From: Prosthecomicrobium sp. N25
GTDB lineage: Bacteria; Pseudomonadota; Alphaproteobacteria; Rhizobiales; Ancalomicrobiaceae
NCBI RefSeq assembly: GCF_037203705.1
Contig: NZ_JBBCAT010000001.1
Span: 1 to 64,000, forward strand
Direction: 5' to 3'
Length of the DNA: 64,000 nucleotides
The notes under the pieces were generated by a model. The model made no database searches. It was given only the letters and a program-made list of their open reading frames with translations, and was not told the origin of the DNA. Positions 1 to 64,000 of the stretch are shown here, in pieces; the stretch's first letter is position 1, and every line of letters starts with the position of its first letter. A program made the translations under genes and the position numbers.

Positions 1-1
1 G

Positions 2-326
2 AGCCGGATCGACGAACTGCTGCCGTGGGCATTCGGCAGGACGGCCGCCGAGGCCGTGGCCTGAGAACAGCGCTTACGAAGCTGGCACCGGCGAGTTGGG
101 CCGACTGCTCGAGGCCTATCGCGGCTTGGAGTCGGCCAATCTCGATGACAGTCTCAGCCCCCAAATGCGCCTGGCGGACCAGGTCTATCGGCTGGCCTCA
201 CGTCAATGCGTCGACGGATGCCGCGCCTGTCTGCACCTCGAAAGCGACCTAATGACCGAGTCGCTGCTGGCGAGTTCGGTCAGTCGGCGTCTACTGACAC
301 GCTTTATGACGGCGCCGGATGCCTAA
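2..326 (+). pseudogene. 3' end of a helicase-like gene, apparently frameshifted
   Basis: The left edge cuts this gene. Frame 2 reads a protein-like stretch containing IDELLPWAFGRT and then stops at about position 63. Frame 3 continues with a helical segment (GELGRLLEAYRGLES) and a CVDGCRACLH cysteine cluster, ending at TAA 324-326. A C-terminal CxxGCxxC cluster after an LLPW segment is typical of large superfamily 2 helicases with zinc-binding tails. The two halves in different frames suggest a frameshift near 45-65, either real or a sequencing error. The stop overlaps the stop of the convergent minus-strand gene, so the two end tail to tail. It may be the end of a DpdJ-type helicase, given the neighbouring dpd-like genes, but this is inference. 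Family assignment is weak. Confidence 0.4.
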
Positions 327-1021
327 TCGAGAGGCTGGACGATGAACTGATCGAGCGCCGACTTATCCCCCAGCCAGTCGAGCACCTTCCTCGTGACAAG
401 CGACAGCTTGACGTTACCCTTCGTAGCAAAGCCTGTAAGGAAGGCGTCAACCTCGGGGTCGCTCGCGAGACGGGTGAGGTCGCTCGTCAGCGCCAGACGC
501 GCATCTTGAAGCGCCTTCAACTTCTCGGGTAAAGCCCGACCCGCGGTTGGCAGACTGGATGCTATCGTGCGCAACTGACCGATACTGTTCGCGTCCTGGT
601 CGCGGCCGAGTCGCCGAAGTAGCCTTTCGAGCGCGCCGAGAGGCGCGACGTGATCCCGCGCATATGCGTCGGTCAGCATCTGTGCCGAGCGATGGAGCGT
701 GTTTAGGGAAGCATCAAGCCGTTTAATGTCGCGTACGATCGCGTCGAGATCCTCGGGCTGTGTGGCGCTTTCCATCCGCTCACCAAGATCAAGAATCGTC
801 TCGGTTGCGTCTTTGATATCGGCGCCGCGCAGTCCAAGGTAGTCGGGTAGCAGAGCATATGTATCGGCCAGAGATTTAAGCCGATCGAGCCGTTGCGGCA
901 CGTCGGCGCAGGCAGTGACCGCCGCGCTCAACGCCTTCCCAAGGTGCTGCTGGTTTACCGCACCCTTAAGGTGCGGCAGCGCGGCTTCCAGGCGCAGTAA
1001 TGGATCCGTTGTCGCGCTCAT
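323..1021 (-). CDS. Hypothetical protein, last gene of the dpd-like operon
   Basis: This 232-residue protein is mostly alpha-helical, with no transmembrane segment or signal peptide. Residues about 75-160 are rich in heptad-like Leu/Ala/Asp patterns and could form coiled coil. No catalytic motif is evident. Its ATG overlaps the stop of the upstream ATPase gene by four bases (ATGA), so it is translationally coupled and very probably works with that ATPase. By position it corresponds to the gene that follows dpdH in dpd clusters, but I cannot recognise it as DpdI by sequence. It is likely an accessory or structural subunit of the same machine; function is otherwise unknown. Confidence 0.7.
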   Translation of the reverse strand: MSATTDPLLRLEAALPHLKGAVNQQHLGKALSAAVTACADVPQRLDRLKSLADTYALLPDYLGLRGADIKDATETILDLGERMESATQPEDLDAIVRDIKRLDASLNTLHRSAQMLTDAYARDHVAPLGALERLLRRLGRDQDANSIGQLRTIASSLPTAGRALPEKLKALQDARLALTSDLTRLASDPEVDAFLTGFATKGNVKLSLVTRKVLDWLGDKSALDQFIVQPLD

Positions 1022-4000
1022 CCCGCCCTCGATGCGCTAAGCAGGTCTATGATTTCCTTGGCACCCGCAATCAAGGCAGTACCTTGCGCTTGAATGGTCT
1101 CCAGCCCGGCGATCGGACCCGATTCCGCCACTGTCGCGGCCGCGTGGTCGCCGAGAAGCGAGACGGCCGTCTCACCGGCGGTAAACGCGGCCAGAACGCT
1201 CTCGAGTAGCGCCGCCGGTGCGCTGACCAGCGCCGCAAGCATTGCTCCCGGGGAATCTTCTTCCTCATCGCCTGGCTCGCTGAACGGGTCTTCCTCATCC
1301 CGCATACTGGCAAAATTCCGTAGCGTCGTCTGAAGCGCATTGGCGTTCTCGACAAGCGACGAGATCACTGCCGTATAGGCGTTCTTCCACTCGCGTACCT
1401 TGTCGGCGGCAATGCCGGGTAGCGCCTTGCTTCCCGCCCCCAGTGCGGTTTCGAGCCGCTCACCATGAGCGCGCAGCGATTGGCCCCTTAGAAGACCGAG
1501 CAATCGCGTGGAGCGTTCGGTGAGACGTCGCTGTTCCTCGCTCATCATTACCGGCACCACATCGCGCGCCTTGACCAGTTGCTCGGCTGCCGTTTCGATG
1601 ATCTTGCGGGCTTCGGTCTGCGCCAGGATCTCCGCTGGCACATCGCTGAATTCCATTGTCCTGATCAAGGTCAAGATCGCCGCGACCCCGACTCCAGACG
1701 CCAGGCCGAAGTCCTTCGATTGGCCCTGGGGCAGGCTCAGACTCTCACGCAGCAAAGTGCGCAGAGCGGCATGCTGCTGATTTGTCCCAGTGAGGAGACT
1801 TCCCCACTTTGCCGTGCGTGCGGCGGGCGCGCTTTCAGCTGGGCCTTCATCCCGAAGTAGCACCAACCATTGTTCGACCGGCGCCGCGGTCGGTAACACC
1901 GCGCCGCGCAACCATGCGCGGACAAGGAGGATCTGGGCCGCCGCAACTGCGGGATTCCATCTCGATCCCTGCTCGGTCTCGCCGAGCGTTCGATCGATAT
2001 AGTTTGAGATTTCGCGTTTAAGGTGTCGGAGCAGTCGGGCAAGCCGGCTCTGGCGATATTCGACAATGTCCGGGAGCGCTGCCGGATTGGCCTCCATCTC
2101 CGCAAAGGCCTCAAGACCCTCCTGAAGCCAGGTGACCGCCGGCAAAATCAGCAGATCCTTACGCGCGGTTGCGGTGCCCTCGATCTTAAGCGTCGAAGGC
2201 TGGATTAAGCGGTTCCAAATCCATCCGTCATAGCCAAGCGTGCGTGGATCAATCTGGCCGGCGATCAAATAAAGAGCCTCATTCCACTCATTGGGGTTTT
2301 GGAGCTTGCCGCCGTCTTTGCGCCATTTGGTAATATTCGTTGGATCGAGCCGAAGCTTGGACCGATGCGGCGGCTTTTGCGTCGGCGACTGCCTGGTCGA
2401 GGCAGGAGGCGTTGGCGTCAGCAGGGGTTTCGGAACCGTTGGCGCAGGCGGACTTATGAACTGTTCGCGCGGAGCGCCATTCTCGCGCCCTGATGTCGGT
2501 GACGGCGTCTGCAGTTCTGGAACTTCGAATGGTGCGGCGGCTGGAATGGCGATCGCATCGCCAGGCTCTCCTCCCAGCCAAGGCAAGCGAAACGCCTCGA
2601 ATACGGCGCGAGGCACTCCGTGGAACGCGATCTGACCATTGCGTTCGATCGTCGTTTGCATTTCGCCGGAGGCGCCCCAAAAGGTAATGGTCCGCCTCAG
2701 GCGATCGCGTTCCGTTTGGTCCGCACTATGTGCCTGAAGCAATCGCTCAAGTGGAAGTGGCGCGTAGCGGGTGCGCGAGTCAAATGCTTTCACCTCGATG
2801 TTCGGACCTGGATAAGCGCCCTCGTCCAGCAATTCGGGCTGCCGCAAGCTGGGGCTGAGTATGGACTGGATCACGCCGCGCGGTGTCTTCCACGTGCGCC
2901 GCTGATCCTGCTCATTCAGCGCCTCGAAGAAACCGTCGAGCGCGCGCGCTGTAAATGGGAAAAATCCGATCCCGTCTATTTGACCAAACGCTGCATGACA
3001 GCCCTCTGCCATCGGACATTCTAGGCAAGGGTTGGGCGGCGGATAGTCCGATCCGCTCCTTTGCTCTTCGCGCCACGCGTTGAGCGCCAGTGGACCGGCG
3101 CGGGTCGCTGAGAGGTAGCGACTGACGAAACGCTGGCGATCGATGGGATCTCGCATCGTGGCGACGTCTTGGATGCCGTGTTCACCCTCGCCGAGGCTGA
3201 TCTTATGGGTAATCCGGTCCTGATAGTTGGTCCGAAGAGTGGTGTCGTAGTAATCGGGGGTCAGCCCGACAACCGACACTAGGTCGCACTGGTCACGCTC
3301 CTCCTCGTCATCGCTTCGCGTGTCGGAGTTGGTGGTGAGGACGTCGATCAGGCTGTCGTCTAGCCCTTCCCAACTGGTAATGTCCTCGAGCAGAAGCACG
3401 AGGCGCGCACCGCGGGTCCGCAGCGCCCGCCGGACTTCTCTGAATAGCTTCTTGAGACTGTCGGAGGTGACCCCAACGACATGCTGGATTGCGTCATTCT
3501 TTCGACGATTGAGAGCGTCGGCAAACGCGATGTGCTGAGGAATTTTGGGCCCAAGTTCACGTACAACTCGATCCGTATCCCATCCCGCCTCCCGCGCCTC
3601 TTCAATCTCGACCGACTCCCCTATCAAAGCCGCACGCAGGTTCAGCGCCTTCGACGCCTTGACGTCGTCGCGGCTAACCAATTCGTGCAGATCAAAGACA
3701 TCGAATACATTGAACCGCGCAGATTCTGAATTTCGATCTCCTTCTTTGCCCGAAATCAGCCGAAGGATCCGCCGCGGTGCATCCCACAACTCTTCGACAG
3801 CATCCGGTTTGAGCAGTTGCGAGGGCTGCCAGCGTTCGCACCAGTCATTATCCACCGGAGGCTTCTCGTAATGATCGCCCTTGAGCGCTTGCAGCAGATT
3901 GTTGTGAAAGGTGCGAGCACGCCCCGCTTCCGCGATTTTTTGCTTGTTCCCTAAGCCATCGAACAACTCCCTGAACTCGCTAGGAAGTTTCTCACGCAAT

Positions 4001-4356
4001 TGGGCGAGCGCGCCCTCGAGGCTTCCGTCCGAGCGCTGAAGGAGCAGCGGGGTATCTTTCCCGTTTCTTGGCCAATTGACATAGAGCCAGCGGATCAGGT
4101 GCGACTTGCCCGAACCGGGCTCCCCTTCGATTACGCAAAAGGCGTGATGGACATGGGGGGGCGAAATCGCAGCCAGCACACCGCGTTCGTCGAAAGTCCT
4201 GATCTCGTCCGCACGGCCACCACTGACAGTGAAGCCGCGAATTGGTGAGTGGGTGGCAAGAAAGATCGCCTCATTGCCTTCGAGCGCTTCGACTCGAAAC
4301 ATCGCTTTTGCAGCGTCGGCGGTCCAACATGCCTTGTTCGGAACGGCGTCAATCAT
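1018..4356 (-). CDS. dpdH: Large P-loop ATPase, DpdH-like
   Basis: This 1112-residue protein has an N-terminal P-loop ATPase domain. Walker A is GEPGSGKSH near residue 80 and a Walker B-like LVLLLEDI lies near residue 320. A small cysteine cluster (CLECPMAEGC, about 444-453) could bind zinc. A proline-rich linker at about 680-720 separates this from a long helical C-terminal half, and an acidic patch lies near residue 1000. Size, architecture and the order helicase, 300-residue protein, large ATPase match DpdF-DpdG-DpdH of the 7-deazapurine-in-DNA systems, where these genes belong to the restriction part. The start overlaps the previous gene by 8 bases and the stop overlaps the next by 4. It probably uses ATP to sense or process DNA lacking the modification; that role is inference. 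Confidence 0.65.
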   Translation of the reverse strand: MIDAVPNKACWTADAAKAMFRVEALEGNEAIFLATHSPIRGFTVSGGRADEIRTFDERGVLAAISPPHVHHAFCVIEGEPGSGKSHLIRWLYVNWPRNGKDTPLLLQRSDGSLEGALAQLREKLPSEFRELFDGLGNKQKIAEAGRARTFHNNLLQALKGDHYEKPPVDNDWCERWQPSQLLKPDAVEELWDAPRRILRLISGKEGDRNSESARFNVFDVFDLHELVSRDDVKASKALNLRAALIGESVEIEEAREAGWDTDRVVRELGPKIPQHIAFADALNRRKNDAIQHVVGVTSDSLKKLFREVRRALRTRGARLVLLLEDITSWEGLDDSLIDVLTTNSDTRSDDEEERDQCDLVSVVGLTPDYYDTTLRTNYQDRITHKISLGEGEHGIQDVATMRDPIDRQRFVSRYLSATRAGPLALNAWREEQRSGSDYPPPNPCLECPMAEGCHAAFGQIDGIGFFPFTARALDGFFEALNEQDQRRTWKTPRGVIQSILSPSLRQPELLDEGAYPGPNIEVKAFDSRTRYAPLPLERLLQAHSADQTERDRLRRTITFWGASGEMQTTIERNGQIAFHGVPRAVFEAFRLPWLGGEPGDAIAIPAAAPFEVPELQTPSPTSGRENGAPREQFISPPAPTVPKPLLTPTPPASTRQSPTQKPPHRSKLRLDPTNITKWRKDGGKLQNPNEWNEALYLIAGQIDPRTLGYDGWIWNRLIQPSTLKIEGTATARKDLLILPAVTWLQEGLEAFAEMEANPAALPDIVEYRQSRLARLLRHLKREISNYIDRTLGETEQGSRWNPAVAAAQILLVRAWLRGAVLPTAAPVEQWLVLLRDEGPAESAPAARTAKWGSLLTGTNQQHAALRTLLRESLSLPQGQSKDFGLASGVGVAAILTLIRTMEFSDVPAEILAQTEARKIIETAAEQLVKARDVVPVMMSEEQRRLTERSTRLLGLLRGQSLRAHGERLETALGAGSKALPGIAADKVREWKNAYTAVISSLVENANALQTTLRNFASMRDEEDPFSEPGDEEEDSPGAMLAALVSAPAALLESVLAAFTAGETAVSLLGDHAAATVAESGPIAGLETIQAQGTALIAGAKEIIDLLSASRAG

Positions 4357-5251
4357 CGAGCGTGCTCCCGTTCAACGTGACAGCGTTGAACGCCTTTACT
4401 TCGGCGAGAGAATCAGCTGCCAACCTCGCAGCAACTTGCGCGTCACCGCGAGGAACAATCAGCCGGATCACTTCGTCTTCGTGTAAGTCGCGAAGCGCCG
4501 CGCTTAGCAGGCGCGACACTGCGTTGCCGGGCACATAGTTCATGCGTTTCGCGGCCGCGAGGAACAGCGTGCCCTTATCGAGATAGGGCAAAGTGGCGGC
4601 CACCCATCCAAGAAACGCTACCGGCGAGATCGCCTGTTCTCGCGGCAAGTTGCTTGCGCGAAGCGCACGCCGGAGTCTGCCAGTGACCGACAGCAGCGTC
4701 GTCCGCGAGGAGAGCGTCTCATTGAGGCCAATAAATTCTACCCAGCGCAGCCAGGCTGGATGCCGGGTGGAGTTGTAGCGCTGGGCACTGGTCTCAACCG
4801 CTCGAGGTGTCAGCGAGCGTGTCAGCAAATCGGCAATCTGCGCCGCCGTCCACTCGCTCAGCCACTGCCGACTTCCCTGCTTCTCCGTCTCCACGACCAC
4901 ACACGCATAGGCATCGAGAATATCGGCATCCGCGGATTGGTGGGCCTGCGCCAGCAGCAGGTCGTGAACCAGATCGGAAAAGCCGCCAATGTCGGAAGGG
5001 AGTGCGGTGGTTAGCAAGCGGACGCTGTCACGACTGCTTTCGATCAGCCCCAAACCAGACGCCGCCTGCAGAGCCTGACTAACCAGACCACGGTCATTCT
5101 CATCGTGCGCTGTATCAGAGACGCCATCCCAACGCGGCCGCAACCATTGCTGCAGTTCGCTCCTAGGCGCGCTCCCCCCACACGCGGCTATGACCCTTGC
5201 GATCGCCCAGAGACGCTCCGGGGTACCCTGAGTTGCCGAAAGCAAGGCCAT
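4349..5251 (-). CDS. dpdG: DpdG-like protein
   Basis: This 300-residue soluble protein has a helical N-terminal part compatible with a winged-helix fold (residues about 10-95, with ERLWAIARVIAACGGS as a candidate first helix). The remainder is helical with no recognisable catalytic residues. It lies between the helicase gene (2 bases upstream) and the large ATPase gene (8-base overlap), so all three must be co-translated. Length and position match DpdG, whose biochemical role is not established. The identification rests mainly on context. It could be an adaptor between helicase and ATPase. Confidence 0.6.
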   Translation of the reverse strand: MALLSATQGTPERLWAIARVIAACGGSAPRSELQQWLRPRWDGVSDTAHDENDRGLVSQALQAASGLGLIESSRDSVRLLTTALPSDIGGFSDLVHDLLLAQAHQSADADILDAYACVVVETEKQGSRQWLSEWTAAQIADLLTRSLTPRAVETSAQRYNSTRHPAWLRWVEFIGLNETLSSRTTLLSVTGRLRRALRASNLPREQAISPVAFLGWVAATLPYLDKGTLFLAAAKRMNYVPGNAVSRLLSAALRDLHEDEVIRLIVPRGDAQVAARLAADSLAEVKAFNAVTLNGSTLDD

Positions 5252-5253
5252 TA

Positions 5254-7761
5254 TTACCCTCTCTCCTCAAGTGCGTCGCGAGCAAAGGTGGCGAGCACGG
5301 CGAGATCATAAGCGCCCGCCGGCGACGCGATGTCCGCGAGTGGACGGCCATCAAATTGCAAATCGGGCGCACCGATTATCACCAATGTCTGTGTAGGATA
5401 GCGGCTCAAGAAGCGACGGCTACGCTGCCACAAGCCTACACCGACTTGATCGTCGCGCGACAGGAACAGCGCAGTAGGTAAATTAAGCGCGTCGAACGCT
5501 GCATAGCCAAACCACTCGCGGTGCTCGGTTACCAGCCCTAGTCCGGTACCGCCGCACAGCGATGCAGCACATGCGCTGCCGTAGCCGTCTGGCACAAAGA
5601 ACTGCTCGATGCCGAGGCGTTGGAGAATTGAGATCGCGATATCAAAATCCGCCGCGATGTCGTCGCTTGCAACGAAGGTAGTGCCTGCGGGAAGCATAGG
5701 CGTCGTGCGCAACGCGCTTGGCCAAATATCCTGGCCGCCTGCGCAATGCATCTCATGCGGTGGTTGCCGACCTTTGCGCCGACAAGGCGGGCATCGCCCG
5801 CACTCGGGTGCCAAGCCCAGTGGGTCAACGAGACGATAGACACCTGCCAGCACACATTCAGTGCTGTTCGGGGCGCCCCGCATCACGCCGAGAAAAGACC
5901 GGAATTCCGCTAAGGCTTCGGCCTGTTCATCGTCGCGAAGCTTTTCGACACGTGCCCAAATCGCATCCTGTGAAGCTTCGTCCTCGAACAGTGCGTCATC
6001 GAGAATTTCAGCTTCCCAAAGCAGGGGCCCCGAGCCATTCGTTGCAACCTGTGTGACCCGGAGCAGGTCTGCGCGCTGCATCAGGTTGAGCAAGCTCATG
6101 TTCCAGCGCCGATTGTAATCGCTGCTCTCACCCTCGATTTCCTCATGGACCGCGTCAATGTCAAACCGCGCAAGTCGCCGATTGCCCGACCATTCAACCG
6201 CCAAGTCCCGCTCCGCGGAAATGCGCATCTTGCGCCAGCGCAACCGCGCCTTTTTCACCGACAACCATGAGCCCGCCGCCATAGCCGCGGCCTGGCTTTC
6301 GTCGTCCCGCGCTTTCTCCCCTTGTCGGAAGGGATCGGCACCCGGAGGCGGCTGGGTCCAGACGCTTAGAGCAATGCCTTGATGGCCATCGCGTCCCGAG
6401 CGCCCGATCTCCTGGTAATAGCGTGCGGGACTTTCCGGGATGCCTACATGAAGGATCGTTCGCACGTCGGCCTTGTCGATCCCCATCCCGAAGGCCGAGG
6501 TGGCGACAATCAAATCAAGCTTGTCCTCGGCCCAATCCGAAATAACCGACTGACGAAGCCCTGTATCGCTGAGCGCCCCCGTGAAGACGGCAAGCCGCGA
6601 ATAGTGTCGCTTGCGCAGTGTCAGAGCCAACGCCTCCGCGTGCTCGACCTGGTTGGTGTAGACAATTGTCGGACGCGGCGCATGGTCGATCAGACGCAAG
6701 AGCATCTCATCGCGCTCCTCGAGTGAGGAAACATAGGTCGCGGCCAGATCAAACTCGAATCGCGGGACGCCGGCATGCACCTCGAGCCAGAGACCCCCTC
6801 GATAGGCCTGGCGCAGCACCGTCCGGGCGGCCGGACCCAGCGTCGCGGACAAGAGCATGGTGCGCAAAGCAGGATTACGTTCGCGCAATTGATCGACCAG
6901 CGCCGGCAAGCGCTGGAAGTCGGGGCGAAAGCTCCGTCCCCAGGATTCTATGATATGCGCCTCATCGACAACGAAACCGCTAAGATGTGCCTCGACCCCT
7001 GGAGCCTTTCTGCCCGGCGCCATCGCCGCATCGAGTAATGCCTCTCGCGCGGTGGAGAACGCGAGTTCTGGAGAAAGAATGAGTACCGGAATTTCGCCTC
7101 GCCGGAACGCGTCAAGTAAATCGCGGCGGGCGTCGCTATTCAATTGCCCCGTCAGCGCACGACTATTTTCTAGCCCTGCTATCCCTTTCAGCGTGCGTTC
7201 GTGATCGAGCGCAAGCGCAACGGTGGGGGTGATCAGCGCGATGCAGGAGCGACCTTCCGAGGGCCAGAGATACGGGGCAGTCTGAAAAAGGAGGCTTTTG
7301 CCCGTTCCGGTCGGCATCGACACCATCAGGGTTGCGCCTACGGGCATGGTCGCGACAGCGCGAAGCCCGGCCTTCTGGGTCTCGCATCTATAGAATCGAT
7401 GCTGCGACAAGCGCAGCAGCACCGCGTCTGGCGGCGATGTTCGGTATGGGCGACGCGGCGCGCTATCGAGCAGCATCGCCTCGGCAAAATCCTGGGGAAC
7501 TCCGGCGGGACGTCCATCCAGCCGCACAGTCGTACCGACAAGCGACAGTCCGAATCGTCCCAACATCGCCCGCTCATCGTCTTTCAGAACAATGTCGTGA
7601 CCAGCCAGATTGAGCACATTGTCAGAAAGGCGCACCCAATCCCGAAGCAGTGCTAGCCGGTCACCGGCTGTCCGCGCAACTGCGAACGCTGTAGCCGCAC
7701 GCTTAATGCTACGCGAGCGCCAGGCCTCTCTCACGTTATTCTCCGTGAGAACCCCTCCCAT
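5254..7761 (-). CDS. dpdF: RecQ-like ATP-dependent DNA helicase, DpdF-like
   Basis: This protein of about 835 residues carries a full superfamily 2 helicase core: Walker A MPTGTGKS near residue 150, DEAH near 266, SAT near 307, and motif VI QEIGRSGRDG near 455, in the form usual for RecQ. A cysteine cluster follows near 655-675 (CGRCPPC, then a distal Cys), resembling the RecQ zinc site. The C-terminal part resembles a phosphoribosyltransferase-like fold (TLVIIGAPD), as reported for some DpdF-like proteins, but this is tentative. It is the first gene of the four-gene operon. The start is uncertain: GTG 7770, ATG 7761, or GTG 7734 with a good GGAG. It likely unwinds DNA during restriction of DNA lacking 7-deazaguanine modification; no dpdA is visible in the window. 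Confidence 0.7.
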   Translation of the reverse strand: MGGVLTENNVREAWRSRSIKRAATAFAVARTAGDRLALLRDWVRLSDNVLNLAGHDIVLKDDERAMLGRFGLSLVGTTVRLDGRPAGVPQDFAEAMLLDSAPRRPYRTSPPDAVLLRLSQHRFYRCETQKAGLRAVATMPVGATLMVSMPTGTGKSLLFQTAPYLWPSEGRSCIALITPTVALALDHERTLKGIAGLENSRALTGQLNSDARRDLLDAFRRGEIPVLILSPELAFSTAREALLDAAMAPGRKAPGVEAHLSGFVVDEAHIIESWGRSFRPDFQRLPALVDQLRERNPALRTMLLSATLGPAARTVLRQAYRGGLWLEVHAGVPRFEFDLAATYVSSLEERDEMLLRLIDHAPRPTIVYTNQVEHAEALALTLRKRHYSRLAVFTGALSDTGLRQSVISDWAEDKLDLIVATSAFGMGIDKADVRTILHVGIPESPARYYQEIGRSGRDGHQGIALSVWTQPPPGADPFRQGEKARDDESQAAAMAAGSWLSVKKARLRWRKMRISAERDLAVEWSGNRRLARFDIDAVHEEIEGESSDYNRRWNMSLLNLMQRADLLRVTQVATNGSGPLLWEAEILDDALFEDEASQDAIWARVEKLRDDEQAEALAEFRSFLGVMRGAPNSTECVLAGVYRLVDPLGLAPECGRCPPCRRKGRQPPHEMHCAGGQDIWPSALRTTPMLPAGTTFVASDDIAADFDIAISILQRLGIEQFFVPDGYGSACAASLCGGTGLGLVTEHREWFGYAAFDALNLPTALFLSRDDQVGVGLWQRSRRFLSRYPTQTLVIIGAPDLQFDGRPLADIASPAGAYDLAVLATFARDALEERG

Positions 7762-7770
7762 CAGGAGCAC

Positions 7771-8371
7771 CTTCCACCCAGGTCGTAAGAACTTAAATCC
7801 GGGGTAGCCATTTCTTATCCTATTTCGACACGACTCGCCGAGAACAACCTAGAGCGCCGCCCTGCTTCCGTAGATCTATGAAGCGACTGTCTGGGCCTTC
7901 GTGCCCGTCGCAGAAACCACCAGCCCAATAACCAGCGCTGGGGAAAGCGTGATTTGGGTAGGGATGGAGGATATTCCTCACTTTTCTAACATTCTCATTA
8001 CAACTTGCAAGTGCTGAATCATGCTAGTGTTCGTACCATCGCTGGACCGCCCGTGGACTGCGTCGAAATGCTTAGATTGTGCTCGACGAGAGCAGTGGGG
8101 GACTCTTGCGCTACGCCGAACGTCCCCGTGCGCGGCGAGCATCAGACCTAGCGGATCGACCTCAATCCCGTTTTGTGCACCTTTCGCATCTAGGAGTTGA
8201 GGTTGCAGAATATTTCTTCTCCGTTACCCCCTACCTGGGGAGATACCGACGAAGTTGGCGCGCCTCTTCAATCTCCGCCGTTGAGTCGCTCAACATGCCG
8301 CTCGCCAGTCGTTGTTGGGCAGTGACATGATATCCGGCTCCAGACGAGAATGGTGCTGGCCAACGGCCACG
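7771..8371. other. Intergenic stretch without recognisable gene
   Basis: About 600 bases separate the start of the helicase operon from the end of the zinc-ribbon gene. Short open frames occur but none has convincing coding character or a recognisable motif. The operon promoter must lie here. An AT-richer patch at about 7975-8030 is the likeliest place, but no consensus -35/-10 pair stands out. Confidence 0.5.
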
Positions 8372-8815
8372 TTAGGGATTGGTTGCGGCTCTTGCCGAAC
8401 GAGCCTGGTAGTCTGCCTCTTCCAGCCATTCCTCGCTTAAGATAGGTCCCTCTCGGCCGACCTTCTCGCAGTGTTCGACGCGAGCTTGCACCTCCCGCTG
8501 GCCCTTGACCGAGAGCTCCACCGTGGACCTTAAGTTCGGGCCCAATTCCTCCAGTTCCTCAGCACCCCAACCAACCCCGGAAAGCAGTCGCTCGTAAAGG
8601 CCCCGGTAACAGGACGCTAGGTATCGCGCCGCGCCCTCGATTGACGATGACGTGACCTCTTCCAAGAGTTCCTTGCACTCTATACAACAAGGGATCGGCA
8701 CCAGAGCGGAAGCATCTACGTGCTCTGTGGATTTCTCTGGACTGCGAGGCAGGAAGTCGTACGGAACCCGGTAGGTCGATGTCGTGCGATCGCCACAATA
8801 CAGGCAGGTCGCCAT
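8372..8815 (-). CDS. Small zinc-ribbon protein of unknown function
   Basis: The chosen ATG at 8815 is preceded by GGGAG seven bases upstream and gives 147 residues starting MATCLYCG. An upstream in-frame start at 8902 adds 29 residues without protein character. Two CxxC pairs (CLYC at residues 4-7 and CIEC about 38 residues later) would form a four-cysteine zinc site, as in HNH-type or zinc-ribbon proteins. No HNH catalytic histidine cluster is seen. The C-terminal half is helical and charged. It stands alone next to the dpd-like operon and may be a cargo gene of the same accessory region. Confidence 0.65.
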   Translation of the reverse strand: MATCLYCGDRTTSTYRVPYDFLPRSPEKSTEHVDASALVPIPCCIECKELLEEVTSSSIEGAARYLASCYRGLYERLLSGVGWGAEELEELGPNLRSTVELSVKGQREVQARVEHCEKVGREGPILSEEWLEEADYQARSARAATNP

Positions 8816-9559
8816 TTTGCTACTCCCAAGCAAATATTCAGCGGACGTGCCGCGGGAGGGTTGGATGCCCGTTAGCAGATCAGCCTTGGCTCGGACTGAC
8901 AAGAGATTCCTGCCCGGGCGGCGCTAGCGCCAACGGAGGAGCGGGCTTCCAGTCTTCCTAACGATCGGCTATGCAAAGGCGGCAGACCGCGATGCCAATG
9001 CCGGGGGGTGAAGACCCTGCCCAAGCCTTATCGGATCGACGATCTGGCAGTTGCTGTACACGAAGCTGTGGTTGCGGGGGCCAGCAATACTTAAAGCGCA
9101 CAACGAGGACGTGTGGCACAACGGCTGCATGCCGGGCCCAAGCTAGCAGTAGAAGAATCAAACCCAACCGAGGCTATTGGGGAAGGCACTCGTTAGTGGG
9201 ACCATGCGCGCCGTTTGCAAAGTGAGGGCGGGGTGCGCGTGTCTGGTGGGACGGTCGGGTGGCCTCTGCTCTCCTGGGGCACAGCAGGGGGCCAAGGCCT
9301 TGCATCGGAGTGGGTCCACATAGCGAGACATGCCCCATAAGCCTCTCCCCCACCCCGGGGGAGGGCATACCACCTGCCTTATACGCGTGTATTCGTGGTA
9401 GAGCGGACGGCCGGCGCGCGCGCGTGGGATCTGGGAGGCCCGATACCACACATGTCGATCTCGTCTGCACCGACTTGTCTCGAAGCCGGGGACGGCCCGG
9501 CGCACTCGTCAGCGAAGGGTTCGCGCCCGGATTCACACCGGGCTGCAATGCGAGAGCCA
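8816..9559. other. Non-coding or degenerate stretch
   Basis: No supported gene lies in these roughly 740 bases. Overlapping short frames in several phases show no recognisable motif, and the stretch runs into the decayed cyclase gene. It contains a GC-rich hairpin at 9343-9365. Confidence 0.5.
9343..9365. repeat. GC-rich intergenic hairpin
   Basis: CTCCCCC at 9345-9351 pairs with GGGGGAG at 9357-9363 around an ACCCC loop, and the stem extends by a T-G wobble and a C-G pair. Similar C-rich/G-rich hairpins are frequent intergenic repeats in Hyphomicrobiales genomes. There is no U-tract, so it is not a convincing terminator. Confidence 0.5.
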
Positions 9560-10662
9560 TCAGAGGCCGAAGACGCGCTCTGCCCCTGAGATCCCGCGCA
9601 GACTATGGACCCCGAGAGGATCGAGAGAGCCTTCGACGTTCCGGGCCATTGCATGGGAGAGCACGACCCGGTGGCCGAGTTTCTTGGCGAGGTCCTGCAG
9701 CCGAGTCGCGCGGTTGACGGCCGGCCTAACGACCGTGAAGTCCAGCCGTCGCGGCGCGCCGACATTGCCGAACGCAACGTAGCCGACGTGAAGCCCCAGG
9801 GCGAAATCGAAGCTACCTCCAGCCTCCAACCTGTTGACCAATGCTCCGAGGTCGCGGGCGGCGTGGATCGCACTGCGCAGGCACGCTCGGTCGGCCGCGT
9901 AGGTGTCACGGGAAAGATTGCCAGAACGGCGTCCCCGATGAACATCAGAACTTCGCCGTCATGGGCCGAAATGGCCGTTACGGTGAGTTAGAACTAACGG
10001 CCCAGCGCGTCGATGACTTTGTCGATCGGGCGCGCCTCGGCGAGAGCCGTAAAGCGGCGCAGGTCCGCGAACCAGATTGCAGCCGTGTTCGTCTCCACGC
10101 TGCCGCGTTCGATCCGGCCGCCGATGATGCGCACGCCGAGGTATGTGTCGAGCAGATCCGATGTCAGCCGCTGCCGAACGAAGCGCTCGATCCAGGGGGT
10201 TTACGGCCGTAATCAGGCTCTGTACTTGGTCGAGATCCGCGGTCGTAAAGCCTGCGGCGGCGCATCACGGCGGTGCGCGTCCGGTCCAGAAACGGCAGCG
10301 GCACCATGAAGTAGTCGGTCATCCCAACGCGCCGAAGGTCGTCGAGCAACGGCATGTCGGGAGTCGGCGCGTCGAGCCGACGTGAACGCGGCCCCGGTCT
10401 CGTCGACCACCCGCGTCGGGCTCAGGAGATATGCCGGGTTTCATCGCGGACCGTTTCGGAACGCTCGACGGGGGCGTGATCGGTCCAGACGAGCATCCGC
10501 CCGCTGATTTCGGGATGGAGGAACTCCGATCCCCAGGGACAGGCGCGACAGGCCTGCGTCCTCGGTGCGCAATTGCTCGCAAAGGCCGACAAAAAGCGCG
10601 TCGAGGGTCTCGAATCCGGCGGCATTCGTCGCCAGCCAAAGCGCCAGTTGGTCGGCTCGCAT
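9560..10662 (-). pseudogene. Decayed class III adenylate/guanylate cyclase
   Basis: Pieces of one cyclase lie in order on the minus strand but in different frames. The N-terminal region begins MRADQLALWLAT at 10662. A middle region contains MTDYFMVPLPF. The catalytic domain begins with AAIWFADLRRFTALAE at about 10100-10060, the metal-binding FxDLrGFT motif. A stop follows IDALGR near 9990. The second metal motif MFIGDAVLAIFP starts at 9945, and the C-terminal half (LGLHVGYVAFGNVGAPRRLDFTV to RVFGL) starts near 9841. At least three frame changes and a stop make it non-functional. The catalytic motifs remain readable, so the decay is recent. The intact ancestor would have made cyclic nucleotides in the cytoplasm. 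Confidence 0.85.
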
Positions 10663-10849
10663 GGGGGCCCTCCGGGCACAGGGTGCACCGGACACAACTG
10701 GACCCGCAAGGCCGAGACGCCAAAGAGACGCCGCGCGCGACCGGGAGTGCGAGGCACACGACTACGTAGCAGCATTGGACCGGGTGCCCGCGTCGGCCGA
10801 CCCGGTTACGGTTGCCGGATCAGTCAATCAGCGACTGCGCGAAGGGCAG

Positions 10850-11375
10850 CGTATGTGTTCGTATCTTCCACCAGCAGCGTTGGCGACCGTCGGACGGACC
10901 GAACGAACGTCAGGTTCGCCGACGGAGACCTGGGCCGTGCCGAGGTGCTCGCCTCCGATCTCTGGCGCCAAGCCGACGACCGGCTGAAGCGCGGCGAGAT
11001 CGTCGGGTCTCCGCAATCCGCACCGACCTGGCGGCCAGCGCGGACACCGACGATCTCCGACTCGCGCCCTTCGTGGGGTGGGCTGCCTCCGGGGTGATCG
11101 AGCCCGACGGCTCCATCAACCGCGGGGCCCAGAAACTGCCCGGCAACTGGTCGAGCACCAGCCTTAACCTGTCTCACGAGATCGCCGCTTGCATCGGCCG
11201 CATTGTCGGCGCGGAGCCCGCGATCATGCTCCACAACGCCGCCGTCCTAAAGGCCCGGTCCGAGATCCCGGTTTTGAAGGATGTGGACTCGTGGGCCGTG
11301 CTGACCATCGGGACCGGTCTCGGCAACGCAAGCTTCAGGAATCGGCAGGACGACGCGCGGCCTAAACAAGCGGGC
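10850..11375 (+). pseudogene. Probable remnant of a ROK-like sugar kinase/ATPase
   Basis: One plus-strand frame encodes VRFADGDLGRAEVLASDLW (near 10910-10970). A second frame from about 11019 encodes PDGSINRGAQKLPG, then HEIAACIGRIVG, and SWAVLTIGTGLGNASFRN. The last segment resembles the phosphate-2 loop of the actin-like ATPase fold in ROK kinases, where a TIGTGLG-type loop follows a short strand. The change of frame and absence of a plausible start mean the gene is broken. The family call depends on one motif and general context, so it is tentative. It is oriented away from the cyclase remnant. Confidence 0.45.
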
Positions 11376-11511
11376 TGGGGCCCGAATTCTCAAGCCTAGG
11401 TGCCGGACGATGCCTCAGTCGCCTTCTCGCCCAAACGCGAGTTTTTGTGGAACACCCGGACTGGGCGGCTAACACGTTTACTGAAGACGCCCCCTGGAGC
11501 CTCTCCCGACC

Positions 11512-11523
11512 GGGGGGGGGGGG
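11512..11523. repeat. Homopolymer run of 12 G
   Basis: Twelve consecutive G residues interrupt otherwise unstructured sequence. Runs of this length are rare and slip easily in replication and in sequencing. Nothing coding depends on it. Confidence 0.9.
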
Positions 11524-11563
11524 CTGGGACTGGACCCCTTAGTAAGACTAGGTAAGTAGACGG

Positions 11564-11573
11564 TTTTGTGGGC
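11564..11573 (+). repeat. Candidate attachment/arm site, left copy
   Basis: TTTTGTGGGC occurs here and again, in the same orientation, at 17088 and 17125 beside the integrase start. Short TGTGGGC-type repeats close to P4-family integrase genes are often integrase-binding arm sites or part of att. The copy here lies just beyond the last gene of the element, about 5.5 kb from the others, as expected for the opposite end. This is inferred from position only. Confidence 0.45.
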
Positions 11574-11649
11574 ACACATCAAGCGAGCTCCAAATAGCCT
11601 TGTATACGCAGCCACGTGACCCCGGAACGGGGCGGACTGTTACTCCGCC

Positions 11650-12033
11650 CTACGGCTCCGAGGAGCCATGCTCAATGAGTTGCTGAGCCGATTGGAACGG
11701 GACAGCACTGGCCTGTTGCGCCGCCCTTAGGCGGTCCTGTGATTTTGCCGTTTCATTCGCCTTTTTCAGAGCCGTGAGGAAGGCCTCATGGATTGATGGC
11801 TGAGACACTTCAACTGAGGCGGACTGGTGTGGGCGCCCCAACGTACGATTGAGAATCTCAACAGCAGCAATCACCTGGAGTCGGGGATCGTTCCCGCACA
11901 ACGCGGCCTCGAGCGCTTTGACCGCCTTCGGCGTGAGCGCCTGAAGCATCTCCTTGACTTCCTCAGGCGTTTTCGGCCGTCCACCTGGGTTGCCAGAACT
12001 GCCAGGTAAAAATCTGCCCGCTGAGTTCCGCAA
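11650..12033 (-). CDS. DUF5681 domain protein
   Basis: This 127-residue protein begins with the DUF5681 signature GRFLPGSSGNPGGRP (residues 5-19) followed by a helical region. DUF5681 proteins are common in alphaproteobacterial prophages and genomic islands, often near terminase or replication genes, and are thought to be small DNA-associated proteins; no activity is established. It is the last gene of the putative element, separated from the helicase gene by 256 bases that contain the GTGGC repeat block. Confidence 0.8.
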   Translation of the reverse strand: MRNSAGRFLPGSSGNPGGRPKTPEEVKEMLQALTPKAVKALEAALCGNDPRLQVIAAVEILNRTLGRPHQSASVEVSQPSIHEAFLTALKKANETAKSQDRLRAAQQASAVPFQSAQQLIEHGSSEP

Positions 12034-12170
12034 CGTAAAGAACCCCCTGCAACAAACCAGATCTCAGGCGGTATTTAGATACCACAAAGGCGACGCGACG
12101 CCAAGTAGTCGCAGAGCCTAGAATGCCTTGTACCGTCCTTTGGTCAGGATGGTCGCAAAACGTGTGGCGG

Positions 12171-12228
12171 GCGTGGCAGCGTGGCGTGGCAACCCTAAGG
12201 GTGGGGTTGCCACGCCACGCTGCCACGC
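12171..12228. repeat. Perfect 25-bp inverted repeat (GTGGC hairpin)
   Basis: The left arm 12171-12195 is exactly complementary to the right arm 12204-12228, with an 8-base loop TAAGGGTG. The arms are themselves made of GTGGC/GCCAC units. Such a long GC-rich cruciform-forming element between the helicase and DUF5681 genes of a small replicating element is a good candidate for a replication origin or protein-binding site. It is too long and lacks the U-run for a simple terminator. Confidence 0.9.
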
Positions 12229-12244
12229 ACCCCCAGCAACACCT

Positions 12245-12263
12245 AGCGTGGCACCGCCACGCT
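12245..12263. repeat. Second perfect hairpin built from the same GTGGC unit
   Basis: AGCGTGGC at 12245-12252 pairs with GCCACGCT at 12256-12263 around the loop ACC. It lies 17 bases after the large inverted repeat and just after the stop of the helicase gene on the minus strand. It shares the GCGTGGC core, so both hairpins are likely recognised by the same protein. Confidence 0.85.
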
Positions 12264-12265
12264 CC

Positions 12266-12285
12266 GCCACGCCACGCCACGCCAC
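12266..12285. repeat. Tandem GCCAC repeat, four copies
   Basis: Four uninterrupted GCCAC units lie immediately beyond the helicase stop codon (12290-12292). Together with the two hairpins this makes an iteron-like block, the usual form of initiator-binding sites at origins of plasmids and phage satellites. Five-base units are short for iterons, so a structural role is equally possible. Confidence 0.75.
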
Positions 12286-12289
12286 GCGC

Positions 12290-13780
12290 CTACGAACAGT
12301 CCGGATCGGTAAAATCCACCGCTGGGTCGGACCGCTGCTCGGACACTTTCCAGATGTACTGCGCGCCATTGACCTTTCCCTGTCGCAAGCCGAGACGATG
12401 GAGTTGATCTCTCGCTTTACGCCATCCGTCTCGACGCGCGTTCCCGGCCTTTTCGGGGTCGCCATGATGAGAGCGAAAACACTCATCGAAATTCGATCGC
12501 ACCACATCGAGGGGAGCCATTCTAACCCGATCGCCAGTTCCCGGAATTCGCTGGACCATGCCGTGGTCGGCCAACGCTGCGGTAACCGCCTCTTGGAAGG
12601 GGGCCTCCCACCTCGCCAACGTCCGTTGTTTCTCTGGAACAAGGATGGCCATGTCGGCCTCCGACACCGGCTGCACTACGCAAGAGGTGACCTGCTCGCC
12701 ATCCGCGTCCAGGCCCAGGACCACCTTCTTGAGGGTGAAGCCAAACTCCCCTTCGGTATCGCCCTCCTTCAGCTTCGTCAGCCGAGCGACGCGGACACGG
12801 TCTTTCAGGGCGACTTCCATCTCGAAATCGGCCGCCCCGAGCAAGCTCGAGTGGCCGCGAGATCCGCGGGTGCTGTCTTTCCCGCTATGGTGCACAACAA
12901 GTACGAGACAGCCGAGCCGCCGCTCGATCTCCTGACAACCCGCGATGAAGTCGGTCATATCCACCGAGGAATTCTCGTCGCGGCCGGACATGGCCCTGGA
13001 GAGCGTGTCGATCACGACCAACTCGGCACCACCTTGCTCATTCCGTATAGCATCACAGAGGAGGCTGACATCCTTCTTCATGTTCTCATGTGAAATCTCG
13101 ATTGAATCGGGGTACATGGCGAAGTTGTCTCCGATCAGACCGTGTTCCTCACGCCATGCGCAGACGCGGTTCTGGGCCATGATACCGCCCTCAGCGAAGA
13201 CATATGCCACTCGGACCGTGTGAAGCTTTTTGCCCCGCCATGTAGTCCGTCCCGACGCGATATATAGGGCAAGATCAAGGGCAAAGAAGGACTTACCAGA
13301 ACCAGGTGCCCCGTACAGAATGCCCAATCCGCGAGCTGGTAGGACCTCTTTGACGAGCCACGATCCATCGAGAACCGGCCGGGCTTGGTCGCCGAAGATG
13401 GCCTGAAACCGGCGGCGGCCGAAGGGTTCGTCGTGGAACACTTGACGAAGCCGAGCCTCAATTGACTTGGTATGTAGGCCCGCCTCAGTCATCTTGGCGA
13501 CAGCGTCGTCGACCGCCTTGATGACTTGCCTTCCGCGGATCTCGACCAGCTCATCAGCAAGCCGGGAATCAAGCTTTCCGGATCCGATTGCTTCATCGGC
13601 GATCTGACCGGCGCGAGCCCGGTCGTAGAGGACGAAGTCTCGCGCCCACACGTCCGCAACCGTCAAGCCCACGGATCCTAGTGTCGATTTCACGTTGACG
13701 TCGGGCGCCCGAAATCGCAGGAGACGCTCAGCTGTACCAACCAGGCGTTCGTCTTGATGAAGAGCGATGTCAGTGAGCAT
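12290..13780 (-). CDS. RepA-like AAA (RecA-fold) replicative helicase
   Basis: The ATG at 13780 gives 496 residues starting MLTDIALHQDERL; a longer frame upstream is the shadow of the preceding gene. The N-terminal 120 residues resemble a DnaB-like helical domain. An AAA_25/RepA-type ATPase core follows: Walker A GAPGSGKS near 157, Walker B LVVIDTLSR near 254, and VVHHSGKD near 290 as in hexameric RepA helicases. The C-terminal 90 residues may be a winged helix. It overlaps the primase-like gene by 11 bases, so both are made together. It probably unwinds the origin of the element. Confidence 0.8.
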   Translation of the reverse strand: MLTDIALHQDERLVGTAERLLRFRAPDVNVKSTLGSVGLTVADVWARDFVLYDRARAGQIADEAIGSGKLDSRLADELVEIRGRQVIKAVDDAVAKMTEAGLHTKSIEARLRQVFHDEPFGRRRFQAIFGDQARPVLDGSWLVKEVLPARGLGILYGAPGSGKSFFALDLALYIASGRTTWRGKKLHTVRVAYVFAEGGIMAQNRVCAWREEHGLIGDNFAMYPDSIEISHENMKKDVSLLCDAIRNEQGGAELVVIDTLSRAMSGRDENSSVDMTDFIAGCQEIERRLGCLVLVVHHSGKDSTRGSRGHSSLLGAADFEMEVALKDRVRVARLTKLKEGDTEGEFGFTLKKVVLGLDADGEQVTSCVVQPVSEADMAILVPEKQRTLARWEAPFQEAVTAALADHGMVQRIPGTGDRVRMAPLDVVRSNFDECFRSHHGDPEKAGNARRDGWRKARDQLHRLGLRQGKVNGAQYIWKVSEQRSDPAVDFTDPDCS

Positions 13781-15011
13781 GGCTGGCCCTCTCGAGACCG
13801 CGCCGAATCTGCTCGTCCGACAACTGGATCCTGTACAGCCGGCCACCGTGGGCGTGGCTGTAAATTGAAACTCCTGCCTCGCCGGCGCGAATGATGGCCT
13901 TGTTACGACCACCCCCGTATTCGGGTTCGAGGACGTCAGCACAGGTGGCCCCGTTGTAGGCGGCTGGCTCGAGGACCACATCCAAGGCCTGAATGCGGCG
14001 CCCGTCATCCAAGCGGATTTCGGTGTCCCCATCGATGAGGACGGAATCAAAATCGCCGAGCAGGACAGCAACGCGCTTCGAACCGCTTTCAGCAGTGAAT
14101 TGGGTCCGTCCTGACGCGAGGCGGCGCTGGTTGATCTCAGGCATTGCACACTCAGTCCAAAGCTCACTCATGACCCGGACGGAGTTCTCCTCGTCAGGCG
14201 TGAGATCTTGCAGCTGACTTGTGTCAATGGCCAGCCCGTGATTCACGCGCAAAGGGCGCCCGCCATCCCCGTGCACAAGGTGGGCATGGTTGAGCACGGC
14301 GTCTGCTTCGAAGACCAGCCGTTCACCGGCACCCGACGCAACGCGATCAATGATTGTGCGGATTTGAGGGCTTCCGTCCTTTGCGACGAAACAGAATCCA
14401 TAGGTCCGACAAACCAGCCCCTTATGCAGGACATCAACAAAACGACGGACGTCAGCTCCATCCCGTACGAAGAACCAGATGTGCCAGCCGGAGATGCCGG
14501 TTTCAGAACCGGTTGCCTCATTTTTGATGCCCGCTGAGGCGGATGCCCTGGCCACCCAGCCGGCGCACCTAAACCCCGGATATACCTCCGATATTGCGGC
14601 GATGATGGCGTCGAGGTCGGGCAGGCGTTCCTGAAGCTCCTTCGGCCAGCCTTTCACATCGAGATCCAAAACGGCGACGGCAGGTGTCCCGGGCTTATAA
14701 CCGAAGTCCCGACGCGTTCTGGTGACGAGCCTCGGGTCTCGTGCAGCCGCCCTTTTCGTGCCAAGCGGCAGATGGTCACCATCCCGGAGCAGTTGGCCAG
14801 GGATGAAGACGTCATTTGCTTCAGCGCTCATCAGGGCGGTCGCAAGCTCGTTGGCGTCATGGACCGACACACGGTCCACAACTCCATGGACTAGCTTTGG
14901 GGCCGGGTCGGATAGCAAGCGCCCGGCTCCGTCGAGGGTGTAAGCTTTGGTTGCGCGGTCTCGCGAACGAACGCGGGCAAACTCGAAGGGCGGCATGTCT
15001 CTGGTCGCCAT
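13770..15011 (-). CDS. Primase-like replication protein of a mobile element
   Basis: This 413-residue protein has features of archaeo-eukaryotic-type primases: an acidic DLDVK motif near residue 116 after a hydrophobic strand, and SGWHIWFF near 174, matching the sxH motif II of that fold. A glycine-rich C-terminal segment (EPEYGGGRNKAIIRAGEAG, near 365) contains a possible nucleotide-contact loop. Primase and RepA-like helicase in tandem are the usual replication pair of satellites and integrative elements. The next gene starts within its last 11 bases. I recognised it from motifs, not from a named family, so primase function is probable rather than certain. Confidence 0.6.
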   Translation of the reverse strand: MATRDMPPFEFARVRSRDRATKAYTLDGAGRLLSDPAPKLVHGVVDRVSVHDANELATALMSAEANDVFIPGQLLRDGDHLPLGTKRAAARDPRLVTRTRRDFGYKPGTPAVAVLDLDVKGWPKELQERLPDLDAIIAAISEVYPGFRCAGWVARASASAGIKNEATGSETGISGWHIWFFVRDGADVRRFVDVLHKGLVCRTYGFCFVAKDGSPQIRTIIDRVASGAGERLVFEADAVLNHAHLVHGDGGRPLRVNHGLAIDTSQLQDLTPDEENSVRVMSELWTECAMPEINQRRLASGRTQFTAESGSKRVAVLLGDFDSVLIDGDTEIRLDDGRRIQALDVVLEPAAYNGATCADVLEPEYGGGRNKAIIRAGEAGVSIYSHAHGGRLYRIQLSDEQIRRGLERASHAH

Positions 15012-15100
15012 TTTTCAGCACATTGCATCTTGAGGGCGCGATCCGGCCGGGCGCATGCGGCTTTCACCGCCGCCCGCTTCCTAAATTCAGTGACGAAGTG

Positions 15101-15295
15101 CTATCGAGCCCGCGGCGTAAGTGCCGGGAGTTGAGCTAGGTAACGCTCGAGAGAGGCCATCTCGACCAGGGTGGTACGGCCGGCTTTCAAGAGAGTGATC
15201 ATGCCGTCGGCAGCAAGCCGATAGAGAGTGCTTCGGCTAAGGCCGATCACAGCGGATGCCTTGGACAAAGGGACGGCGACTGCTTCTGAACGCAT
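15101..15295 (-). CDS. AlpA-like helix-turn-helix regulator/excisionase
   Basis: This 64-residue protein begins MRSEAVAVPLSKASAVIG; the start is set by AAGGAG six bases before ATG 15295. A winged helix-turn-helix of the MerR/AlpA/excisionase type covers nearly the whole protein (VIGLSRSTLYRLAADG, then a basic wing ending in LVEMASLERYLAQL). In P4-like elements AlpA-type proteins activate the integrase gene and excision. It is encoded 89 bases upstream of the primase-like gene and in the same direction, suggesting it heads the replication operon. Confidence 0.75.
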   Translation of the reverse strand: MRSEAVAVPLSKASAVIGLSRSTLYRLAADGMITLLKAGRTTLVEMASLERYLAQLPALTPRAR

Positions 15296-15377
15296 CTCGA
15301 TCTCCTTGAATGAGTCGACGGGGTGCATTCAGGTCTACACGGGGACGAGATGCGGCCATTTCAAATATGGGCCAAAA

Positions 15378-15857
15378 TCAATCCGCATCGGGCTTAGGCC
15401 TGGGGAGCAGGCGGAGGTACTCTTCCCAGCACCGCTCGACCATTCGGGTTGAAATCTGCATCCCATATCGTTGGCTCGCGCTAGCGGCCACTTCTGCGAA
15501 AATGGACAGTCGTACACCGTAGATTCGTTTCAAAGATCGCCTCTGAATAAAAGGCTTATCGGTCTCATATTCTGTCTGAATCACGTGTCGAGCCTCGTCG
15601 AGAGCCTCGTTGAAATTGCTTAAGCTCATTTCCCCGGTACTGAGCTTACGCCGGCTCAATTTGATTATTTTGCGATTTTTTCGGACCTCCGATAGATCCA
15701 CTCCTTCTCTCTCAAGCTGCGCATCCATTTCTGAGTAAGCCTGTTTCCTCACATGCTTTTGCATGGCGGCTTCCGCCTGAGCCCCGACATCGATCCTGGC
15801 AATCGGCGAAAGCTTTGGCTTTCGCCCAGCGCCTTCGCGTTTTCCGCCCAACGCCAC
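15378..15857 (-). CDS. Hypothetical protein with GxREGAGRKP N-terminus
   Basis: The protein has 159 residues. The N-terminal GGKREGAGRKPKL motif is the short basic start seen in many small phage terminase-like and element-encoded proteins, where it probably contacts DNA. The centre (residues 35-85) is highly charged and helical. No catalytic motif is seen. It lies nine bases after the integrase gene stop in transcription order, so it may be cotranscribed with the integrase. Function unknown. Confidence 0.65.
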   Translation of the reverse strand: MALGGKREGAGRKPKLSPIARIDVGAQAEAAMQKHVRKQAYSEMDAQLEREGVDLSEVRKNRKIIKLSRRKLSTGEMSLSNFNEALDEARHVIQTEYETDKPFIQRRSLKRIYGVRLSIFAEVAASASQRYGMQISTRMVERCWEEYLRLLPRPKPDAD

Positions 15858-15866
15858 GTCAACCTC

Positions 15867-17087
15867 CTATCGCGATGCTGACGAGCAGAAGCGTGCCCAC
15901 GCCTCCATCAACTCCGCCCGCTTCTTGAACAGATCCCCACGCCGATAGGCCGCCTCGGCCTTATTGCCAATCGTATGTGCGAGCGCGGCTTCGGAGACAG
16001 CATGCGGGGTGCTGGTCTCCTCCTCAGCCCAGTCCCGAAACGTACTGCGGAAACCGTGAACCGTCAGGTGCCCCCGCCCCATCCGGCGCAAGAGCATCAG
16101 CATGGACATGGACGAAAGGGGACTGGTACGCCGTTGGCCGGGAAACACGTAGCTGTCGCCGGTGTCAGGCCGGAGGGGGAGCATGCCCTTAAGAAGGGCA
16201 ACAGCCGGCTCCGATAGTGGCACCCTGTGCTCCCGTCCCGCCTTCATTCGAGCCGCAGGCACAGTCCATACGCGGCCATTGAGATCAATCTCGGACCACC
16301 TCGCGCCGAGCGCCTCATTGGTGCGCGCTGCGGCGAGGATGGTGAACTCGAGCGCCCGAGCGGCCGTCGACGCCCGGGATCTCAACTCGGACATAAAGGA
16401 TGGCAGGTCCTGCCAGGGGAGCGCCGCGTGATGCTCGACCCGAGCGATTTTCGATCGTTTCGGAAGTATGTGGTCGAGGTGACCCTTCCAGCGGGCGGGA
16501 TTCTCGCCGCTGCGCCAACCCCGCACGGAGGCGTAGGACAGCACCGCTTCGATGCGGCCACGGACGCGGCTTGCCGTCTCGGGCTTCGACGTCCAGATCG
16601 GCTGGAGGACCGCCAGCACGCTTTCTGTGTCGATGCGGATGATCGACGTGCCCCCGAGCACGGGATAGGCATAGGTGCGAAGGGTCGATCGCCACTGGGC
16701 TCGGTGCTTCTCGTTACGCCATCCCGACTCCTGGCTCGATACGAGCATCTCGGCGACCGCCTCAAAGGTCTGCTCGGCCGCCCGACCCACGCCCTTCGCC
16801 GCCGCGTCCGAGCGCCGCTGCTCGATGGGGTCGACTCCCTTCTTCAGCAACTTGCGAGCGTCAGCCGCTGCATCGCGCGCCTCCGCTAACGTGAGCCCGT
16901 CGACGCCTGCAGCGTCATACGCGCCTAGACCCATCTCCCGAGCTCTACCGTCGCGCATGAACCGGAACGTCCACTTTGCTGCGCCTTTGCCGGTCACCTT
17001 CAGATACAGATTCCCGCCGTCGGCATGGGCCTTCACCTCACCTTTGCGGACCAACCCCGCCGCGCCGGTTGCCGTGAGCTTCGACAT
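15867..17087 (-). CDS. int: Tyrosine recombinase (P4-type integrase)
   Basis: The ATG at 17087 gives 406 residues, starting MSKLTATGAAGLVRKG. An N-terminal DUF4102-type arm-binding domain (LYLKVTGKGAAKWTFRFMRDG) is followed by a core-binding domain and the catalytic domain. The active-site residues are visible: Arg255 (AARTNEALG), His344 and Arg347 (HGFRSTFRDW), His371 (AHTIGN) and nucleophile Tyr381 (AEAAYRRGD). All are intact, so the enzyme should integrate and excise an element at its att site. Two copies of TTTTGTGGGC lie immediately upstream of the start codon, a usual position for arm sites. Confidence 0.92.
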   Translation of the reverse strand: MSKLTATGAAGLVRKGEVKAHADGGNLYLKVTGKGAAKWTFRFMRDGRAREMGLGAYDAAGVDGLTLAEARDAAADARKLLKKGVDPIEQRRSDAAAKGVGRAAEQTFEAVAEMLVSSQESGWRNEKHRAQWRSTLRTYAYPVLGGTSIIRIDTESVLAVLQPIWTSKPETASRVRGRIEAVLSYASVRGWRSGENPARWKGHLDHILPKRSKIARVEHHAALPWQDLPSFMSELRSRASTAARALEFTILAAARTNEALGARWSEIDLNGRVWTVPAARMKAGREHRVPLSEPAVALLKGMLPLRPDTGDSYVFPGQRRTSPLSSMSMLMLLRRMGRGHLTVHGFRSTFRDWAEEETSTPHAVSEAALAHTIGNKAEAAYRRGDLFKKRAELMEAWARFCSSASR

Positions 17088-17097
17088 TTTTGTGGGC
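17088..17097 (+). repeat. Candidate integrase arm site, inner right copy
   Basis: TTTTGTGGGC abuts the integrase start codon. It is one of three copies in the same orientation; the next begins 37 bases away at 17125. Overlap with the leader means integrase binding could repress its own translation or transcription. Confidence 0.45.
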
Positions 17098-17124
17098 TCC
17101 CCGTCTACAGATCCGTCCACAATA

Positions 17125-17134
17125 TTTTGTGGGC
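17125..17134 (+). repeat. Candidate attachment/arm site, outer right copy
   Basis: This is the third copy of TTTTGTGGGC. With the copy at 11564 it brackets all genes of the putative element. No tRNA gene was recognised next to either copy, so the target site is unknown. Confidence 0.45.
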
Positions 17135-17702
17135 TGTCGGGGCGCAATGAGGAACAGTGTGGGATGATGCCTTGTTGATAAGACCCAGAAATGGAGGAGT
17201 TATGCATCGTCGAGAGATGGCAAGGGACATTTGTTCGGAGGACTCTCTCTCCGCCACGACTTCAGAAAAATTGTAGAGCCGACTGTGGTGGATTGGGGCT
17301 GCTGGCGAATAGCCAGACGCCTCAAACGGTTCTCCGTCACGGGCGTCATCGAGAGATGCGCATTTGCGACGGTCGCCGCGCTCCGATTCTGCGAAATCTC
17401 CAGCTCGCATTTCCTTAGGTCCGGGCGGCTCCGCGACCGCGTGCTCGGTCGTGCGGCCGGTTGAAGTCTCGTCCGTCCATCTACCCTCCCGTCGACGAAC
17501 CGCGGAGCAAATCTGACGGACGCGTTGTTTCAGCAAACGACGCTTGGGGTCGGCGGCCATGGGTGCCAGGTCAGCGCTATCGTCCTTGGATCGATTGGGA
17601 ACGGCAGAGCAAGATGGCCGTGCCGTGCCGCAGGCGCTGGGGACTGCCGAAGTGGTCACCCCCTCTTCCATCCAAGCCGCTCAAAGAACGGCAGCAGGCC
17701 GG
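17135..17702. other. Gene-poor stretch beside the integrase
   Basis: No supported gene. Short frames exist on both strands without motifs, and no tRNA cloverleaf was recognised. It probably contains chromosomal sequence flanking the element and leads into the fragment of an HxlR-type regulator. Confidence 0.45.
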
Positions 17703-17823
17703 GGGATCGTCACTCGTCCAAACGAGTACGGAAACCTGGAATACCGATTGTCGGAGGCGGGCGAGGAACTCCGATCGCTCTTCCTCGGCCTCGGGGAATG
17801 GGCCCAGCGCTGGATGAGTCGAG
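17703..17823 (+). pseudogene. C-terminal fragment of an HxlR-family regulator
   Basis: GIVTRPNEYGNLEYRLSEAG followed by EELRSLFLGLGEWAQRW is the wing and last helix of HxlR-type winged-helix regulators (consensus: x-Y-x-LTxAGxEL, then LGxWGxRW). The expected N-terminal helix-turn-helix is not found in the same frame upstream, so only the end of the gene survives. It lies between the integrase region and the histidine kinase and may mark old insertion damage. Confidence 0.6.
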
Positions 17824-17901
17824 GCTCGTGGGGTCCGCGACGAGATCTCGCCCGGGCCAGGTCGGCCGCAACGCCGTCCCGGCTGCCAAGCACCCCGACG
17901 G

Positions 17902-19077
17902 CTACCAGCCTGCCCGGCCTTCCGGTGTCACATCCCCCACGCTCGCCAGTCCTGTCTTGAGCAACATCGGAAACCGTATGGTGACGGTGGTTCCGGCCCC
18001 GGGTTTTCCCGACCTCACGAGGGTGCCCCGGAGCTGACGCGCGAAGATCGCCACATAGTCGGAGCCATGCCGCCCAGGCGTGCCGTCCTGTCCCCGGTTG
18101 GGCACGCCGATTCCGTTGTCCGCGACCGTCAGCTCCATGTCGTCCCCGATCCGGTGCAGCGAGAGCGTGACCAGCCCGGTACCTCCCGGAAAGGCGTGTT
18201 TGACCGCGTTGGTGGTCAACTCGTTGACGAGCAGGCCGAACGGCACGGCGCGATCGGGATCGAGCCTGAGGCGTTCTGCTTCGACGACGATACGGACGCC
18301 GGAGGTCTCGCCGAGCAGGCTCGCCGACAACGTCCTGGCGATCTCCCTGAGATATTGGTCGAGCGCGACGGTGTCGCTATGACTGGATTGCGAAATCAGG
18401 TCGTAAAGCCCGGCGATCGCCATGATGCGGTCCTGCATGGCCAGGTACCCTGCAACGCAGGGTTCAGACGTGCGTCTGATTTCGTTGGCAATCAGCGCGG
18501 CCACGACGGTCAGGTTGTTTTTGATACGGTGGGCAACCTCCATCGTCAGCATCTTGGCGTCGGTCTCGCGCTGACGCCCTGCGCGGACCTCGGCCCGCAG
18601 TTGCCGGTTGGCTTTCTCGACCGCCTCGATCAGCTCGTCCTGCCGGAGGGCCCCGAGGAGAAGGGCCTGGCTGATGGCCTGCCTGGCCTGGTGAAGGGGG
18701 CCCGATTCATTCACCTGCAGCATGAGACCGACCGTCCGGCCGTTCGCCCTCACGGGCCAAAGACTGTAGGAGAACAGGAGAGGACAGGGCGTCACCTGCT
18801 CGTCGGCCGTGTAGCTCGCCGGTGCGCCGGTGCGAATCACGCGATCCATCTGATCCAGGCACTCGCCCACTGGCGACAACAGGTGATCGAACGGTGTTCC
18901 GATCACCTCCTCAGCCGACTTGGCGACCATTTTGCAGAAGGCGGCGTTGGCGTATTGGACGACATGCGTGTCTCCGGAAAGCTCGATGACCGCCCACGGC
19001 GCATGGTCGAAGGAAGTCGACAGGTCGGCGAGCACCGACGTCGCATTCGGGTCCGTGACGGGAGGGGTCGACATCAT
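17902..19077 (-). CDS. PAS-domain sensor histidine kinase (HisKA_2/HWE type)
   Basis: This 391-residue cytoplasmic kinase has a PAS domain at about 20-125. The phosphoacceptor helix MEVAHRIKNNLTVVAALI has its His at 183 in the HRxKNNL form typical of HisKA_2/HWE kinases. The HATPase domain has N-box LLVNELTTNAVKHAF (about 282-296) and G-box DNGIGVP. No membrane segment is seen, so it senses an internal signal. Its ATG overlaps the stop of the KaiC-like gene (ATGATG at 19072-19077), so the two are coupled, and the kinase probably gives or receives a signal from the KaiC-like ATPase. No response regulator is adjacent. Confidence 0.9.
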   Translation of the reverse strand: MMSTPPVTDPNATSVLADLSTSFDHAPWAVIELSGDTHVVQYANAAFCKMVAKSAEEVIGTPFDHLLSPVGECLDQMDRVIRTGAPASYTADEQVTPCPLLFSYSLWPVRANGRTVGLMLQVNESGPLHQARQAISQALLLGALRQDELIEAVEKANRQLRAEVRAGRQRETDAKMLTMEVAHRIKNNLTVVAALIANEIRRTSEPCVAGYLAMQDRIMAIAGLYDLISQSSHSDTVALDQYLREIARTLSASLLGETSGVRIVVEAERLRLDPDRAVPFGLLVNELTTNAVKHAFPGGTGLVTLSLHRIGDDMELTVADNGIGVPNRGQDGTPGRHGSDYVAIFARQLRGTLVRSGKPGAGTTVTIRFPMLLKTGLASVGDVTPEGRAGW

Positions 19078-20624
19078 CCGCGAGCCTTCGGCTCCGGTGG
19101 GCTTTCGTCTTCCTGTGGCCTGCGTGGACCGGTTCGCTCCGGGATCCCGGTGCTCAGGCCGGAATAGTCGGTGTTCCGCGGATCGATGACGACCACTCCC
19201 TGTTCGTTGATGACGTATTCCCGGATGTCCTTGCTGTGGTTTCCGCCGCGCATCTTGATGACCAGGATCGTCTTCCGAAGCTGACCGTCGATCTCGACGT
19301 AGCGCAGCCGGATAATGTCGTCGGTGAGGAACGAGACAGCATAGCGGCTGAACTGGAGCGAGGTGAAGTTGTCCTCCACCTCGACCGTGCTGAGGATCGT
19401 GATGCCCGCCGCGGTCAGGGCGCCGATCATGCGGTAGAGCGACTCGCGGAAGTCGGCCCGGAAGCTCGGGGCCAGGGCCATCTCGAAGCCCACCAGGGAA
19501 TCGATGACGACGCGCTTCGCGTCGACTCTCCTGATCGCCTCCAGGATCGCCAGGACGGTCTCGTCGACCGACAGGTCCAGCGGACGAAGGTACAGGATCT
19601 CGAGGGCTCCGGCGTCCTGCGCGGCCTTCAGCTCGAGGCCGAACGCATCGGCACGACGCACGTAGGCCTCCGGACGCTCCTCGAAGATGGCCATGACGCC
19701 CGGCTCCTTGCGGCGGAGCCCCTCGCCGATGAACTGCGTCGCCAGCGCCGACTTGCCCGTGCCCGAGGGCCCAGCCACCAGGATGCTGTCGCCCTCCAGG
19801 ACGCCGCCCCCGAGCATCGCGTCCAGTTCGGGGATCCCCATGGAGAGCCGACCGCGCCGCTCCGGCCTCGCCCTGACGGTCTCCAGTCCGAGCGTGCGCG
19901 AAAAGGCCTGGAGCCCCTCTTGAGTGATCCGGATCGTGTGCAGTCCCGGCACGGAAGCCTGGCCGCGCAACTTCAGCACCTGCAACTTCCGCACGACGGA
20001 ATTGCGCTCGGTAACTTGGGAAAACCACAAAATGCTGTCGACCATGGTGAAGAGCGGATTGTCGCGGATCTCGTCCTGACCGTACTCCCCGACCAGGAAG
20101 GTCGTGACCTCCGAGTTCACCAGGAACTGGGAGAGGCGATGGACGAACGCCTGCACCTCCATGATGCCCGTGTCGCCGGGCGTCCTTCGCGCGAGGCTGC
20201 GGAAGGAATCGATCACGACCACGACCGGGTTGGCCGCCGTGACCTGATCGACGATCTCCTGCAACACCACGCCCAGGTCGTTCTGCAGGGCGGCCTCGGA
20301 CAGGCTGATGAACCGGACAGCGCTTCCGACCTTGGAATCGTCGTAGAATGAGAACTGCTGCTGGTAGCGCAGCATCTTGATGCTGGGCTCGCCGAGTACC
20401 GTGAAATAGAGCACCGGCCTATCCGGAGTCCCGTTGGCGAACGCGATCTGGTGGACCAGCGTGGTCTTGCCGCAGCCCGGCGAGCCGCCGATCAGGTTGA
20501 CGGAGAACTCCGGGATGCCACCCCCGATGATGTCGTCGAGACCGCGCACCCCGGTCGGAAGCTTGTTGATCGTAACCTTCGGTGGCCTGGGCGGACGCGA
20601 CGTCCCGTGGGCTGACTTGGCCAT
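19074..20624 (-). CDS. Double-domain KaiC-like ATPase
   Basis: This 516-residue protein has two RecA-like KaiC domains. The first has Walker A GGSPGCGKTT near residue 46 and Walker B VVVVIDSFRSL near 135. The second has Walker A GPSGTGKSA near 285 and RVVIDSL near 370. The second domain keeps the paired catalytic glutamates (IFEERPEA); the first shows only one at the equivalent place (LGEPSIK). KaiC-like proteins of this length occur widely outside cyanobacteria, usually beside a histidine kinase and without kaiA or kaiB. It lies in a unit with an unknown 147-residue protein (one base upstream) and the kinase (4-base overlap). The role is probably stress- or time-related signalling; no clock can be claimed. 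Confidence 0.9.
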   Translation of the reverse strand: MAKSAHGTSRPPRPPKVTINKLPTGVRGLDDIIGGGIPEFSVNLIGGSPGCGKTTLVHQIAFANGTPDRPVLYFTVLGEPSIKMLRYQQQFSFYDDSKVGSAVRFISLSEAALQNDLGVVLQEIVDQVTAANPVVVVIDSFRSLARRTPGDTGIMEVQAFVHRLSQFLVNSEVTTFLVGEYGQDEIRDNPLFTMVDSILWFSQVTERNSVVRKLQVLKLRGQASVPGLHTIRITQEGLQAFSRTLGLETVRARPERRGRLSMGIPELDAMLGGGVLEGDSILVAGPSGTGKSALATQFIGEGLRRKEPGVMAIFEERPEAYVRRADAFGLELKAAQDAGALEILYLRPLDLSVDETVLAILEAIRRVDAKRVVIDSLVGFEMALAPSFRADFRESLYRMIGALTAAGITILSTVEVEDNFTSLQFSRYAVSFLTDDIIRLRYVEIDGQLRKTILVIKMRGGNHSKDIREYVINEQGVVVIDPRNTDYSGLSTGIPERTGPRRPQEDESPPEPKARG

Positions 20625-20625
20625 C

Positions 20626-21069
20626 TTACTGAGCGTCCTCGTTGTTCGCCGTGCTGCCGAAATCCGCGTCGTTGAACGATAGCTGCGGCCAATTCTGTCT
20701 GATCAGGCGTGAGGTCAAGGCCGGGCCGATGAAGGCCACCAGTAGCCTGAGGAGTTGGGCCAGCAGCACGACTTCCCCTTCTGAGACCTCGGCGGCGTCG
20801 ACGGCCGGGGCCGCCGGCAGGCCGTCCAGCCCTCCCCCGGAAACCACCCGCATCGACCCGAGCCAGGGAACCTCGACAGTGGCCAGCGACAGGGCGCGCG
20901 CAAGAAGCGCCTGACAGCCCCCCCGTCCCATCAGCATGGAAAGATGTGCAGTCAGCTTGTCGGTGGCGCGGAAGGCAAGGCTGACCGGCTCGGCAGGCCC
21001 ACTTCCCGGCGTCTCGAACACCACCAGCTGCTTGGCAACGGTCTTCAGCTGCGGAGAAGCTCGGTTCAT
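20626..21069 (-). CDS. Unknown protein encoded with the KaiC-like ATPase
   Basis: The ATG at 21069 follows a strong AAGGAGG and gives 147 residues. The N-terminal half is beta/alpha mixed (KQLVVFETPGSG, FRATDKLTAHLSMLMG); the centre is Ala/Val rich; a hydrophobic helix (VVLLAQLLRLLVAFIGPAL, about 105-123) may be amphipathic or membrane-associated. I recognise no family. The stop lies one base before the KaiC-like start codon, so it heads the three-gene unit and is likely an input or regulatory partner of the ATPase. Confidence 0.65.
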   Translation of the reverse strand: MNRASPQLKTVAKQLVVFETPGSGPAEPVSLAFRATDKLTAHLSMLMGRGGCQALLARALSLATVEVPWLGSMRVVSGGGLDGLPAAPAVDAAEVSEGEVVLLAQLLRLLVAFIGPALTSRLIRQNWPQLSFNDADFGSTANNEDAQ

Positions 21070-21308
21070 CGCCCCTCCTTCAGCTCGGCCGTATCGTGAC
21101 GAACGCTTGGACGACCGGCACTCTAACATGCCAGGGATGATTTCCCCTATCGGGCTCACCACGCATCGCAGATCACGTCCCTGGCATTCTGAAGAGCCCG
21201 GCCGACTAGGAGTTTTCCGGCGCTGGAGCCCGCTGGACGTCAGCAAGGCCCGCCAAAGGTCGCTGGAGGCTGGCATGCCGTTAACGGTTTAAAAATAGTA
21301 CTGGGATG

Positions 21309-21333
21309 TTACATGTCGCGTCTTGGTATGTAA
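21309..21333. promoter_or_regulatory. Candidate operator upstream of the KaiC-like operon
   Basis: TTACAT (21309-21314) and ATGTAA (21328-21333) form an inverted repeat with a 13-base spacer in an AT-rich patch about 240 bases upstream of the first gene of the minus-strand unit. No regulator is known for it; it could also arise by chance. Confidence 0.25.
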
Positions 21334-21549
21334 GTTGGTGCTCTTGGCAAATCGATCTGCTCATCAATGAGCGACTTGACTTTATCGTTCGGCCCGTCTC
21401 TGAACCATAAGCTCGTCCGTATTTGTCCGGAGCTATTGGCATCGAGTGCGCGCAGGTCGTCACGTTCGGCATTGCGCGACGCATGGCTGTGACCGACGTG
21501 ACGCAGAGCGGCAGCGCCTTGGTCGCAGTCAGCGACGTCCGCTCCCTGT

Positions 21550-22410
21550 TCAGGACACCGCTGCGAGAAGCGCGGCGAGTCTTTGGCTGCTTGCGTCGTC
21601 CACAGGCTGGTAGATCGTGACCCGGAATTCCTGGTCCGGACCCTCGGGCCGGTAGGTCGAATAGGCGAGCATCATCTCGCCGCCGGTCGGGTGACGAAAT
21701 CTCTTGCTCCAGACCGGTGGATCGGAGACATCGCGGCGGTTCCAGAGGGCGGCGAACTCCCGGCTCGCGCCGAGCAGGTCCTCAAGGAGGCTCGCGACTT
21801 CGGGGGTCGAGGCGCGCCCTGCGGTCGCCGCCCGGAACTGCGCCACCGCCGAGTGAACGATCGCCTCCCACTCGGGAAACAGCACTCTCCAACCCGGGTC
21901 TAGGAACAACCTCGCGAGCATGTTCGAGGTGCGGTCGTCACCTGGATCGAAGCCCCCAAAGAGAATTTCGGCGGGGCGGTTCCACAGGACGAAGTCCCAT
22001 CGCGCATCGAGAACATAGACCGGCTGGGACATTGAGGCGACCAGCGCGCCGAGGAGCGGTCCCGGAGACGCCGGGCGGCGGCGCGAAGATGTGGGTTTGA
22101 GGTCAGGTCGCGCGAGACCGAACATGTAATCGCGTTTGGCCGGATCTAGCTTCAAGGCCCTCGCGATACCCTCGAGAGCCCGCGCCGAGACCTTCACGGG
22201 GCGCGCCTGCTCGAGCCAGACATACCAAGTGGTGCTGATTCCCGCCGAGAGCGCCACCTCCTCGCGAAGGAGCCCGGTCGTTCGCCTTCGTCTCGCACCG
22301 CCGGCCGGCGGGACGGAGGAAGGATGCTGTTCGCGCATCGCACGGAGAAACGCGGCGAGCTCCTTCCGGCGCGCCTCATCCTGTCCTTCGTCGAGAGTGG
22401 TAGCGCTCAT
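21550..22410 (-). CDS. XRE-family regulator with MmyB-like ligand-binding domain
   Basis: ATG 22410 gives 286 residues. The N-terminal helix-turn-helix contains GLLREEVALSAGISTTWYVWLEQ (about 45-70), typical of XRE regulators with the LRREEVA motif. The C-terminal domain (about 120-275) is MmyB-like, with VYVLDARWDFVLWNRPAE and a distal RFRHPTGGEMMLAY segment. Such proteins sense small hydrophobic ligands and usually control a neighbouring gene. It is divergent from the VOC gene with 73 bases between the two starts, so that gene is the likely target. Confidence 0.88.
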   Translation of the reverse strand: MSATTLDEGQDEARRKELAAFLRAMREQHPSSVPPAGGARRRRTTGLLREEVALSAGISTTWYVWLEQARPVKVSARALEGIARALKLDPAKRDYMFGLARPDLKPTSSRRRPASPGPLLGALVASMSQPVYVLDARWDFVLWNRPAEILFGGFDPGDDRTSNMLARLFLDPGWRVLFPEWEAIVHSAVAQFRAATAGRASTPEVASLLEDLLGASREFAALWNRRDVSDPPVWSKRFRHPTGGEMMLAYSTYRPEGPDQEFRVTIYQPVDDASSQRLAALLAAVS

Positions 22411-22483
22411 ACCAGTACAATTTCGGTCCTGTGTCGCGCCTCGCGCCCGCGCTATCCCCAAGCGCCAACCAGGAGGCCCGACC

Positions 22484-22975
22484 ATGATCGTCAATCGACG
22501 CGAGATCTTGAGCACGTTTGGCGTTGCGGCGGCAACCGGCATCCAGTCCGGGGCGGTGGCTTCCGGATCAGAAAGGATCAACGAGATGACTGTTCTCAGC
22601 CGTATCCGCAACCTCGATGTCGTCGCCCTTTTCGCGCGCGATATGCCGGCGATGCGCCGGTTCTATGAGGACGTGATGGAATTCCCGCTCGAGCGTGAGC
22701 TCTATCCCGAATGGGTCGAATACCGCGTCGGATCATCGCTCGTCGTGATGACCAGGCTGGGCCTCATGTTCCATGATGCGCCGACGCCGCCTGGCTCGCT
22801 CTCCGTCATGCTTGCCTTTAAGGTAGCTCCGAAACAGGTGGACGAGTGCGCCGCGGCCCTGGTCGCGAAGGGCATCAAGCTGGAGTCGCCGCCCACCGAT
22901 CAACCGTGGCAACATCGCACGCTGTTCTTTCGCGATCCGGACGGGAACGTGCTCGAGATATACGCAGACATCTAA
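22484..22975 (+). CDS. VOC-family (glyoxalase-like) protein with possible Tat leader
   Basis: The ATG is 7 bases after AGGAGG and gives 163 residues. Residues 1-35 look like a twin-arginine leader (NRREILSTFGVAAATG). The VOC domain spans about 45-163, with LDVVALFARDMPAMRRFYED at the start and FFRDPDGNVLEIY at the end, where the final Glu is the usual metal ligand. VOC enzymes include glyoxalases, extradiol dioxygenases and resistance proteins. An internal Met (MTVLSRIRN, near 36) is an alternative cytoplasmic start. It is divergent from the XRE regulator. Substrate unknown. Confidence 0.8.
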   Translation: MIVNRREILSTFGVAAATGIQSGAVASGSERINEMTVLSRIRNLDVVALFARDMPAMRRFYEDVMEFPLERELYPEWVEYRVGSSLVVMTRLGLMFHDAPTPPGSLSVMLAFKVAPKQVDECAAALVAKGIKLESPPTDQPWQHRTLFFRDPDGNVLEIYADI

Positions 22976-23385
22976 GGATCGCGCAGAGGGCTCCTCGGCT
23001 GAATTCCTAGGTGTAGTCGTAAGAACAGTGTATCGAGATGGTCTCGACGATGGAGTAGATCACGTCTGTCGAACGCCGGCCCGGATGAGGCCGGTGGGAG
23101 GCGGCCGGTCCTTGGCTCCAGATCGGCGCCATGGCGGTCGCATCCGATGATCCGGCCGGGCCATTGGACGTATTGGACGTCAGGGTCTGGCCTCGTCGCA
23201 GGCCTGTTTCGGCTCCGGAAGGTCGCCATGGCGGGCTTCAGCACGGCTGGAACGGCGAGGCAATCGACGGTTGGTGGCGAGGTGAGACGAGATCCTGAGG
23301 CCATCGGTTCCGGGGGTCGGCCGCGTTGCCGGACACTCAGCCTCGCGTGCCCACTTCGTCCCCACCGCCCGGGCGAGCCGGCCTG
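22976..23385. other. Gene-free stretch
   Basis: No supported gene in these 410 bases. Short frames run through it, but none has a ribosome-binding site or a recognisable motif. The promoter of the following hydrolase gene is expected here. Confidence 0.45.
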
Positions 23386-24924
23386 ATGGCGCACAGGGGT
23401 TGGCGGCTCGTCCAGATCATGATCGGCCTCGTCGCGCTGGCGGCCATCGCGGCGGCACTTTCGCAGTTGCGGGCCGCCAACGCAGGTGTCACGGAAGCGT
23501 CCCTCACGATCGGCGCGACCCCGGCAACCGTTTTCCGGCCCGAAGGCGCTCGCCCCGGACCGGTCGTCCTGATCGCGCACGGCTTTGCCGGATCGCAAAC
23601 GCTGATGCGGTCCTTCGCGCTTACCTTCGCGCGCAATGGCTACGCTGCAGTCACCTTCGACTTCGCCGGACATGGCCGTAACCCGGAGCCACTGACCGGC
23701 AGCATCACGGACTCGGACGGCGCGACGCGCGCTCTCTTGGCGGAAACCTCGCGCGTTGCCGATTACGCGCGCATCCTTGGCGACGGCAGGCTCGCCATCC
23801 TGGGCCATTCCATGGCGTCCGACATCGTCGTCCGCTTCGCCCAGGTCGCGCCCGACGTGCAGGCGACCATCGCCGTCTCGATGTTTTCACCGGCGGTGAC
23901 CGCCACGTCCCCGCGCAATCTCCTGGTGATCGTAGGCGATTGGGAGGGCGGCCTGAAGCAGGAGGCCCTGCGCGTCCTCGGGCTCGCAACGGCTCCCGCT
24001 GCCGCCGAAGCCGGCAGGACCTACGGCGATCCCGCTGTAGGAACCGGGCGTCGTGTCGCCTTCAGCGCGCATGTCGAACATGCCAGCGTCCTGTACAGCC
24101 AGGAGAGCATGCGCGAGGCGGTCGCCTGGCTCGACCAGACCTTCGCCATCAGCCGTGCGCAGCCGCCGATCGTGGTTGGGCGCGGCCTCTGGATCCTGCT
24201 GTATCTGTTCGGCGCCGTCCTGCTCGCGAGGCAGCTGTCGTTACTGCTGCCCCGCCTCATCGCGTCCGAGGCGGGCGCGGGATTGCACTGGCGGCAGCTC
24301 TGGCTCCCGCTGCTACTGCCGATGATTGCGACGCCGTTGCTGCTTCGCGTCTTTCCCACCCACTTCCTGCCGGTTCTGGTGGCCGACTATCTCGCGAGCC
24401 ATTTCGCCGTCTACGGACTCCTGACCGCCCTGTGCCTCCGCCTGACGCGGTGTCCTCGCCCTGTCGCATCGTCCGGGTCCGTGAGCCTCCCCCGATTTGT
24501 GGCAGCCTCGGCCGCGGTCGCCGGCTATGGCTTCATAGCCCTTGTCTGGCCAATCGACGTCTTCGTTACCTCCTTTTTCCCCGTCCCTGAACGGATCGTC
24601 CTGATCCTGGCGATGCTCGCGGGCACAATCCCCTATTTCCTTGCCGACGAATGGCTGACGCGCGGGGAGGGTGCAGCGGCCGGCGGTTACGCAGCGTCTA
24701 AGCTGGCCTTTGTCGCATCTCTGGGTATTGCGATCAGCCTGGACTTACAGCGGCTCTTCTTTCTCGTTATTATCATTCCTGTGATTATCGTGTTCTTCCT
24801 GGTTTACGGGCTATTCAGTCGGTGGACTCGCCACAGCACCGGACATCCCTTTGTCGCCGGCCTCGCCAACGCGGTCGCATTTGCCTGGGCCATTGGCGTG
24901 ACTTTCCCCCTGCTATCGAGGTAG
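23386..24924 (+). CDS. Membrane protein with N-terminal alpha/beta-hydrolase domain
   Basis: The protein has 512 residues. An N-terminal membrane anchor (MIGLVALAAIAAALSQL) precedes an alpha/beta-hydrolase domain at about 40-260 with an oxyanion segment VVLIAHGFAG and nucleophile elbow LGHSMASD. It is followed by five or more hydrophobic segments between about 265 and 510 (for example LWILLYLFGAVLLARQL, LFFLVIIIPVIIVFFLVYG). Fusion of hydrolase and multi-helix membrane domain suggests action on a lipid or other membrane-located ester or amide. An in-frame start 60 bases upstream is possible but lacks conserved character. The gene stands alone and its substrate is unknown. Confidence 0.75.
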   Translation: MAHRGWRLVQIMIGLVALAAIAAALSQLRAANAGVTEASLTIGATPATVFRPEGARPGPVVLIAHGFAGSQTLMRSFALTFARNGYAAVTFDFAGHGRNPEPLTGSITDSDGATRALLAETSRVADYARILGDGRLAILGHSMASDIVVRFAQVAPDVQATIAVSMFSPAVTATSPRNLLVIVGDWEGGLKQEALRVLGLATAPAAAEAGRTYGDPAVGTGRRVAFSAHVEHASVLYSQESMREAVAWLDQTFAISRAQPPIVVGRGLWILLYLFGAVLLARQLSLLLPRLIASEAGAGLHWRQLWLPLLLPMIATPLLLRVFPTHFLPVLVADYLASHFAVYGLLTALCLRLTRCPRPVASSGSVSLPRFVAASAAVAGYGFIALVWPIDVFVTSFFPVPERIVLILAMLAGTIPYFLADEWLTRGEGAAAGGYAASKLAFVASLGIAISLDLQRLFFLVIIIPVIIVFFLVYGLFSRWTRHSTGHPFVAGLANAVAFAWAIGVTFPLLSR

Positions 24925-25069
24925 AGCACAGATCATTTCAATCACCATGACCGGAGCTGCCACATTGGGCGGCAGTTGAGCACGATCGTCCGGGATTTAT
25001 GCCAAATAACCAAGATTGACACCTCTCGCCGTCGATGCAAAGTTTTCACCAAGCTGAAGGAGAGGTTCG

Positions 25070-25966
25070 GTGGAACTCTATTCAAATGCCACCGGCCAGA
25101 TGAGCGATGGCGAGCGCTTTGATCAAAACGGTCAAGGGTCGTACGTTTCGAGAGAAGAGATCGGTGCCGGGTTCAAGATATCTCTAGACGATTACATTTT
25201 GTTGTCTCGTACGATTCAGAGTGAAATCATTCCTCGGTTGCTTCTGACGACACGCTCTGGGCCGAAAGCGTTACCGTTCCATCGTGTTTCTCCCGAGTCG
25301 ACGGTGCATGCGCCGTTCAGCGGCGATGAAGTTGCCCATTTCTCCCATCTCCTGCTGGCCGACGACCCGTCGGCCGCCAGTGACCATGTGGACGCGCTGC
25401 GCCGGGCCGGCCGCGAACCCGGTGCAATCTTCCTTGAACTCTTCGCACCGACCGCGCGGTATTTCGGCACGTTGTGGGATGCCGACGAGTGCAGCTTCTT
25501 CGATGTCACCAGGGCGCTCGGTCAACTCCACATTCACCTGCGGCGCCTTGGCTGCGAACTCGGGATCAAAGTCGATCCGGCAACGCTCGGGCTTCGCGTC
25601 TTGCTCGCCACCCTGCCCGGCGACCAGCACACCTTCGGCATCGCGATGGTGGAGGAACTGTTCCGCAATGCCGGGTGGGAAACCGTCGGCCTGACGGCGC
25701 CGTCGACGGCCGAACTGTGCAACGCTGTGTCATCGGAGTGGCATGCCATCGTTGGGCTGTCGGTCAGCCGCGATCAGGTGGACGACGACTTGCAGCTTCT
25801 GATCGCGGAACTGCGCCGCATCGCCCCCAATCCCAGAACCTATATCCTGGTGGGGGGACGCTACTTCAACGATCATCCCGAAGAGGTGGCCCGGGTCGGC
25901 GCCGACGGATCGGCGGTCGATGGCAAACAGGCCATCCTGCAGATGCAAGCCCTACTCGGGCTCTGA
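25070..25966 (+). CDS. Cobalamin (B12)-binding domain regulatory protein
   Basis: GTG 25070 follows AAGGAGAG and gives 298 residues. A helical cap (about 90-165, with FAPTARYFGTLWDADECSFFDVT) precedes the Rossmann-like B12 domain with the cobalt-ligating D-x-H-xx-G motif (Asp185, His187, Gly190). The cap keeps a WDADECSFFDVT segment typical of B12-dependent regulators and photoreceptors. Related proteins in photosynthetic alphaproteobacteria include AerR-like anti-repressors, but no photosynthesis genes are nearby. No DNA-binding domain is evident, so it probably acts through a partner. Confidence 0.8.
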   Translation: MELYSNATGQMSDGERFDQNGQGSYVSREEIGAGFKISLDDYILLSRTIQSEIIPRLLLTTRSGPKALPFHRVSPESTVHAPFSGDEVAHFSHLLLADDPSAASDHVDALRRAGREPGAIFLELFAPTARYFGTLWDADECSFFDVTRALGQLHIHLRRLGCELGIKVDPATLGLRVLLATLPGDQHTFGIAMVEELFRNAGWETVGLTAPSTAELCNAVSSEWHAIVGLSVSRDQVDDDLQLLIAELRRIAPNPRTYILVGGRYFNDHPEEVARVGADGSAVDGKQAILQMQALLGL

Positions 25967-26139
25967 CGCAATCGAGCGTACCTGCGCGGTATCTGGGCCT
26001 CGCCGGCCCCGCCGGAGTGGCAGGTCTCCACGGCATCTGCCTCGGACATGTCTCATGACCCGACACATGGTATCGTCAGCTGCGCTTTGGCGATTTCCTA
26101 GAATGTCAACACCGAGCGGGGATCATCGGGAGGACGTCA

Positions 26140-27171
26140 ATGTTGTTCAGGCAGCTCTTTGACGGTGCTTCAGGGACATACAGTTACCTCATCGCGAGCC
26201 GGAAGGGTGCGGAAGCGCTCATCATCGACCCCGTTCTGGAAAAGGTGGACCGGTACATCCAGCTCATGGAGGAACTCGATCTGCGCCTCGTCAAGGCGGT
26301 CGATACTCACCTCCATGCTGATCACGTCACCGGGCTCGGAGCTCTGAGGGATCGCACCCGTTGCATCACGGTCATGGGTGAGAACAGCAAGGCCGATGTG
26401 GTCTCGATGCGATTGGCCGATGGCGACAAACTCGACATCGACGGTGTGAGCCTGGATGTCATCTTCACACCGGGCCACACGGACGATTCGTATTCCTTCG
26501 TTTTGGAGGACAGAGTTTTCACCGGGGACACCCTCTTGATCCGAGGAACCGGCAGAACCGACTTCCAGAATGGTGATGCCCGGGCCCAGTACGACTCGAT
26601 CTTCAATCGATTGCTGAAGTTGCCCGACGACATGCTGGTCTACCCCGCTCACGACTACAAGGGCGACACCGTCAGCACGATCGGTGAGGAACGGCGCTGC
26701 AATCCCCGCCTCCAGGTAAAATCCGTGAACGAGTATGTCGAGTTGATGGCCAATCTGAAGCTGCCCAATCCCAAAATGATGGATGTGGCGGTGCCGGCGA
26801 ACATGCGGATCGGGCTGGCCCAGGAATTGGTCGCTCAGAAGGGCTGGGCGGTTTCGGCCGTGGAGGCGATCCGTTTGGTCGGGCAACGGGATGTCGCGCT
26901 GATCGACCTTCGCGAGCCCTCGGAGCGCGAGCGGCATGGGGCTATCCCGGGCGCAATACACGAACCCTATCCCAAGCTGAAGGACAATCTCTCGAGCGGG
27001 GGGGTCCTCAGGGCGCTCGGAGCGGAGAGACGGCTCCTGTTCTTTTGTGCTTACGGCGAGCGCTCTGCCATGGCGGTGCAGGCCGCCCAGGAGGCGGGCG
27101 TAAAGTCCGCCTGCCACATCCAAGGCGGTATTGCTGCCTGGAACGCGGCCGGCGGCCCTATCGAGCGGTGA
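26140..27171 (+). CDS. Persulfide dioxygenase-rhodanese fusion protein
   Basis: This 343-residue protein has an ETHE1-type metallo-beta-lactamase domain (1-230) with THLHADH at 56-62 and FTPGHTDDS near 109, giving the mononuclear iron site of persulfide dioxygenases. A rhodanese domain (about 240-340) carries the active Cys303 in CAYGERS. Such fusions oxidise glutathione persulfide to sulfite and exchange sulfane sulfur, detoxifying sulfide. Both active sites are intact. The gene stands alone after the B12-binding protein gene; no sulfide:quinone reductase gene is near. Confidence 0.9.
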   Translation: MLFRQLFDGASGTYSYLIASRKGAEALIIDPVLEKVDRYIQLMEELDLRLVKAVDTHLHADHVTGLGALRDRTRCITVMGENSKADVVSMRLADGDKLDIDGVSLDVIFTPGHTDDSYSFVLEDRVFTGDTLLIRGTGRTDFQNGDARAQYDSIFNRLLKLPDDMLVYPAHDYKGDTVSTIGEERRCNPRLQVKSVNEYVELMANLKLPNPKMMDVAVPANMRIGLAQELVAQKGWAVSAVEAIRLVGQRDVALIDLREPSERERHGAIPGAIHEPYPKLKDNLSSGGVLRALGAERRLLFFCAYGERSAMAVQAAQEAGVKSACHIQGGIAAWNAAGGPIER

Positions 27172-27462
27172 AATCGCCTGCCGGCTACTTCAAGCTCCAC
27201 AATCTCGCGCAATGGGGCCGCCCGGCGATCCACGGCAGTTGCATGATCCCGCTGACGAACCGGCGCCACGCGGGGTTGTCCCACATGTCGGATGCCTTGA
27301 CGGGCATCAACCTACTCCAGGACGATGCCTTCACCGAGCCTGCTGACCGGCCGCCTGTCGCAGTCACACGACCGTGGTGGCAGGCGATTGGTGGGTGACA
27401 AAGGCGTCATTTGGGTGTTCCCTGCTCCGGCTGGTTGGGGCTCGCCACACAGGAGGCCAGAG

Positions 27463-27645
27463 ATGAGGCAGTTCTATCTGACGTCGCTCTTCACCGTGTT
27501 GGGCACCGTAGCCGCGCTCGCTCAGGAGGGCCCTCCAAGCCCGCCGGTCGTGACCGTGCCGGGGCCGATCGCCGGCGTCGGACTGCCCCTGGCGGCCCTC
27601 GCGCTCGGAGTCATTGCCTGGCGGCGGATGCATCGCCGATCTTGA
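27463..27645 (+). CDS. Small secreted or membrane-anchored protein
   Basis: An AGGAGG lies six bases before ATG 27463, giving 60 residues: a signal-like N-terminus (FTVLGTVAALA), a proline-rich middle (GPPSPPVVTVPGP), then a hydrophobic helix IAGVGLPLAALALGVIAW followed by basic RRMHRRS. The GPIAGxGLP motif and basic tail recur in small rhizobial proteins of unknown function and resemble sorting-type C-termini. It probably sits in the inner membrane. Neighbours give no clear job. Confidence 0.7.
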   Translation: MRQFYLTSLFTVLGTVAALAQEGPPSPPVVTVPGPIAGVGLPLAALALGVIAWRRMHRRS

Positions 27646-27777
27646 CTGTCGTAGACGGCAATCGGGACTGGCCGGCGCCGTGCGCCGGCCCGATACCGCC
27701 CCACGAAGGTCCGACCTTCCGTCATGGCCGTGGGAAAGTGCGCTGCGGATGGAAGCGGCGCGGCGGTCGGAGAAGGC

Positions 27778-28668
27778 ATGGCACTTTATCGGCAGTTTAC
27801 GACGCAAGAAGAGATCGACCTCGAGTATCGCCCGGAGCTGACGGCTGCCGACCCTCTGGCCTTCGAGCGGATCGTCGCCTGGCGGCGGGAGCGGTCCGAG
27901 GCCGCACGGCGCGACCTGACCCTTGTCGCCGGGCTGCGCTACGGGCCGACGCGGACTGAAACGCTCGACCTCTACCCGGCGTCCGAGCCGAACGCGCCGA
28001 TCCTCTTGTTCCTGCACGGCGGCTATTGGTCGAACCGCGCGCTGTTCAAGGAACTCTACGGCTGGGTGGCGGCCGGCTTCGTGCCTGCCGGCGTGACCAC
28101 GGCCGTGATCGACTACGGCTGCTGCCCGGACGTGACCATCGACGAGATCACGCGGCAGTGCCGCGCCGCGGTTGCATGGCTCCATGCCAACGGATCCGGC
28201 TTCGGCGCCGATCCGGGGCGCATCTACGTCGCCGGCAATTCCGCCGGCGGTCATCTCGCGGCCATGCTGGCTGTGACCGACTGGGTCGGCCTCTATGGGC
28301 TTCCGAAACGCACGGTCGCCGGCGCTTGTCCAATCAGTGGCCTTTTTGACCTCGAGCCCTTCCCCTACAGCTGGCTGCAGCCGAAGCTGCAGCTCACCGC
28401 CGCCGAGGTGCGGCGAAACAGTCCCATCCTGCGCGTGCCGGAGGACGGCCCCTCGCTGCTCGTGACCTGGGGCGCGCTCGAGAGTTGCGAGTTCCATCGC
28501 CAGTCAACGGATTTCGTGGCGGCGTGGCGCTCGGCCGGCAACACGGCGGAGACGCTCGTCCAGCCGGGAAGAGATCATTTCGATGCCAATGTCGGGCTCG
28601 GAGAGCCGGAGAGCATGCTCTTTCACCGAGTGCGCGAGCACATGAGGGCCTGCTTCGCCGGCTGCTGA
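27778..28668 (+). CDS. Alpha/beta hydrolase, arylformamidase-like
   Basis: Start ATG 27778 is preceded by GGAG; an in-frame ATG 54 bases earlier lacks conserved sequence. The 296-residue cytoplasmic protein carries the HGGYW oxyanion motif near residue 81 and nucleophile GNSAGGH near 155, with Asp and His expected in the C-terminal third (PGRDHFDAN). This arrangement is typical of kynurenine formamidases and related esterase/amidases. It precedes an ABC permease, a GntR regulator and a binding protein in the same direction, so it likely hydrolyses an imported amide or ester rather than N-formylkynurenine itself. Confidence 0.85.
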   Translation: MALYRQFTTQEEIDLEYRPELTAADPLAFERIVAWRRERSEAARRDLTLVAGLRYGPTRTETLDLYPASEPNAPILLFLHGGYWSNRALFKELYGWVAAGFVPAGVTTAVIDYGCCPDVTIDEITRQCRAAVAWLHANGSGFGADPGRIYVAGNSAGGHLAAMLAVTDWVGLYGLPKRTVAGACPISGLFDLEPFPYSWLQPKLQLTAAEVRRNSPILRVPEDGPSLLVTWGALESCEFHRQSTDFVAAWRSAGNTAETLVQPGRDHFDANVGLGEPESMLFHRVREHMRACFAGC

Positions 28669-28750
28669 CTGGCCGCTGCCGCGATCTGGCCAGCAATGCA
28701 GCCAGCTGCCCATCAATCACGCGGCTCTGTCAATTGCCCCTGCCGTCAGC

Positions 28751-28761
28751 TTGTAACACAA
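28751..28761 (+). promoter_or_regulatory. Putative GntR operator upstream of the permease gene
   Basis: TTGTAACACAA is a palindrome (TTGT-N3-ACAA) matching the TNGT-N3-ACNA pattern of FCD-type GntR operators. Including the next T, the 12-mer recurs as its exact reverse complement at 30490-30501, before the binding-protein gene. The GntR gene lies between the two sites, so it is the natural candidate regulator. Confidence 0.65.
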
Positions 28762-28852
28762 TCAGACGATCCGGGGCCGCAACGCGGCCGCTTAGCTCCA
28801 CCCGCGCTTGCGTCCGCCGGTCCCAGCGCCGGAGCCGCCGAGGATCACGGCC

Positions 28853-29572
28853 ATGACACCCTTCAATTTTCCCGACTTCGCCGGATATCTGGTCAATGGC
28901 TTCCTGCTCGGGGGAGTCGTGGTGACGATCTGGCTGACGGCGATCCCGATCGTCGCCGGCCTGATGCTCGGCATGGTGCTCGCACTACTACAGACCTCCG
29001 GACGAATGTTCCTGGTACAGGCGGCGCGATTTTACATCTGGATCTTTCGTGGTACGCCTCTCCTCATCCAACTGATCATCATCTACACCGGGCTGCCGCA
29101 ATTCGGCATCCGGCTCGATGTGGTCACCTCCGCACTCCTGGCGCTCGCGCTGAACGAGGCGGCCTATCTTGCCGAGATCATCCGCTCCGGATTTCTCGGC
29201 GTGCCGGCCGGGCAGCGCGAAGGTGCCCTGGCGCTTGGCCTCCCGAGGTGGGTCGTCTTGTGGAAAGTGCTGCTTCCGCAGGCCTTCCGCTTGATGATCC
29301 CGCCGCTTGGCAATTCAGTCAACAGTCTCCTGAAGGCCACGTCGATCACCTCGGTCATCTCTATGGAAGAACTTATGCGGCGTAGCCAAATGTTGATGCA
29401 GGAAAAATTCGATGTTTTGGAGGTATTTGCTGCAGCTGCGATTTACTATCTTTTATTGACAACTGCCTGGGGCTATTGCCAGAAGTGGCTGGAGGCGCGC
29501 TTCAACGTCTCCTATGCCATGCCGCGAAAGACTGTAGCCTTTCCTATGCGCCGGGAACTCGCAGGATCCTGA
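28853..29572 (+). CDS. Polar amino-acid type ABC transporter permease
   Basis: The protein has 239 residues with about five transmembrane helices and the HisM/GlnP EAA loop (NEAAYLAEIIRSGFLGVPAG, near 105-124). The start ATG gives a hydrophobic first helix. Only one permease is present, so it may act as a homodimer, and no ATPase gene is adjacent. Its binding protein is probably encoded at 30553 beyond the GntR gene. The ATPase may be supplied from elsewhere. It likely imports a small amino-acid-like or amide compound for the adjacent hydrolases. Confidence 0.9.
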   Translation: MTPFNFPDFAGYLVNGFLLGGVVVTIWLTAIPIVAGLMLGMVLALLQTSGRMFLVQAARFYIWIFRGTPLLIQLIIIYTGLPQFGIRLDVVTSALLALALNEAAYLAEIIRSGFLGVPAGQREGALALGLPRWVVLWKVLLPQAFRLMIPPLGNSVNSLLKATSITSVISMEELMRRSQMLMQEKFDVLEVFAAAAIYYLLLTTAWGYCQKWLEARFNVSYAMPRKTVAFPMRRELAGS

Positions 29573-29601
29573 GTGCGTGCCGGCGGACGCGGAGATCGTC
29601 A

Positions 29602-30312
29602 ATGAGTGACTCGACCGCTGGGCGTCACAGTGAGCCGCTGCCGTCGCTCGGCGCCCGGCGGGTCCTTCTGACCCAAACGATTGCCGACACGATCGCCGAG
29701 GCCATCGCGGCGAAGCGTTTGGGGCCAGGGGCGCGGATCGTGGAGTCCGTAGCGGCGGGCGAACTCGGCGTCAGCAGGGTCCCGCTGCGCGAGGCGCTGA
29801 AGGTGCTGCATGCGCAGGGCATCCTGACCGGCGAGGGTCATAAGGGTTATCGCGTCGCGGTGTTCGACAGGAGGCACGCCAGGCACGTTTTTGAAACCCG
29901 ACTGGCGCTCGAGACGTTGCTGCTGCGCGGCGCTCTGGCTCGCTGGCGGGAGGGGTCGGCGACGATGGAGGGGCTCGACGAGGCGATCCGCCGGATGGAG
30001 GGCGCTGCCGCGGCCGGCAATGCTTCCGCATCGCTGAGAGCCGATCTGGACTTCCATCGTTGGATCTGTCGATCGGCCGACAACGCCTTTGTGGCCACCC
30101 TGTGGAATGCCATCGAGCGCCACATCCTCATCATCTTCTCCGATGAGCGCTATCGCGACGGCGATCTTGCCGCAGTCGCACAGCATCACGCCCAGTTCCG
30201 AGATCGTATCGTCGCAATGGTCCGTGGGGCACCGGCGAGCGAGACGTCGATCCGAAACGCGCTGGCAGGTCATCTTTTCCTTGCTGCCGGTGATGCGAGC
30301 AACTCGGAGTAA
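29602..30312 (+). CDS. GntR-family (FCD) transcriptional regulator
   Basis: ATG 29602 has GGAG seven bases upstream. The 236-residue protein has an N-terminal winged helix (residues about 22-85, LGVSRVPLREALKVLHAQGIL) and a C-terminal all-helical FCD domain with expected metal-binding histidine/aspartate positions (DLDFHRWICRSADN, and AQHHAQF). It sits between permease and binding-protein genes, and the two TTGT-N3-ACAA operators flank it. It likely represses the uptake and catabolic genes until ligand binds. Confidence 0.92.
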   Translation: MSDSTAGRHSEPLPSLGARRVLLTQTIADTIAEAIAAKRLGPGARIVESVAAGELGVSRVPLREALKVLHAQGILTGEGHKGYRVAVFDRRHARHVFETRLALETLLLRGALARWREGSATMEGLDEAIRRMEGAAAAGNASASLRADLDFHRWICRSADNAFVATLWNAIERHILIIFSDERYRDGDLAAVAQHHAQFRDRIVAMVRGAPASETSIRNALAGHLFLAAGDASNSE

Positions 30313-30490
30313 AGACATCGGCCGATCCGTCAGCGGCGACTGTCGGTCGGCCCCGCCAGGTCCTTGGCAGAAGGGCGGTGGCTCGAGTCCCCGCTGACCA
30401 TATCGCTCCAGCGCGGTCGACCCAAGTATCCTGCTCGGGCCGTTCGCATCTCCCGCCGCATTTATCGGCGCGTCGCATCTGGAAGAGACA

Positions 30491-30501
30491 TTGTGTTACA
30501 A
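30491..30501 (+). promoter_or_regulatory. Putative GntR operator upstream of the binding-protein gene
   Basis: TTGTGTTACAA is the same palindromic TTGT-N3-ACAA operator as at 28751 in the opposite orientation. It lies 52 bases before the start codon of the binding protein, where a promoter would be expected. A separate GTATAC palindrome lies at 30510-30515. Confidence 0.65.
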
Positions 30502-30552
30502 TTCTACAGGTATACAGTTAGATTTCCGGTCACCTAACGTCGCGGAGATTCC

Positions 30553-31404
30553 ATGACCAGACCTGCAGCCCGTGCCCTGCGCCTGTTTCTGCTCCTGGCG
30601 GCGGTTGCCGCACCGGCACTGCCGGCCGCGGCCCAGTCCTGCCAGCCCGCGCTGCAACCGCCGGCCATCCTCGTGGCCGGTGAGCTGTCGATGGCCATCA
30701 ATCCGACGCTGCCGCCGCAGCAGTTCATCGACGAAAAGGGCCAGCTGCAGGGCCTGAATTTTGAACTCGGCAGCGAGGTGGCGCGCAAGCTGTGCCTGAC
30801 GCCGAAGTTCATTCGCATGGACTTCCCGGCGATGATCCCCGGCCTGGGTGCCGGCCGTTTCGACATCATCAACACCGGTCTGTTCTGGACGGAGGAGCGC
30901 TCGAAGACGATGTTCCTCGTGCCCTACGCCCTCCAGGCAATCAGCATCGTCGTCATGGAAAAGAACCCGCTCGGTCTGAAGTCGATCGATGACCTGGCCG
31001 GCCGGTCGGTTTCGGTCGAGACCAACACGTATACAGAGCGCAAGACGAAGGAACTCAGCGATGCGCTGGTCGCCAAGGGTCTGAAGCCGATCACCATCCG
31101 GGGCTTCAACACCGCCACCGAATCCTTTTCGGCGCTGAAGGCCGGGCAGGTCGACGCCGGCATGAACCTGGACGAGACGGCGATCGATCTGGTGCGCCGC
31201 GGCGGCGTCGTCCGGATCGCGAATGGTCTCGGCGGCTCGCAGATCACCTTCGCCTTCAAGAGCAAGCCGCTCGCCGAAGCCTTCGCCAAGGCGCTGGGCG
31301 AGACCAAGGCCGACGGCTTCTACGACAAGGTGTTCGACAAGTTCGGCATGACGCGCCTGACCGAGGCGACCTTCGCCATCCGCGGGCCCGGTCCGGCCCA
31401 GTGA
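30553..31404 (+). CDS. Family 3 extracellular solute-binding protein
   Basis: This 283-residue periplasmic protein has a clear Sec signal peptide (LRLFLLLAAVAAPALPAAAQ, cleaved about residue 27). The SBP_bac_3 fold follows, with lobe-linking segments LNFELGSEVARKL, FDIINTGLFWTEER and a second domain from VSVETNTYTERKTKEL. The ligand is probably a small amino-acid or amine compound. It is the likely partner of the permease encoded at 28853, under shared operator control. The gene is followed by about 210 bases without a gene. Confidence 0.9.
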   Translation: MTRPAARALRLFLLLAAVAAPALPAAAQSCQPALQPPAILVAGELSMAINPTLPPQQFIDEKGQLQGLNFELGSEVARKLCLTPKFIRMDFPAMIPGLGAGRFDIINTGLFWTEERSKTMFLVPYALQAISIVVMEKNPLGLKSIDDLAGRSVSVETNTYTERKTKELSDALVAKGLKPITIRGFNTATESFSALKAGQVDAGMNLDETAIDLVRRGGVVRIANGLGGSQITFAFKSKPLAEAFAKALGETKADGFYDKVFDKFGMTRLTEATFAIRGPGPAQ

Positions 31405-31618
31405 GTTCGGGCGCCGACCCACTCGAATCGATGGCGAACGACCGATGGCCATAGCGCCCAGAGGGACGCCCCGGCGGGGAAAAACCATTGAGTTGTAAGG
31501 GCCGTCCGGACGGGCGGCCTGTGAACCCGAGCTCGAAAAACTCGGCTCCCGCGCTCCGAGCGGGCGCCACCGCAACGGGGCGGAGACAGGGCTCCCGGAT
31601 AGGAGGCGCGCCGCAGCC

Positions 31619-32020
31619 ATGGCGAATATCTTCGCTCAACAGATCACCTGGATCTACACCTACGACCTTCCGTCGACCGCCCGCTTCTATGCGGAAGGGC
31701 TCGGCCTGGAACAGGTGCTCGACCAGGGTATGTGCCGGGTCTTCCGCGCGACGCCGCACAGCTTCATCGGCGTCTGCCAGCGACCGGATCGCCACGTCGA
31801 GCCGAAAGGCGTGATCCTGACGCTGCTGACCAAGGACGTCGACGGCTGGCGTCGGCGAATGGGCGACTACGGCGCGCACATCGAGACGGAGCCGAGCTAT
31901 TCGGAGCGTGCGCAGGCCTACGCCTTCTTCTGCCGCGATCCCGAGGGCTATCGCATCGAGTTCCAGGAATTCCGCGACCCGCGCTGGATCTGGCCGGATC
32001 CGTCGGGGGCGACCCCGTGA
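31619..32020 (+). CDS. VOC-family protein
   Basis: This 133-residue protein has a single glyoxalase/bleomycin-resistance type fold: an opening strand ITWIYTYDLPSTARFYAEGL and the closing FFCRDPEGYRIEFQEF with a metal-ligand Glu. It is the first gene of a five-gene run in which each gene overlaps or nearly touches the next; its TGA overlaps the following GTG. It may be a dioxygenase, isomerase or binding protein for the catabolic substrate. Confidence 0.85.
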   Translation: MANIFAQQITWIYTYDLPSTARFYAEGLGLEQVLDQGMCRVFRATPHSFIGVCQRPDRHVEPKGVILTLLTKDVDGWRRRMGDYGAHIETEPSYSERAQAYAFFCRDPEGYRIEFQEFRDPRWIWPDPSGATP

Positions 32021-33168
32021 GCGCCGCGCGGATCGAAACGATCCCGCTCGCCGGGAGCTTTCTCGGCGGGCGCCGCGAAGTGGCCGTCTTTCGCTACGGC
32101 ACCCCAGGCTCACGGCCGAAGATCTATCTTCAGGCGGCGCTGCACGCCGGCGAGATGACCGGCACGATGGCACTGCACCATCTGCGCCGGCGGCTCGAGA
32201 GCGCCGAGCTCGCCGGCCGGATCCGCGGCGAGATCGTGGTCGTCCCGGTGGCCAATCCGATCGGCATGGGACAGTTCCTGGCCGGCGACCATTTCGGCCG
32301 CTTCGAGACCGGCAGCCTGTGCAACTTCAACCGCGAGCATTTCGACGTCAGCGAGGCCGTCGCGGCGCGGCTCGAGGGCCTGCTGGGCGATGACCCCGAG
32401 GCCAATGTTGCGACGATCCGGAGCGTCGCGTCGGCCGTGATCGATGAGATCGAAGAGACCGACGAGTGGCGCAGCCTGCGCAAGCACCTGCTGCGCCTGT
32501 CCATCGACGCCGACGTCTGCCTCGATCTCCATTCCGACATGAGCGCCGTGATGTTCATGTACATCAACGGCTTCGACTGGCCCGGCCTCGCCGATCTCGC
32601 CGCGGACATCGGCTGCGAAGCCGTTGTCCATTTGACGCCCTATGTGCCCTCGAAGACCTTCGCGGGGGTTGTCGGGGCCCTATGGCCACGCCTCGCCGAA
32701 CGGTTTCCCGTCCGGCCCGTTCCGAATGCCTGCGCCACGGCGATGATCGAGATGCGCGGCCGTCACGCCTGCAGCGACGGCCTCGGCGCGGCCGACGCCG
32801 ACGGCTTCGTCGCCTTCCTGACCCGTCGCGGCGCCATCGCGGGCGAACCGCCCCCGTTGCCGCCCCTGAAGACGCAGAGCATCGATGTCGAAGGCATGGA
32901 CGTCGGCTATGCCCCGTCCCCGGGCTTCGTCACCTACGAGCGCGCCGCGGGCGACCGCGTGTCGCCGGGCGACGTCGTCTGTCACGTCATCGATCCGACC
33001 ACGCCCGAGGCCGACGGCGGGCGAGTCGCGGTGTGCGCCCGGCAGGAGGGCGTCATCTACGCACGATCGCTCGACGGATTCGTCGTGACGCCGGGCAAGG
33101 TGCTGTTCCGAATCGCCGGCGCAGAGCCGCTCGCGCATCGGCGCGGCCGCTCCTGGCTCGACGATTGA
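32017..33168 (+). CDS. Succinylglutamate desuccinylase/aspartoacylase-family deacylase
   Basis: GTG 32017 overlaps the previous stop (GTGA). The 383-residue protein is a zinc carboxypeptidase-like deacylase. The metal-binding ALHAGEMTGT (His-x-x-Glu) lies near residue 42, and the third ligand His is probably in LDLHSDMS near 170. The C-terminal third (from about 285) forms a beta-rich domain with a lipoyl-like shape (SPGFVTYERAAGDRVSPGD). It likely removes an acyl group from an amide in the cytoplasm, in the same pathway as the AtzE-like amidase and amidohydrolase that follow. Confidence 0.85.
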   Translation: MSAARIETIPLAGSFLGGRREVAVFRYGTPGSRPKIYLQAALHAGEMTGTMALHHLRRRLESAELAGRIRGEIVVVPVANPIGMGQFLAGDHFGRFETGSLCNFNREHFDVSEAVAARLEGLLGDDPEANVATIRSVASAVIDEIEETDEWRSLRKHLLRLSIDADVCLDLHSDMSAVMFMYINGFDWPGLADLAADIGCEAVVHLTPYVPSKTFAGVVGALWPRLAERFPVRPVPNACATAMIEMRGRHACSDGLGAADADGFVAFLTRRGAIAGEPPPLPPLKTQSIDVEGMDVGYAPSPGFVTYERAAGDRVSPGDVVCHVIDPTTPEADGGRVAVCARQEGVIYARSLDGFVVTPGKVLFRIAGAEPLAHRRGRSWLDD

Positions 33169-33175
33169 GGCCGCG

Positions 33176-33355
33176 ATGGAGAGGGCCGACGTGATGCGAC
33201 TGGCGGAGATGCTCGGGTTGGGTCTCGACGAGGCCTGGGCGGACGAGGTGCTCGCTGCGCTCACGCCGCTGCTCGCCCAGGGCGAGCAGGTCGTGCGAAG
33301 CGTCGCCGAACTCGACGCTCCGATCCCCGCACCCGTCTTCCGCGCCGATGGCTGA
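33176..33355 (+). CDS. atzG: AtzG-like small subunit (DUF4089)
   Basis: The 59-residue protein begins MERADVMRLAEMLGLGLDE and ends in VAELDAPIPAPVFRADG, matching the AtzG/DUF4089 family of tiny helical proteins. It starts seven bases after the deacylase gene and overlaps the amidase gene by 8 bases. In the cyanuric acid pathway AtzG binds and stabilises the AtzE amidase, and the coupling here points to the same role. Confidence 0.82.
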   Translation: MERADVMRLAEMLGLGLDEAWADEVLAALTPLLAQGEQVVRSVAELDAPIPAPVFRADG

Positions 33356-34703
33356 AACCGCTCGGGCGATGGCCGACGCCGTCCGCGCCGGCCGCAGCAC
33401 GGCGACCGGTCTCGTCGACGCCGCCCTGGCGCGGATCGCGGCGACCGATCCGACCATCAACGCCTTCACGGCCGTCCTCGCCGAGCGGGCGCTCGCCGAG
33501 GCTGCTGGGATCGACGCGGCCCGGGCGGCCGGCGCTCCGCTCGGTCCGCTTGCCGGCGTCCCCTTCGCGGTGAAGAACCTGTTCGATCTCTCCGGCTCGA
33601 CGACACTCGCCGGATCGCGGGTGCGCGCCGGGCGACCGGCGGCGACGCAGGACGCCTTTGCGGTCGCGGCGCTGCGCCGGGCCGGGGCGATCGTCGTGGG
33701 CGCCCTCAATATGGATGAGTTCGCCTGCGGCATCACCACGGAGAACACCCACTACGGTCCGACCCGCAACCCGCGCGATCCCAGCCGGATCGCTGGCGGC
33801 TCCTCGGGCGGCTCGGCCGCGGCGGTTGCCGCCGGCATGGTGCCGTTGTCGCTCGGAACGGACACCGGCGGCTCGATCCGGGCGCCAGCGGCGATGTGCG
33901 GGATCTGGGGACTGAAGCCGACCTTCGGCCGCCTGTCGCGCAGCGGCGTGGTTCCCTTCGCCTGGAGCTTCGACCATGTCGGGCCGCTCGCCGCCGACCT
34001 GCCGGACCTGGCGATCGCCTACGACGCCCTGCAGGGTCGCGACGCGGCGGATCCGGGGCAGGTCGACCGGCCTGTCGAGCCCGTAACGCCGTATCTCGGC
34101 CGCGGCATCGGCGACCTGCGCGTCGCCATGCTCGGCGGCTGGTTCGCGGCCAACGCTTCGGCCGAGGCACGCGCCGTCCTCGCGACCGCCGCCACACGCA
34201 TCGGCGCGCGACGCACCGTCGAACTGCCCCGCACCGAGGACGCCCGCGCGGCGATGAATGTCGTGGTGATGAGCGAAGCCGCAGCCGCGCTCCTGCCGGA
34301 CTTGCGCGAACGCCCCCGCGATTTCGACCCGATGACGCGCCCGCGGCTGATGGCCGGCGCCCTCCTTCCTGCGGTGCACGTCGCAGCGGCCCAGCGTTTC
34401 CGAGCCTGGTATCGCCGCCGGGTTGCCGAGGTCCTGCAGGATGTCGACGTCCTGCTCGCGCCGGCGCTTCCCTATCCCGCCATTCCGATCGGGGCGACGG
34501 CGATCGACTTCGAGGGCCGGTCGATCCCGCCGCGGCCGATGTATTCGGCCCTGACGGCGCCGCTGAGCTTCATCGGCCTGCCGGTGATCGCCATGCCGGT
34601 CGAACGGCCAGGCAGGCTGCCGCTCGGCATCCAGATCGCGGCGCGGCCCTTCGCCGAGGCCGACGCCTTCCGGGTTGCCGCCGCCTTGCAGGAGGGCGCA
34701 TGA
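33348..34703 (+). CDS. atzE: AtzE-like amidase (amidase signature family)
   Basis: This 451-residue amidase carries the Ser-cisSer-Lys triad: Lys in GVPFAVKNLF (near 72), and the GGSSGGSAAAVAAGMVPLSLGT signature with GTDTGGSIR (near 145-175). The C-terminal region ends in RPLGIQIAARPFAEA-type sequence (LPLGIQIAARPF). AtzE hydrolyses 1-carboxybiuret in the s-triazine pathway, but the wider family acts on several amides. Coupling to the upstream AtzG-like gene strongly supports the AtzE subgroup. The rest of the triazine pathway (AtzD) is not seen, so the substrate is uncertain. Confidence 0.9.
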   Translation: MAETARAMADAVRAGRSTATGLVDAALARIAATDPTINAFTAVLAERALAEAAGIDAARAAGAPLGPLAGVPFAVKNLFDLSGSTTLAGSRVRAGRPAATQDAFAVAALRRAGAIVVGALNMDEFACGITTENTHYGPTRNPRDPSRIAGGSSGGSAAAVAAGMVPLSLGTDTGGSIRAPAAMCGIWGLKPTFGRLSRSGVVPFAWSFDHVGPLAADLPDLAIAYDALQGRDAADPGQVDRPVEPVTPYLGRGIGDLRVAMLGGWFAANASAEARAVLATAATRIGARRTVELPRTEDARAAMNVVVMSEAAAALLPDLRERPRDFDPMTRPRLMAGALLPAVHVAAAQRFRAWYRRRVAEVLQDVDVLLAPALPYPAIPIGATAIDFEGRSIPPRPMYSALTAPLSFIGLPVIAMPVERPGRLPLGIQIAARPFAEADAFRVAAALQEGA

Positions 34704-36256
34704 GGCTCTTGGTCCCTGATCTCGTCATTCGCGACGCCGACGATCCCACGCCGCGCGCCGAGGCGGTCCTGGTCGATGGCCGCGACATCGTCGCCGTCGG
34801 GCCGGAGAGCGAACTGCCGCCGGGAGCGGAGCGGATCCGGTTGCCGGGCCAACTCCTGATGCCGGGCTTCGTCAACGCCCATCAGCACGGCCGCGGAATC
34901 AGCAACACCCAGCTCGGCTATGCCGACGACATCCTGGAGCGCTGGTCGGTCGCCAAGCGTCGGCGGCGCCCGATGGACCCCTACGCCAATACGCTGCTCG
35001 CCGCCGCCTCGATGATCGCCGCCGGCGTCACATCGACCATACAGGCCAATTCACCCTATGGCAGCGGCGACTATGGCGCCGAGATCCGCGGCTCGATAGC
35101 CGCCTACGACCACGCCGGCATGCGGGCCATGATCGGCGTGGCGGCGATGGACCGGGCGCATTTCCTCTACCCGGCCGAGGCCGACGCGGTGCTCGCCGGT
35201 CAAGGCGGACCGGCCGGCGCCGCGGCACAAGCGCCCGTCCCGCCGATCTATGCCGGCGATACGGCGGCCACCATGTCCCTCATGCGGGAACTCCTGACCG
35301 AACTCGGCGACCACCCGCGCCTTTCGCTCGCCTATGCCCCGGCCGGCCCGCAGTGGGTCAGCGACGACATGATGCGAGAACTGGCGTCGGACGCCCGCCG
35401 TCTCGGACTGGCGCTTCACATGCACGGGCTCGAGTCCTGGTCGCAGGTCCGCACGCTCCAGGTGATCTATCCCGAGGGCTTTCTCGCTCATCTGGAAACC
35501 CTCGGGGCGCTCGGTCCGCTGACCTCGATCGGCCACGCCGTCTGGCTTTCCGAAGCTGATCTCGCGCTCGCCGCACGTCACGGCGTGACGCTGGTGCGCA
35601 ATCCGGGGTCCAACCTGCGGCTCAGGGCCGGGATCGCGCCGCTCGCCGACTATCTCTCCGCCGGTGTTCGCGTCGCCATCGGCACGGACAACACGGCGCT
35701 CGCCGACGACGAGGATCTGCTCGGGGAACTCCGCCTCGCCTGGCGCCTCGCCGGCGACCCCGATTGGCGCGGCCCGGCGCCGCCCGGCCCGGCAGCCTTG
35801 CTGCGGATGGCGACCCGAAGCGGTGCCGCCGCCATGGGCCTCGACGGCGTCGTCGGCGCCATTCGGGCAGGGTTCAGGGCCGATCTCGTCGCGCTCGATC
35901 TCGACGGGATCCGCGGGGCCTATACGGATCCGGAACTGCCGCTCCTGGCCGTGGTGATGGCCCGCGCCGGCGCCCGCCACGTTCGCATGACGATGTGCGA
36001 CGGCGAGATCCTCTATCGCGACGGCGCCTTTGTTCGCCTCGACGTCGAAGCCGTCCGTGCCGCGGCCGCCGCATCGGCGCGCGCGTCCGAGGTGCCCCTC
36101 ACCGGGCCGGTTCTCGAAACGCTGTCTGCACTGACCGCCGTCGCCGATCGTCATTATGCGGCTCTGGCGGAGCCCGATGCGAGCGCCGGCTGGACGCCGC
36201 TCGCCCGGAACTGGCATCCGATGCTCCGTCCGAAATCGGTGACGGAAGTGAAGTAA
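34700..36256 (+). CDS. Amidohydrolase (cytosine deaminase/TrzA-like)
   Basis: This 518-residue enzyme starts with ATGA overlapping the amidase stop. The metal-dependent hydrolase fold shows the ligands of the superfamily: HxH in FVNAHQHGRG (near 56), His in ALHMHGLES, His in SIGHAVWLS and Asp in AIGTDNTAL (near 330). Members deaminate or dechlorinate N-heterocycles and guanidines (AtzB, TrzN, cytosine and guanine deaminases). With the AtzE/AtzG pair it probably opens or deaminates an N-heterocyclic compound. About 40 residues beyond the usual core are at the C-terminus. Confidence 0.88.
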   Translation: MRLLVPDLVIRDADDPTPRAEAVLVDGRDIVAVGPESELPPGAERIRLPGQLLMPGFVNAHQHGRGISNTQLGYADDILERWSVAKRRRRPMDPYANTLLAAASMIAAGVTSTIQANSPYGSGDYGAEIRGSIAAYDHAGMRAMIGVAAMDRAHFLYPAEADAVLAGQGGPAGAAAQAPVPPIYAGDTAATMSLMRELLTELGDHPRLSLAYAPAGPQWVSDDMMRELASDARRLGLALHMHGLESWSQVRTLQVIYPEGFLAHLETLGALGPLTSIGHAVWLSEADLALAARHGVTLVRNPGSNLRLRAGIAPLADYLSAGVRVAIGTDNTALADDEDLLGELRLAWRLAGDPDWRGPAPPGPAALLRMATRSGAAAMGLDGVVGAIRAGFRADLVALDLDGIRGAYTDPELPLLAVVMARAGARHVRMTMCDGEILYRDGAFVRLDVEAVRAAAAASARASEVPLTGPVLETLSALTAVADRHYAALAEPDASAGWTPLARNWHPMLRPKSVTEVK

Positions 36257-36547
36257 AGCACATGGTCGGCTTGTGGATACTCGCTACCCTACAAAACAGT
36301 GGCCGGGAATGGATGGGGTATCGTCTCGCGAGCTGATGGTTACATTTTGGATCCGTCACGACACATTCAAATGCGGACGGGTGGGTCACGTTTCTCGATC
36401 ACGACTTGGACAAGATGCTGGACAGGCTGGAGTGGTCTGGACCCAGGGCCCCGGCGCCGAATGACACTCCATCGCGCCCAGCAAGCCAACCCGGAATGCC
36501 CCCGAGCCGAACCGGACCTGAGAGCGCGACGGCTGCGGGGCCGAGCG
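36257..36547. other. Convergent intergenic stretch
   Basis: About 290 bases lie between the amidohydrolase gene (plus) and the first MR/MLE gene end (minus). Short open frames lack motifs. A hairpin-type terminator would be expected but no convincing stem with U-run was found. Confidence 0.4.
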
Positions 36548-37750
36548 TCAGTCGAAGAACCCTGCATCCTCCTCCCGCAGATACGGCTTGGCGGCCTTGG
36601 CATCGATATCGAGTCCGAGGCCCGGGCCGGGGAGCAGGTCGACCATCGAATCCGTGACGATGGGGCCCGACGGCAGTCCCACGATGATCTCGGGCCACCA
36701 GGGGTCGGACGCCGTGGGATACTCGAAGGCGATGTAGTTGGCGGGAAGCGTGGCGCACACGTTGATGAGCGCACCCAGCCCCAGGAGGCCGTTGGCGGTG
36801 CCGTGGGGCGCCATCAGGATCGAATGCATGTAGGCGTGCTCGGCGACCCACTTCAGTTCCGCGATTCCGCCGATGTCGGCCGGATCCGGCCCGACGATGC
36901 GCACGGCTTGGGTCTCGATCAGCTCCTTGAAGTTGTGCCTGAGATAGATCTGCTCGCCCGTATGGATCGGTGTCGTCGTGGAGACCGTCAGTTCGCGATA
37001 GGCCTGTGGATTGACCCAAGGCACGTAGTCGCCGGTCAGCATGTCCTCGAGCCACGCGATGTTGTATTTCTCGACCGCGCGGGCGAACCGGATCGCGTCG
37101 GGCAGCATCCAGCCGGGGCCGCAATCGAGCGCCAGGCTGACCTTGTCGCCGAGCACCTCCTTCATCGCGATGACGCAGTCGAGCATATGGTTGAACCCAT
37201 GCTCGCTGATGACGCCCTGGTCCATGGCGCCGTGATAGCCGGAGCGTGTCTGACGGACACCGTAGTGGAAGTCCTCCACGGTGTCTTTCATGTTCGAGTG
37301 GAAGCTGATGCCCTGCTTGACCATGAAGAACTTCTCGGGCAACTCGCTCATCCACTTCACGTCGGCGGCGTAGTCCTCGGGGCGGTCGCCCGTCCGCTTC
37401 CGGCGCCTGTTGCCGTTGTAGCAGCGAACCTTGTCGCGCACCTTGCCACCGAGCAGCTTGTAGGCCGGGACGTTCGCCGCCTTGCCGGCGATGTCCCAGA
37501 GCGCATGCTCGATGGCGCTCACCGCCGCACCGTAGGGCTTGAAGGAGCCGCGCTGGCGGATCTTCAGCATCACGCGCTCGACGTCGGTCGGATCCTCCCC
37601 GACGAGCGCCTCGCGGAAGTGCATGACCCAGGGCTTGAGGTAACCCTTGGTGTATTCGACTTCGCCGAGCCCGTGGATGCCTTCGTCCGTGACGACGCGG
37701 ACGATCGGGTGCTTGCCGATGACGGCGCAGCGCAGGTCTGTGATCTTCAT
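36548..37750 (-). CDS. Mandelate racemase/muconate-lactonizing enzyme family protein 1
   Basis: This 400-residue enolase-superfamily enzyme has a capping domain (1-130) and TIM barrel. The metal ligands are in ALDCGPGW, IAWLEDML and IHTGEQIYL, with a C-terminal APHGTAN histidine as general base. The usual second-strand KxK is changed to VKQGI here, and the loop after it (SFHSNMKDTVEDFHYGVRQTRSGYHG) is longer than in typical members. It is the last gene of the minus-strand run. It likely dehydrates or epimerises a sugar acid; the exact substrate cannot be read. Confidence 0.88.
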   Translation of the reverse strand: MKITDLRCAVIGKHPIVRVVTDEGIHGLGEVEYTKGYLKPWVMHFREALVGEDPTDVERVMLKIRQRGSFKPYGAAVSAIEHALWDIAGKAANVPAYKLLGGKVRDKVRCYNGNRRRKRTGDRPEDYAADVKWMSELPEKFFMVKQGISFHSNMKDTVEDFHYGVRQTRSGYHGAMDQGVISEHGFNHMLDCVIAMKEVLGDKVSLALDCGPGWMLPDAIRFARAVEKYNIAWLEDMLTGDYVPWVNPQAYRELTVSTTTPIHTGEQIYLRHNFKELIETQAVRIVGPDPADIGGIAELKWVAEHAYMHSILMAPHGTANGLLGLGALINVCATLPANYIAFEYPTASDPWWPEIIVGLPSGPIVTDSMVDLLPGPGLGLDIDAKAAKPYLREEDAGFFD

Positions 37751-37835
37751 GGTCGATGCCTGTTCGAGAGGAGGTGGCGGAGAGGTTTGAGCGGATACTG
37801 CCCGCAAGACGGCTGCCGGGTGTCCGGCGGAAGCG

Positions 37836-39194
37836 TCAGCTCCAGGTGCGGTCCCAGGAATACTCGTCGTCCCAGTGATCGGTCGGCTGCCAGATGTCGC
37901 CGACGCCCGGCTGCAGATGCTGGCTGATGACCTCGTCGACGACATCGTCGATGCCGAGGCCCGGCTTGTCGGGGACTTCGATGAAGCCGTTCTTCACCAG
38001 AGGCTTGGGCAGCCCCGTGACGATGTCGTCCCACCAGGGGACGTCGACCGAGTGATACTCGAGCGCCATGAAGTTTTCGGTCGCGACCGCCACATGGGCC
38101 GCGGCCATCGCGGCGATCGGGCTTTCCGCCATGTGGATCGCCATGGCGACGCCGTGGTCCTGCGCCATGTCGCCGATCTTCTTGGTCTCCAGGATGCCGC
38201 CCGTGGTGAGCAGGTCCGGATGGATCACCGAGATGCCGGCCTTCAGCAGCGGCTCGAAATTCTCTTTCAGGTAGATGTCCTCGCCGGTGCAGATCGGAAC
38301 CGAGGTCGCCTCCTGCAGCTGCCGATAGTGCTCCGTGTATTGCCAGGGGATCACGTCCTCCAGCCAGGCCGGAACGTACTTCTCGATGCGCCGGGCGAGG
38401 CGGATCCCGTTCTGCAGCGAGATGTGGCCGACGTGGTCGATGGCGAGCGGGATCTCCGGCCCGATCACGTCCCGCACCTCGGCGATGTACTGCTCCAGGT
38501 AGTCGAGCCCCTTTTCGGTGAAGTGCAGGCCCGTGAAGGGATGGCGCACGTTCTGGGCGTCGTAGGCGGCGTTCCGACGTTGCCGCTCCTCCATCGTGCG
38601 GGCCCGCGCCTGGGCGTCTCGCGACCGAAGGCCTTCGAGCGTCCCGGCGGGCGCCACGACAGCGCCGGGCAGATGGGCAATCTGCATCAGGCCCAGGTCC
38701 ATCTTGAGGAAGGTGAAGCCGAGGTCCATGCGCGCCTTGAGGCGCTTGCCGGTCTCCGTGCCGCTCGGCTTCTCCGCGTCCGTGTCGCAGTAGATGCGCA
38801 CCTTGTCCCGGAACCGGCCGCCGAGCATCTGATAGATCGGCACGCCATAGGCCTTGCCGGCAAGGTCCCACAGGGCGATCTCGACGGCCGACACGCCGCC
38901 GCCCTGGCGTCCATGCCCGCCGAACTGCTTGATGCGGCGGAACAGGCGGTCGATGTCGCAGGGGTTCTCGCCCAGAAGCCGGCTCTTGAGCATCAACGCG
39001 TATGTGGCACTCGCGCCGTCACGCACCTCGCCGAGCCCGACGAGGCCCTGGTTGGTGTAGATCTTGACCAGCGCCGACCTGAACGGTGCCCCCTCGATCT
39101 CGGCCACCCGCATGTCGGTGATCCGAAGCTGTGAGGGGCGGGAGGATGTGTTGACCCGACCGAGCGCCTCCTCGGCGCCTGCGATTCCCGTCAT
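37836..39194 (-). CDS. MR/MLE family protein 2 (sugar-acid dehydratase-like)
   Basis: This 452-residue member has about 50 residues more than usual because of an insert near 200-245 ([18 protein letters not shown]) and an extended C-terminus. Metal-binding Asp is in LAIDHVGHI, Glu in WLEDVIPW and TGEDIYL, general-base His in AIHMAESPI, and the second-strand motif is LKMDLG (KxD). RBS GGGAGG precedes ATG 39194. It is transcribed behind two other MR/MLE genes with 72 bases of spacing. Confidence 0.88.
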
Positions 39195-39266
39195 GCCGGC
39201 AGTCCTCCCTGTGGCGGGTCTGGCGCCCGCATATTCTGATGGGTGCTAGAATAGGCTGCGTAACCG

Positions 39267-40442
39267 CTACCAGTTGGCAATCCGTCCGTCCCACAGGACG
39301 GATGCGGTGGCGGGGATCTCCTCCTGCTGGAAGGGATGCTTGGCCGCGGCGACCTCGTCGATCTCGATGCCGAGGCCCGGCGCCTCCGGGACCGCCCAGC
39401 ACCGGTCCTCGAGCCGCATCGGGTTGACCGCGCAGATCTCCTCGAACCACGGCACGATCCCGACCGCTTCCTCCTGGATGACGAAGTTGGTCGTGGCCAC
39501 GTCGAAGTTCAGGGCCACGGCGCCGGCCACCGGGCCCATGGGGTTGTGAGGGCAGACGCCCATATGCGCGGCCTCGGCGATGGCGGCGATCTTGCGTCCG
39601 CCCGAGATGCCGCCGCAATGCGCGAGGTCCGGCTGTATGTAGGCGACGGCACGGGCCTCGGCGATGTCGGCGAATTCCCGCGGGGTGAACAGCCGTTCGC
39701 CCGTCGCCAGCGGGCAGTCGACCCGGCGCGCGATGTCCGCCATGGCCCGCGCGTCACCGGGCTGGATGACCTCTTCGCAGAAGAGCGGCTTGATCGGCGC
39801 GATGGCGTTCACATAGGCGATCGCCGCGTCGAGCGAGTCGGGGCGGCCGTGAAAGTCCACCATGATGTCGACGGCCTCGCCCACGCGCTCGCGCACCGCC
39901 AGGGCTAGATTTTCCGTATGCCGCACCGCCTTGATGGGAGCGTCGTAGCCGTTATAGGGCACGAAGCCGAGCTTGATGGCGTCGTAGCCCATCTCGACCG
40001 TCCGCTGCACGGCGTCGCAATAGGCGGAGATGTCGGCGTTGGGCACCTGGAAGCCCACCGCCCCGCGCCCCAGGTGGGTGTAGACGCGCACCTTGTCGCG
40101 AACCTTGCCGCCGAGCAGTTGCCAGACCGGAACGCCCAGGTCCTTGCCCTTGATGTCCCACAGGGCCTGCTCGATGCCGGACAAGGCGGTCATGCCGATC
40201 GAGCCGAGGGGCCAGAAGCTGAAGCGGGCCATCCGGTTGGACAGATGCTCGATCCGCAGGGGATCCTCGCCGACCACGAAAGGCGCGAGATCCTCGATGG
40301 CGCCCTTCACGGCCCGGGTTTTCCACTCGAGCGTGGCCTCCCCCCAGCCGTGCAGGCCGGGTTGGTCGGTCAGCACCTTCACGAAGATCCAGTTGCGATG
40401 GATCGCGTTCACGACGACCGTCTCTATGCCGGTGATCTTCAC
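39267..40442 (-). CDS. MR/MLE family protein 3
   Basis: GTG 40442 with GGAG six bases upstream gives 391 residues starting with the family-typical KITGIETVVV. An alternative GTG at 40526 abuts the preceding stop but adds non-conserved sequence. The metal ligands are IMVDFHGRPDS, LFCEEVIQPG and ATGERLFTP, general-base His is in CPHNPMGPV, and the second-strand motif is IKLGF (KxG). It is similar to galactonate/arabinonate-type dehydratases in overall layout, but the substrate is not determined. Confidence 0.88.
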   Translation of the reverse strand: MKITGIETVVVNAIHRNWIFVKVLTDQPGLHGWGEATLEWKTRAVKGAIEDLAPFVVGEDPLRIEHLSNRMARFSFWPLGSIGMTALSGIEQALWDIKGKDLGVPVWQLLGGKVRDKVRVYTHLGRGAVGFQVPNADISAYCDAVQRTVEMGYDAIKLGFVPYNGYDAPIKAVRHTENLALAVRERVGEAVDIMVDFHGRPDSLDAAIAYVNAIAPIKPLFCEEVIQPGDARAMADIARRVDCPLATGERLFTPREFADIAEARAVAYIQPDLAHCGGISGGRKIAAIAEAAHMGVCPHNPMGPVAGAVALNFDVATTNFVIQEEAVGIVPWFEEICAVNPMRLEDRCWAVPEAPGLGIEIDEVAAAKHPFQQEEIPATASVLWDGRIANW

Positions 40443-40526
40443 GGGAGGCTCCAGGATTTCGGTTGCGTGCAGGCTGGGTTCGACAGGCGCCTCCAGCGGC
40501 CACGCATCGCGCGGCCGCCGGATCAC

Positions 40527-41687
40527 TCACTCGACGACGTGGGCCTCGAGATACGCACGGTTCATCGTGATGCCGAGGCCCGGAGCAGGATTGAGCTTGA
40601 GACTGCCGTTGGAATTGTCCAACGGGACGTCGATCAGGTGATCGTATTTCGACAGGTTCCATTCCGAAGTCTCGAGCTTGTAGAAGTTCGGAACAGTCAT
40701 CATCACCTGCGCCCCGGCGACGACGTTGATCGGCCCGGCCGCGTCATGGGGCGAGACGGGGATGTAATAGGCCTCGCAGAGCGCCGAAATCTTCTTCAAC
40801 TCGGTGATCCCGCCGGTCCAGGTGACGTCCGGCATGATGTAGTCGGCCAGCTTGTTTTCGAGGACAGGGACGAAGTCCCACTTCGTGTGGCCGCGCTCGC
40901 CCCACGAGATCGGAGCGCTGATCTTTTCGCGCACCTGCTTGAGCGCGTTGATGCTTTCGGGCGGGCAGGGCTCCTCGAACCAGTCGATATCCCCGGCCTC
41001 CTCCAGGGTGCGGCAGAGCCGGATGGCCGTGGGCACGTCGAAGCGGCCATGGGCGTCGATCAGCACCTCGATGTCGGGCCCGGCCGTCTCCCGGATCAGC
41101 GCGGTCAGCTCCGCCGCCTCCCGCTCGTCCTTGCGGGTCATGCTGCCGTCCAGGTAGCCTTCGCGCTGCTCGCGCGCCCTGCCGTCGATGTAGGGCCCCT
41201 GCTGCGGGAAGGGGTCGAACTTCAGGGCCGTGTGCCCCGACGCGACGATGTCCCGAATCTCGGCGACGACGGCCTCCTTGCTCGTGAACTTGCGCTGGTC
41301 CGGATGGGTGTAGAGCGCGATCTCGTCGCGCACCGGCCCGCCCAGGAGCTCGTAGATCGGCTTGCCGAGCGCTTTCCCGCGAATGTCCCACAGCGCGATG
41401 TCGATGGCGCTCAGGCATTCCACGGCCGCTCCCCGGCTGCCCATGTAGGTGAAGCTGCGGAAGAGCTTGTGCCAGAGCCGCTCGATCTGCGCGGGATCCT
41501 CGCCGACCATCATGGGGCCGATCTGGCGCAGCATCGCCGTGAGGCCGCGGTTGGCAATGTCGGTCGTGGTCGTGATCTCTCCCCAGCCCGTGATGCCCTC
41601 GTCCGTGCTGACTTCGACGAACAGAAACTCGCCCCAATAGGAGGCCTTGGACTTGATGAGCCAGGGCGTGATGCCGGTGATCTTCAT
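40527..41687 (-). CDS. MR/MLE family protein 4
   Basis: This 386-residue enzyme starts MKITGITPWLIKSKASY. The second-strand motif is LKFDPF (KxD). Metal ligands lie in VLIDAHGRFDV, WFEEPCPPE and SWGERGHT, and the general base in SPHDAAGP. The ordering of domains and the DAHGR segment recall galactonate-dehydratase (DgoD)-like members. It is the first enzyme gene downstream of the GntR gene in this minus-strand operon. Confidence 0.9.
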   Translation of the reverse strand: MKITGITPWLIKSKASYWGEFLFVEVSTDEGITGWGEITTTTDIANRGLTAMLRQIGPMMVGEDPAQIERLWHKLFRSFTYMGSRGAAVECLSAIDIALWDIRGKALGKPIYELLGGPVRDEIALYTHPDQRKFTSKEAVVAEIRDIVASGHTALKFDPFPQQGPYIDGRAREQREGYLDGSMTRKDEREAAELTALIRETAGPDIEVLIDAHGRFDVPTAIRLCRTLEEAGDIDWFEEPCPPESINALKQVREKISAPISWGERGHTKWDFVPVLENKLADYIMPDVTWTGGITELKKISALCEAYYIPVSPHDAAGPINVVAGAQVMMTVPNFYKLETSEWNLSKYDHLIDVPLDNSNGSLKLNPAPGLGITMNRAYLEAHVVE

Positions 41688-41738
41688 GACTCTTGCTTTC
41701 TATGGGGGTGGGGGAAATCTGGGCGGCGAGACGGCGGC

Positions 41739-42452
41739 CTACCCGGCCCGGGCGGCCGCCACGGCCCGCATGTGCTCGAGGATATGGAGGCCGGATCCTT
41801 CGACGTGACGCGCCACGAGGTCGGCGGCCTTGTCGGCCTCGCCCGCCTTGATGTGGGCGATGAGCTCGCGATGGTCGCTTATGATCTGCGCGCGGCGGGC
41901 GAGTGTGAAGCTGAAGCGGCGGCTTACGGCGCGCAGGACCTCGCGGTGCTTCCACCACAGTTCGGCGGCATGCCGGTTGTAGTGCCGCTCGTAGATGAGC
42001 GTGTGGAACTTCGTGTCGAGGTCGCTGTGCAGGATCTGGTCGGCGAAGTTGTTTTCCTCGATCTGCGCCTGGATCTTCTCGAGCGCCGCGATGTCGACTT
42101 CCGTCGCCATGCCCACGAACCAGCGCGTGAGGGCCGGTTCGATCAGAACGCCGATTTCGTAGATGTCGCGAATGAAGTCTCGGTCGATGGGCCGCACGCG
42201 CGCGCCGCGGTTGCGGGTGAAGATCACGAACCCTTCGCCGCGCAGGAGCTGCAGGACCTCGCGGACTGGCGTCGTCGACGTGCCATGACGTTGGGCGAGC
42301 TCGGCGACGACGAGGCGCTGGTTGGGCCTCAGCTGCCCTGAGACGATGTCTTCCCGGATCACCTTGTAGAGCAGCGCGGTGGAATCGGTGGAGGCGCCGA
42401 TCGGGTCGATGCCCCGGGGCGGGGCAGCCTTGTAGTCACTCGCGTCGTCCAC
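41739..42452 (-). CDS. GntR-family (FCD) regulator of the MR/MLE locus
   Basis: GTG 42452 is preceded by GGGAGG and gives 237 residues; a GTG 36 bases earlier is possible. The winged helix (residues about 35-95) contains HGTSTTPVREVLQLLRGEGF. The FCD domain carries metal-site residues (DLDTKFHTLIYE, SDHRELIAHIKAG, ARHVEGSG). It is divergent from the ABC importer and leads the MR/MLE operon, so it probably controls both from the shared region at 42453-42634. The ligand is likely a sugar acid. Confidence 0.92.
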   Translation of the reverse strand: MDDASDYKAAPPRGIDPIGASTDSTALLYKVIREDIVSGQLRPNQRLVVAELAQRHGTSTTPVREVLQLLRGEGFVIFTRNRGARVRPIDRDFIRDIYEIGVLIEPALTRWFVGMATEVDIAALEKIQAQIEENNFADQILHSDLDTKFHTLIYERHYNRHAAELWWKHREVLRAVSRRFSFTLARRAQIISDHRELIAHIKAGEADKAADLVARHVEGSGLHILEHMRAVAAARAG

Positions 42453-42513
42453 CCATCCCTCCCAGAGCCGAAGCGTGCACGGCTTCACACAAACAATATA
42501 CGATCCTCATCAA

Positions 42514-42541
42514 TTGACATGCAAGTTGGGTTCTGTAAGCT
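42514..42541 (+). promoter_or_regulatory. Candidate sigma-70 promoter for the ABC importer operon
   Basis: TTGACA (42514-42519) and TAAGCT (42536-42541) are separated by 16 bases, a match to -35 and a moderate match to -10, oriented toward the binding-protein gene 94 bases downstream. An imperfect palindrome (42511-42528, CAA to TTG ends) overlaps the -35 element. Confidence 0.5.
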
Positions 42542-42553
42542 TCGATCGATCGA
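42542..42553. promoter_or_regulatory. Candidate operator TCGATCGATCGA
   Basis: A perfect 12-bp palindrome starts right after the candidate -10 element. Its place is suitable for a repressor that blocks the importer promoter, and the divergent GntR protein is the candidate. It does not match the FCD GntR consensus closely, so confidence is low. Confidence 0.35.
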
Positions 42554-42634
42554 CGCCCAAAAAAGAAAAGCTACAGCTCAGGGTAGAAGAATCAGCGCCG
42601 AAGAAATCGGTGCTGGCGAAACGGGAGGAAATGT

Positions 42635-44119
42635 ATGTCGGCACCTGCGCTCGGCCGCGCCCTATGTCGCGGTGTATCCACGGCCACGGCGGTGGCGCTC
42701 TTCATGTCGTCGGCTGCCCTAGCGGCGCCTCCGGTCGACATCAGCAAGTGGTCCCCTGAATATGTGCGATCGATCGCCGGGACCCAGGAATTCGATACCG
42801 CGGCCGCCTGCAACAAGGTCACGCCGCTCGACTACAAGGGACGCCTGACGTTCTGGTACCAGGGCGTCTTCGAGGGCGACCCTGACCTGCTGCGCCAGTA
42901 CTACAAGGATTTCTTCGCGGCCTTCCGGAAGACCTATCCCAACATCGAGCTGGTGGAGCAGGCGCTCACCTACAACGATCTTCTGGACAAGTTCCGCACG
43001 GCCCTTCTCGGTAACGCCGCCCCCATGCTGGTGCGGCTGCAGATCCTCGGCGGCGTCGAATTCGCGGCCAAGGGCTATCTGCAGGAGCTGAAGCCCGAGG
43101 ATGTCGGCTATTCCACCGAGGACTTCTGGCCCGGCGCCATGAAGTCGAACATGTGGAAGGGCAAGACCTACGGCATTCCCACCAACAACGAGACCATGGC
43201 GTTCATCTGGAACGCCGACATCTTCAAGCGCGCCGGTCTGGATCCGGAAAAGCCGCCGGCGACCTGGGACGATGTGGTCAAGTATTCCAAGCAGATCCAC
43301 GACAAGCTCGGGATCGCAGGCTATGGGCTCGTCGCCCGCAAGAACGCCGGCAACACGCCCTACCGCTTCCTGCCGCAGCTCTGGGGCTACGGCGGCGGCG
43401 TCTTCGACGAGGCCTCGCCGAAGCCGGCCTATTCGGACATCAGGATCAACGACGCCGCGAGCAAGAAGGCCCTGCAGGCGTCCTACGACATGTATGTGCG
43501 CGACAAGTCCGTGCCCGTCTCCGCGCTGACCAATCAGCAGGCCGACAACCAGCCCCTGTTCCTCGCCGGACAGCTCGGGATGATGATCTCGCACCCGTCC
43601 GACTACGACGTGATGCAGGACCTGAAGAAGAAGGCGACCGGCGCCGACGCGGAGACGGCCCAGACCGTCATCAACAACATGCGCTACGGCCTGATCCCGA
43701 CCGGTCCGGACGGCAAGCGCGCCGTCGTGTTCGGCGGGTCGAACATGCACATCCTGAAGCCGGAATACGTCGATGGCGGCAAGGTGGACCTGCCGGCCGC
43801 CAAGGCGCTGACCTGCTTCTGGACCAGCCCCGAATGGTCGCTGAAGATGGCCTATGCCGGATCGAACCCCGGCAACCTCAACGGCTTCAAGACCAAGTGG
43901 ATGAAGGAGCGTCTGGAGAAGATCAGGTTCCTCGACGTGACCACGTCGATGCTGCCCTACGGGATCCCCTTCCCGACGATCCCGGAAACGCCGGAGATCA
44001 TGAACATCGTGGTTCCCGACATGCTCCAGAACGCGCTGACCGGAGCGATGTCGGTCGACAAGGCGGCCGATGACGCGGCCCAGAAGATCAAGAACATCAT
44101 GAGCGGCGGCAAGCTCTAG
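42635..44119 (+). CDS. ABC importer sugar-binding protein (family 1)
   Basis: ATG 42635 follows GGGAGGAAATGT; 494 residues. The Sec signal (VSTATAVALFMSSAALA) cleaves near residue 30. The mature part has the features of SBP_bac_1 carbohydrate-binding proteins (YGIPTNNETMAFIWNADIFKRAGL, and PATWDDVVKYSKQI). It is larger than usual binding proteins of this family by about 60 residues. Permeases and an ATPase of the MalFGK/UgpC type follow. It likely delivers a sugar, sugar acid or oligosaccharide to the MR/MLE enzymes. Confidence 0.93.
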   Translation: MSAPALGRALCRGVSTATAVALFMSSAALAAPPVDISKWSPEYVRSIAGTQEFDTAAACNKVTPLDYKGRLTFWYQGVFEGDPDLLRQYYKDFFAAFRKTYPNIELVEQALTYNDLLDKFRTALLGNAAPMLVRLQILGGVEFAAKGYLQELKPEDVGYSTEDFWPGAMKSNMWKGKTYGIPTNNETMAFIWNADIFKRAGLDPEKPPATWDDVVKYSKQIHDKLGIAGYGLVARKNAGNTPYRFLPQLWGYGGGVFDEASPKPAYSDIRINDAASKKALQASYDMYVRDKSVPVSALTNQQADNQPLFLAGQLGMMISHPSDYDVMQDLKKKATGADAETAQTVINNMRYGLIPTGPDGKRAVVFGGSNMHILKPEYVDGGKVDLPAAKALTCFWTSPEWSLKMAYAGSNPGNLNGFKTKWMKERLEKIRFLDVTTSMLPYGIPFPTIPETPEIMNIVVPDMLQNALTGAMSVDKAADDAAQKIKNIMSGGKL

Positions 44120-44137
44120 TCCGGCCGCTTCTCTGTT

Positions 44138-44163
44138 CACCGGCGGCGACGGCGCCGCCGGTG
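44138..44163 (+). terminator. Intercistronic hairpin after the binding-protein gene
   Basis: CACCGGCGGC (44138-44147) pairs perfectly with GCCGCCGGTG (44154-44163) around a 6-base loop. There is no U-run. Such hairpins downstream of binding-protein genes protect that mRNA and reduce read-through, giving excess binding protein over permease. Confidence 0.75.
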
Positions 44164-44190
44164 CTTCGTCTTCCATCGAAGGGCGCCCCT

Positions 44191-45150
44191 ATGACCACGG
44201 CGACGAGCCTGGCTGACGCTCCCGTGTCCAAGCGCACGCATGATTCCAGTCTCGTCCAGCGGATCTGGGCGAGCCGCGCCGACTACCTGTATGTGATGCC
44301 GGCGTTCATCGTGATGCTGATCGTCATCGCATACCCCATCTACTATACGATCGACCTGTCCTTCTACAACACGCCGCCCAGCCTCCAGCTGCGCGACAAG
44401 AACTTCATCGGTCTCGAAAACTACTCGATCATCCTGAGCAGCGAGGTGTTCTGGCGCGTCACGGCCAACACATTCATCTGGACGATCGCCTCCACGATCG
44501 CCGCCTTCGTCCTGGGCCTGGGAACCGCGCTCGCGCTGAACCGCGACTTCATCGGCCGTGGGGTGCTGCGCGCGATCTTCATCATTCCCTGGGTCATCAG
44601 CGCCGTCGCCGGGTCGTACATCTGGAAGTGGATCTACCACTCGGACTTCGGTGTCATCGGGGCCGTGCTGATGCAGCTCGGCCTGGTCAACCGGCCGCCC
44701 AACTTCATCGACAGCGTCGGCACCGTACTGCCCTCGCTGATCGTCGTGAACGTCTGGCGCGAGTTTCCATTTGCGATGATCATGCTGACCGCCGGCCTGC
44801 AGACCGTTCCCGAGCAGTTGCTGCGGGCGGCGAAGGTCGATGGCGCCAATGCCTGGCAGCGCTTCTGGCACGTCACCTTCCCGCATCTGCAGAACGTCTC
44901 GACCGTGACGATCCTGCTGCTTGCCGTCGCGAACTTCAATTCATTCATCATCCCCTGGATCATGACCGGCGGCGGCCCGTCCAACGCGTCGCATATCTGG
45001 ATCACCCACATCTACGAGCTCGCCTTCGGGCGGCAGCGCTGGGGCATCGCCGCGGCCTACTCGGTGCTGCTGTTCCTCATCCTCATGGTGCTCGGCTACT
45101 TCTACGTCCGTGCTCTCAGCGGTGGCGAGCGGAAGGAGGGCGGCGCATGA
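44191..45150 (+). CDS. Sugar ABC transporter permease (MalF-type)
   Basis: This 319-residue inner-membrane protein has about six helices (LYVMPAFIVMLIVIAYPIYYTI first). The EAA-type cytoplasmic loop QLLRAAKVDGANAWQRFWHVTFPHL near residue 215 contacts the ATPase. It overlaps the next permease gene by four bases (GCATGA). It forms a heterodimer with the 45147 gene product. Confidence 0.92.
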   Translation: MTTATSLADAPVSKRTHDSSLVQRIWASRADYLYVMPAFIVMLIVIAYPIYYTIDLSFYNTPPSLQLRDKNFIGLENYSIILSSEVFWRVTANTFIWTIASTIAAFVLGLGTALALNRDFIGRGVLRAIFIIPWVISAVAGSYIWKWIYHSDFGVIGAVLMQLGLVNRPPNFIDSVGTVLPSLIVVNVWREFPFAMIMLTAGLQTVPEQLLRAAKVDGANAWQRFWHVTFPHLQNVSTVTILLLAVANFNSFIIPWIMTGGGPSNASHIWITHIYELAFGRQRWGIAAAYSVLLFLILMVLGYFYVRALSGGERKEGGA

Positions 45151-46025
45151 CCTCGACGACGGTCCCCGTGCCTCGGCGGACGAAGACGATCGACGGCTGG
45201 CGCTGGACGGGGCGCATCTTCCTGGCAGTCATGCTGTTCTTCACAGCGATGCCCATGGTCTGGATGCTCGTGACCTCGATCAAATCCGGCTTCGCGGCCA
45301 TGCAGATCCCGCCGCAATGGTGGCCGAAGGAGCCGACGCTCGCGAGCTACCAGAAGCTTCTGGATCCGAACAACAGCGTCGGCCAAGACTTCCTGCGCTT
45401 CTTCTGGAACAGCCTCTACGTCTCCACGATGACCACTATCCTGGCCGTCATCGTCGCCGTCCCGGCCGCCTATGCGTTCTCGCGCTTCGATTTCCCGGGG
45501 CGGAAGCCGCTCTTCTTTGCCGTGCTCCTGCGCAACATGTTCCCAGCCGTCATCTTCCTCGTGCCGCTCTTCATCCTCATGCGGGCGCTCGGCCTCGTGA
45601 ATACGCACGGCTCCCTGATCCTGACCTACCTGACCTTCGGCCTGCCGCTCGCCATCTGGCTCCTCAAGGGGTTCTACGACAACATCCCCCACCAGCTCGA
45701 GCAGGCGGCGCGCATCGACGGCGCGACCCGGTTCCAGGCCTTCTTCCTGATCGTCATGCCCCTGTCCGCGCCGGGCATCATCGCCACAGCCATCTACTCC
45801 TTCATCGGCGCCTGGAACGAGTACATCTTCGCCTACACGTTCCTGAACAGGAACGATCAGCTGACCCTGCCGATCGGGGTTCAAAGGTTCTTCTCGGAAA
45901 ACACCACGGACTTTCCCGGCCTCATGGCGGCGAGCTTCATGATGAGCCTGCCGGTCGTCGTGCTCTTCCTCCTGCTGCAGCGCTATTTCGTCCGTGCCCT
46001 CACCGAAGGCGCTGTCAAACACTGA
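45147..46025 (+). CDS. Sugar ABC transporter permease (MalG-type)
   Basis: This 292-residue permease starts within the last codon of the preceding gene. The EAA loop HQLEQAARIDGATRFQAFF lies near residue 190, and the protein ends in a hydrophobic C-terminal helix (MSLPVVVLFLLLQRYFVRAL). Together with the 44191 product it builds the membrane channel of a carbohydrate uptake transporter of the CUT1 class. Confidence 0.93.
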   Translation: MTSTTVPVPRRTKTIDGWRWTGRIFLAVMLFFTAMPMVWMLVTSIKSGFAAMQIPPQWWPKEPTLASYQKLLDPNNSVGQDFLRFFWNSLYVSTMTTILAVIVAVPAAYAFSRFDFPGRKPLFFAVLLRNMFPAVIFLVPLFILMRALGLVNTHGSLILTYLTFGLPLAIWLLKGFYDNIPHQLEQAARIDGATRFQAFFLIVMPLSAPGIIATAIYSFIGAWNEYIFAYTFLNRNDQLTLPIGVQRFFSENTTDFPGLMAASFMMSLPVVVLFLLLQRYFVRALTEGAVKH

Positions 46026-46036
46026 AGGTCCGCTTC

Positions 46037-47134
46037 ATGGCCCATGTGGTTCTTCGTAATCTCGTCAAGACTTACGGCTCCTTCAGGGCGGTGAACGACG
46101 TGTCCCTCACCGTGGAGGACGGCGAGTTCGTCGCGCTCGTCGGTCCGTCGGGATGCGGCAAGACGACGACGCTCAACCTGGTGGCCGGCCTCATCCCCAT
46201 CACCTCCGGCGACATCGTGATCGGCGACCGCGTCGTCAACGACATGGACCCGAAGGACCGTGACATCGCCATGGTCTTCCAGAACTACGCGCTCTATCCG
46301 CAGAAGACCGTCTACAAGAATCTCGCGTTCCCCCTGCAGATGCGCAAACTTCCCCGCGAGGAGATCGACCGCAAGGTCCGCGCGGCGGCGAAGGTTCTCG
46401 ACATGACCAATCTGCTCGAACGCAAGCCGAGGGAGTTGTCAGGCGGGCAGCAGCAGCGGGTCGCGCTCGGCCGGGCGCTTGTGCGCGACCCCGCCGTCTT
46501 CCTGATGGACGAGCCGCTCTCCAACCTCGACGCCAAGCTGCGCGTGCAGATGCGCTCGGAAATCAAGCGCTTCCACCAGGACCTCGACGCCACCATCATC
46601 TATGTGACGCACGATCAGCTGGAAGCCGTCACGATGGCCGACAAGATGGCGGTCATGAACGGAGGCTTCCTCCAGCAATATGCCGCGCCGGCCGAAGTCT
46701 TCGCCCATCCCGTCAACATGTTCGTGGCGAGCTTCATCGGCAGTCCGGCGATGAGCCTCATCCCGCTGGAAGCGTCGACCGTGAACGGCAGCACCGTGCT
46801 GACCAGCCCCGAGGGCTGGACGATGACGCTCTCGCCCGCCAATGCCCGCAAGGTCGAGCAGTCGACCAGCAAGAAGATCGTGCTCGGCGCCCGGCATTCC
46901 GCCATCAAGCTCACGACGAGCGCGACGCCGGGTGCGATTCCCTCGAAGGCCTATACGGTCGAGCCCACGGGAGACGTGACCTTCGTGCAGGCCCTGCTGT
47001 CCGGATCCGTCGTCAACATCAGCGTGCCACCGAGCGTCGCCGTGGCCCCCGACCAGCCGATCTGGCTCGAGTTCGACCAGGAGCGCATGCACCTGTTCGA
47101 CGGCGCGACCGAGATGGCTTTGAAGGCCTCCTGA
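46037..47134 (+). CDS. Sugar ABC transporter ATP-binding protein (UgpC/MalK-type)
   Basis: This 365-residue ATPase has Walker A GPSGCGKTTT near 38, signature LSGGQQQRVALGRALVRDP near 134, Walker B VFLMDEPLSNLDAKLR near 155 and the H-loop THDQLEAV near 190. The C-terminal third is the MalK-type regulatory TOBE/OB domain. It energises the two preceding permeases. It is followed, 33 bases on, by an MR/MLE gene, so uptake and catabolism are cotranscribed. Confidence 0.95.
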   Translation: MAHVVLRNLVKTYGSFRAVNDVSLTVEDGEFVALVGPSGCGKTTTLNLVAGLIPITSGDIVIGDRVVNDMDPKDRDIAMVFQNYALYPQKTVYKNLAFPLQMRKLPREEIDRKVRAAAKVLDMTNLLERKPRELSGGQQQRVALGRALVRDPAVFLMDEPLSNLDAKLRVQMRSEIKRFHQDLDATIIYVTHDQLEAVTMADKMAVMNGGFLQQYAAPAEVFAHPVNMFVASFIGSPAMSLIPLEASTVNGSTVLTSPEGWTMTLSPANARKVEQSTSKKIVLGARHSAIKLTTSATPGAIPSKAYTVEPTGDVTFVQALLSGSVVNISVPPSVAVAPDQPIWLEFDQERMHLFDGATEMALKAS

Positions 47135-47167
47135 GCCGACAGCCAGGTGCGACGTCCGGGGGCAGGC

Positions 47168-48331
47168 ATGGCCGAAAAGCTGAAGATCACCGCCATCATT
47201 CCCTATCCGGTCCGGGTCGGGATCCGGAACCAGATGCTGGTAAAGGTCGAGACCGACCAGGGCATCAGCGGCTGGGGCGAGAGCGGGCTCAGCGGCCGCG
47301 AAAAGGCCGTCGCCGGCGCGATCGAGCACTACCGCGAATTCCTGATCGGCCAGAATCCCATGCAGATCGGACGGATCTGGCAGGAAGCCTATCGCAGCCA
47401 GTATTTCGAAGGCGGACGGGTGCTCCAGGCCGCCATATCGGCCATCGACATCGCCCTGCACGACATCAAGGGCAAGGCGCTCGGCGTGCCGGTCTACGAG
47501 CTCCTCGGCGGCAAGCAGCGCGACAGGATCCCGACCTTCGCCTCCACGGGCGACGAGGCGGAGGGTGACGCCGCCATCGAGCGGGCCCGCGAACTGGCCG
47601 CCCAGGGCTGGACGGCGATCCGGTTCTTCCCCGCCGGACAGAGCAGCACCGATATCTTCGAGCCGCGGGAATCGATCGCCCCAACGGCCCGGATGCTCAA
47701 CAAGGCGCGCGAAGCCCTCGGCGACGACCTCGTCCTCGGCATCGACTACCACCATCGCCTCAATGTCGCGGAAGCCGCGAGCTTCTGCGCCAGGCTCGGC
47801 CGGGGTGTCCTGGACTTCCTCGAGGAGCCGATCCGCGACGAGACTCCGGAGGCCTACGAGTCCCTGCGGACGCTGACGGACGTGCCCTTCGCCATCGGCG
47901 AGGAGTTCGCGAGCAAGTGGCAGTTCCTGCCCTACATCGAACGCGGCATCCATCAGTTCAACCGGCTCGACATCTGCAATGTCGGCGGTCTGACCGAGGC
48001 GATGAAGGTCGCGGGCTGGAGCGAGGCCCATTATGTCGACCTGATGCCGCACAATCCGCTCGGTCCAGTCTGCACTGCCGCGACCGTGCACTTCGCCGCC
48101 GCCGTACCGAACTTCTCATGGCTCGAAACGCGGGCGCCCGAAGTCAAGCTGGGCTTCGACAACGCCGAATACTTCCCCGTCCAGCCGCGGCTCGACGGCG
48201 TCTCCTATCCGGTCGGCGACCTGCCCGGGCTCGGCGTCGAGGTGAACGAAGACGCCATCCGCAAGGAAAGCCTACGCTTCTGGGAAGCCCCGCATCTCAG
48301 GCGCCGCGATGGATCCGTCACGAACTGGTAG
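47168..48331 (+). CDS. MR/MLE family protein 5
   Basis: This 387-residue enzyme has metal ligands in GIDYHHRLNV, LDFLEEPIRDE and IGEEFASKW, with a general-base His in MPHNPLGPV. The second-strand motif reads AIRFFPAGQ, so the usual first Lys is replaced by Arg (RxF), a form seen in some dehydratase subgroups and likely affecting which proton is removed. It is cotranscribed with the ABC importer and with an RraA-like gene. Confidence 0.9.
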   Translation: MAEKLKITAIIPYPVRVGIRNQMLVKVETDQGISGWGESGLSGREKAVAGAIEHYREFLIGQNPMQIGRIWQEAYRSQYFEGGRVLQAAISAIDIALHDIKGKALGVPVYELLGGKQRDRIPTFASTGDEAEGDAAIERARELAAQGWTAIRFFPAGQSSTDIFEPRESIAPTARMLNKAREALGDDLVLGIDYHHRLNVAEAASFCARLGRGVLDFLEEPIRDETPEAYESLRTLTDVPFAIGEEFASKWQFLPYIERGIHQFNRLDICNVGGLTEAMKVAGWSEAHYVDLMPHNPLGPVCTAATVHFAAAVPNFSWLETRAPEVKLGFDNAEYFPVQPRLDGVSYPVGDLPGLGVEVNEDAIRKESLRFWEAPHLRRRDGSVTNW

Positions 48332-48348
48332 TCCAACCCGAGGTCCTC

Positions 48349-49089
48349 ATGACGCATACACCTGGCATCGTCCGCCCGCCCAAGGACATCATCGACGCGC
48401 TGAAGGACATCGGCGCCGCAACCGTCGCCGGCACGCTCGGGCACATGGGCTACCGCAACCCGCACATGGTGGGCCCGGTCCCGCAGAGCGAGGGAAAGTC
48501 CATCGTCGGACCGGCCCTGACCCTTCAGTTCCTGCCCCAGCGGCCCGACCTCTTCAACGAAGGCGAGTATGCCGATCCGGAGACGCAGCTGCACCGGCAC
48601 GTGCTCTACCACGTCCAGGAAGGCGACGTGGTCGTCGTCGACGCGCGCGGCGACATGAGCTCGGGCGTCTTCGGCGACATGATGTGCACCTACTTCAAGG
48701 GACGCGGCGGCGCCGGGATCGTCATCGACGGCTGCATGCGCGACCGGCCGAACGTGAAGAAGCTCGACCTCGCCTGCTGGCTGCGCGGCTGGACTCCCAA
48801 CTACCATGTCCAGACCACCCTCTTCCCGAATGCCGTCAACGTCCCCATCGCCTGCGGCGGCGTCACGGTCATGCCGGGCGACATCATCGTGGCCGACGAC
48901 GACGGCGCCGTGGTCCTGCCGGTCTCCATGGCACCGGCGGTGATCGAGGCGGCGCAGAAGCATCACGAATGGGAGGAATATTCGCGCATGATGCTGATGA
49001 AGGGCGCCCCCATGCAGCGCTACTACCCGCTGCATCCCGACGCCAATGACGAATACCAGGCCTGGCGCGCGCTGAACCCGAAGACCTGA
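48349..49089 (+). CDS. RraA-like aldolase (HMG aldolase/oxaloacetate decarboxylase family)
   Basis: This 246-residue protein has the RraA fold with GVFGDMMCTYFKGRGGAG and the active-site IDGCMRDRPN (the Arg-Asp pair that binds metal and pyruvyl groups) near residue 126. The family splits 2-keto-4-hydroxy acids or decarboxylates oxaloacetate in the cytoplasm, and also includes RNase E regulators without catalysis. Position after a sugar-acid dehydratase-type gene supports aldol cleavage of its product. No KDG kinase or KDPG aldolase is visible, so it may be the cleavage step. Confidence 0.85.
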   Translation: MTHTPGIVRPPKDIIDALKDIGAATVAGTLGHMGYRNPHMVGPVPQSEGKSIVGPALTLQFLPQRPDLFNEGEYADPETQLHRHVLYHVQEGDVVVVDARGDMSSGVFGDMMCTYFKGRGGAGIVIDGCMRDRPNVKKLDLACWLRGWTPNYHVQTTLFPNAVNVPIACGGVTVMPGDIIVADDDGAVVLPVSMAPAVIEAAQKHHEWEEYSRMMLMKGAPMQRYYPLHPDANDEYQAWRALNPKT

Positions 49090-49122
49090 AACGGCGCGCC
49101 CCTCGCGCCCTGCCATCGCCCA

Positions 49123-49147
49123 CGGCGGCATCGCTCGGATGCCGCCG
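49123..49147 (+). terminator. Intercistronic hairpin after the RraA-like gene
   Basis: CGGCGGCAT (49123-49131) pairs perfectly with ATGCCGCCG (49139-49147) around a 7-base loop, between the RraA stop and the next MR/MLE start. It lacks a U-run; it probably acts as an attenuating or stabilising element rather than full terminator. Confidence 0.6.
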
Positions 49148-49177
49148 GAGTCTCCGCACATTCCAGCAGGACCAGCG

Positions 49178-50335
49178 ATGAAGATCACCGACATCAAGAC
49201 GGCCGTGGTGGCCTACCACGGCAAGGCCACGCTCGTTCGGATCGACACCGATGCCGGCGTGACCGGCTTCGGCGAGGCCAATCCGGACGCCGGGGCTGCC
49301 GCCATCGTCGGCCTGATCTCCGAACTGAAATCGGAGCTGATCGGCGAGGATCCGCGCAACGTCGAGTATCTCTGGGAGAAGCTTCGGCGGAAGCACGTCT
49401 TCTCCGGCGCCCAGTCGGGGATCTTCCTGATCGCGCTGAGCGGCATCGAGATGGCGTTGTGGGACCTGGCCGCCAAGGCGGCCGGCCAGCCCCTTTACCG
49501 CATGTTCGGCGGGAAGTTTCGCGACCGCATCCGGCTCTACGCCGATTGCGGCGACGGCGACGGCCCGGCAGGCTCCCCGGAGGGATGCGCAGCCCGCGCC
49601 CGGCGCATGGTCGCCGAGGGCTTCACGGCCCTCAAGTTCGACATCGACGACCTCGAACATCCGGCGAAGTTCGATGCCGTCAATCACACGATCAACGGCG
49701 CGGAGCTGCGCTCCATGGTGGAGCGCGTGGCCGCCGTCCGCGATGCGGTCGGACCCGACATCGATCTCTGCATCGACCTTCACGCCCGCTACGACGTGCC
49801 GAGCGCCTGCCGCATCGCCAGCGAGATGGAGCGCTTCGACCTGCTCTGGCTGGAAGAGCCCATCCCCGCCGAGAACGTCGAGGCGCTGAAGCAGATCCGC
49901 ATGCGCAGCAAGACGCCGCTCTGCGTCGGCGAGAACCTCTACCTGCGCTGGGGCTTTCGCGAACTCTTCCAGAGCCAGGGCGTCGACGTGGTGATGCCGG
50001 ACGTCCCCAAATGCGGGGGTCTTTCGGAGAGCCGCAAGATCGCTCACCTCGCCGAAATCTACTACATTCCCTTCGCGCCCCATCTCGTCTCCACCCCGCT
50101 GGGCACCATGGCCACCTGCCATGTCTGCGGGACCGTGCCGAACTTTCTCCTTCTCGAATGGCACGCCCTCGAGGAGCGCGACGTGTGGGACAGCTACGTC
50201 CACGTTCCCGGCGGCGGACCATCCATCGTCGAGGACGGGCACATCACCCTACCCGATGCCCCGGGCATCGGAGTCGAGTTGAACCTCGACGGTGTGCGCA
50301 AGAACGCGGTGCCGGGCTACGGCGTTTTCGAGTAA
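49178..50335 (+). CDS. MR/MLE family protein 6
   Basis: This 385-residue enzyme starts MKITDIKTAVVAY. The second-strand motif is LKFDIDD (KxD). Metal ligands lie in CIDLHARYDV, LWLEEPIPAE and VGENLYLRWG, with general-base His in APHLVSTP. It shares the DxHxRxDV form with protein 4. It is the last gene of the plus-strand run, which encodes transport and three enzymes. Confidence 0.9.
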   Translation: MKITDIKTAVVAYHGKATLVRIDTDAGVTGFGEANPDAGAAAIVGLISELKSELIGEDPRNVEYLWEKLRRKHVFSGAQSGIFLIALSGIEMALWDLAAKAAGQPLYRMFGGKFRDRIRLYADCGDGDGPAGSPEGCAARARRMVAEGFTALKFDIDDLEHPAKFDAVNHTINGAELRSMVERVAAVRDAVGPDIDLCIDLHARYDVPSACRIASEMERFDLLWLEEPIPAENVEALKQIRMRSKTPLCVGENLYLRWGFRELFQSQGVDVVMPDVPKCGGLSESRKIAHLAEIYYIPFAPHLVSTPLGTMATCHVCGTVPNFLLLEWHALEERDVWDSYVHVPGGGPSIVEDGHITLPDAPGIGVELNLDGVRKNAVPGYGVFE

Positions 50336-50506
50336 GGCCCTGTTCATCCGGGCCGCGCCAGCGGAAGGCGCTGCGCTCCGCCGTCCCCCGGCCGAGGCGA
50401 GCGGCCCCGGGAGACCTGTGCCCAGGCCGCGGCCTTCGGCGCGGTGTCGATGGGGCGGGTGGCGGTCCACGCCCGCGATTGACGTCGCGGTTCGGACGGG
50501 CAATGC

Positions 50507-50523
50507 TTGCATAAACTTGCATA
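50507..50523 (+). repeat. Tandem TTGCATA repeat with 10-bp period
   Basis: TTGCATA occurs at 50507-50513 and 50517-50523, exactly one helical turn apart, 14 bases before the start of the membrane protein gene. Direct repeats with 10-11-bp period are typical for OmpR/PhoB-type regulators. This may be an operator near the promoter, though it could also be transcribed leader. Confidence 0.4.
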
Positions 50524-50536
50524 CGGGAGATGGGCG

Positions 50537-51073
50537 GTGGGTGAGGTCGGACTCGATGCGCTGCCCGACCTGGACCGGCTGGCGCACATCTTCTCGAACG
50601 CCGCGGCGCCGGCCTTCTTCCTGGGCGCTGTCGCCGCCTTCGTATCCCTGATGAACTCACGGCTGTCGGCGCTGAGCCAGAGGCTCGAGGCGGTGCGCGC
50701 GGAAACGGTCGAGAACAAATGGGCCGCGGAGCGCGCCGACCGGCTCCGCTCGCTGGAGGTGCGCGCCGTCATTCTCGGCAAGGGCATCCTGTTCGCGCTC
50801 GCGAGCGGAATTTGCGCGACCCTGCTTCTCGCCGTCCTTTTTGGAGCCCAGTTCCTGGGTCTCCACCATGGCTACGGTGCCGCACTTCTGTTCCTGATCG
50901 CGACCGTTCTCCTCGGCGCGGGCCTTTACCGCTTCGGCGAGGAGGCTTGGCTCGCCTATACGGAGATCGCCGCCGAGGTCGCGAAAAGCCGCAGCGTCAT
51001 GCGCGAGTCCCCGGCCGCGCGCGGGTCGAAGCCCGCCGCCATGGCCGGGCCGGACGAACCGGACCCTCTCTAG
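50537..51073 (+). CDS. DUF2721-like membrane protein
   Basis: GTG 50537 gives 178 residues; an ATG 30 bases earlier is possible but would place the tandem repeat inside the gene. Three predicted helices: AAAPAFFLGAVAAFVSL (about 20-37), ILFALASGICATLLLAVLFGAQFLGL (about 80-105) and ALLFLIATVLLGAGLYRFG. A charged segment between helices 1 and 2 resembles DUF2721 proteins of unknown function. It stands alone just before the nap locus, with a hairpin at its end. Confidence 0.7.
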   Translation: MGEVGLDALPDLDRLAHIFSNAAAPAFFLGAVAAFVSLMNSRLSALSQRLEAVRAETVENKWAAERADRLRSLEVRAVILGKGILFALASGICATLLLAVLFGAQFLGLHHGYGAALLFLIATVLLGAGLYRFGEEAWLAYTEIAAEVAKSRSVMRESPAARGSKPAAMAGPDEPDPL

Positions 51074-51083
51074 GAAACGTACG

Positions 51084-51102
51084 GCCGTCCTTCGAGGGCG
51101 GC
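51084..51102 (+). terminator. Hairpin after the DUF2721-like gene
   Basis: GCCGTCC (51084-51090) pairs with GGGCGGC (51096-51102) with one G-U pair and a TTCGA loop, about 10 bases after the stop codon. There is no U-run, so termination is only possible, not clear. Confidence 0.35.
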
Positions 51103-51307
51103 GGCGAGGAGAATCCTCGGCGAACGGCATGCTGCAGCCTTCGCTCAGCCGAGTAAAAGATCCGCCGTCCGCCACGCCGGCGGGATCGACCTCGCGATGC
51201 CGGCGCGCGCTTGACCGAAGGCAAGGCCCGGGGCCCGCGGCCGGCTACCATCCCGCTGCAGACGAGCGGGACGGCCTGTCGGGCCCGCCGCGCCCCGGAG
51301 GCCCTCG

Positions 51308-51844
51308 ATGACGCACGACCCGCCCAAGCTCGCCGCCCTCGCGTATGCCGGGCGCGGCACCGGGGACGCGACCCTGGCAGGCTTGGCGCAGCGGCTCGCC
51401 CGGGACGGCGTCCGTCTCGCCGGCATGGTCCAGACCAGCGCGTGCCGTGCCGTCGCGGGTCGCGCCGAGATGACGCTCGAGGATCTCGCCCGCGGGACCA
51501 GGCTGGCGATCTCGCAGGATCTCGGACGCCACGGGCGCGGGTGCCGCCTCGACGCCGGCGCGCTGGAGACGGCCGCCGCGCAGGCGCTCGGGGGCCTGCG
51601 GGACGGCGCCGATCTGGTGATCCTCTCCAAGTTCGGCCGGCGCGAGGCGGAGGGCGGCGGCTTCAGGCAAGTGATCGAAGCCGCGGTCGCGGCCGACATC
51701 CCGGTGCTGATCGGCGTCTCCTCCGAGCACAGGGCGGCGTGGCTCGCCTTCGCGGAGCACCTGGCCGTGACCCTGCACGGCGCGACCGAAGCCGAGGCCT
51801 GGGTTCGCCGGGCCGTCCGCCCGCGGGTGCGGGAAGACGCCTGA
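51308..51844 (+). CDS. DUF2478 protein, possible nap-linked P-loop-like protein
   Basis: The protein has 178 residues. It shows the DUF2478 layout: start KLAALAYAGRGTGDATLAGLAQRL, middle DLVILSKFGRREAEGGGFRQVIEAAVAADIPVLIGV. These proteins have a THEP1-like fold and are often encoded next to molybdate transport or nitrate reductase genes. It lies 101 bases before napF and has its own start; the FNR-type box lies between. The Gly-rich loop after the first strand is a weak P-loop. Confidence 0.75.
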   Translation: MTHDPPKLAALAYAGRGTGDATLAGLAQRLARDGVRLAGMVQTSACRAVAGRAEMTLEDLARGTRLAISQDLGRHGRGCRLDAGALETAAAQALGGLRDGADLVILSKFGRREAEGGGFRQVIEAAVAADIPVLIGVSSEHRAAWLAFAEHLAVTLHGATEAEAWVRRAVRPRVREDA

Positions 51845-51883
51845 CCCGGATCTGACCGTACGTAATCCCTCGGAAGCCTGGAC

Positions 51884-51897
51884 TTGACGATTGTCAA
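51884..51897 (+). promoter_or_regulatory. FNR/FixK-type box upstream of napF
   Basis: TTGACGATTGTCAA is an inverted repeat (TTGAC-N4-GTCAA) matching the TTGAT/C-N4-A/GTCAA consensus of FNR/FixK regulators. Its centre is about 55 bases before the napF start. If it activates at -41.5, transcription would start about 14 bases before napF. This predicts oxygen-limited induction of the operon. Confidence 0.75.
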
Positions 51898-51945
51898 GCC
51901 GAGGCGGAGCCCGCGCGGGCAGGGTTGCCCCGAACGGACCCGCCG

Positions 51946-52461
51946 ATGACAAACCTCCTCGACCGACGTGCCCTTCTGTTCGGACGCAGCCGCCCCGCTG
52001 CGGACCCGGTACGGCCGCCCGGCGCCCTGCCCGAGGCGGCGTTCCGGTCCGCCTGCGACGGCTGCGCCGCCTGCGCGACGGCCTGTCCGGCCGGCATCGT
52101 CCGGCTCGACGGCGGGCGCCGCCCGATCCTCGACTTCTCGCAAGGCGAATGCACCTTCTGCGCGGCCTGCACGGAAGCCTGCCCGACCGGCGCCCTCGCG
52201 GCCGCGGGCGCCCGGCCCTGGACGGTGCGCGCGGCGATCGGGCCGGCGTGCCTGGCGGTCGGCGGCGTCGCCTGCCGCTCCTGCGGCGACGCCTGCGGGT
52301 CCGGCGCGATCCGCTTCTCGCCCTGCCCCGACGGCCGGTTCCTGCCCGTGCTGCGGGAGGAGGCCTGCACGGGCTGCGGCGCCTGCGTCTCCGTCTGTCC
52401 GGCCGGCGCCGTCGCGGTGCGGCCGACCCCCGCCGTCCTGCCCCTCGGGAGAGCGTCATGA
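51946..52461 (+). CDS. napF: NapF, iron-sulfur protein for nitrate reductase maturation
   Basis: This 171-residue cytoplasmic ferredoxin-type protein has clusters CDGCAACATACP, CTFCAACTEACP and CTGCGACVSVCP. A further CRSCGDACGSG sits between the second and third. NapF interacts with NapA precursor and helps insert its iron-sulfur cluster before Tat export. ATG 51946 was chosen over upstream TTG 51925. The stop overlaps the napD start (ATGA). It is the first gene of the operon behind the FNR-type box. Confidence 0.92.
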   Translation: MTNLLDRRALLFGRSRPAADPVRPPGALPEAAFRSACDGCAACATACPAGIVRLDGGRRPILDFSQGECTFCAACTEACPTGALAAAGARPWTVRAAIGPACLAVGGVACRSCGDACGSGAIRFSPCPDGRFLPVLREEACTGCGACVSVCPAGAVAVRPTPAVLPLGRAS

Positions 52462-52739
52462 ACGTCATCGGCGTGCTGGTCCACGTCCAGCCCTTCGACG
52501 AGATCGCCATCACGGAAATGCTCAGGCGGCTGCCCGGCGTCGACGTCCATGCGGCCACGCGGGACGGCCGGCTCGTCGTCACCGCGACGGACGCGGATGG
52601 CCGCTATGCCTCCGACAGCCTGATGGCCATGAACCAGATCCCCGGCGTGCTCGATACCGCGCTCGTCTACCACGCCTTCGAGCCGGAGGCGGCCGAGCCG
52701 GCGCCCTGCGGCTGCGGTGGCGCCTGCGCGCAAGCCTGA
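52458..52739 (+). CDS. napD: NapD, chaperone for NapA
   Basis: This 93-residue ferredoxin-fold protein begins [21 protein letters not shown], with the typical second half [17 protein letters not shown]. NapD binds the Tat signal of NapA and prevents premature export. A Cys-rich tail ([10 protein letters not shown]) is longer than in most NapD proteins and might bind metal. It overlaps napF by four bases and lies 43 bases before napA. Confidence 0.92.
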
Positions 52740-52782
52740 CCAGCCTCGTTTTCCGTCCCTCCCGATCCGAGGTCGACCGACC

Positions 52783-55281
52783 ATGACCGTTCACCAGAAC
52801 CGCCGTGACATCCTCAAGGCAACGGCCGCGGCCGCCACCGCGTCGGTCGCCGGCATCGCGCTGCCGGCCTCCGCGGCGACGGTCGCGGACGCGGGCATCC
52901 GCTGGGACAAGGCACCCTGCCGCTTCTGCGGCACCGGCTGCTCGGTGCTCGTCGGCACCAAGTCGGGCCGGGTGGTCGCCACCCAGGGCGACCCGGAGGC
53001 GCCGGTCAACCGGGGCCTCAACTGCATCAAGGGCTACTTCCTCTCCAAGATCATGTACGGCGAGGACCGGCTGACCCGCCCGCTCCTGCGCATGAGGAAC
53101 GGCAAGTTCGACAAGGCCGGCGAGTTCACGCCGGTCACCTGGGACCAGGCCTTCGACGTGATGGCCGAGAAGTGGAAGGCCGCCCTGAAGGCGAAGGGGC
53201 CGACCTCGGTCGGCATGTTCGGCTCGGGACAGTGGACCATCTGGGAGGGCTATGCGGCGGCCAAGCTGATGAAGGCCGGCTTCCGCTCCAACAACCTCGA
53301 CCCCAATGCCCGCCACTGCATGGCCTCGGCGGTGGTCGGCTTCATGCGCGCCTTCGGCATCGACGAGCCGATGGGCTGCTACGACGACCTGGAAGCCGCC
53401 GACGCCTTCGTGCTCTGGGGCTCGAACATGGCCGAGATGCACCCGATCCTGTGGTCGCGGCTCACCAACACGCGGCTGACCAAGCCGGGCGCCGAGGTGC
53501 ACGTGCTCTCCACCTTCGAGCACCGCTCCTTCGAGCTCGCCGACAACGGCATGGTGTTCAAGCCGCAGACCGACCTGGCGATCCTCAACTACATCGCCAA
53601 CCACATCATCAAGACCGGGCGGGTCAACAAGGCCTTCGTCGAGAAGCACGTCGTCTTCACCAAGACGGCGACCGACATCGGCTACGGGCTCCGGCCCAAC
53701 AACCCGCTCGAGGACAGGGCCGTCAACGCGTCCCACAAGGTGGATGCGGGCAAGCTCGATCCGATCTCCTTCGAGGACTACGCCAAGGCGGTCGAGCCCT
53801 ACACGCTCGAATACGTCGCCGACCTGTCGGGCGTGCCGGCCGAGAAGCTGAAGCGCCTCGCCGAGGTCTATGCCGACCCGAACCGGAAAGTCATGAGCCT
53901 CTGGACCATGGGGTTCAACCAGCACACCCGGGGCACCTGGGTTAACAACCTGATGTACAATGTGCATCTTCTGGTGGGCAAGATCTCGGAACCCGGCAAC
54001 TCGCCCTTCTCGCTGACCGGCCAGCCCTCAGCCTGCGGCACGGCGCGGGAGGTCGGCACCTTCGCGCATCGCCTGCCGGCCGACATGGTGGTCACCAACC
54101 CGGACCACCGGAAGGTCGCCGAGGCCAAGTGGAACCTGCCGGAGGGCACGATCCCGGACAAGGTCGGCTTCCACGCCGTCCAGCAGCACCGGATGCTCAA
54201 GGACGGCGTGCTCAACGTCTACTGGGTCCAGTGCACCAACAACATGCAGGCCGCCCCGAACATGAACGAGGAGGGCCTGCCCGGATACCGGAACCCGGCC
54301 AACTTCGTGGTGGTGTCGGACCCCTATCCGACCGTGACGGCGCTCGCCGCCGACCTGATCCTGCCGACCGCCATGTGGGTCGAGAAGGAGGGGGCCTACG
54401 GCAATGCCGAGCGGCGCACCCAGTTCTGGCGCCAGCAGGTCTCCGCGCCCGGCGAGGCGCGCTCGGACCTCTGGCAGGTCGTCGAGTTCTCCAAGCGGTT
54501 CAAGGTCGAGGAGGTCTGGCCGGCGGACCTGATCGCAAGGAAGCCCGAGCTCGCGGGCAAGACCCTCTACGAGGTCCTGTTCGCCAACGGGACGGTCAAC
54601 AAGTACCCGGTCTCGGAGATCGCGGACGGTTTCGAGAACCAGGAGTCCCGCGACTTCGGCTTCTACCTGCAGAAGGGGCTCTTCGAGGAATACGCCGCCT
54701 TCGGCCGCGGCAAGGCGCACGACCTCGCGCCGTTCGACACCTACCACAAGGCCCGCGGCCTCAAGTGGCCCGTGGTCGACGGCAAGGAGACGGCCTGGCG
54801 CTTCCGCGAAGGCTACGACCCCTACGTGAAGGCCGGCGAGGGTGTGTCCTTCTACGGCAACAAGGACGGCAAGGCGAAGATCATCTTCGCCCCCTACGAG
54901 CCGGCGGCGGAAGAGCCCGACCCGACGTTCCCGCTCTGGCTGGTCACCGGCCGGGTGCTCGAGCATTGGCACTCCGGATCGATGACCCGGCGCGTGCCGG
55001 AGCTGCACCGGTCCTACCCGGCGGCGCAGATCTTCATGAACCCGGACGACGCCCAGGCGCTCGGCCTGCGCCGCGGCCAGGAGGTGAAGGTGTCGACCCG
55101 GCGCGGCGAGGTGACCACCCGGGTGGAGACGCGCGGGCGCAACAAGCCGCCGAAGGGCGTGGTGTTCTTCCCGTGGTTCGACGAGGGCCAGCTCGTCAAC
55201 AAGCTGACGCTCGACGCGACCTGCCCGCTCTCCAAGGAAACCGATTTCAAGAAGTGCGCCTGCAAGGTCGAGCGCGCCTGA
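52783..55281 (+). CDS. napA: NapA, periplasmic nitrate reductase catalytic subunit
   Basis: This 832-residue protein has a Tat signal ([12 protein letters not shown]). The 4Fe-4S site is Cys46, Cys49, Cys53, Cys81 (CRFCGTGC and GLNCIKGY). The Mo ligand Cys179 lies in ARHCMAS. It carries Mo-bis-MGD, reduces nitrate to nitrite in the periplasm and takes electrons from NapB. All motifs and family length are intact. It is followed by a strong hairpin and then napG. Confidence 0.97.
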
Positions 55282-55286
55282 ACCCC

Positions 55287-55313
55287 GTCCGGCGCGGCAG
55301 GGCCGCGCCGGAC
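55287..55313 (+). terminator. Strong intercistronic hairpin after napA
   Basis: GTCCGGCGCGGC (55287-55298) pairs perfectly over 12 bp with GCCGCGCCGGAC (55302-55313) and a 3-base loop AGG, five bases after the napA stop. There is no U-run. It probably protects the napFDA transcript and lowers expression of napGHBC. Confidence 0.8.
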
Positions 55314-55349
55314 GTTCCGTTCCGTCCCGAGCCCCGGAGTGCCCCACCG

Positions 55350-56117
55350 ATGCCGGCCGAACGCGCCCCGGCACCGCTCCTGTCGCCCGAGCGCCGCCGC
55401 TTCCTGGAAGCCGCAGCGCGCGGCGGCGCGGGCGTGGCCGTCGCGGGCCTCCTGCTCGCTCTCCACGGCCGGCGCGCCGCGGCGCTGCCGGCCGACGCGA
55501 TCCGGCCGCCGGGGGCCTCGGCCGAGGCCGACTTCCTGGCCGCCTGCGTGCGCTGCGGCCTGTGCGTGCGCGCCTGCCCGTATGACACCCTGAAGCTCGC
55601 CGAGCTCGGCATCGACGATCCGGCGACCGGCACGCCCTTCTTCACGGCGCGCAGGATCCCTTGCGAGATGTGCGAGGACATCCCCTGCGTGAAGGCCTGC
55701 CCCACGGGGGCGCTCGACCCTGCGCTGACGGATATCGGCAAGGCCGCGATGGGCACTGCCGTCCTGGTCGACGAGGAGCACTGCCTGAACTTCCTCGGCC
55801 TGCGCTGCGACGTCTGCTACCGGGTCTGCCCGGCGATCGACGAGGCGATCACGCTCGAGACGGAATCGAACAGCCGGACCGGCAAGCACGCCGTGTTCCG
55901 TCCGACCGTCCATGCCGAGAAGTGCACAGGCTGCGGCAAGTGCGAGAAGTCCTGCGTGCTGGAGGAGGCGGCCATCAAGGTCCTGCCGCGCCGGCTCGCG
56001 CGCGGGCGCCCGGGCGAGCACTACCGGCTCGGCTGGAAGGAGTTCGAGAAGAACCAGGGTCCGCTCGTGCCGGGCATCCAGGGATTGCCGGTGCGGCGGC
56101 CGGAGGGCGGCCTGTGA
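55350..56117 (+). CDS. napG: NapG, periplasmic ferredoxin-type quinol dehydrogenase subunit
   Basis: This 255-residue protein has a possible Tat signal ([25 protein letters not shown]). Four iron-sulfur clusters are indicated by [35 protein letters not shown] and [11 protein letters not shown]. With NapH it forms a quinol-oxidising module that passes electrons to NapC/NapA. GTG of napH overlaps the stop by four bases. Confidence 0.93.
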
Positions 56118-56983
56118 GCGACCGCTCCTTCTTCGCCCGCCACCGCTGGCTGCTCGCCCGCCGCCTCTCGCAGGCCGGCGTGCTCGGCCTGTTCCTGGCC
56201 GGCCCGCTGCTCGGGATCTCCATCGCCAAGGGCTCGCTCGCCTCCTCGATGACCCTCGGCCTGCTGCCGCTGACCGACCCGCTCGTGCTCCTCCAGTCGA
56301 TCGCGGCGGGGCATGGGCCGGCCGCGACGGCGCTCGCCGGGGCCGCCATCGTGGCGGCCTTCTACGCGCTCGTCTCGGGGCGGGCCTATTGCGCCTGGGT
56401 CTGCCCGGTCAACCCGGTGACGGACGCGGCGCATTGGCTGCGCGAGCGGCTCGGGATCCAGTCCAAGGGCTGGCAGCCGCGCCCGGCGACGCGGCTCTGG
56501 ATGCTCGCCATGGTGGTCGCCGGGTCGGCCCTGTCCGGGATGGTCCTGTGGGAGCTGGTCAACCCGGTCACGATGCTGTTCCGCGGCCTCGTCTTCGGGC
56601 TCGGCTTCGCCTGGACGCTGGTGCTCGCGGTGTTCGTGCTCGACCTCCTGGTCGCGCGGCGCGGCTGGTGCTCGCATCTCTGCCCGGTCGGTGCCGCCTA
56701 CGGCCTCCTCGGTGCGCGTTCGCTGGTGAGGGTCTCCGCCACCGACCGCGCCGCTTGCGACGACTGCATGGACTGTTTCGCGGTCTGCCCCGAGCCGCAG
56801 GTGATCGTGCCGGCCCTGAAGGGCGCGGGCCGCGGCCACGGACCGGTGATCCTCGACCGCGACTGCACCACATGCGGCCGCTGCATAGACGTCTGCAACA
56901 AGTCCGTCTTCCGCTTCACCCATCGCTTCGACGACCGCGAAGGCCCCGCCGGCGCGGCACCCACCCGCGAGGTAACCCCATGA
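56114..56983 (+). CDS. napH: NapH, membrane iron-sulfur quinol dehydrogenase subunit
   Basis: This 289-residue protein with about four helices has the CxxxCP membrane-loop motifs YCAWVCPVN and WCSHLCPVG, and two C-terminal 4Fe-4S sites [12 protein letters not shown] and [14 protein letters not shown] 56114 is the start (GTGA overlap with napG). It probably oxidises menaquinol or ubiquinol with NapG. The stop overlaps the napB start. Confidence 0.92.
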
Positions 56984-57432
56984 ACAAGTTCGTGACGATC
57001 GCGACGCTCGCCGCCGCGCTGGCGGTCCTGGGCACCGGGATCGGCGTCTCGCAGCAGACCGGCCAGGAGCTCAAGGGGCTGCGCGGGGGTGTGGCGCCGG
57101 AGGTCGACCTGGCGCCCGGCGACGTGCCGAAGCAGGACACCGCCGGCCGCTTCTCGCGCGCCTACCGCCAGCAGCCGCCGCTGATCCCGCACCAGATCGA
57201 CCGCTACCAGATCGACTGGCGCACCAACCAGTGCCTCGGCTGTCACGACTGGTCGGTCGCCGCCAAGCAGGGCGCGCCGACCCTGTCGATGACCCACTAC
57301 CTGGACCGCGACGGCCGGCAGCTCGACTCCATCCCGGGGACCCGCTGGTTCTGCAACCAGTGCCACGTGCCGCAGGCCGACACGAAGGAGCTGGTCACCA
57401 ACACCTTCAAGCCGTCCACCGACGTGAAGTGA
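56980..57432 (+). CDS. napB: NapB, diheme cytochrome c subunit
   Basis: This 150-residue periplasmic protein has a signal (VTIATLAAALAVLGTG) and two CxxCH heme sites (CLGCH, CNQCH). It binds NapA and passes electrons to it. The length is usual. It overlaps napH by four bases and lies 13 bases before napC. Confidence 0.95.
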   Translation: MNKFVTIATLAAALAVLGTGIGVSQQTGQELKGLRGGVAPEVDLAPGDVPKQDTAGRFSRAYRQQPPLIPHQIDRYQIDWRTNQCLGCHDWSVAAKQGAPTLSMTHYLDRDGRQLDSIPGTRWFCNQCHVPQADTKELVTNTFKPSTDVK

Positions 57433-57445
57433 CGGGGCAGGCCAC

Positions 57446-58138
57446 ATGACCGAGATCAGCACGCCCTCGCCGGCCCCGCGGGCCGGCCTCCTCCGCCGGA
57501 CCTGGGATTTCGTCCGCCGGCCCGCCGCCACGATCGCGCTCGGGACCCTCCTGGTCGTCGGCTTCGGCGCCGGCATCCTGTTCTGGGGCGGGTTCCACTG
57601 GGCGCTGGAGATGACCAACACCGAAAAGTTCTGCATCGGCTGCCACGAAATGGAGGAGAACGTCTTCGCCGAGTACAAGCAGACGATCCATTATCAGAAC
57701 CACTCCGGCGTCCGCGCGACCTGCCCGGATTGCCATGTCCCGCGCGAATGGCAGCACAAGATCGTCCGCAAGATCCAGGCCTCGAAGGAGCTTTACGGCC
57801 ACTTCATCACCGGCTCGATCTGGACCAAGGAGAAGTTCGAGGCGAACCGCATCCATCTGGCGCAGAGCGAGTGGCGGCGCATGAAGGCCGCCGACAGCCG
57901 CGAGTGCCGCAACTGCCACGCCTTCGAGTACATGGACTTCACCAAGCAGGAGACCCGGGCCGGGCGGCGGCACCAGGAGGCCGTGGACACCGGCAAGACC
58001 TGCATCGACTGCCACCAGGGCATCGCCCATCGCCTGCCCCAGGGCGGGCGGGACGCCTACGAGGAGGCGGTCAAGGACCTGCAGCAGGGGGCGGCGGTCC
58101 AGGGCCTCGAACGCTACGCCGCCGGGCTCGGCCGGTAG
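57446..58138 (+). CDS. napC: NapC, membrane tetraheme cytochrome c
   Basis: This 230-residue NapC/NirT-family protein has one N-terminal helix (TIALGTLLVVGFGAGILFWGG) and four heme sites CIGCH, CPDCH, CRNCH and CIDCH. It oxidises quinol at the membrane and gives electrons to NapAB. The operon thus has both NapC and NapGH quinol routes. It is the last gene of the operon. Confidence 0.95.
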   Translation: MTEISTPSPAPRAGLLRRTWDFVRRPAATIALGTLLVVGFGAGILFWGGFHWALEMTNTEKFCIGCHEMEENVFAEYKQTIHYQNHSGVRATCPDCHVPREWQHKIVRKIQASKELYGHFITGSIWTKEKFEANRIHLAQSEWRRMKAADSRECRNCHAFEYMDFTKQETRAGRRHQEAVDTGKTCIDCHQGIAHRLPQGGRDAYEEAVKDLQQGAAVQGLERYAAGLGR

Positions 58139-58221
58139 CCCGCCCGGGTTCGACCTCTCGCGGGATCTTCGTTTCTGCCGGGCCCGGGCTTGCCCCAAGC
58201 ATCCGACCCCGGCAACCACGG

Positions 58222-58239
58222 ACCGGATCGGGATCCGGT
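58222..58239. terminator. Possible bidirectional terminator hairpin
   Basis: ACCGGATC (58222-58229) and GATCCGGT (58232-58239) are inverted repeats between the convergent nap operon and the binding-protein gene; a stem of 6 bp with a 6-base loop is realistic. No U-run. The place suits a shared terminator. Confidence 0.35.
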
Positions 58240-58260
58240 TCGACCCGCTGCTCTACTGCT

Positions 58261-59160
58261 CTACTCGGGCAGCGCTTGCAGCGTGAAGGCCGCGTCGAGG
58301 AGCGGGCTGAGGGGCACGCCGACCGGATCGAACCAGCGGGCATGCAACCGGCGGATCTCGCCGGACCGGCTGAGGTCCGCCAGCGTGCGGTTCACCACCA
58401 GCCGGAACGACGAATCGTTGCGGGGCAGCATGATCCCATACGGGTCGTAGGTCAGGAGGCGGCCGACCACCGCCAGCTCGCCCTTCGCCGGCGACCGCGA
58501 CAGGAGCCCGAACAGGATGACGTCGTCGGTCGCCACGGCGTCGACGCGGCCGCCCTCCAGGGCAGCACCGGCTTCGGCATAGCCCGGGAACGCCACCAGC
58601 CGAAGGTCCTTCAGCGTGCCCGCATCGATCATGGCTTTCACGGCCTTCTCGTTGGTGGAGCCGCCGACGACGCCGATCGACTTGCCCTGAAGATCCTCGA
58701 TCTCGCGCGCCCCGGCCGCCTTGCGGACGAGCAGTCGCGTGCCGGTCGTGAAGGTGATGGCCGAGAAGTCCACCTGCTCCTGGCGCGCGAGGGTGTTGGT
58801 GGTCGATCCGCATTCCATGTCGACCTTGCCCTCGGCAACCATCGAGAGGCGGTTCTGGGGGGTCACGAGCACATAGGCCACCTGCAGGTCGGGCCGCTTC
58901 AGCGCCGACCGGATCCGCTCGGCGACGGCATTGCAGAGATCGATCGCATAGCCCACCGGGCGCTTGCCTTCGTCGTAGAAGGAGAACGGAACGGACGCGT
59001 CCCGGTGGCCGATCGTGATGGTGCCGCGCTCGTTGATCCTTTTCAGCGTACCCGAAAGCTCGTCCCCCCGGACCTCGCCGAAGCCACCGATCAATGCGGC
59101 GATCACAGCAACAGGATACGCGATCGCAGGCATGGTTCTGGTCTTGCAAGCTTCGTGCAT
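58261..59160 (-). CDS. Amino-acid ABC transporter binding protein (glutamate/aspartate type)
   Basis: Start ATG 59160 (GGGAGAGG upstream) gives 299 residues with a signal (AYPVAVIAALIGGFGEVRG). SBP_bac_3 fold: GTITIGHRDASVPFSFYDEG, then VGYAIDLCNAVAERI and MECGSTTNTLARQEQVDFS, the sequence typical of GltI-like glutamate/aspartate-binding proteins. Permease and ATPase genes are absent on this strand nearby, so it is an orphan or works with distant components. Confidence 0.9.
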   Translation of the reverse strand: MHEACKTRTMPAIAYPVAVIAALIGGFGEVRGDELSGTLKRINERGTITIGHRDASVPFSFYDEGKRPVGYAIDLCNAVAERIRSALKRPDLQVAYVLVTPQNRLSMVAEGKVDMECGSTTNTLARQEQVDFSAITFTTGTRLLVRKAAGAREIEDLQGKSIGVVGGSTNEKAVKAMIDAGTLKDLRLVAFPGYAEAGAALEGGRVDAVATDDVILFGLLSRSPAKGELAVVGRLLTYDPYGIMLPRNDSSFRLVVNRTLADLSRSGEIRRLHARWFDPVGVPLSPLLDAAFTLQALPE

Positions 59161-59500
59161 GGACCTCTCCCCCAGACGCTTCATGTGGACCACGAGCCTT
59201 GCGACGATTCTAAGGTCGCCTGCTGTCTATATTAGTCTTTGAGAATGAACCAATGCTGGAATTCCAACAAGTGCTCCAGCTGCGGTCCGCATTTGCACGT
59301 AACAAACCACGAGAACGGACTTGTACTTACATCCGTAGCACCAGGATCTATGAAGAGCAGGATGTTGCGGCTCCCCCGCCATCCGGGCCCGATCCTGGCG
59401 CAATCATCGCAGGCACGGCGTCCCCCGAACGCCCGGGATCGGGCGCCCGGCCGGAGGACCCGTCCGTGAGGGGGTCGGGCCCCCCGTGATCGCCGGGGCC
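59161..59500. other. Gene-free stretch
   Basis: About 340 bases between the binding-protein start and the end of the HlyD-like gene. No supported gene. The promoter of the binding-protein gene should lie here; the AT-richer part at 59215-59245 is the likeliest site. Confidence 0.4.
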
Positions 59501-60736
59501 TCAGTGGCCTTTGAACACCAGGGTCTGCACCGGCAGCATGATCGCCTGAATCCGCAGGATCAGGGCATGCACGAGCGCGACCGTGTCGACGAGGTGCAGG
59601 AAGACCCAGCGGCCGGTCGAGATGTTCGGGTCCTGCAGGGCCTCGTGGTTGCTCGTATAGGCGTTCGCCACGCAGGCGCTGCCGGGCGGCAGGTCGTCCG
59701 TCCCGCCGGCGAAGAGCGGCTCCATGAAGACCGTGATGGTGCCGCCTAAGCCACCGATCTTGGACGGGTCGACCAGGACGTCCGTCGGCCGGACCTGGCC
59801 GGAGGCGATCACATCCTGCACCTCGGTCACGACCATCGGGATGATGGCCATGGGCTTCGCCGCGCAGGTGATCTCCGCGATCATGCCGGGCTTCATCACC
59901 TGCGCCTCGATCTGGCCGAAGCCGGCGACCACGGCACGCCGTCCGCTCGTGGCCGGAATGAGGATGCCGGCCGGGCGCATGAACGGGTTGACGATGTCGC
60001 CGACCTTCAGGGTGAACTGCTCCAGGCGGCCGTCGACGCCGGCCTTCACGACCGTCTTGGCCAGTTCCACCTGCGCCTGGGCGAGCGCCGCCTCCGCGCT
60101 CGCCTTCTGGGACGGAAGCAGCGTGGAGAGCTGGACTTCCAACGATTGCTTGTTGACCCGGGCCGTCTGCACGGCGGCCTGACGGCCGTCGACCTGCACC
60201 TTCAGGCGCTCCACCTCGCGCACCGAGACCGTCGCCGCGTTTCGGCGGAGCAGCTCGGCGCGGGTGTCGTATTCGTTCTGCGCCTGCTCGAGCGCCGCCT
60301 CCGCTTCGGCGATCCTCGAATCCGCCGCCCCGAGTTCGACCTGGGCGACCTTCATGGCCGCCTCCGTCTCCTCGATCTTGCGCCGCGCCGTGTCGACTGC
60401 CGCCCTCTGCGTCGAATCGTCGAGGCGGAAGATCGGATCGCCCGCTTTCACCTCGCCGCGGATGTCACGATAGACCTCCGCGACGCGGCCGGACCCGTCC
60501 GGCAGGATCGGGATCGAACGGAACAGCGTCGCCACGTTGGTGCTCGCCGGGTGGAAATAGAAGATGACGGTAATCAGCATGACCGTGAGGAACAGGCATC
60601 CGGTGATGCCGTAGCGGAGTTCGTACCACACGGAATAGATCGTGATCTCTCTGCCGAAGCGCTTGCCCTGGACGAAGCGCCGATAGAGCCAGTCCGGCAG
60701 GAGCGTGAACATGGAACAGAGCATCAGCTCGAGCAT
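59501..60736 (-). CDS. HlyD-family membrane-fusion protein
   Basis: This 411-residue protein has one helix (GITGCLFLTVMLITVIFYF, near 48-66), a biotinyl-lipoyl-like motif GEVKAGDPIFRLDD, a long coiled-coil hairpin (about 110-215, rich in AQAELA-type repeats) and a second lipoyl/beta-barrel half. Two further hydrophobic helices at the C-terminus are unusual. The family bridges inner-membrane transporters and outer-membrane channels. No transporter gene is adjacent; a small membrane protein lies three bases upstream. Confidence 0.88.
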   Translation of the reverse strand: MLELMLCSMFTLLPDWLYRRFVQGKRFGREITIYSVWYELRYGITGCLFLTVMLITVIFYFHPASTNVATLFRSIPILPDGSGRVAEVYRDIRGEVKAGDPIFRLDDSTQRAAVDTARRKIEETEAAMKVAQVELGAADSRIAEAEAALEQAQNEYDTRAELLRRNAATVSVREVERLKVQVDGRQAAVQTARVNKQSLEVQLSTLLPSQKASAEAALAQAQVELAKTVVKAGVDGRLEQFTLKVGDIVNPFMRPAGILIPATSGRRAVVAGFGQIEAQVMKPGMIAEITCAAKPMAIIPMVVTEVQDVIASGQVRPTDVLVDPSKIGGLGGTITVFMEPLFAGGTDDLPPGSACVANAYTSNHEALQDPNISTGRWVFLHLVDTVALVHALILRIQAIMLPVQTLVFKGH

Positions 60737-60739
60737 GGA

Positions 60740-61195
60740 TCAGGCCTTCTTTGCCAGGGCTTCGACGCGGTCGTGGGCGACGGGGTGCGCGTCCTTCGCG
60801 GCCGGGGTCTCGGGAGCCGGAGCAGCCTCCTGCTCGGGCGGCGGCCCGGAGTTGTGCGCGATGCGGCTGAGCGAGGACGCCATGCTGTTGATGGGCGTCA
60901 TGAAGTCCGGAAGGTCGATGAAGGCGAGCAGCAGCCCTGCGATCCAGAAGAGGTGGTTGTGCGTGAAGAGCGAGATGAGCGCGAGCACGCCCACGATCTC
61001 CAGCTGTGCCTTCTGGCTTCCGTGCAGCATGTGCTCCGGAAGGGCGTGGAGCTTGAAGTAGAACACGCCGATCCCGATCAGGCTGAGCACGAGCACGACG
61101 ACCATGATGCTGAGCAGGGTGTCGCTCTGCCCGGGCCCCGTGATGAAGAAGGGGAGGTGCCCCGTGGCGGCAGGGTTGATGGCTTCCGACGTCAT
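60740..61195 (-). CDS. Small membrane protein coupled to the HlyD-like protein
   Basis: The protein has 151 residues. Two to three helices: LLSIMVVVLVLSLIGIGVFYF (about 27-47), AQLEIVGVLALISLF and HLFWIAGLLLAFI (about 63-95). The C-terminus is an Ala/Pro/Glu-rich tail. It lies three bases before the HlyD-like gene and probably forms a complex with it. It resembles YiaA/DUF3302-type partners of HlyD proteins, but I cannot assign the family with certainty. Confidence 0.65.
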   Translation of the reverse strand: MTSEAINPAATGHLPFFITGPGQSDTLLSIMVVVLVLSLIGIGVFYFKLHALPEHMLHGSQKAQLEIVGVLALISLFTHNHLFWIAGLLLAFIDLPDFMTPINSMASSLSRIAHNSGPPPEQEAAPAPETPAAKDAHPVAHDRVEALAKKA

Positions 61196-61774
61196 GTTGG
61201 GTACTCCGGAACCGTTGTCTTGTGCTTGGCCTGATTCGTGCCCGGGGACTCGGATGCGCCGCCGGCGCGCCCGACGATGGGGAAGCCCTCGCCGCCGACG
61301 ATGCTGGCTTTCACGGATGGGATCACGGGAAGCTCCCTTGGAGGCGCGACCCGGAAAGGACCGGCCGGCGCTCGCATCGGTCGGGCGGCGGGACCGGTGT
61401 CCCCGCGGCGAATCGGTTCAGCGCCAGGGCGCATCGTCCCGGGTGAGGGAGAGGCCGGCGTCGCCCTCCTCCCGCAGGTCGGCCACCCGGCCGGAAACGG
61501 TCTGATGCGGCACGGCCATGACCCGGTCTCCTTCGAGCACCAAGACATCGAGCGCCCGCGCCGGTTTCCGGGGCAGCCCGCCCGAAAAGATATTGTGAAT
61601 GCTCAAGGAAATGCACCGAGATCTCCTTGCGGGAGCAAAAATATCAGTGGCATCCCGTAAGCGAAAGTCCGCAAATCGACTGATACCCCGGCATGCGGGC
61701 AACGCGTCCCGTGCCCATCGCCTCGCCGGTCGTCGCAGCCGGCCCGCCCACGCCGACACGCAAGCGCGGGCCGT
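61196..61774. other. Gene-poor stretch with one coding-like segment
   Basis: Nearly 580 bases without a clear gene. On the minus strand, frame ending at 61418 encodes a coding-like tail (RALDVLVLEGDRVMAVP, then VADLREEGDAGLSLTRDDAP) from about 61570, but no start with ribosome-binding site is found. It could be a small protein or a remnant. Confidence 0.35.
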
Positions 61775-62611
61775 TCAGTAGACCTGTTCGACGACCTTCA
61801 CCACGTAGCGGGACGGCTCGTAGTCTCCCCGCTTCTGGCGCTTCGGCAGCTCGATCTTGTCGCGCTTGGGTCGCTTGTAGGGGATCAGCTTGAGGATGTG
61901 GTTGATGACGTTCAGGCGTGCCTTGCGCTTGCTGTCGGAGGGGACCACGTACCAGGGCGCCCAGGGACTGTCGGATTTCTCGAACATTTCGTCGCGTGCG
62001 CGGGAGTAGTCGTACCAACGCTTGTAGGATTCGAGGTCCATGGGCGAGAGCTTCCAGATCTTGCGCGGATCGTTGATGCGCTCCTCCATGCGGCGCGTCT
62101 GTTCCTCTTCGCCGACCTCCATCCAGAACTTGATCAGGATGACGCCGGACTCGACGATCGCCTTCTCGACGGCCGGAACGGCGTCCAGGAACTTGCGCGC
62201 CTGCTCCTCCGTGCAAAAGCCCATCACGCGCTCCACGCCGGCGCGGTTGTACCAGGACCGGTCGAAGATCACGACCTCGCCGGCCGCCGGCAGGTGCGGC
62301 AGGTAGCGCTGGAGGTACATCTGCGAGCGTTCGCGGTCGCTCGGCGCAGGCAGGGCCACCACGCGGAAGGTGCGGGGGCTGACCCGCTCCATGATCGCCT
62401 TGATGGTGCCGCCCTTGCCGGCTCCGTCGCGGCCCTCGAACAGGATGCAGACCTTGAGGCCCTCCTGCTTGACCCATTCCTGCAGGGCGACCAGCTCGCC
62501 GTGCAGGCGGGCGAGTTCCTTGTCGTAGTCCGCGCGCTTCAGCTTGCCGCTTGCCGGTTCGGGCGAAGGCTCGGTCGCCTCGGCGACGGCCCGGTCGTTC
62601 TTCTTGGCCAT
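61775..62611 (-). CDS. ppk2: Polyphosphate kinase 2 (PPK2 family)
   Basis: ATG 62611 after GGAGAGAGGACGAGC gives 278 residues. Walker A GRDGAGKGGTIK near 60 and the Walker B/lid motif VVIFDRSWYNR near 113 are characteristic of PPK2. It transfers phosphate between polyphosphate and nucleotides, mainly making ATP/GTP from ADP/GDP in class I. The sequence is complete. It is transcribed away from the decarboxylase-like gene. Confidence 0.95.
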   Translation of the reverse strand: MAKKNDRAVAEATEPSPEPASGKLKRADYDKELARLHGELVALQEWVKQEGLKVCILFEGRDGAGKGGTIKAIMERVSPRTFRVVALPAPSDRERSQMYLQRYLPHLPAAGEVVIFDRSWYNRAGVERVMGFCTEEQARKFLDAVPAVEKAIVESGVILIKFWMEVGEEEQTRRMEERINDPRKIWKLSPMDLESYKRWYDYSRARDEMFEKSDSPWAPWYVVPSDSKRKARLNVINHILKLIPYKRPKRDKIELPKRQKRGDYEPSRYVVKVVEQVY

Positions 62612-63182
62612 GCTCGTCCTCTCTCCGGAGGACTTCTCCCCCGCCGAATGGGGCATGCTGACATGCTTTTCCGGCCCTGCTTGATCGCGTGGGCCTGCGG
62701 GGGCTCCTGAGGGAGGGCGGGCACCGGGGATGGAACGGAACGGACCTCTGACGATCTCCCGCCTACCCGCACGAGGGTGCCCTCGGTCCGGTCCGGGCGC
62801 GCTCGTGTCGACCGGGGGAGGTCCGAAGGTCCCGTGCGTGCCCTCGTGGGTCTTGCGGCGGCGCCCGATGCAGTATCCAGCCGATCTGCCGGCACTGGCA
62901 AGCATCGTCCCGCAGGGATGAAAGGCCCCTTGTGAGACGATCTGCAACTCATCGTGGAGACGTTCCCCTGCGATGACGGAATATCTACAATAAACGCAAC
63001 AATAATTTCTTCCTAATCCGCCAGAGTTACCAATTCTGGGACGCCGCCGCCTAAGAGAACTTCCGGATGTCCCAAACAATCAAGCACGTTATGGCCACGG
63101 CGCCACATTCGGTTTTCCGTGAGAAGTGCCGATAGGCATTTCTACCGAGATCGTCGCACGAATACTTTGCCGGAGGGGCGCC
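62612..63182. other. Divergent intergenic region
   Basis: About 570 bases between ppk2 (minus) and the decarboxylase-like gene (plus), presumably with both promoters. The AT-richer part at about 62960-63060 is suitable. Short open frames are unsupported. Confidence 0.45.
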
Positions 63183-64000
63183 ATGAACCACAAGCCAGCC
63201 GACGACCACCGCATCGACCACTTCTTCTCCATGCCCTCCGCGCGGGCCGACGGCTGGCGCGCGCTCGCCGACGTGGCGGGCGCCTGGGCCGACGGCAGGG
63301 CCGCTGTGGGCGCCGTCGCGGAGGCCTTCGCGACGGCGACCGGCATGGAGGACTTCCACGCCTTCCCGGGCGCCCGGCTCCTCGCGGCGCTGAAGGAGCG
63401 GCTCGCCGCCGGCGAGGCCAAGGGCTTCGCGGCCCTGGCGCGGCGCCTCTCCGCCGCCATCGTCACCCGCGACTACAAGTACGACCCGGCCGAATGGGAG
63501 ACCGGCGACGAGACCGGCGACACGCCGGCCGACATCCTGCCCCCGACCCTCGGCCGGGGCGAGGCGCGCCGGCCCTATTTCGAGATGCTGCTGGTCACGC
63601 CCGGCGCTGCGGTCAAGGGCGCCGAGCAGTCGGCCGAGCTGCGGCGGATGCGCCGGCCCGAGGACCAGTTCGTCTATGAGGCGGTCCCGGTCGGAAGCTT
63701 CGAGGACGCGGTCTGCGCCGCCATCGTGAACCCCGACATCGCGGCCGTCACCATCTACGAGGGCTTCGCCTACGCCTCGCGCCATGACGCGCCGGTGCTT
63801 CGCCGCGTCCTCGCCTCGGTCGGCCTCGACAAGCTGGCGGGGGACAGCCGTGACATGACGCTGGCGCTCGCCCGCGGCCTGAAGCGGGTCCGGCCCGACC
63901 TCGACATCTACGTCCTGTCGGACCGCCACGTGGAGGAGCTGGCCGGCGACCCGCGCGCCGCGTCCATCAGGCGCGTCCTCTACTCGATCGAGGAGATGCT
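63183..64000 (+). CDS. N-terminal part of a probable Orn/Lys/Arg decarboxylase (cut by window end)
   Basis: The gene runs off the window after 272 codons. Visible are a helical N-terminal region (1-90) and a mixed wing-like domain with DQFVYEAVPVGSFEDAVCAA, RPDLDIYVLSDRHVEELAG and IRRVLYSIEEML. These match the N-terminal part of the large PLP-dependent Orn/Lys/Arg decarboxylase-like proteins of Hyphomicrobiales. The PLP lysine lies beyond the window, so the call is tentative. ATG 63183 follows GGAGGGGCG. It may help acid resistance. Confidence 0.6.
   Translation, partial: MNHKPADDHRIDHFFSMPSARADGWRALADVAGAWADGRAAVGAVAEAFATATGMEDFHAFPGARLLAALKERLAAGEAKGFAALARRLSAAIVTRDYKYDPAEWETGDETGDTPADILPPTLGRGEARRPYFEMLLVTPGAAVKGAEQSAELRRMRRPEDQFVYEAVPVGSFEDAVCAAIVNPDIAAVTIYEGFAYASRHDAPVLRRVLASVGLDKLAGDSRDMTLALARGLKRVRPDLDIYVLSDRHVEELAGDPRAASIRRVLYSIEEM

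What the first reader, a model, noticed from the sequence alone, without database searches (positions are those of the whole stretch)
323..7770. DpdFGH-like restriction operon with an extra 232-residue gene
Four minus-strand genes are locked by overlaps of 8 and 4 bases and a 2-base gap: RecQ-like helicase, 300-residue protein, P-loop ATPase of 1112 residues and a 232-residue protein. Motifs are seen directly; order and sizes match DpdF, DpdG and DpdH of the 7-deazapurine DNA modification-restriction cluster. No dpdA-like transglycosylase or queuosine-pathway gene is in view, so the module is either incomplete or continues left. The fourth protein is not recognised and could be a new component.
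Basis: partly seen in the sequence, partly recalled or inferred. Interest (0 to 1): 0.75.

Follow-up and report, generated by a model that had tools for sequence, protein, structure and literature searches.

The report
Dpd DNA-marking defence with Dna2-like nuclease
The four genes are one half of a known kind of bacterial anti-virus system that marks its own DNA with a modified base, here cut in two by a jumping gene, and in this branch the system seems to carry an overlooked DNA-cutting enzyme.

Summary
Profiles identify them as DpdF, DpdG, DpdH and, for the "unrecognised" 232-residue protein, a divergent DpdI. The window starts at a contig end. DpdA, two DpdB, DpdC, QueC and a VUT-type transporter lie on contig C8 of the same genome. 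C8 and the window meet at an IS66-type element inside dpdJ: both flanks carry the same 8-base duplication, and the two pieces match neighbouring positions of one DpdJ profile. So the module continues left. The insertion cuts off the last ~80 residues of DpdJ, with three of four conserved late cysteines (probable zinc site).

Next to dpdJ sits a 762-residue RecB-family nuclease ("N") that no PADLOC model matched. Long dpdJ follows N in 30 of 33 N-selected loci, and N-J occurs in 6 of 6 close relatives found through DpdH. N and the SF1 helicase at the front of DpdJ align in order along single-chain nuclease-helicase proteins of other microbes. The genome has no DpdK match and no credible DpdD or DpdE. 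I read this as a Dpd variant whose restriction arm uses a split Dna2-like nuclease-helicase: a new variant of a known kind.

The parts
1..77 (+). End of an IS66-type insertion sequence at the contig start
   Evidence: Identical copies at C8:20791-20867(-) and C1:3238982-3239058(-). The 77 bases match 17 plasmid records; of the 12 listed (76-81% identity) six places are annotated 'IS66 family transposase'.
78..85 (.). Target-site duplication GAAGCTGG
   Evidence: The same 8 bases flank the other end of the element on C8.
78..326 (+). C-terminal tail of the broken dpdJ, with three of the four conserved late cysteines; convergent with dpdI, the two ends overlapping by 4 bases
   Evidence: PADLOC PDLC02895 positions 2036-2109 of 2112, 67.7 bits; conserved Cys columns; own J profile 2028-2123/2125 for frame 3-323. 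NCBIfam gave 0 families for the frame 3-326 and Pfam 0 for 78-323.
323..1021 (-). dpdI (divergent), 232 aa
   Evidence: NF041066 DpdI 4.5e-5; 26 of 29 subfamily members match DpdI at E <= 0.01; profile-profile 97.6% with the protein after DpdH in three canonical clusters. PADLOC: 0 families.
1018..4356 (-). dpdH, P-loop ATPase, 1112 aa
   Evidence: PADLOC PDLC02884 768 bits over 6-1098; NF041065 285 bits, cut-off 450.
4349..5251 (-). dpdG, 300 aa
   Evidence: NF041064 56.9 bits over 1-280, cut-off 80; 34-40% identity to the G of four plasmid clusters. PADLOC: 0 families.
5254..7770 (-). dpdF, RecQ-like helicase, 838 aa
   Evidence: PADLOC PDLC02862 585 bits; NF041063 447 bits, cut-off 550.

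Best explanation
The operon is the F-G-H-I half of a Dpd (7-deazapurine-in-DNA) modification-restriction island, of a branch in which the canonical DpdD, DpdE and DpdK are missing and the restriction arm has a RecB-family nuclease (N) coupled to a DpdJ that carries an extra SF1 helicase at its front. Shown here: gene content, order, family membership, conserved nuclease and cysteine residues, N-J coupling, and the collinearity of N and the J front with single-chain nuclease-helicase proteins. Inferred: DpdA with DpdB puts preQ0 into the cell's DNA and DpdC converts it to the amide; preQ0 comes from uptake (VUT transporter) or partial synthesis; the F/G/H/I/J set inspects DNA and loads on stretches lacking the mark; the N-J pair, working like Dna2 or AddAB, unwinds and degrades that DNA. 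In this genome an IS66-type insertion truncates dpdJ before its last conserved cysteines, so the likely present state is marking intact, restriction weakened or lost.
For: DpdF/G/H/I profiles. On C8: DpdA 545 bits and DpdB 445 and 376 bits, all above curated cut-offs; DpdC 207 bits (PADLOC); QueC; VUT transporter. dpdJ pieces map to 1-2033 and 2036-2109 of the same 2112-position profile, with an identical 8-base duplication at both IS ends. N: RecB-like TIGR03491 44 bits, below its cut-off of 97. Residues C18, D120, D137, K139, Q151, Y155, C239, C242, C248 identical in 33 of 33 aligned sequences. J follows N in 30 of 33 N-selected loci, with a 4-base stop-start overlap in 24 of the 29 measurable. 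In 6 of 6 close DpdH-selected relatives (4 plasmids, G412, L060) N-J is present; in the 3 remote ones N was not found. N aligns to six single-chain proteins (hhalign 99.8%, columns 17-652 of 763 to 33-770) and the J front to 954-1422 (100%). Predicted fold of N: best PDB match Dna2, then MGME1 and RecE; the helicases DinG, Sen1 and senataxin are also in the first ten.
Against: No Foldseek match for N reaches E 0.001, and unrelated proteins (riboflavin synthase, HincII) stand among the weak matches; no PDB sequence match to E 1. NCBIfam scores of F, G, H, I and J are all below their equivalog cut-offs, and NCBIfam has no match for DpdC at E 0.1. The last ~110 columns of N are not in the local alignment with the single-chain proteins, and its C-terminal part alone gives only 30%. 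In this genome N and J do not overlap but stand 2 bases apart. The IS junction is inferred from two contig ends, not seen in one contig. Modified bases and defence were not measured. My D/E/K absence test on loci uses profiles of one or two sequences and missed a PLD-annotated protein in L013. The only own QueE found looks truncated.
Confidence: 0.75

Rival explanations
1. N is a passenger repair or defence nuclease that rides beside dpdJ and is not part of Dpd restriction; the SF1 front of DpdJ only aids translocation.
For: Relatives of N occur as single-chain proteins outside Dpd clusters. No experiment links N to Dpd.
Against: N and J overlap by 4 bases in 24 of 29 measurable N-selected loci. 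N is adjacent to J in 30 of 33 loci and in 6 of 6 clusters found without using N. The SF1 half that pairs with N in other proteins is fused to DpdJ.
Confidence: 0.12
2. F-G-H-I is a free-standing defence system that does not depend on DNA marking, and the dpdA cluster on C8 is an unrelated island.
For: C8 and C1 are separate contigs.
Against: dpdJ is split between the two contigs at neighbouring profile positions with a matching 8-base duplication. The synthesis and restriction genes lie in one stretch in L009, L010, L011, G412 and L060.
Confidence: 0.04
3. The cluster is a decaying relic: IS elements (IS66-type in dpdJ; IS3, IS110 and IS21 parts between the halves) have silenced it and it has no present role.
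For: dpdJ is truncated; transposase genes lie between N and dpdC; the queE/queD pair is missing from its usual place on C8.
Against: dpdA, both dpdB, dpdC, F, G, H, I and N are open, with lengths like those of relatives.
Confidence: 0.3
4. The 232-residue protein is a new component that only sits where DpdI sits.
For: Own match to the DpdI model is weak, 23.6 bits against a cut-off of 150. Only the C-terminal part aligns with canonical DpdI. 3 of 29 members do not match DpdI at E 0.01.
Against: 26 of 29 members match DpdI; it follows H as in the canonical clusters; profile-profile E 3e-12.
Confidence: 0.06

Closest known systems
Canonical Dpd islands (dpdA-C synthesis, dpdD-K restriction; restriction genes of this type in the Nostoc, Deinococcus and Paenibacillus plasmid stretches fetched here)
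   Same: DpdA, DpdB, DpdC and Que genes; F-G-H-I order; DpdJ helicase core (NF041067 positions 1-676, 301 bits, cut-off 800)
   Different: In this genome DpdK is not found, DpdE matches are generic helicases and the one weak DpdD match is an unrelated protein; DpdJ is ~2110 aa in relatives, with an SF1 front and four conserved late cysteines; a RecB-family nuclease is coupled to it; J is convergent with I
PADLOC DpdJ model PDLC02895 (2112 positions)
   Same: The long DpdJ matches it end to end (2085 bits; tail 68 bits)
   Different: PADLOC 2.0.0 has no model that matches N at E 0.1
Bifunctional RecB family nuclease/DEAD/DEAH box helicase (single-chain; halophilic archaea, and a like protein in Chlorohelix)
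   Same: Nuclease and SF1 helicase collinear with N and J residues ~42-485
   Different: One chain instead of two; no gene annotated dpd in the six neighbourhoods fetched
Dna2 / AddAB / MGME1 (RecB-family nucleases, some with an iron-sulphur staple)
   Same: Nuclease fold; one early and three late cysteines spaced C-x2-C-x5-C (resemblance to AddB and Dna2 recalled); SF1 partner
   Different: Foldseek matches are weak (best E 7.7e-3)
BRIGADE (Bell et al. 2025, PMC12458937; outline and passages read)
   Same: 7-deazaguanine genes with YprA-family helicases; PLD nuclease occasionally replaced by PD-(D/E)xK
   Different: Reported exclusively in halophilic archaea, usually with two YprA helicases; here a Dpd-type YprA helicase in bacteria

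Membership tests
Dpd modification-restriction system | DpdA transglycosylase | tested here: met
   C8:16940-18229, 544.5 bits, cut-off 200
Dpd modification-restriction system | DpdB | tested here: met
   Two copies, 445 and 376 bits, cut-off 300
Dpd modification-restriction system | DpdC | tested here: met
   PADLOC PDLC02815, 207 bits; Pfam DUF6884 21.6 bits, below its cut-off of 30; NCBIfam 0 families at E 0.1
Dpd modification-restriction system | DpdF, DpdG, DpdH, DpdI | tested here: met
   Profile matches, but NCBIfam scores are below the equivalog cut-offs for all four
Dpd modification-restriction system | DpdJ | tested here: met
   PDLC02895 2085 bits for the C8 piece, 68 bits for the window piece; NF041067 301 bits, cut-off 800; the gene is broken by an IS in this genome
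Canonical Dpd (DpdD-K set) | DpdK phospholipase D-type nuclease | tested here: not met
   No match in own genome at E 0.001
Canonical Dpd (DpdD-K set) | DpdD and DpdE | tested here: not met
   Own genome: DpdD one match of 19.8 bits (cut-off 300; 0 of 14 control genomes ring), which lies in a 1531-aa protein with Abhydrolase_1, AAA_16 and TPR domains and no PADLOC match; DpdE best 28.6 bits (cut-off 500; 14 of 14 controls ring)
Dpd modification-restriction system | dPreQ0/dADG in genomic DNA | not testable with these tools
   Needs mass spectrometry
Dpd modification-restriction system | Restriction of unmarked DNA | not testable with these tools
   Needs transformation or phage assays
RecB-family nuclease with Fe-S-type cysteines (for N) | D...DxK, QxxxY and one early plus three late Cys | tested here: met
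   All nine positions identical in 33 of 33 aligned sequences; meaning of the motif recalled; TIGR03491 44 bits is below its cut-off of 97
BRIGADE | Halophilic archaeal host | tested here: not met
   The 33 N-selected loci have bacterial record titles
BRIGADE | ARMADA-like YprA helicase | tested here: inconclusive
   The DpdJ here scores best with DpdJ models; other DpdJ matches in the own genome are weak, 28 and 22 bits; no ARMADA model was searched

The most novel reading that the evidence does not exclude
A distinct Dpd class exists in which a Dna2-like enzyme, split into a RecB/Fe-S nuclease (N) and an SF1 helicase fused to the front of DpdJ, is the effector that replaces DpdD, DpdE and DpdK, so that unmarked DNA is unwound and degraded rather than cut by a PLD nuclease.
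Probability: 0.6. Interest if true: 0.62.

Novelty: new variant of a known kind. Interest (0 to 1): 0.5.

Why it matters
To my knowledge (recalled, not searched) it is not settled which enzyme destroys unmarked DNA in Dpd systems. If this branch uses a coupled nuclease and helicase instead of DpdK, it gives a smaller restriction set (F, G, H, I, J, N) with one clear nuclease active site to test. It also means that defence-gene scans that rely on PADLOC's Dpd models would miss a component, and that public annotation can leave F to J of this branch without dpd names (Skermanella F, G, H, I, J and N carry only generic or 'hypothetical' names). The IS66-type insertion shows a natural case in which the restriction side, not the marking side, is hit.

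Tried and rejected
Rejected: a stand-alone FGH(I) system (dpdJ spans both contigs); the fourth protein as new (it is DpdI); a DpdK elsewhere in the genome (no match); the weak DpdD match at C1:2635251 (19.8 bits), which lies in a 1531-aa protein with Abhydrolase_1, AAA_16 and TPR domains and 0 PADLOC families.

Led nowhere: genome-contig scan with DpdH alone found 0 relatives among 142 stretches. Class survey with the DpdH alignment: 1 of 385 genomes, our own. Order survey: 2 of 397, our own and G412. DpdI fold: all helical, pLDDT 84.5, no PDB match with E <= 0.001. PDB sequence search with N: 0 matches to E 1. The C-terminal part of N alone aligns only weakly to the single-chain proteins (30%, E 5e-4), so collinearity rests on the whole-protein alignment, whose local part covers columns 17-652 of 763. 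Promoter/terminator scan upstream of dpdF: one plus-strand promoter-like site (shuffles 0.3) and two terminator-like sites (shuffles 0.9), little to build on.

Papers: GATOR-GC PMC11888242 (passages), YprA helicases PMC12458937 (outline and passages), BREX PMC12839542 (passages); all other papers only as search listings. PMC10966956, PMC10164549, PMC4801273 and PMC6207457 are not held, so what they say of Dpd genes is recalled or second-hand. Searches for Dpd and a RecB-type nuclease; none of the passages that I read in three papers described N; supplements were not read.
Full report
WHAT WAS CLAIMED AND WHAT IS THERE. The four minus-strand genes exist at the stated coordinates with the stated overlaps. 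The window is bases 1-64000 of contig C1 of a 5.95-Mb, 17-contig genome, so the operon's far end lies against a contig end.

FAMILIES. PADLOC names the 838-aa protein DpdF (585 bits) and the 1112-aa protein DpdH (768 bits) and gives nothing for the 300-aa and 232-aa proteins. NCBIfam gives DpdF 447, DpdH 285, DpdG 56.9 and DpdI 23.6 bits, all below the curated cut-offs of 550, 450, 80 and 150. For the 232-aa protein I aligned 29 members of the same subfamily: 26 of 29 match NCBIfam DpdI at E <= 0.01 (best 3.5e-9), and the subfamily profile matches a profile of the three proteins that follow DpdH in the Nostoc, Deinococcus and Paenibacillus clusters (97.6%, E 3e-12, C-terminal 130 columns). It is DpdI.

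WHERE THE REST IS. DpdA has one match in the genome, at C8:16940-18229 (544.5 bits, cut-off 200). C8 is 20,867 bases. It holds, on the plus strand, DpdC (PADLOC 207 bits; NCBIfam nothing), DpdB (445 bits), DpdA, a second DpdB (376 bits), QueC and a VUT-type transporter, and on the minus strand a 2050-aa DpdJ and a 762-aa protein called N here. N's frame is 791 aa from the first possible start; relatives begin at its Met30. Between N and DpdC lie IS3, IS110 and IS21 parts.

THE BREAK. C1 begins with 77 bases identical to the right end of C8 and to C1:3238982-3239058, which is the other end of C1 (length 3,239,058). Similar places in plasmid records are annotated IS66 family transposase in six of the 12 records listed. 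The left end of C8 is the other end of the element. The bases next to the element are GAAGCTGG on both sides, an 8-base duplication (that IS66 elements duplicate 8 bases is recalled). The C8 piece of DpdJ matches positions 1-2033 and the window piece 2036-2109 of the 2112-position model PDLC02895. Hence the element sits inside dpdJ, and the order is N, dpdJ, [IS], dpdJ tail, then dpdI-H-G-F on the other strand. A second copy of the element joins the right end of C1 to C10 with the duplication GGGATATG. Where the right end of C8 joins is not known. In 31 other long DpdJ sequences, 13 cysteine columns are conserved; four of them lie in the last 190 residues (31, 30, 30 and 30 of 31; L038 among the 31 is cut by its contig end), and three of these four are in the tail cut off here. 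They resemble the DUF1998 zinc cluster that Bell et al. [quoted passage not shown]); that they bind zinc is inference.

THE OVERLOOKED GENE. N matches TIGR03491, a RecB-like nuclease family, at 44 bits (cut-off 97), and no PADLOC family at E <= 0.1. A genome-contig scan with a five-member N alignment gave 33 loci (only two short peptide patterns were used, so this is a lower bound). DpdJ follows N in 30 of the 33; in L045 and L047 the contig ends inside N, and L046 is a remnant. In the 29 with single frames the N-J spacing is a 4-base overlap in 24, and -1, 2, 2, 3 and 18 in the others. In the window's own genome it is a 2-base gap; in the four plasmid clusters it is -4 in three and 7 in one. 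DpdI was found in 26 of 33 and lies on the opposite strand in 25 of 25 measurable cases; the seven without are L016 (F and G follow J, and the fetched stretch ends within H), five contig ends (L030, L038, L041, L045, L047) and the remnant L046. DpdA was found in 16 of 33; for the rest the fetched stretch may simply end too early. L043 is in many frames and was counted as pieces.

A SAMPLE NOT CHOSEN BY N. DpdH searches gave 7 plasmid records, G412 (the one match besides our own among 397 genomes of the order) and one unverified 'phage' contig. The six close ones (four plasmids at 42-45% identity, G412, L060 at 36%) all carry N next to long DpdJ; in the three remote ones (Nostoc, Paenibacillus, Deinococcus, 23-30%) N was not found in the fetched stretch. 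In the Methylobacterium and Caulobacter clusters the annotated gene tables, which leave little room between the parts, show no DpdD, DpdE or DpdK. The own genome has no DpdK match, DpdE only generic helicases (14 of 14 control genomes ring too), and one DpdD match of 19.8 bits (0 of 14 controls ring) that lies in a 1531-aa protein with Abhydrolase_1, AAA_16 and TPR domains, so I do not take it for DpdD. My locus profiles for D, E and K come from one or two sequences and did not find a PLD-annotated protein in L013, so absence in other loci is less certain.

WHAT N IS. In all 33 aligned full-length N sequences C18, D120, D137, K139, Q151, Y155, C239, C242 and C248 are identical (five partial or broken copies, L041, L043 and L045-L047, were left out): the RecB nuclease residues and, as recalled, the cysteine pattern of the AddB/Dna2 iron-sulphur staple. 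The predicted fold (pLDDT 84.3, 30 sequences) has as best PDB matches Dna2 (E 7.7e-3), MGME1 (1.7e-2), RecE (1.8e-2) and DinG (1.9e-2), with Sen1 and senataxin in the first ten; riboflavin synthase and HincII also appear lower down, and none reaches E 0.001. A 1326-aa protein of Chlorohelix and longer proteins of halophilic archaea, two of the six fetched named 'bifunctional RecB family nuclease/DEAD/DEAH box helicase', hold both parts in one chain. Against six such proteins, N columns 17-652 of 763 align with 33-770 (99.8%, E 6.5e-29) and J residues 42-485 with 954-1422 (100%, E 1.2e-58). The C-terminal part of N alone gives only 30%. So N and the front of DpdJ together correspond to one nuclease-helicase, split in two, with the helicase half fused to DpdJ.

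MECHANISM. DpdA/DpdB insert preQ0 and DpdC makes the amide (as told in PMC12839542 and PMC11888242, passages). QueD-type genes match twice in the genome. The only QueE match, sought with one Caulobacter protein, is in a 145-aa frame on C4 (a more distant QueE could be missed), so import through the VUT transporter may supply preQ0 (inference). DpdF (RecQ-like), DpdH (P-loop ATPase) and DpdJ (SF2) then test and open DNA, and N-J degrades what is not marked (inference). In this genome DpdJ lacks its last ~80 residues. Both helicase cores and N remain, so partial function cannot be excluded.

NOVELTY. PADLOC already holds the long DpdJ as a model, so long DpdJ is known. N as a Dpd part, and the split Dna2-like pairing, I did not find in the papers searched (passages of three papers read, no supplements; four main Dpd papers not held). 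I file this as a new variant of a known kind.

Noticed in passing
L061 (own genome, C4 about 473979-475200): A dpdB-like C-terminal fragment (by eye), a truncated queE (145 aa) and a queD piece near a transposase-like frame: remnant of a second dpd synthesis module.
   Followed up: partly
L060 (MT835580.1): A record labelled 'UNVERIFIED Bacteriophage sp.' from a human faecal sample carries a complete cluster of this branch; its gene content suggests bacterial DNA rather than a phage.
   Followed up: partly
L046 (Devosia sp. ZB163 scaffold_0): Degraded N in two frames followed directly by a dpdH fragment, while the same strain has an intact copy in L024.
   Followed up: no
L067-L071: Single-chain RecB-SF1 proteins of halophilic archaeal plasmids; several lie near Piwi-domain, restriction, integrase or helicase genes and could be defence nucleases in their own right.
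   Followed up: no
L043 (Brucella oryzae NBRC 102588): A dpd cluster of this branch in many frames all along; could be sequencing error or decay. Described only.
   Followed up: no
window 8372-12033: Mostly short, weakly supported frames right of dpdF; of three scanned, one matches DUF5681. May be island-edge debris.
   Followed up: partly
C1 right end and C10:3033-3108: A second copy of the IS66-type element links these contig ends, duplication GGGATATG.
   Followed up: yes
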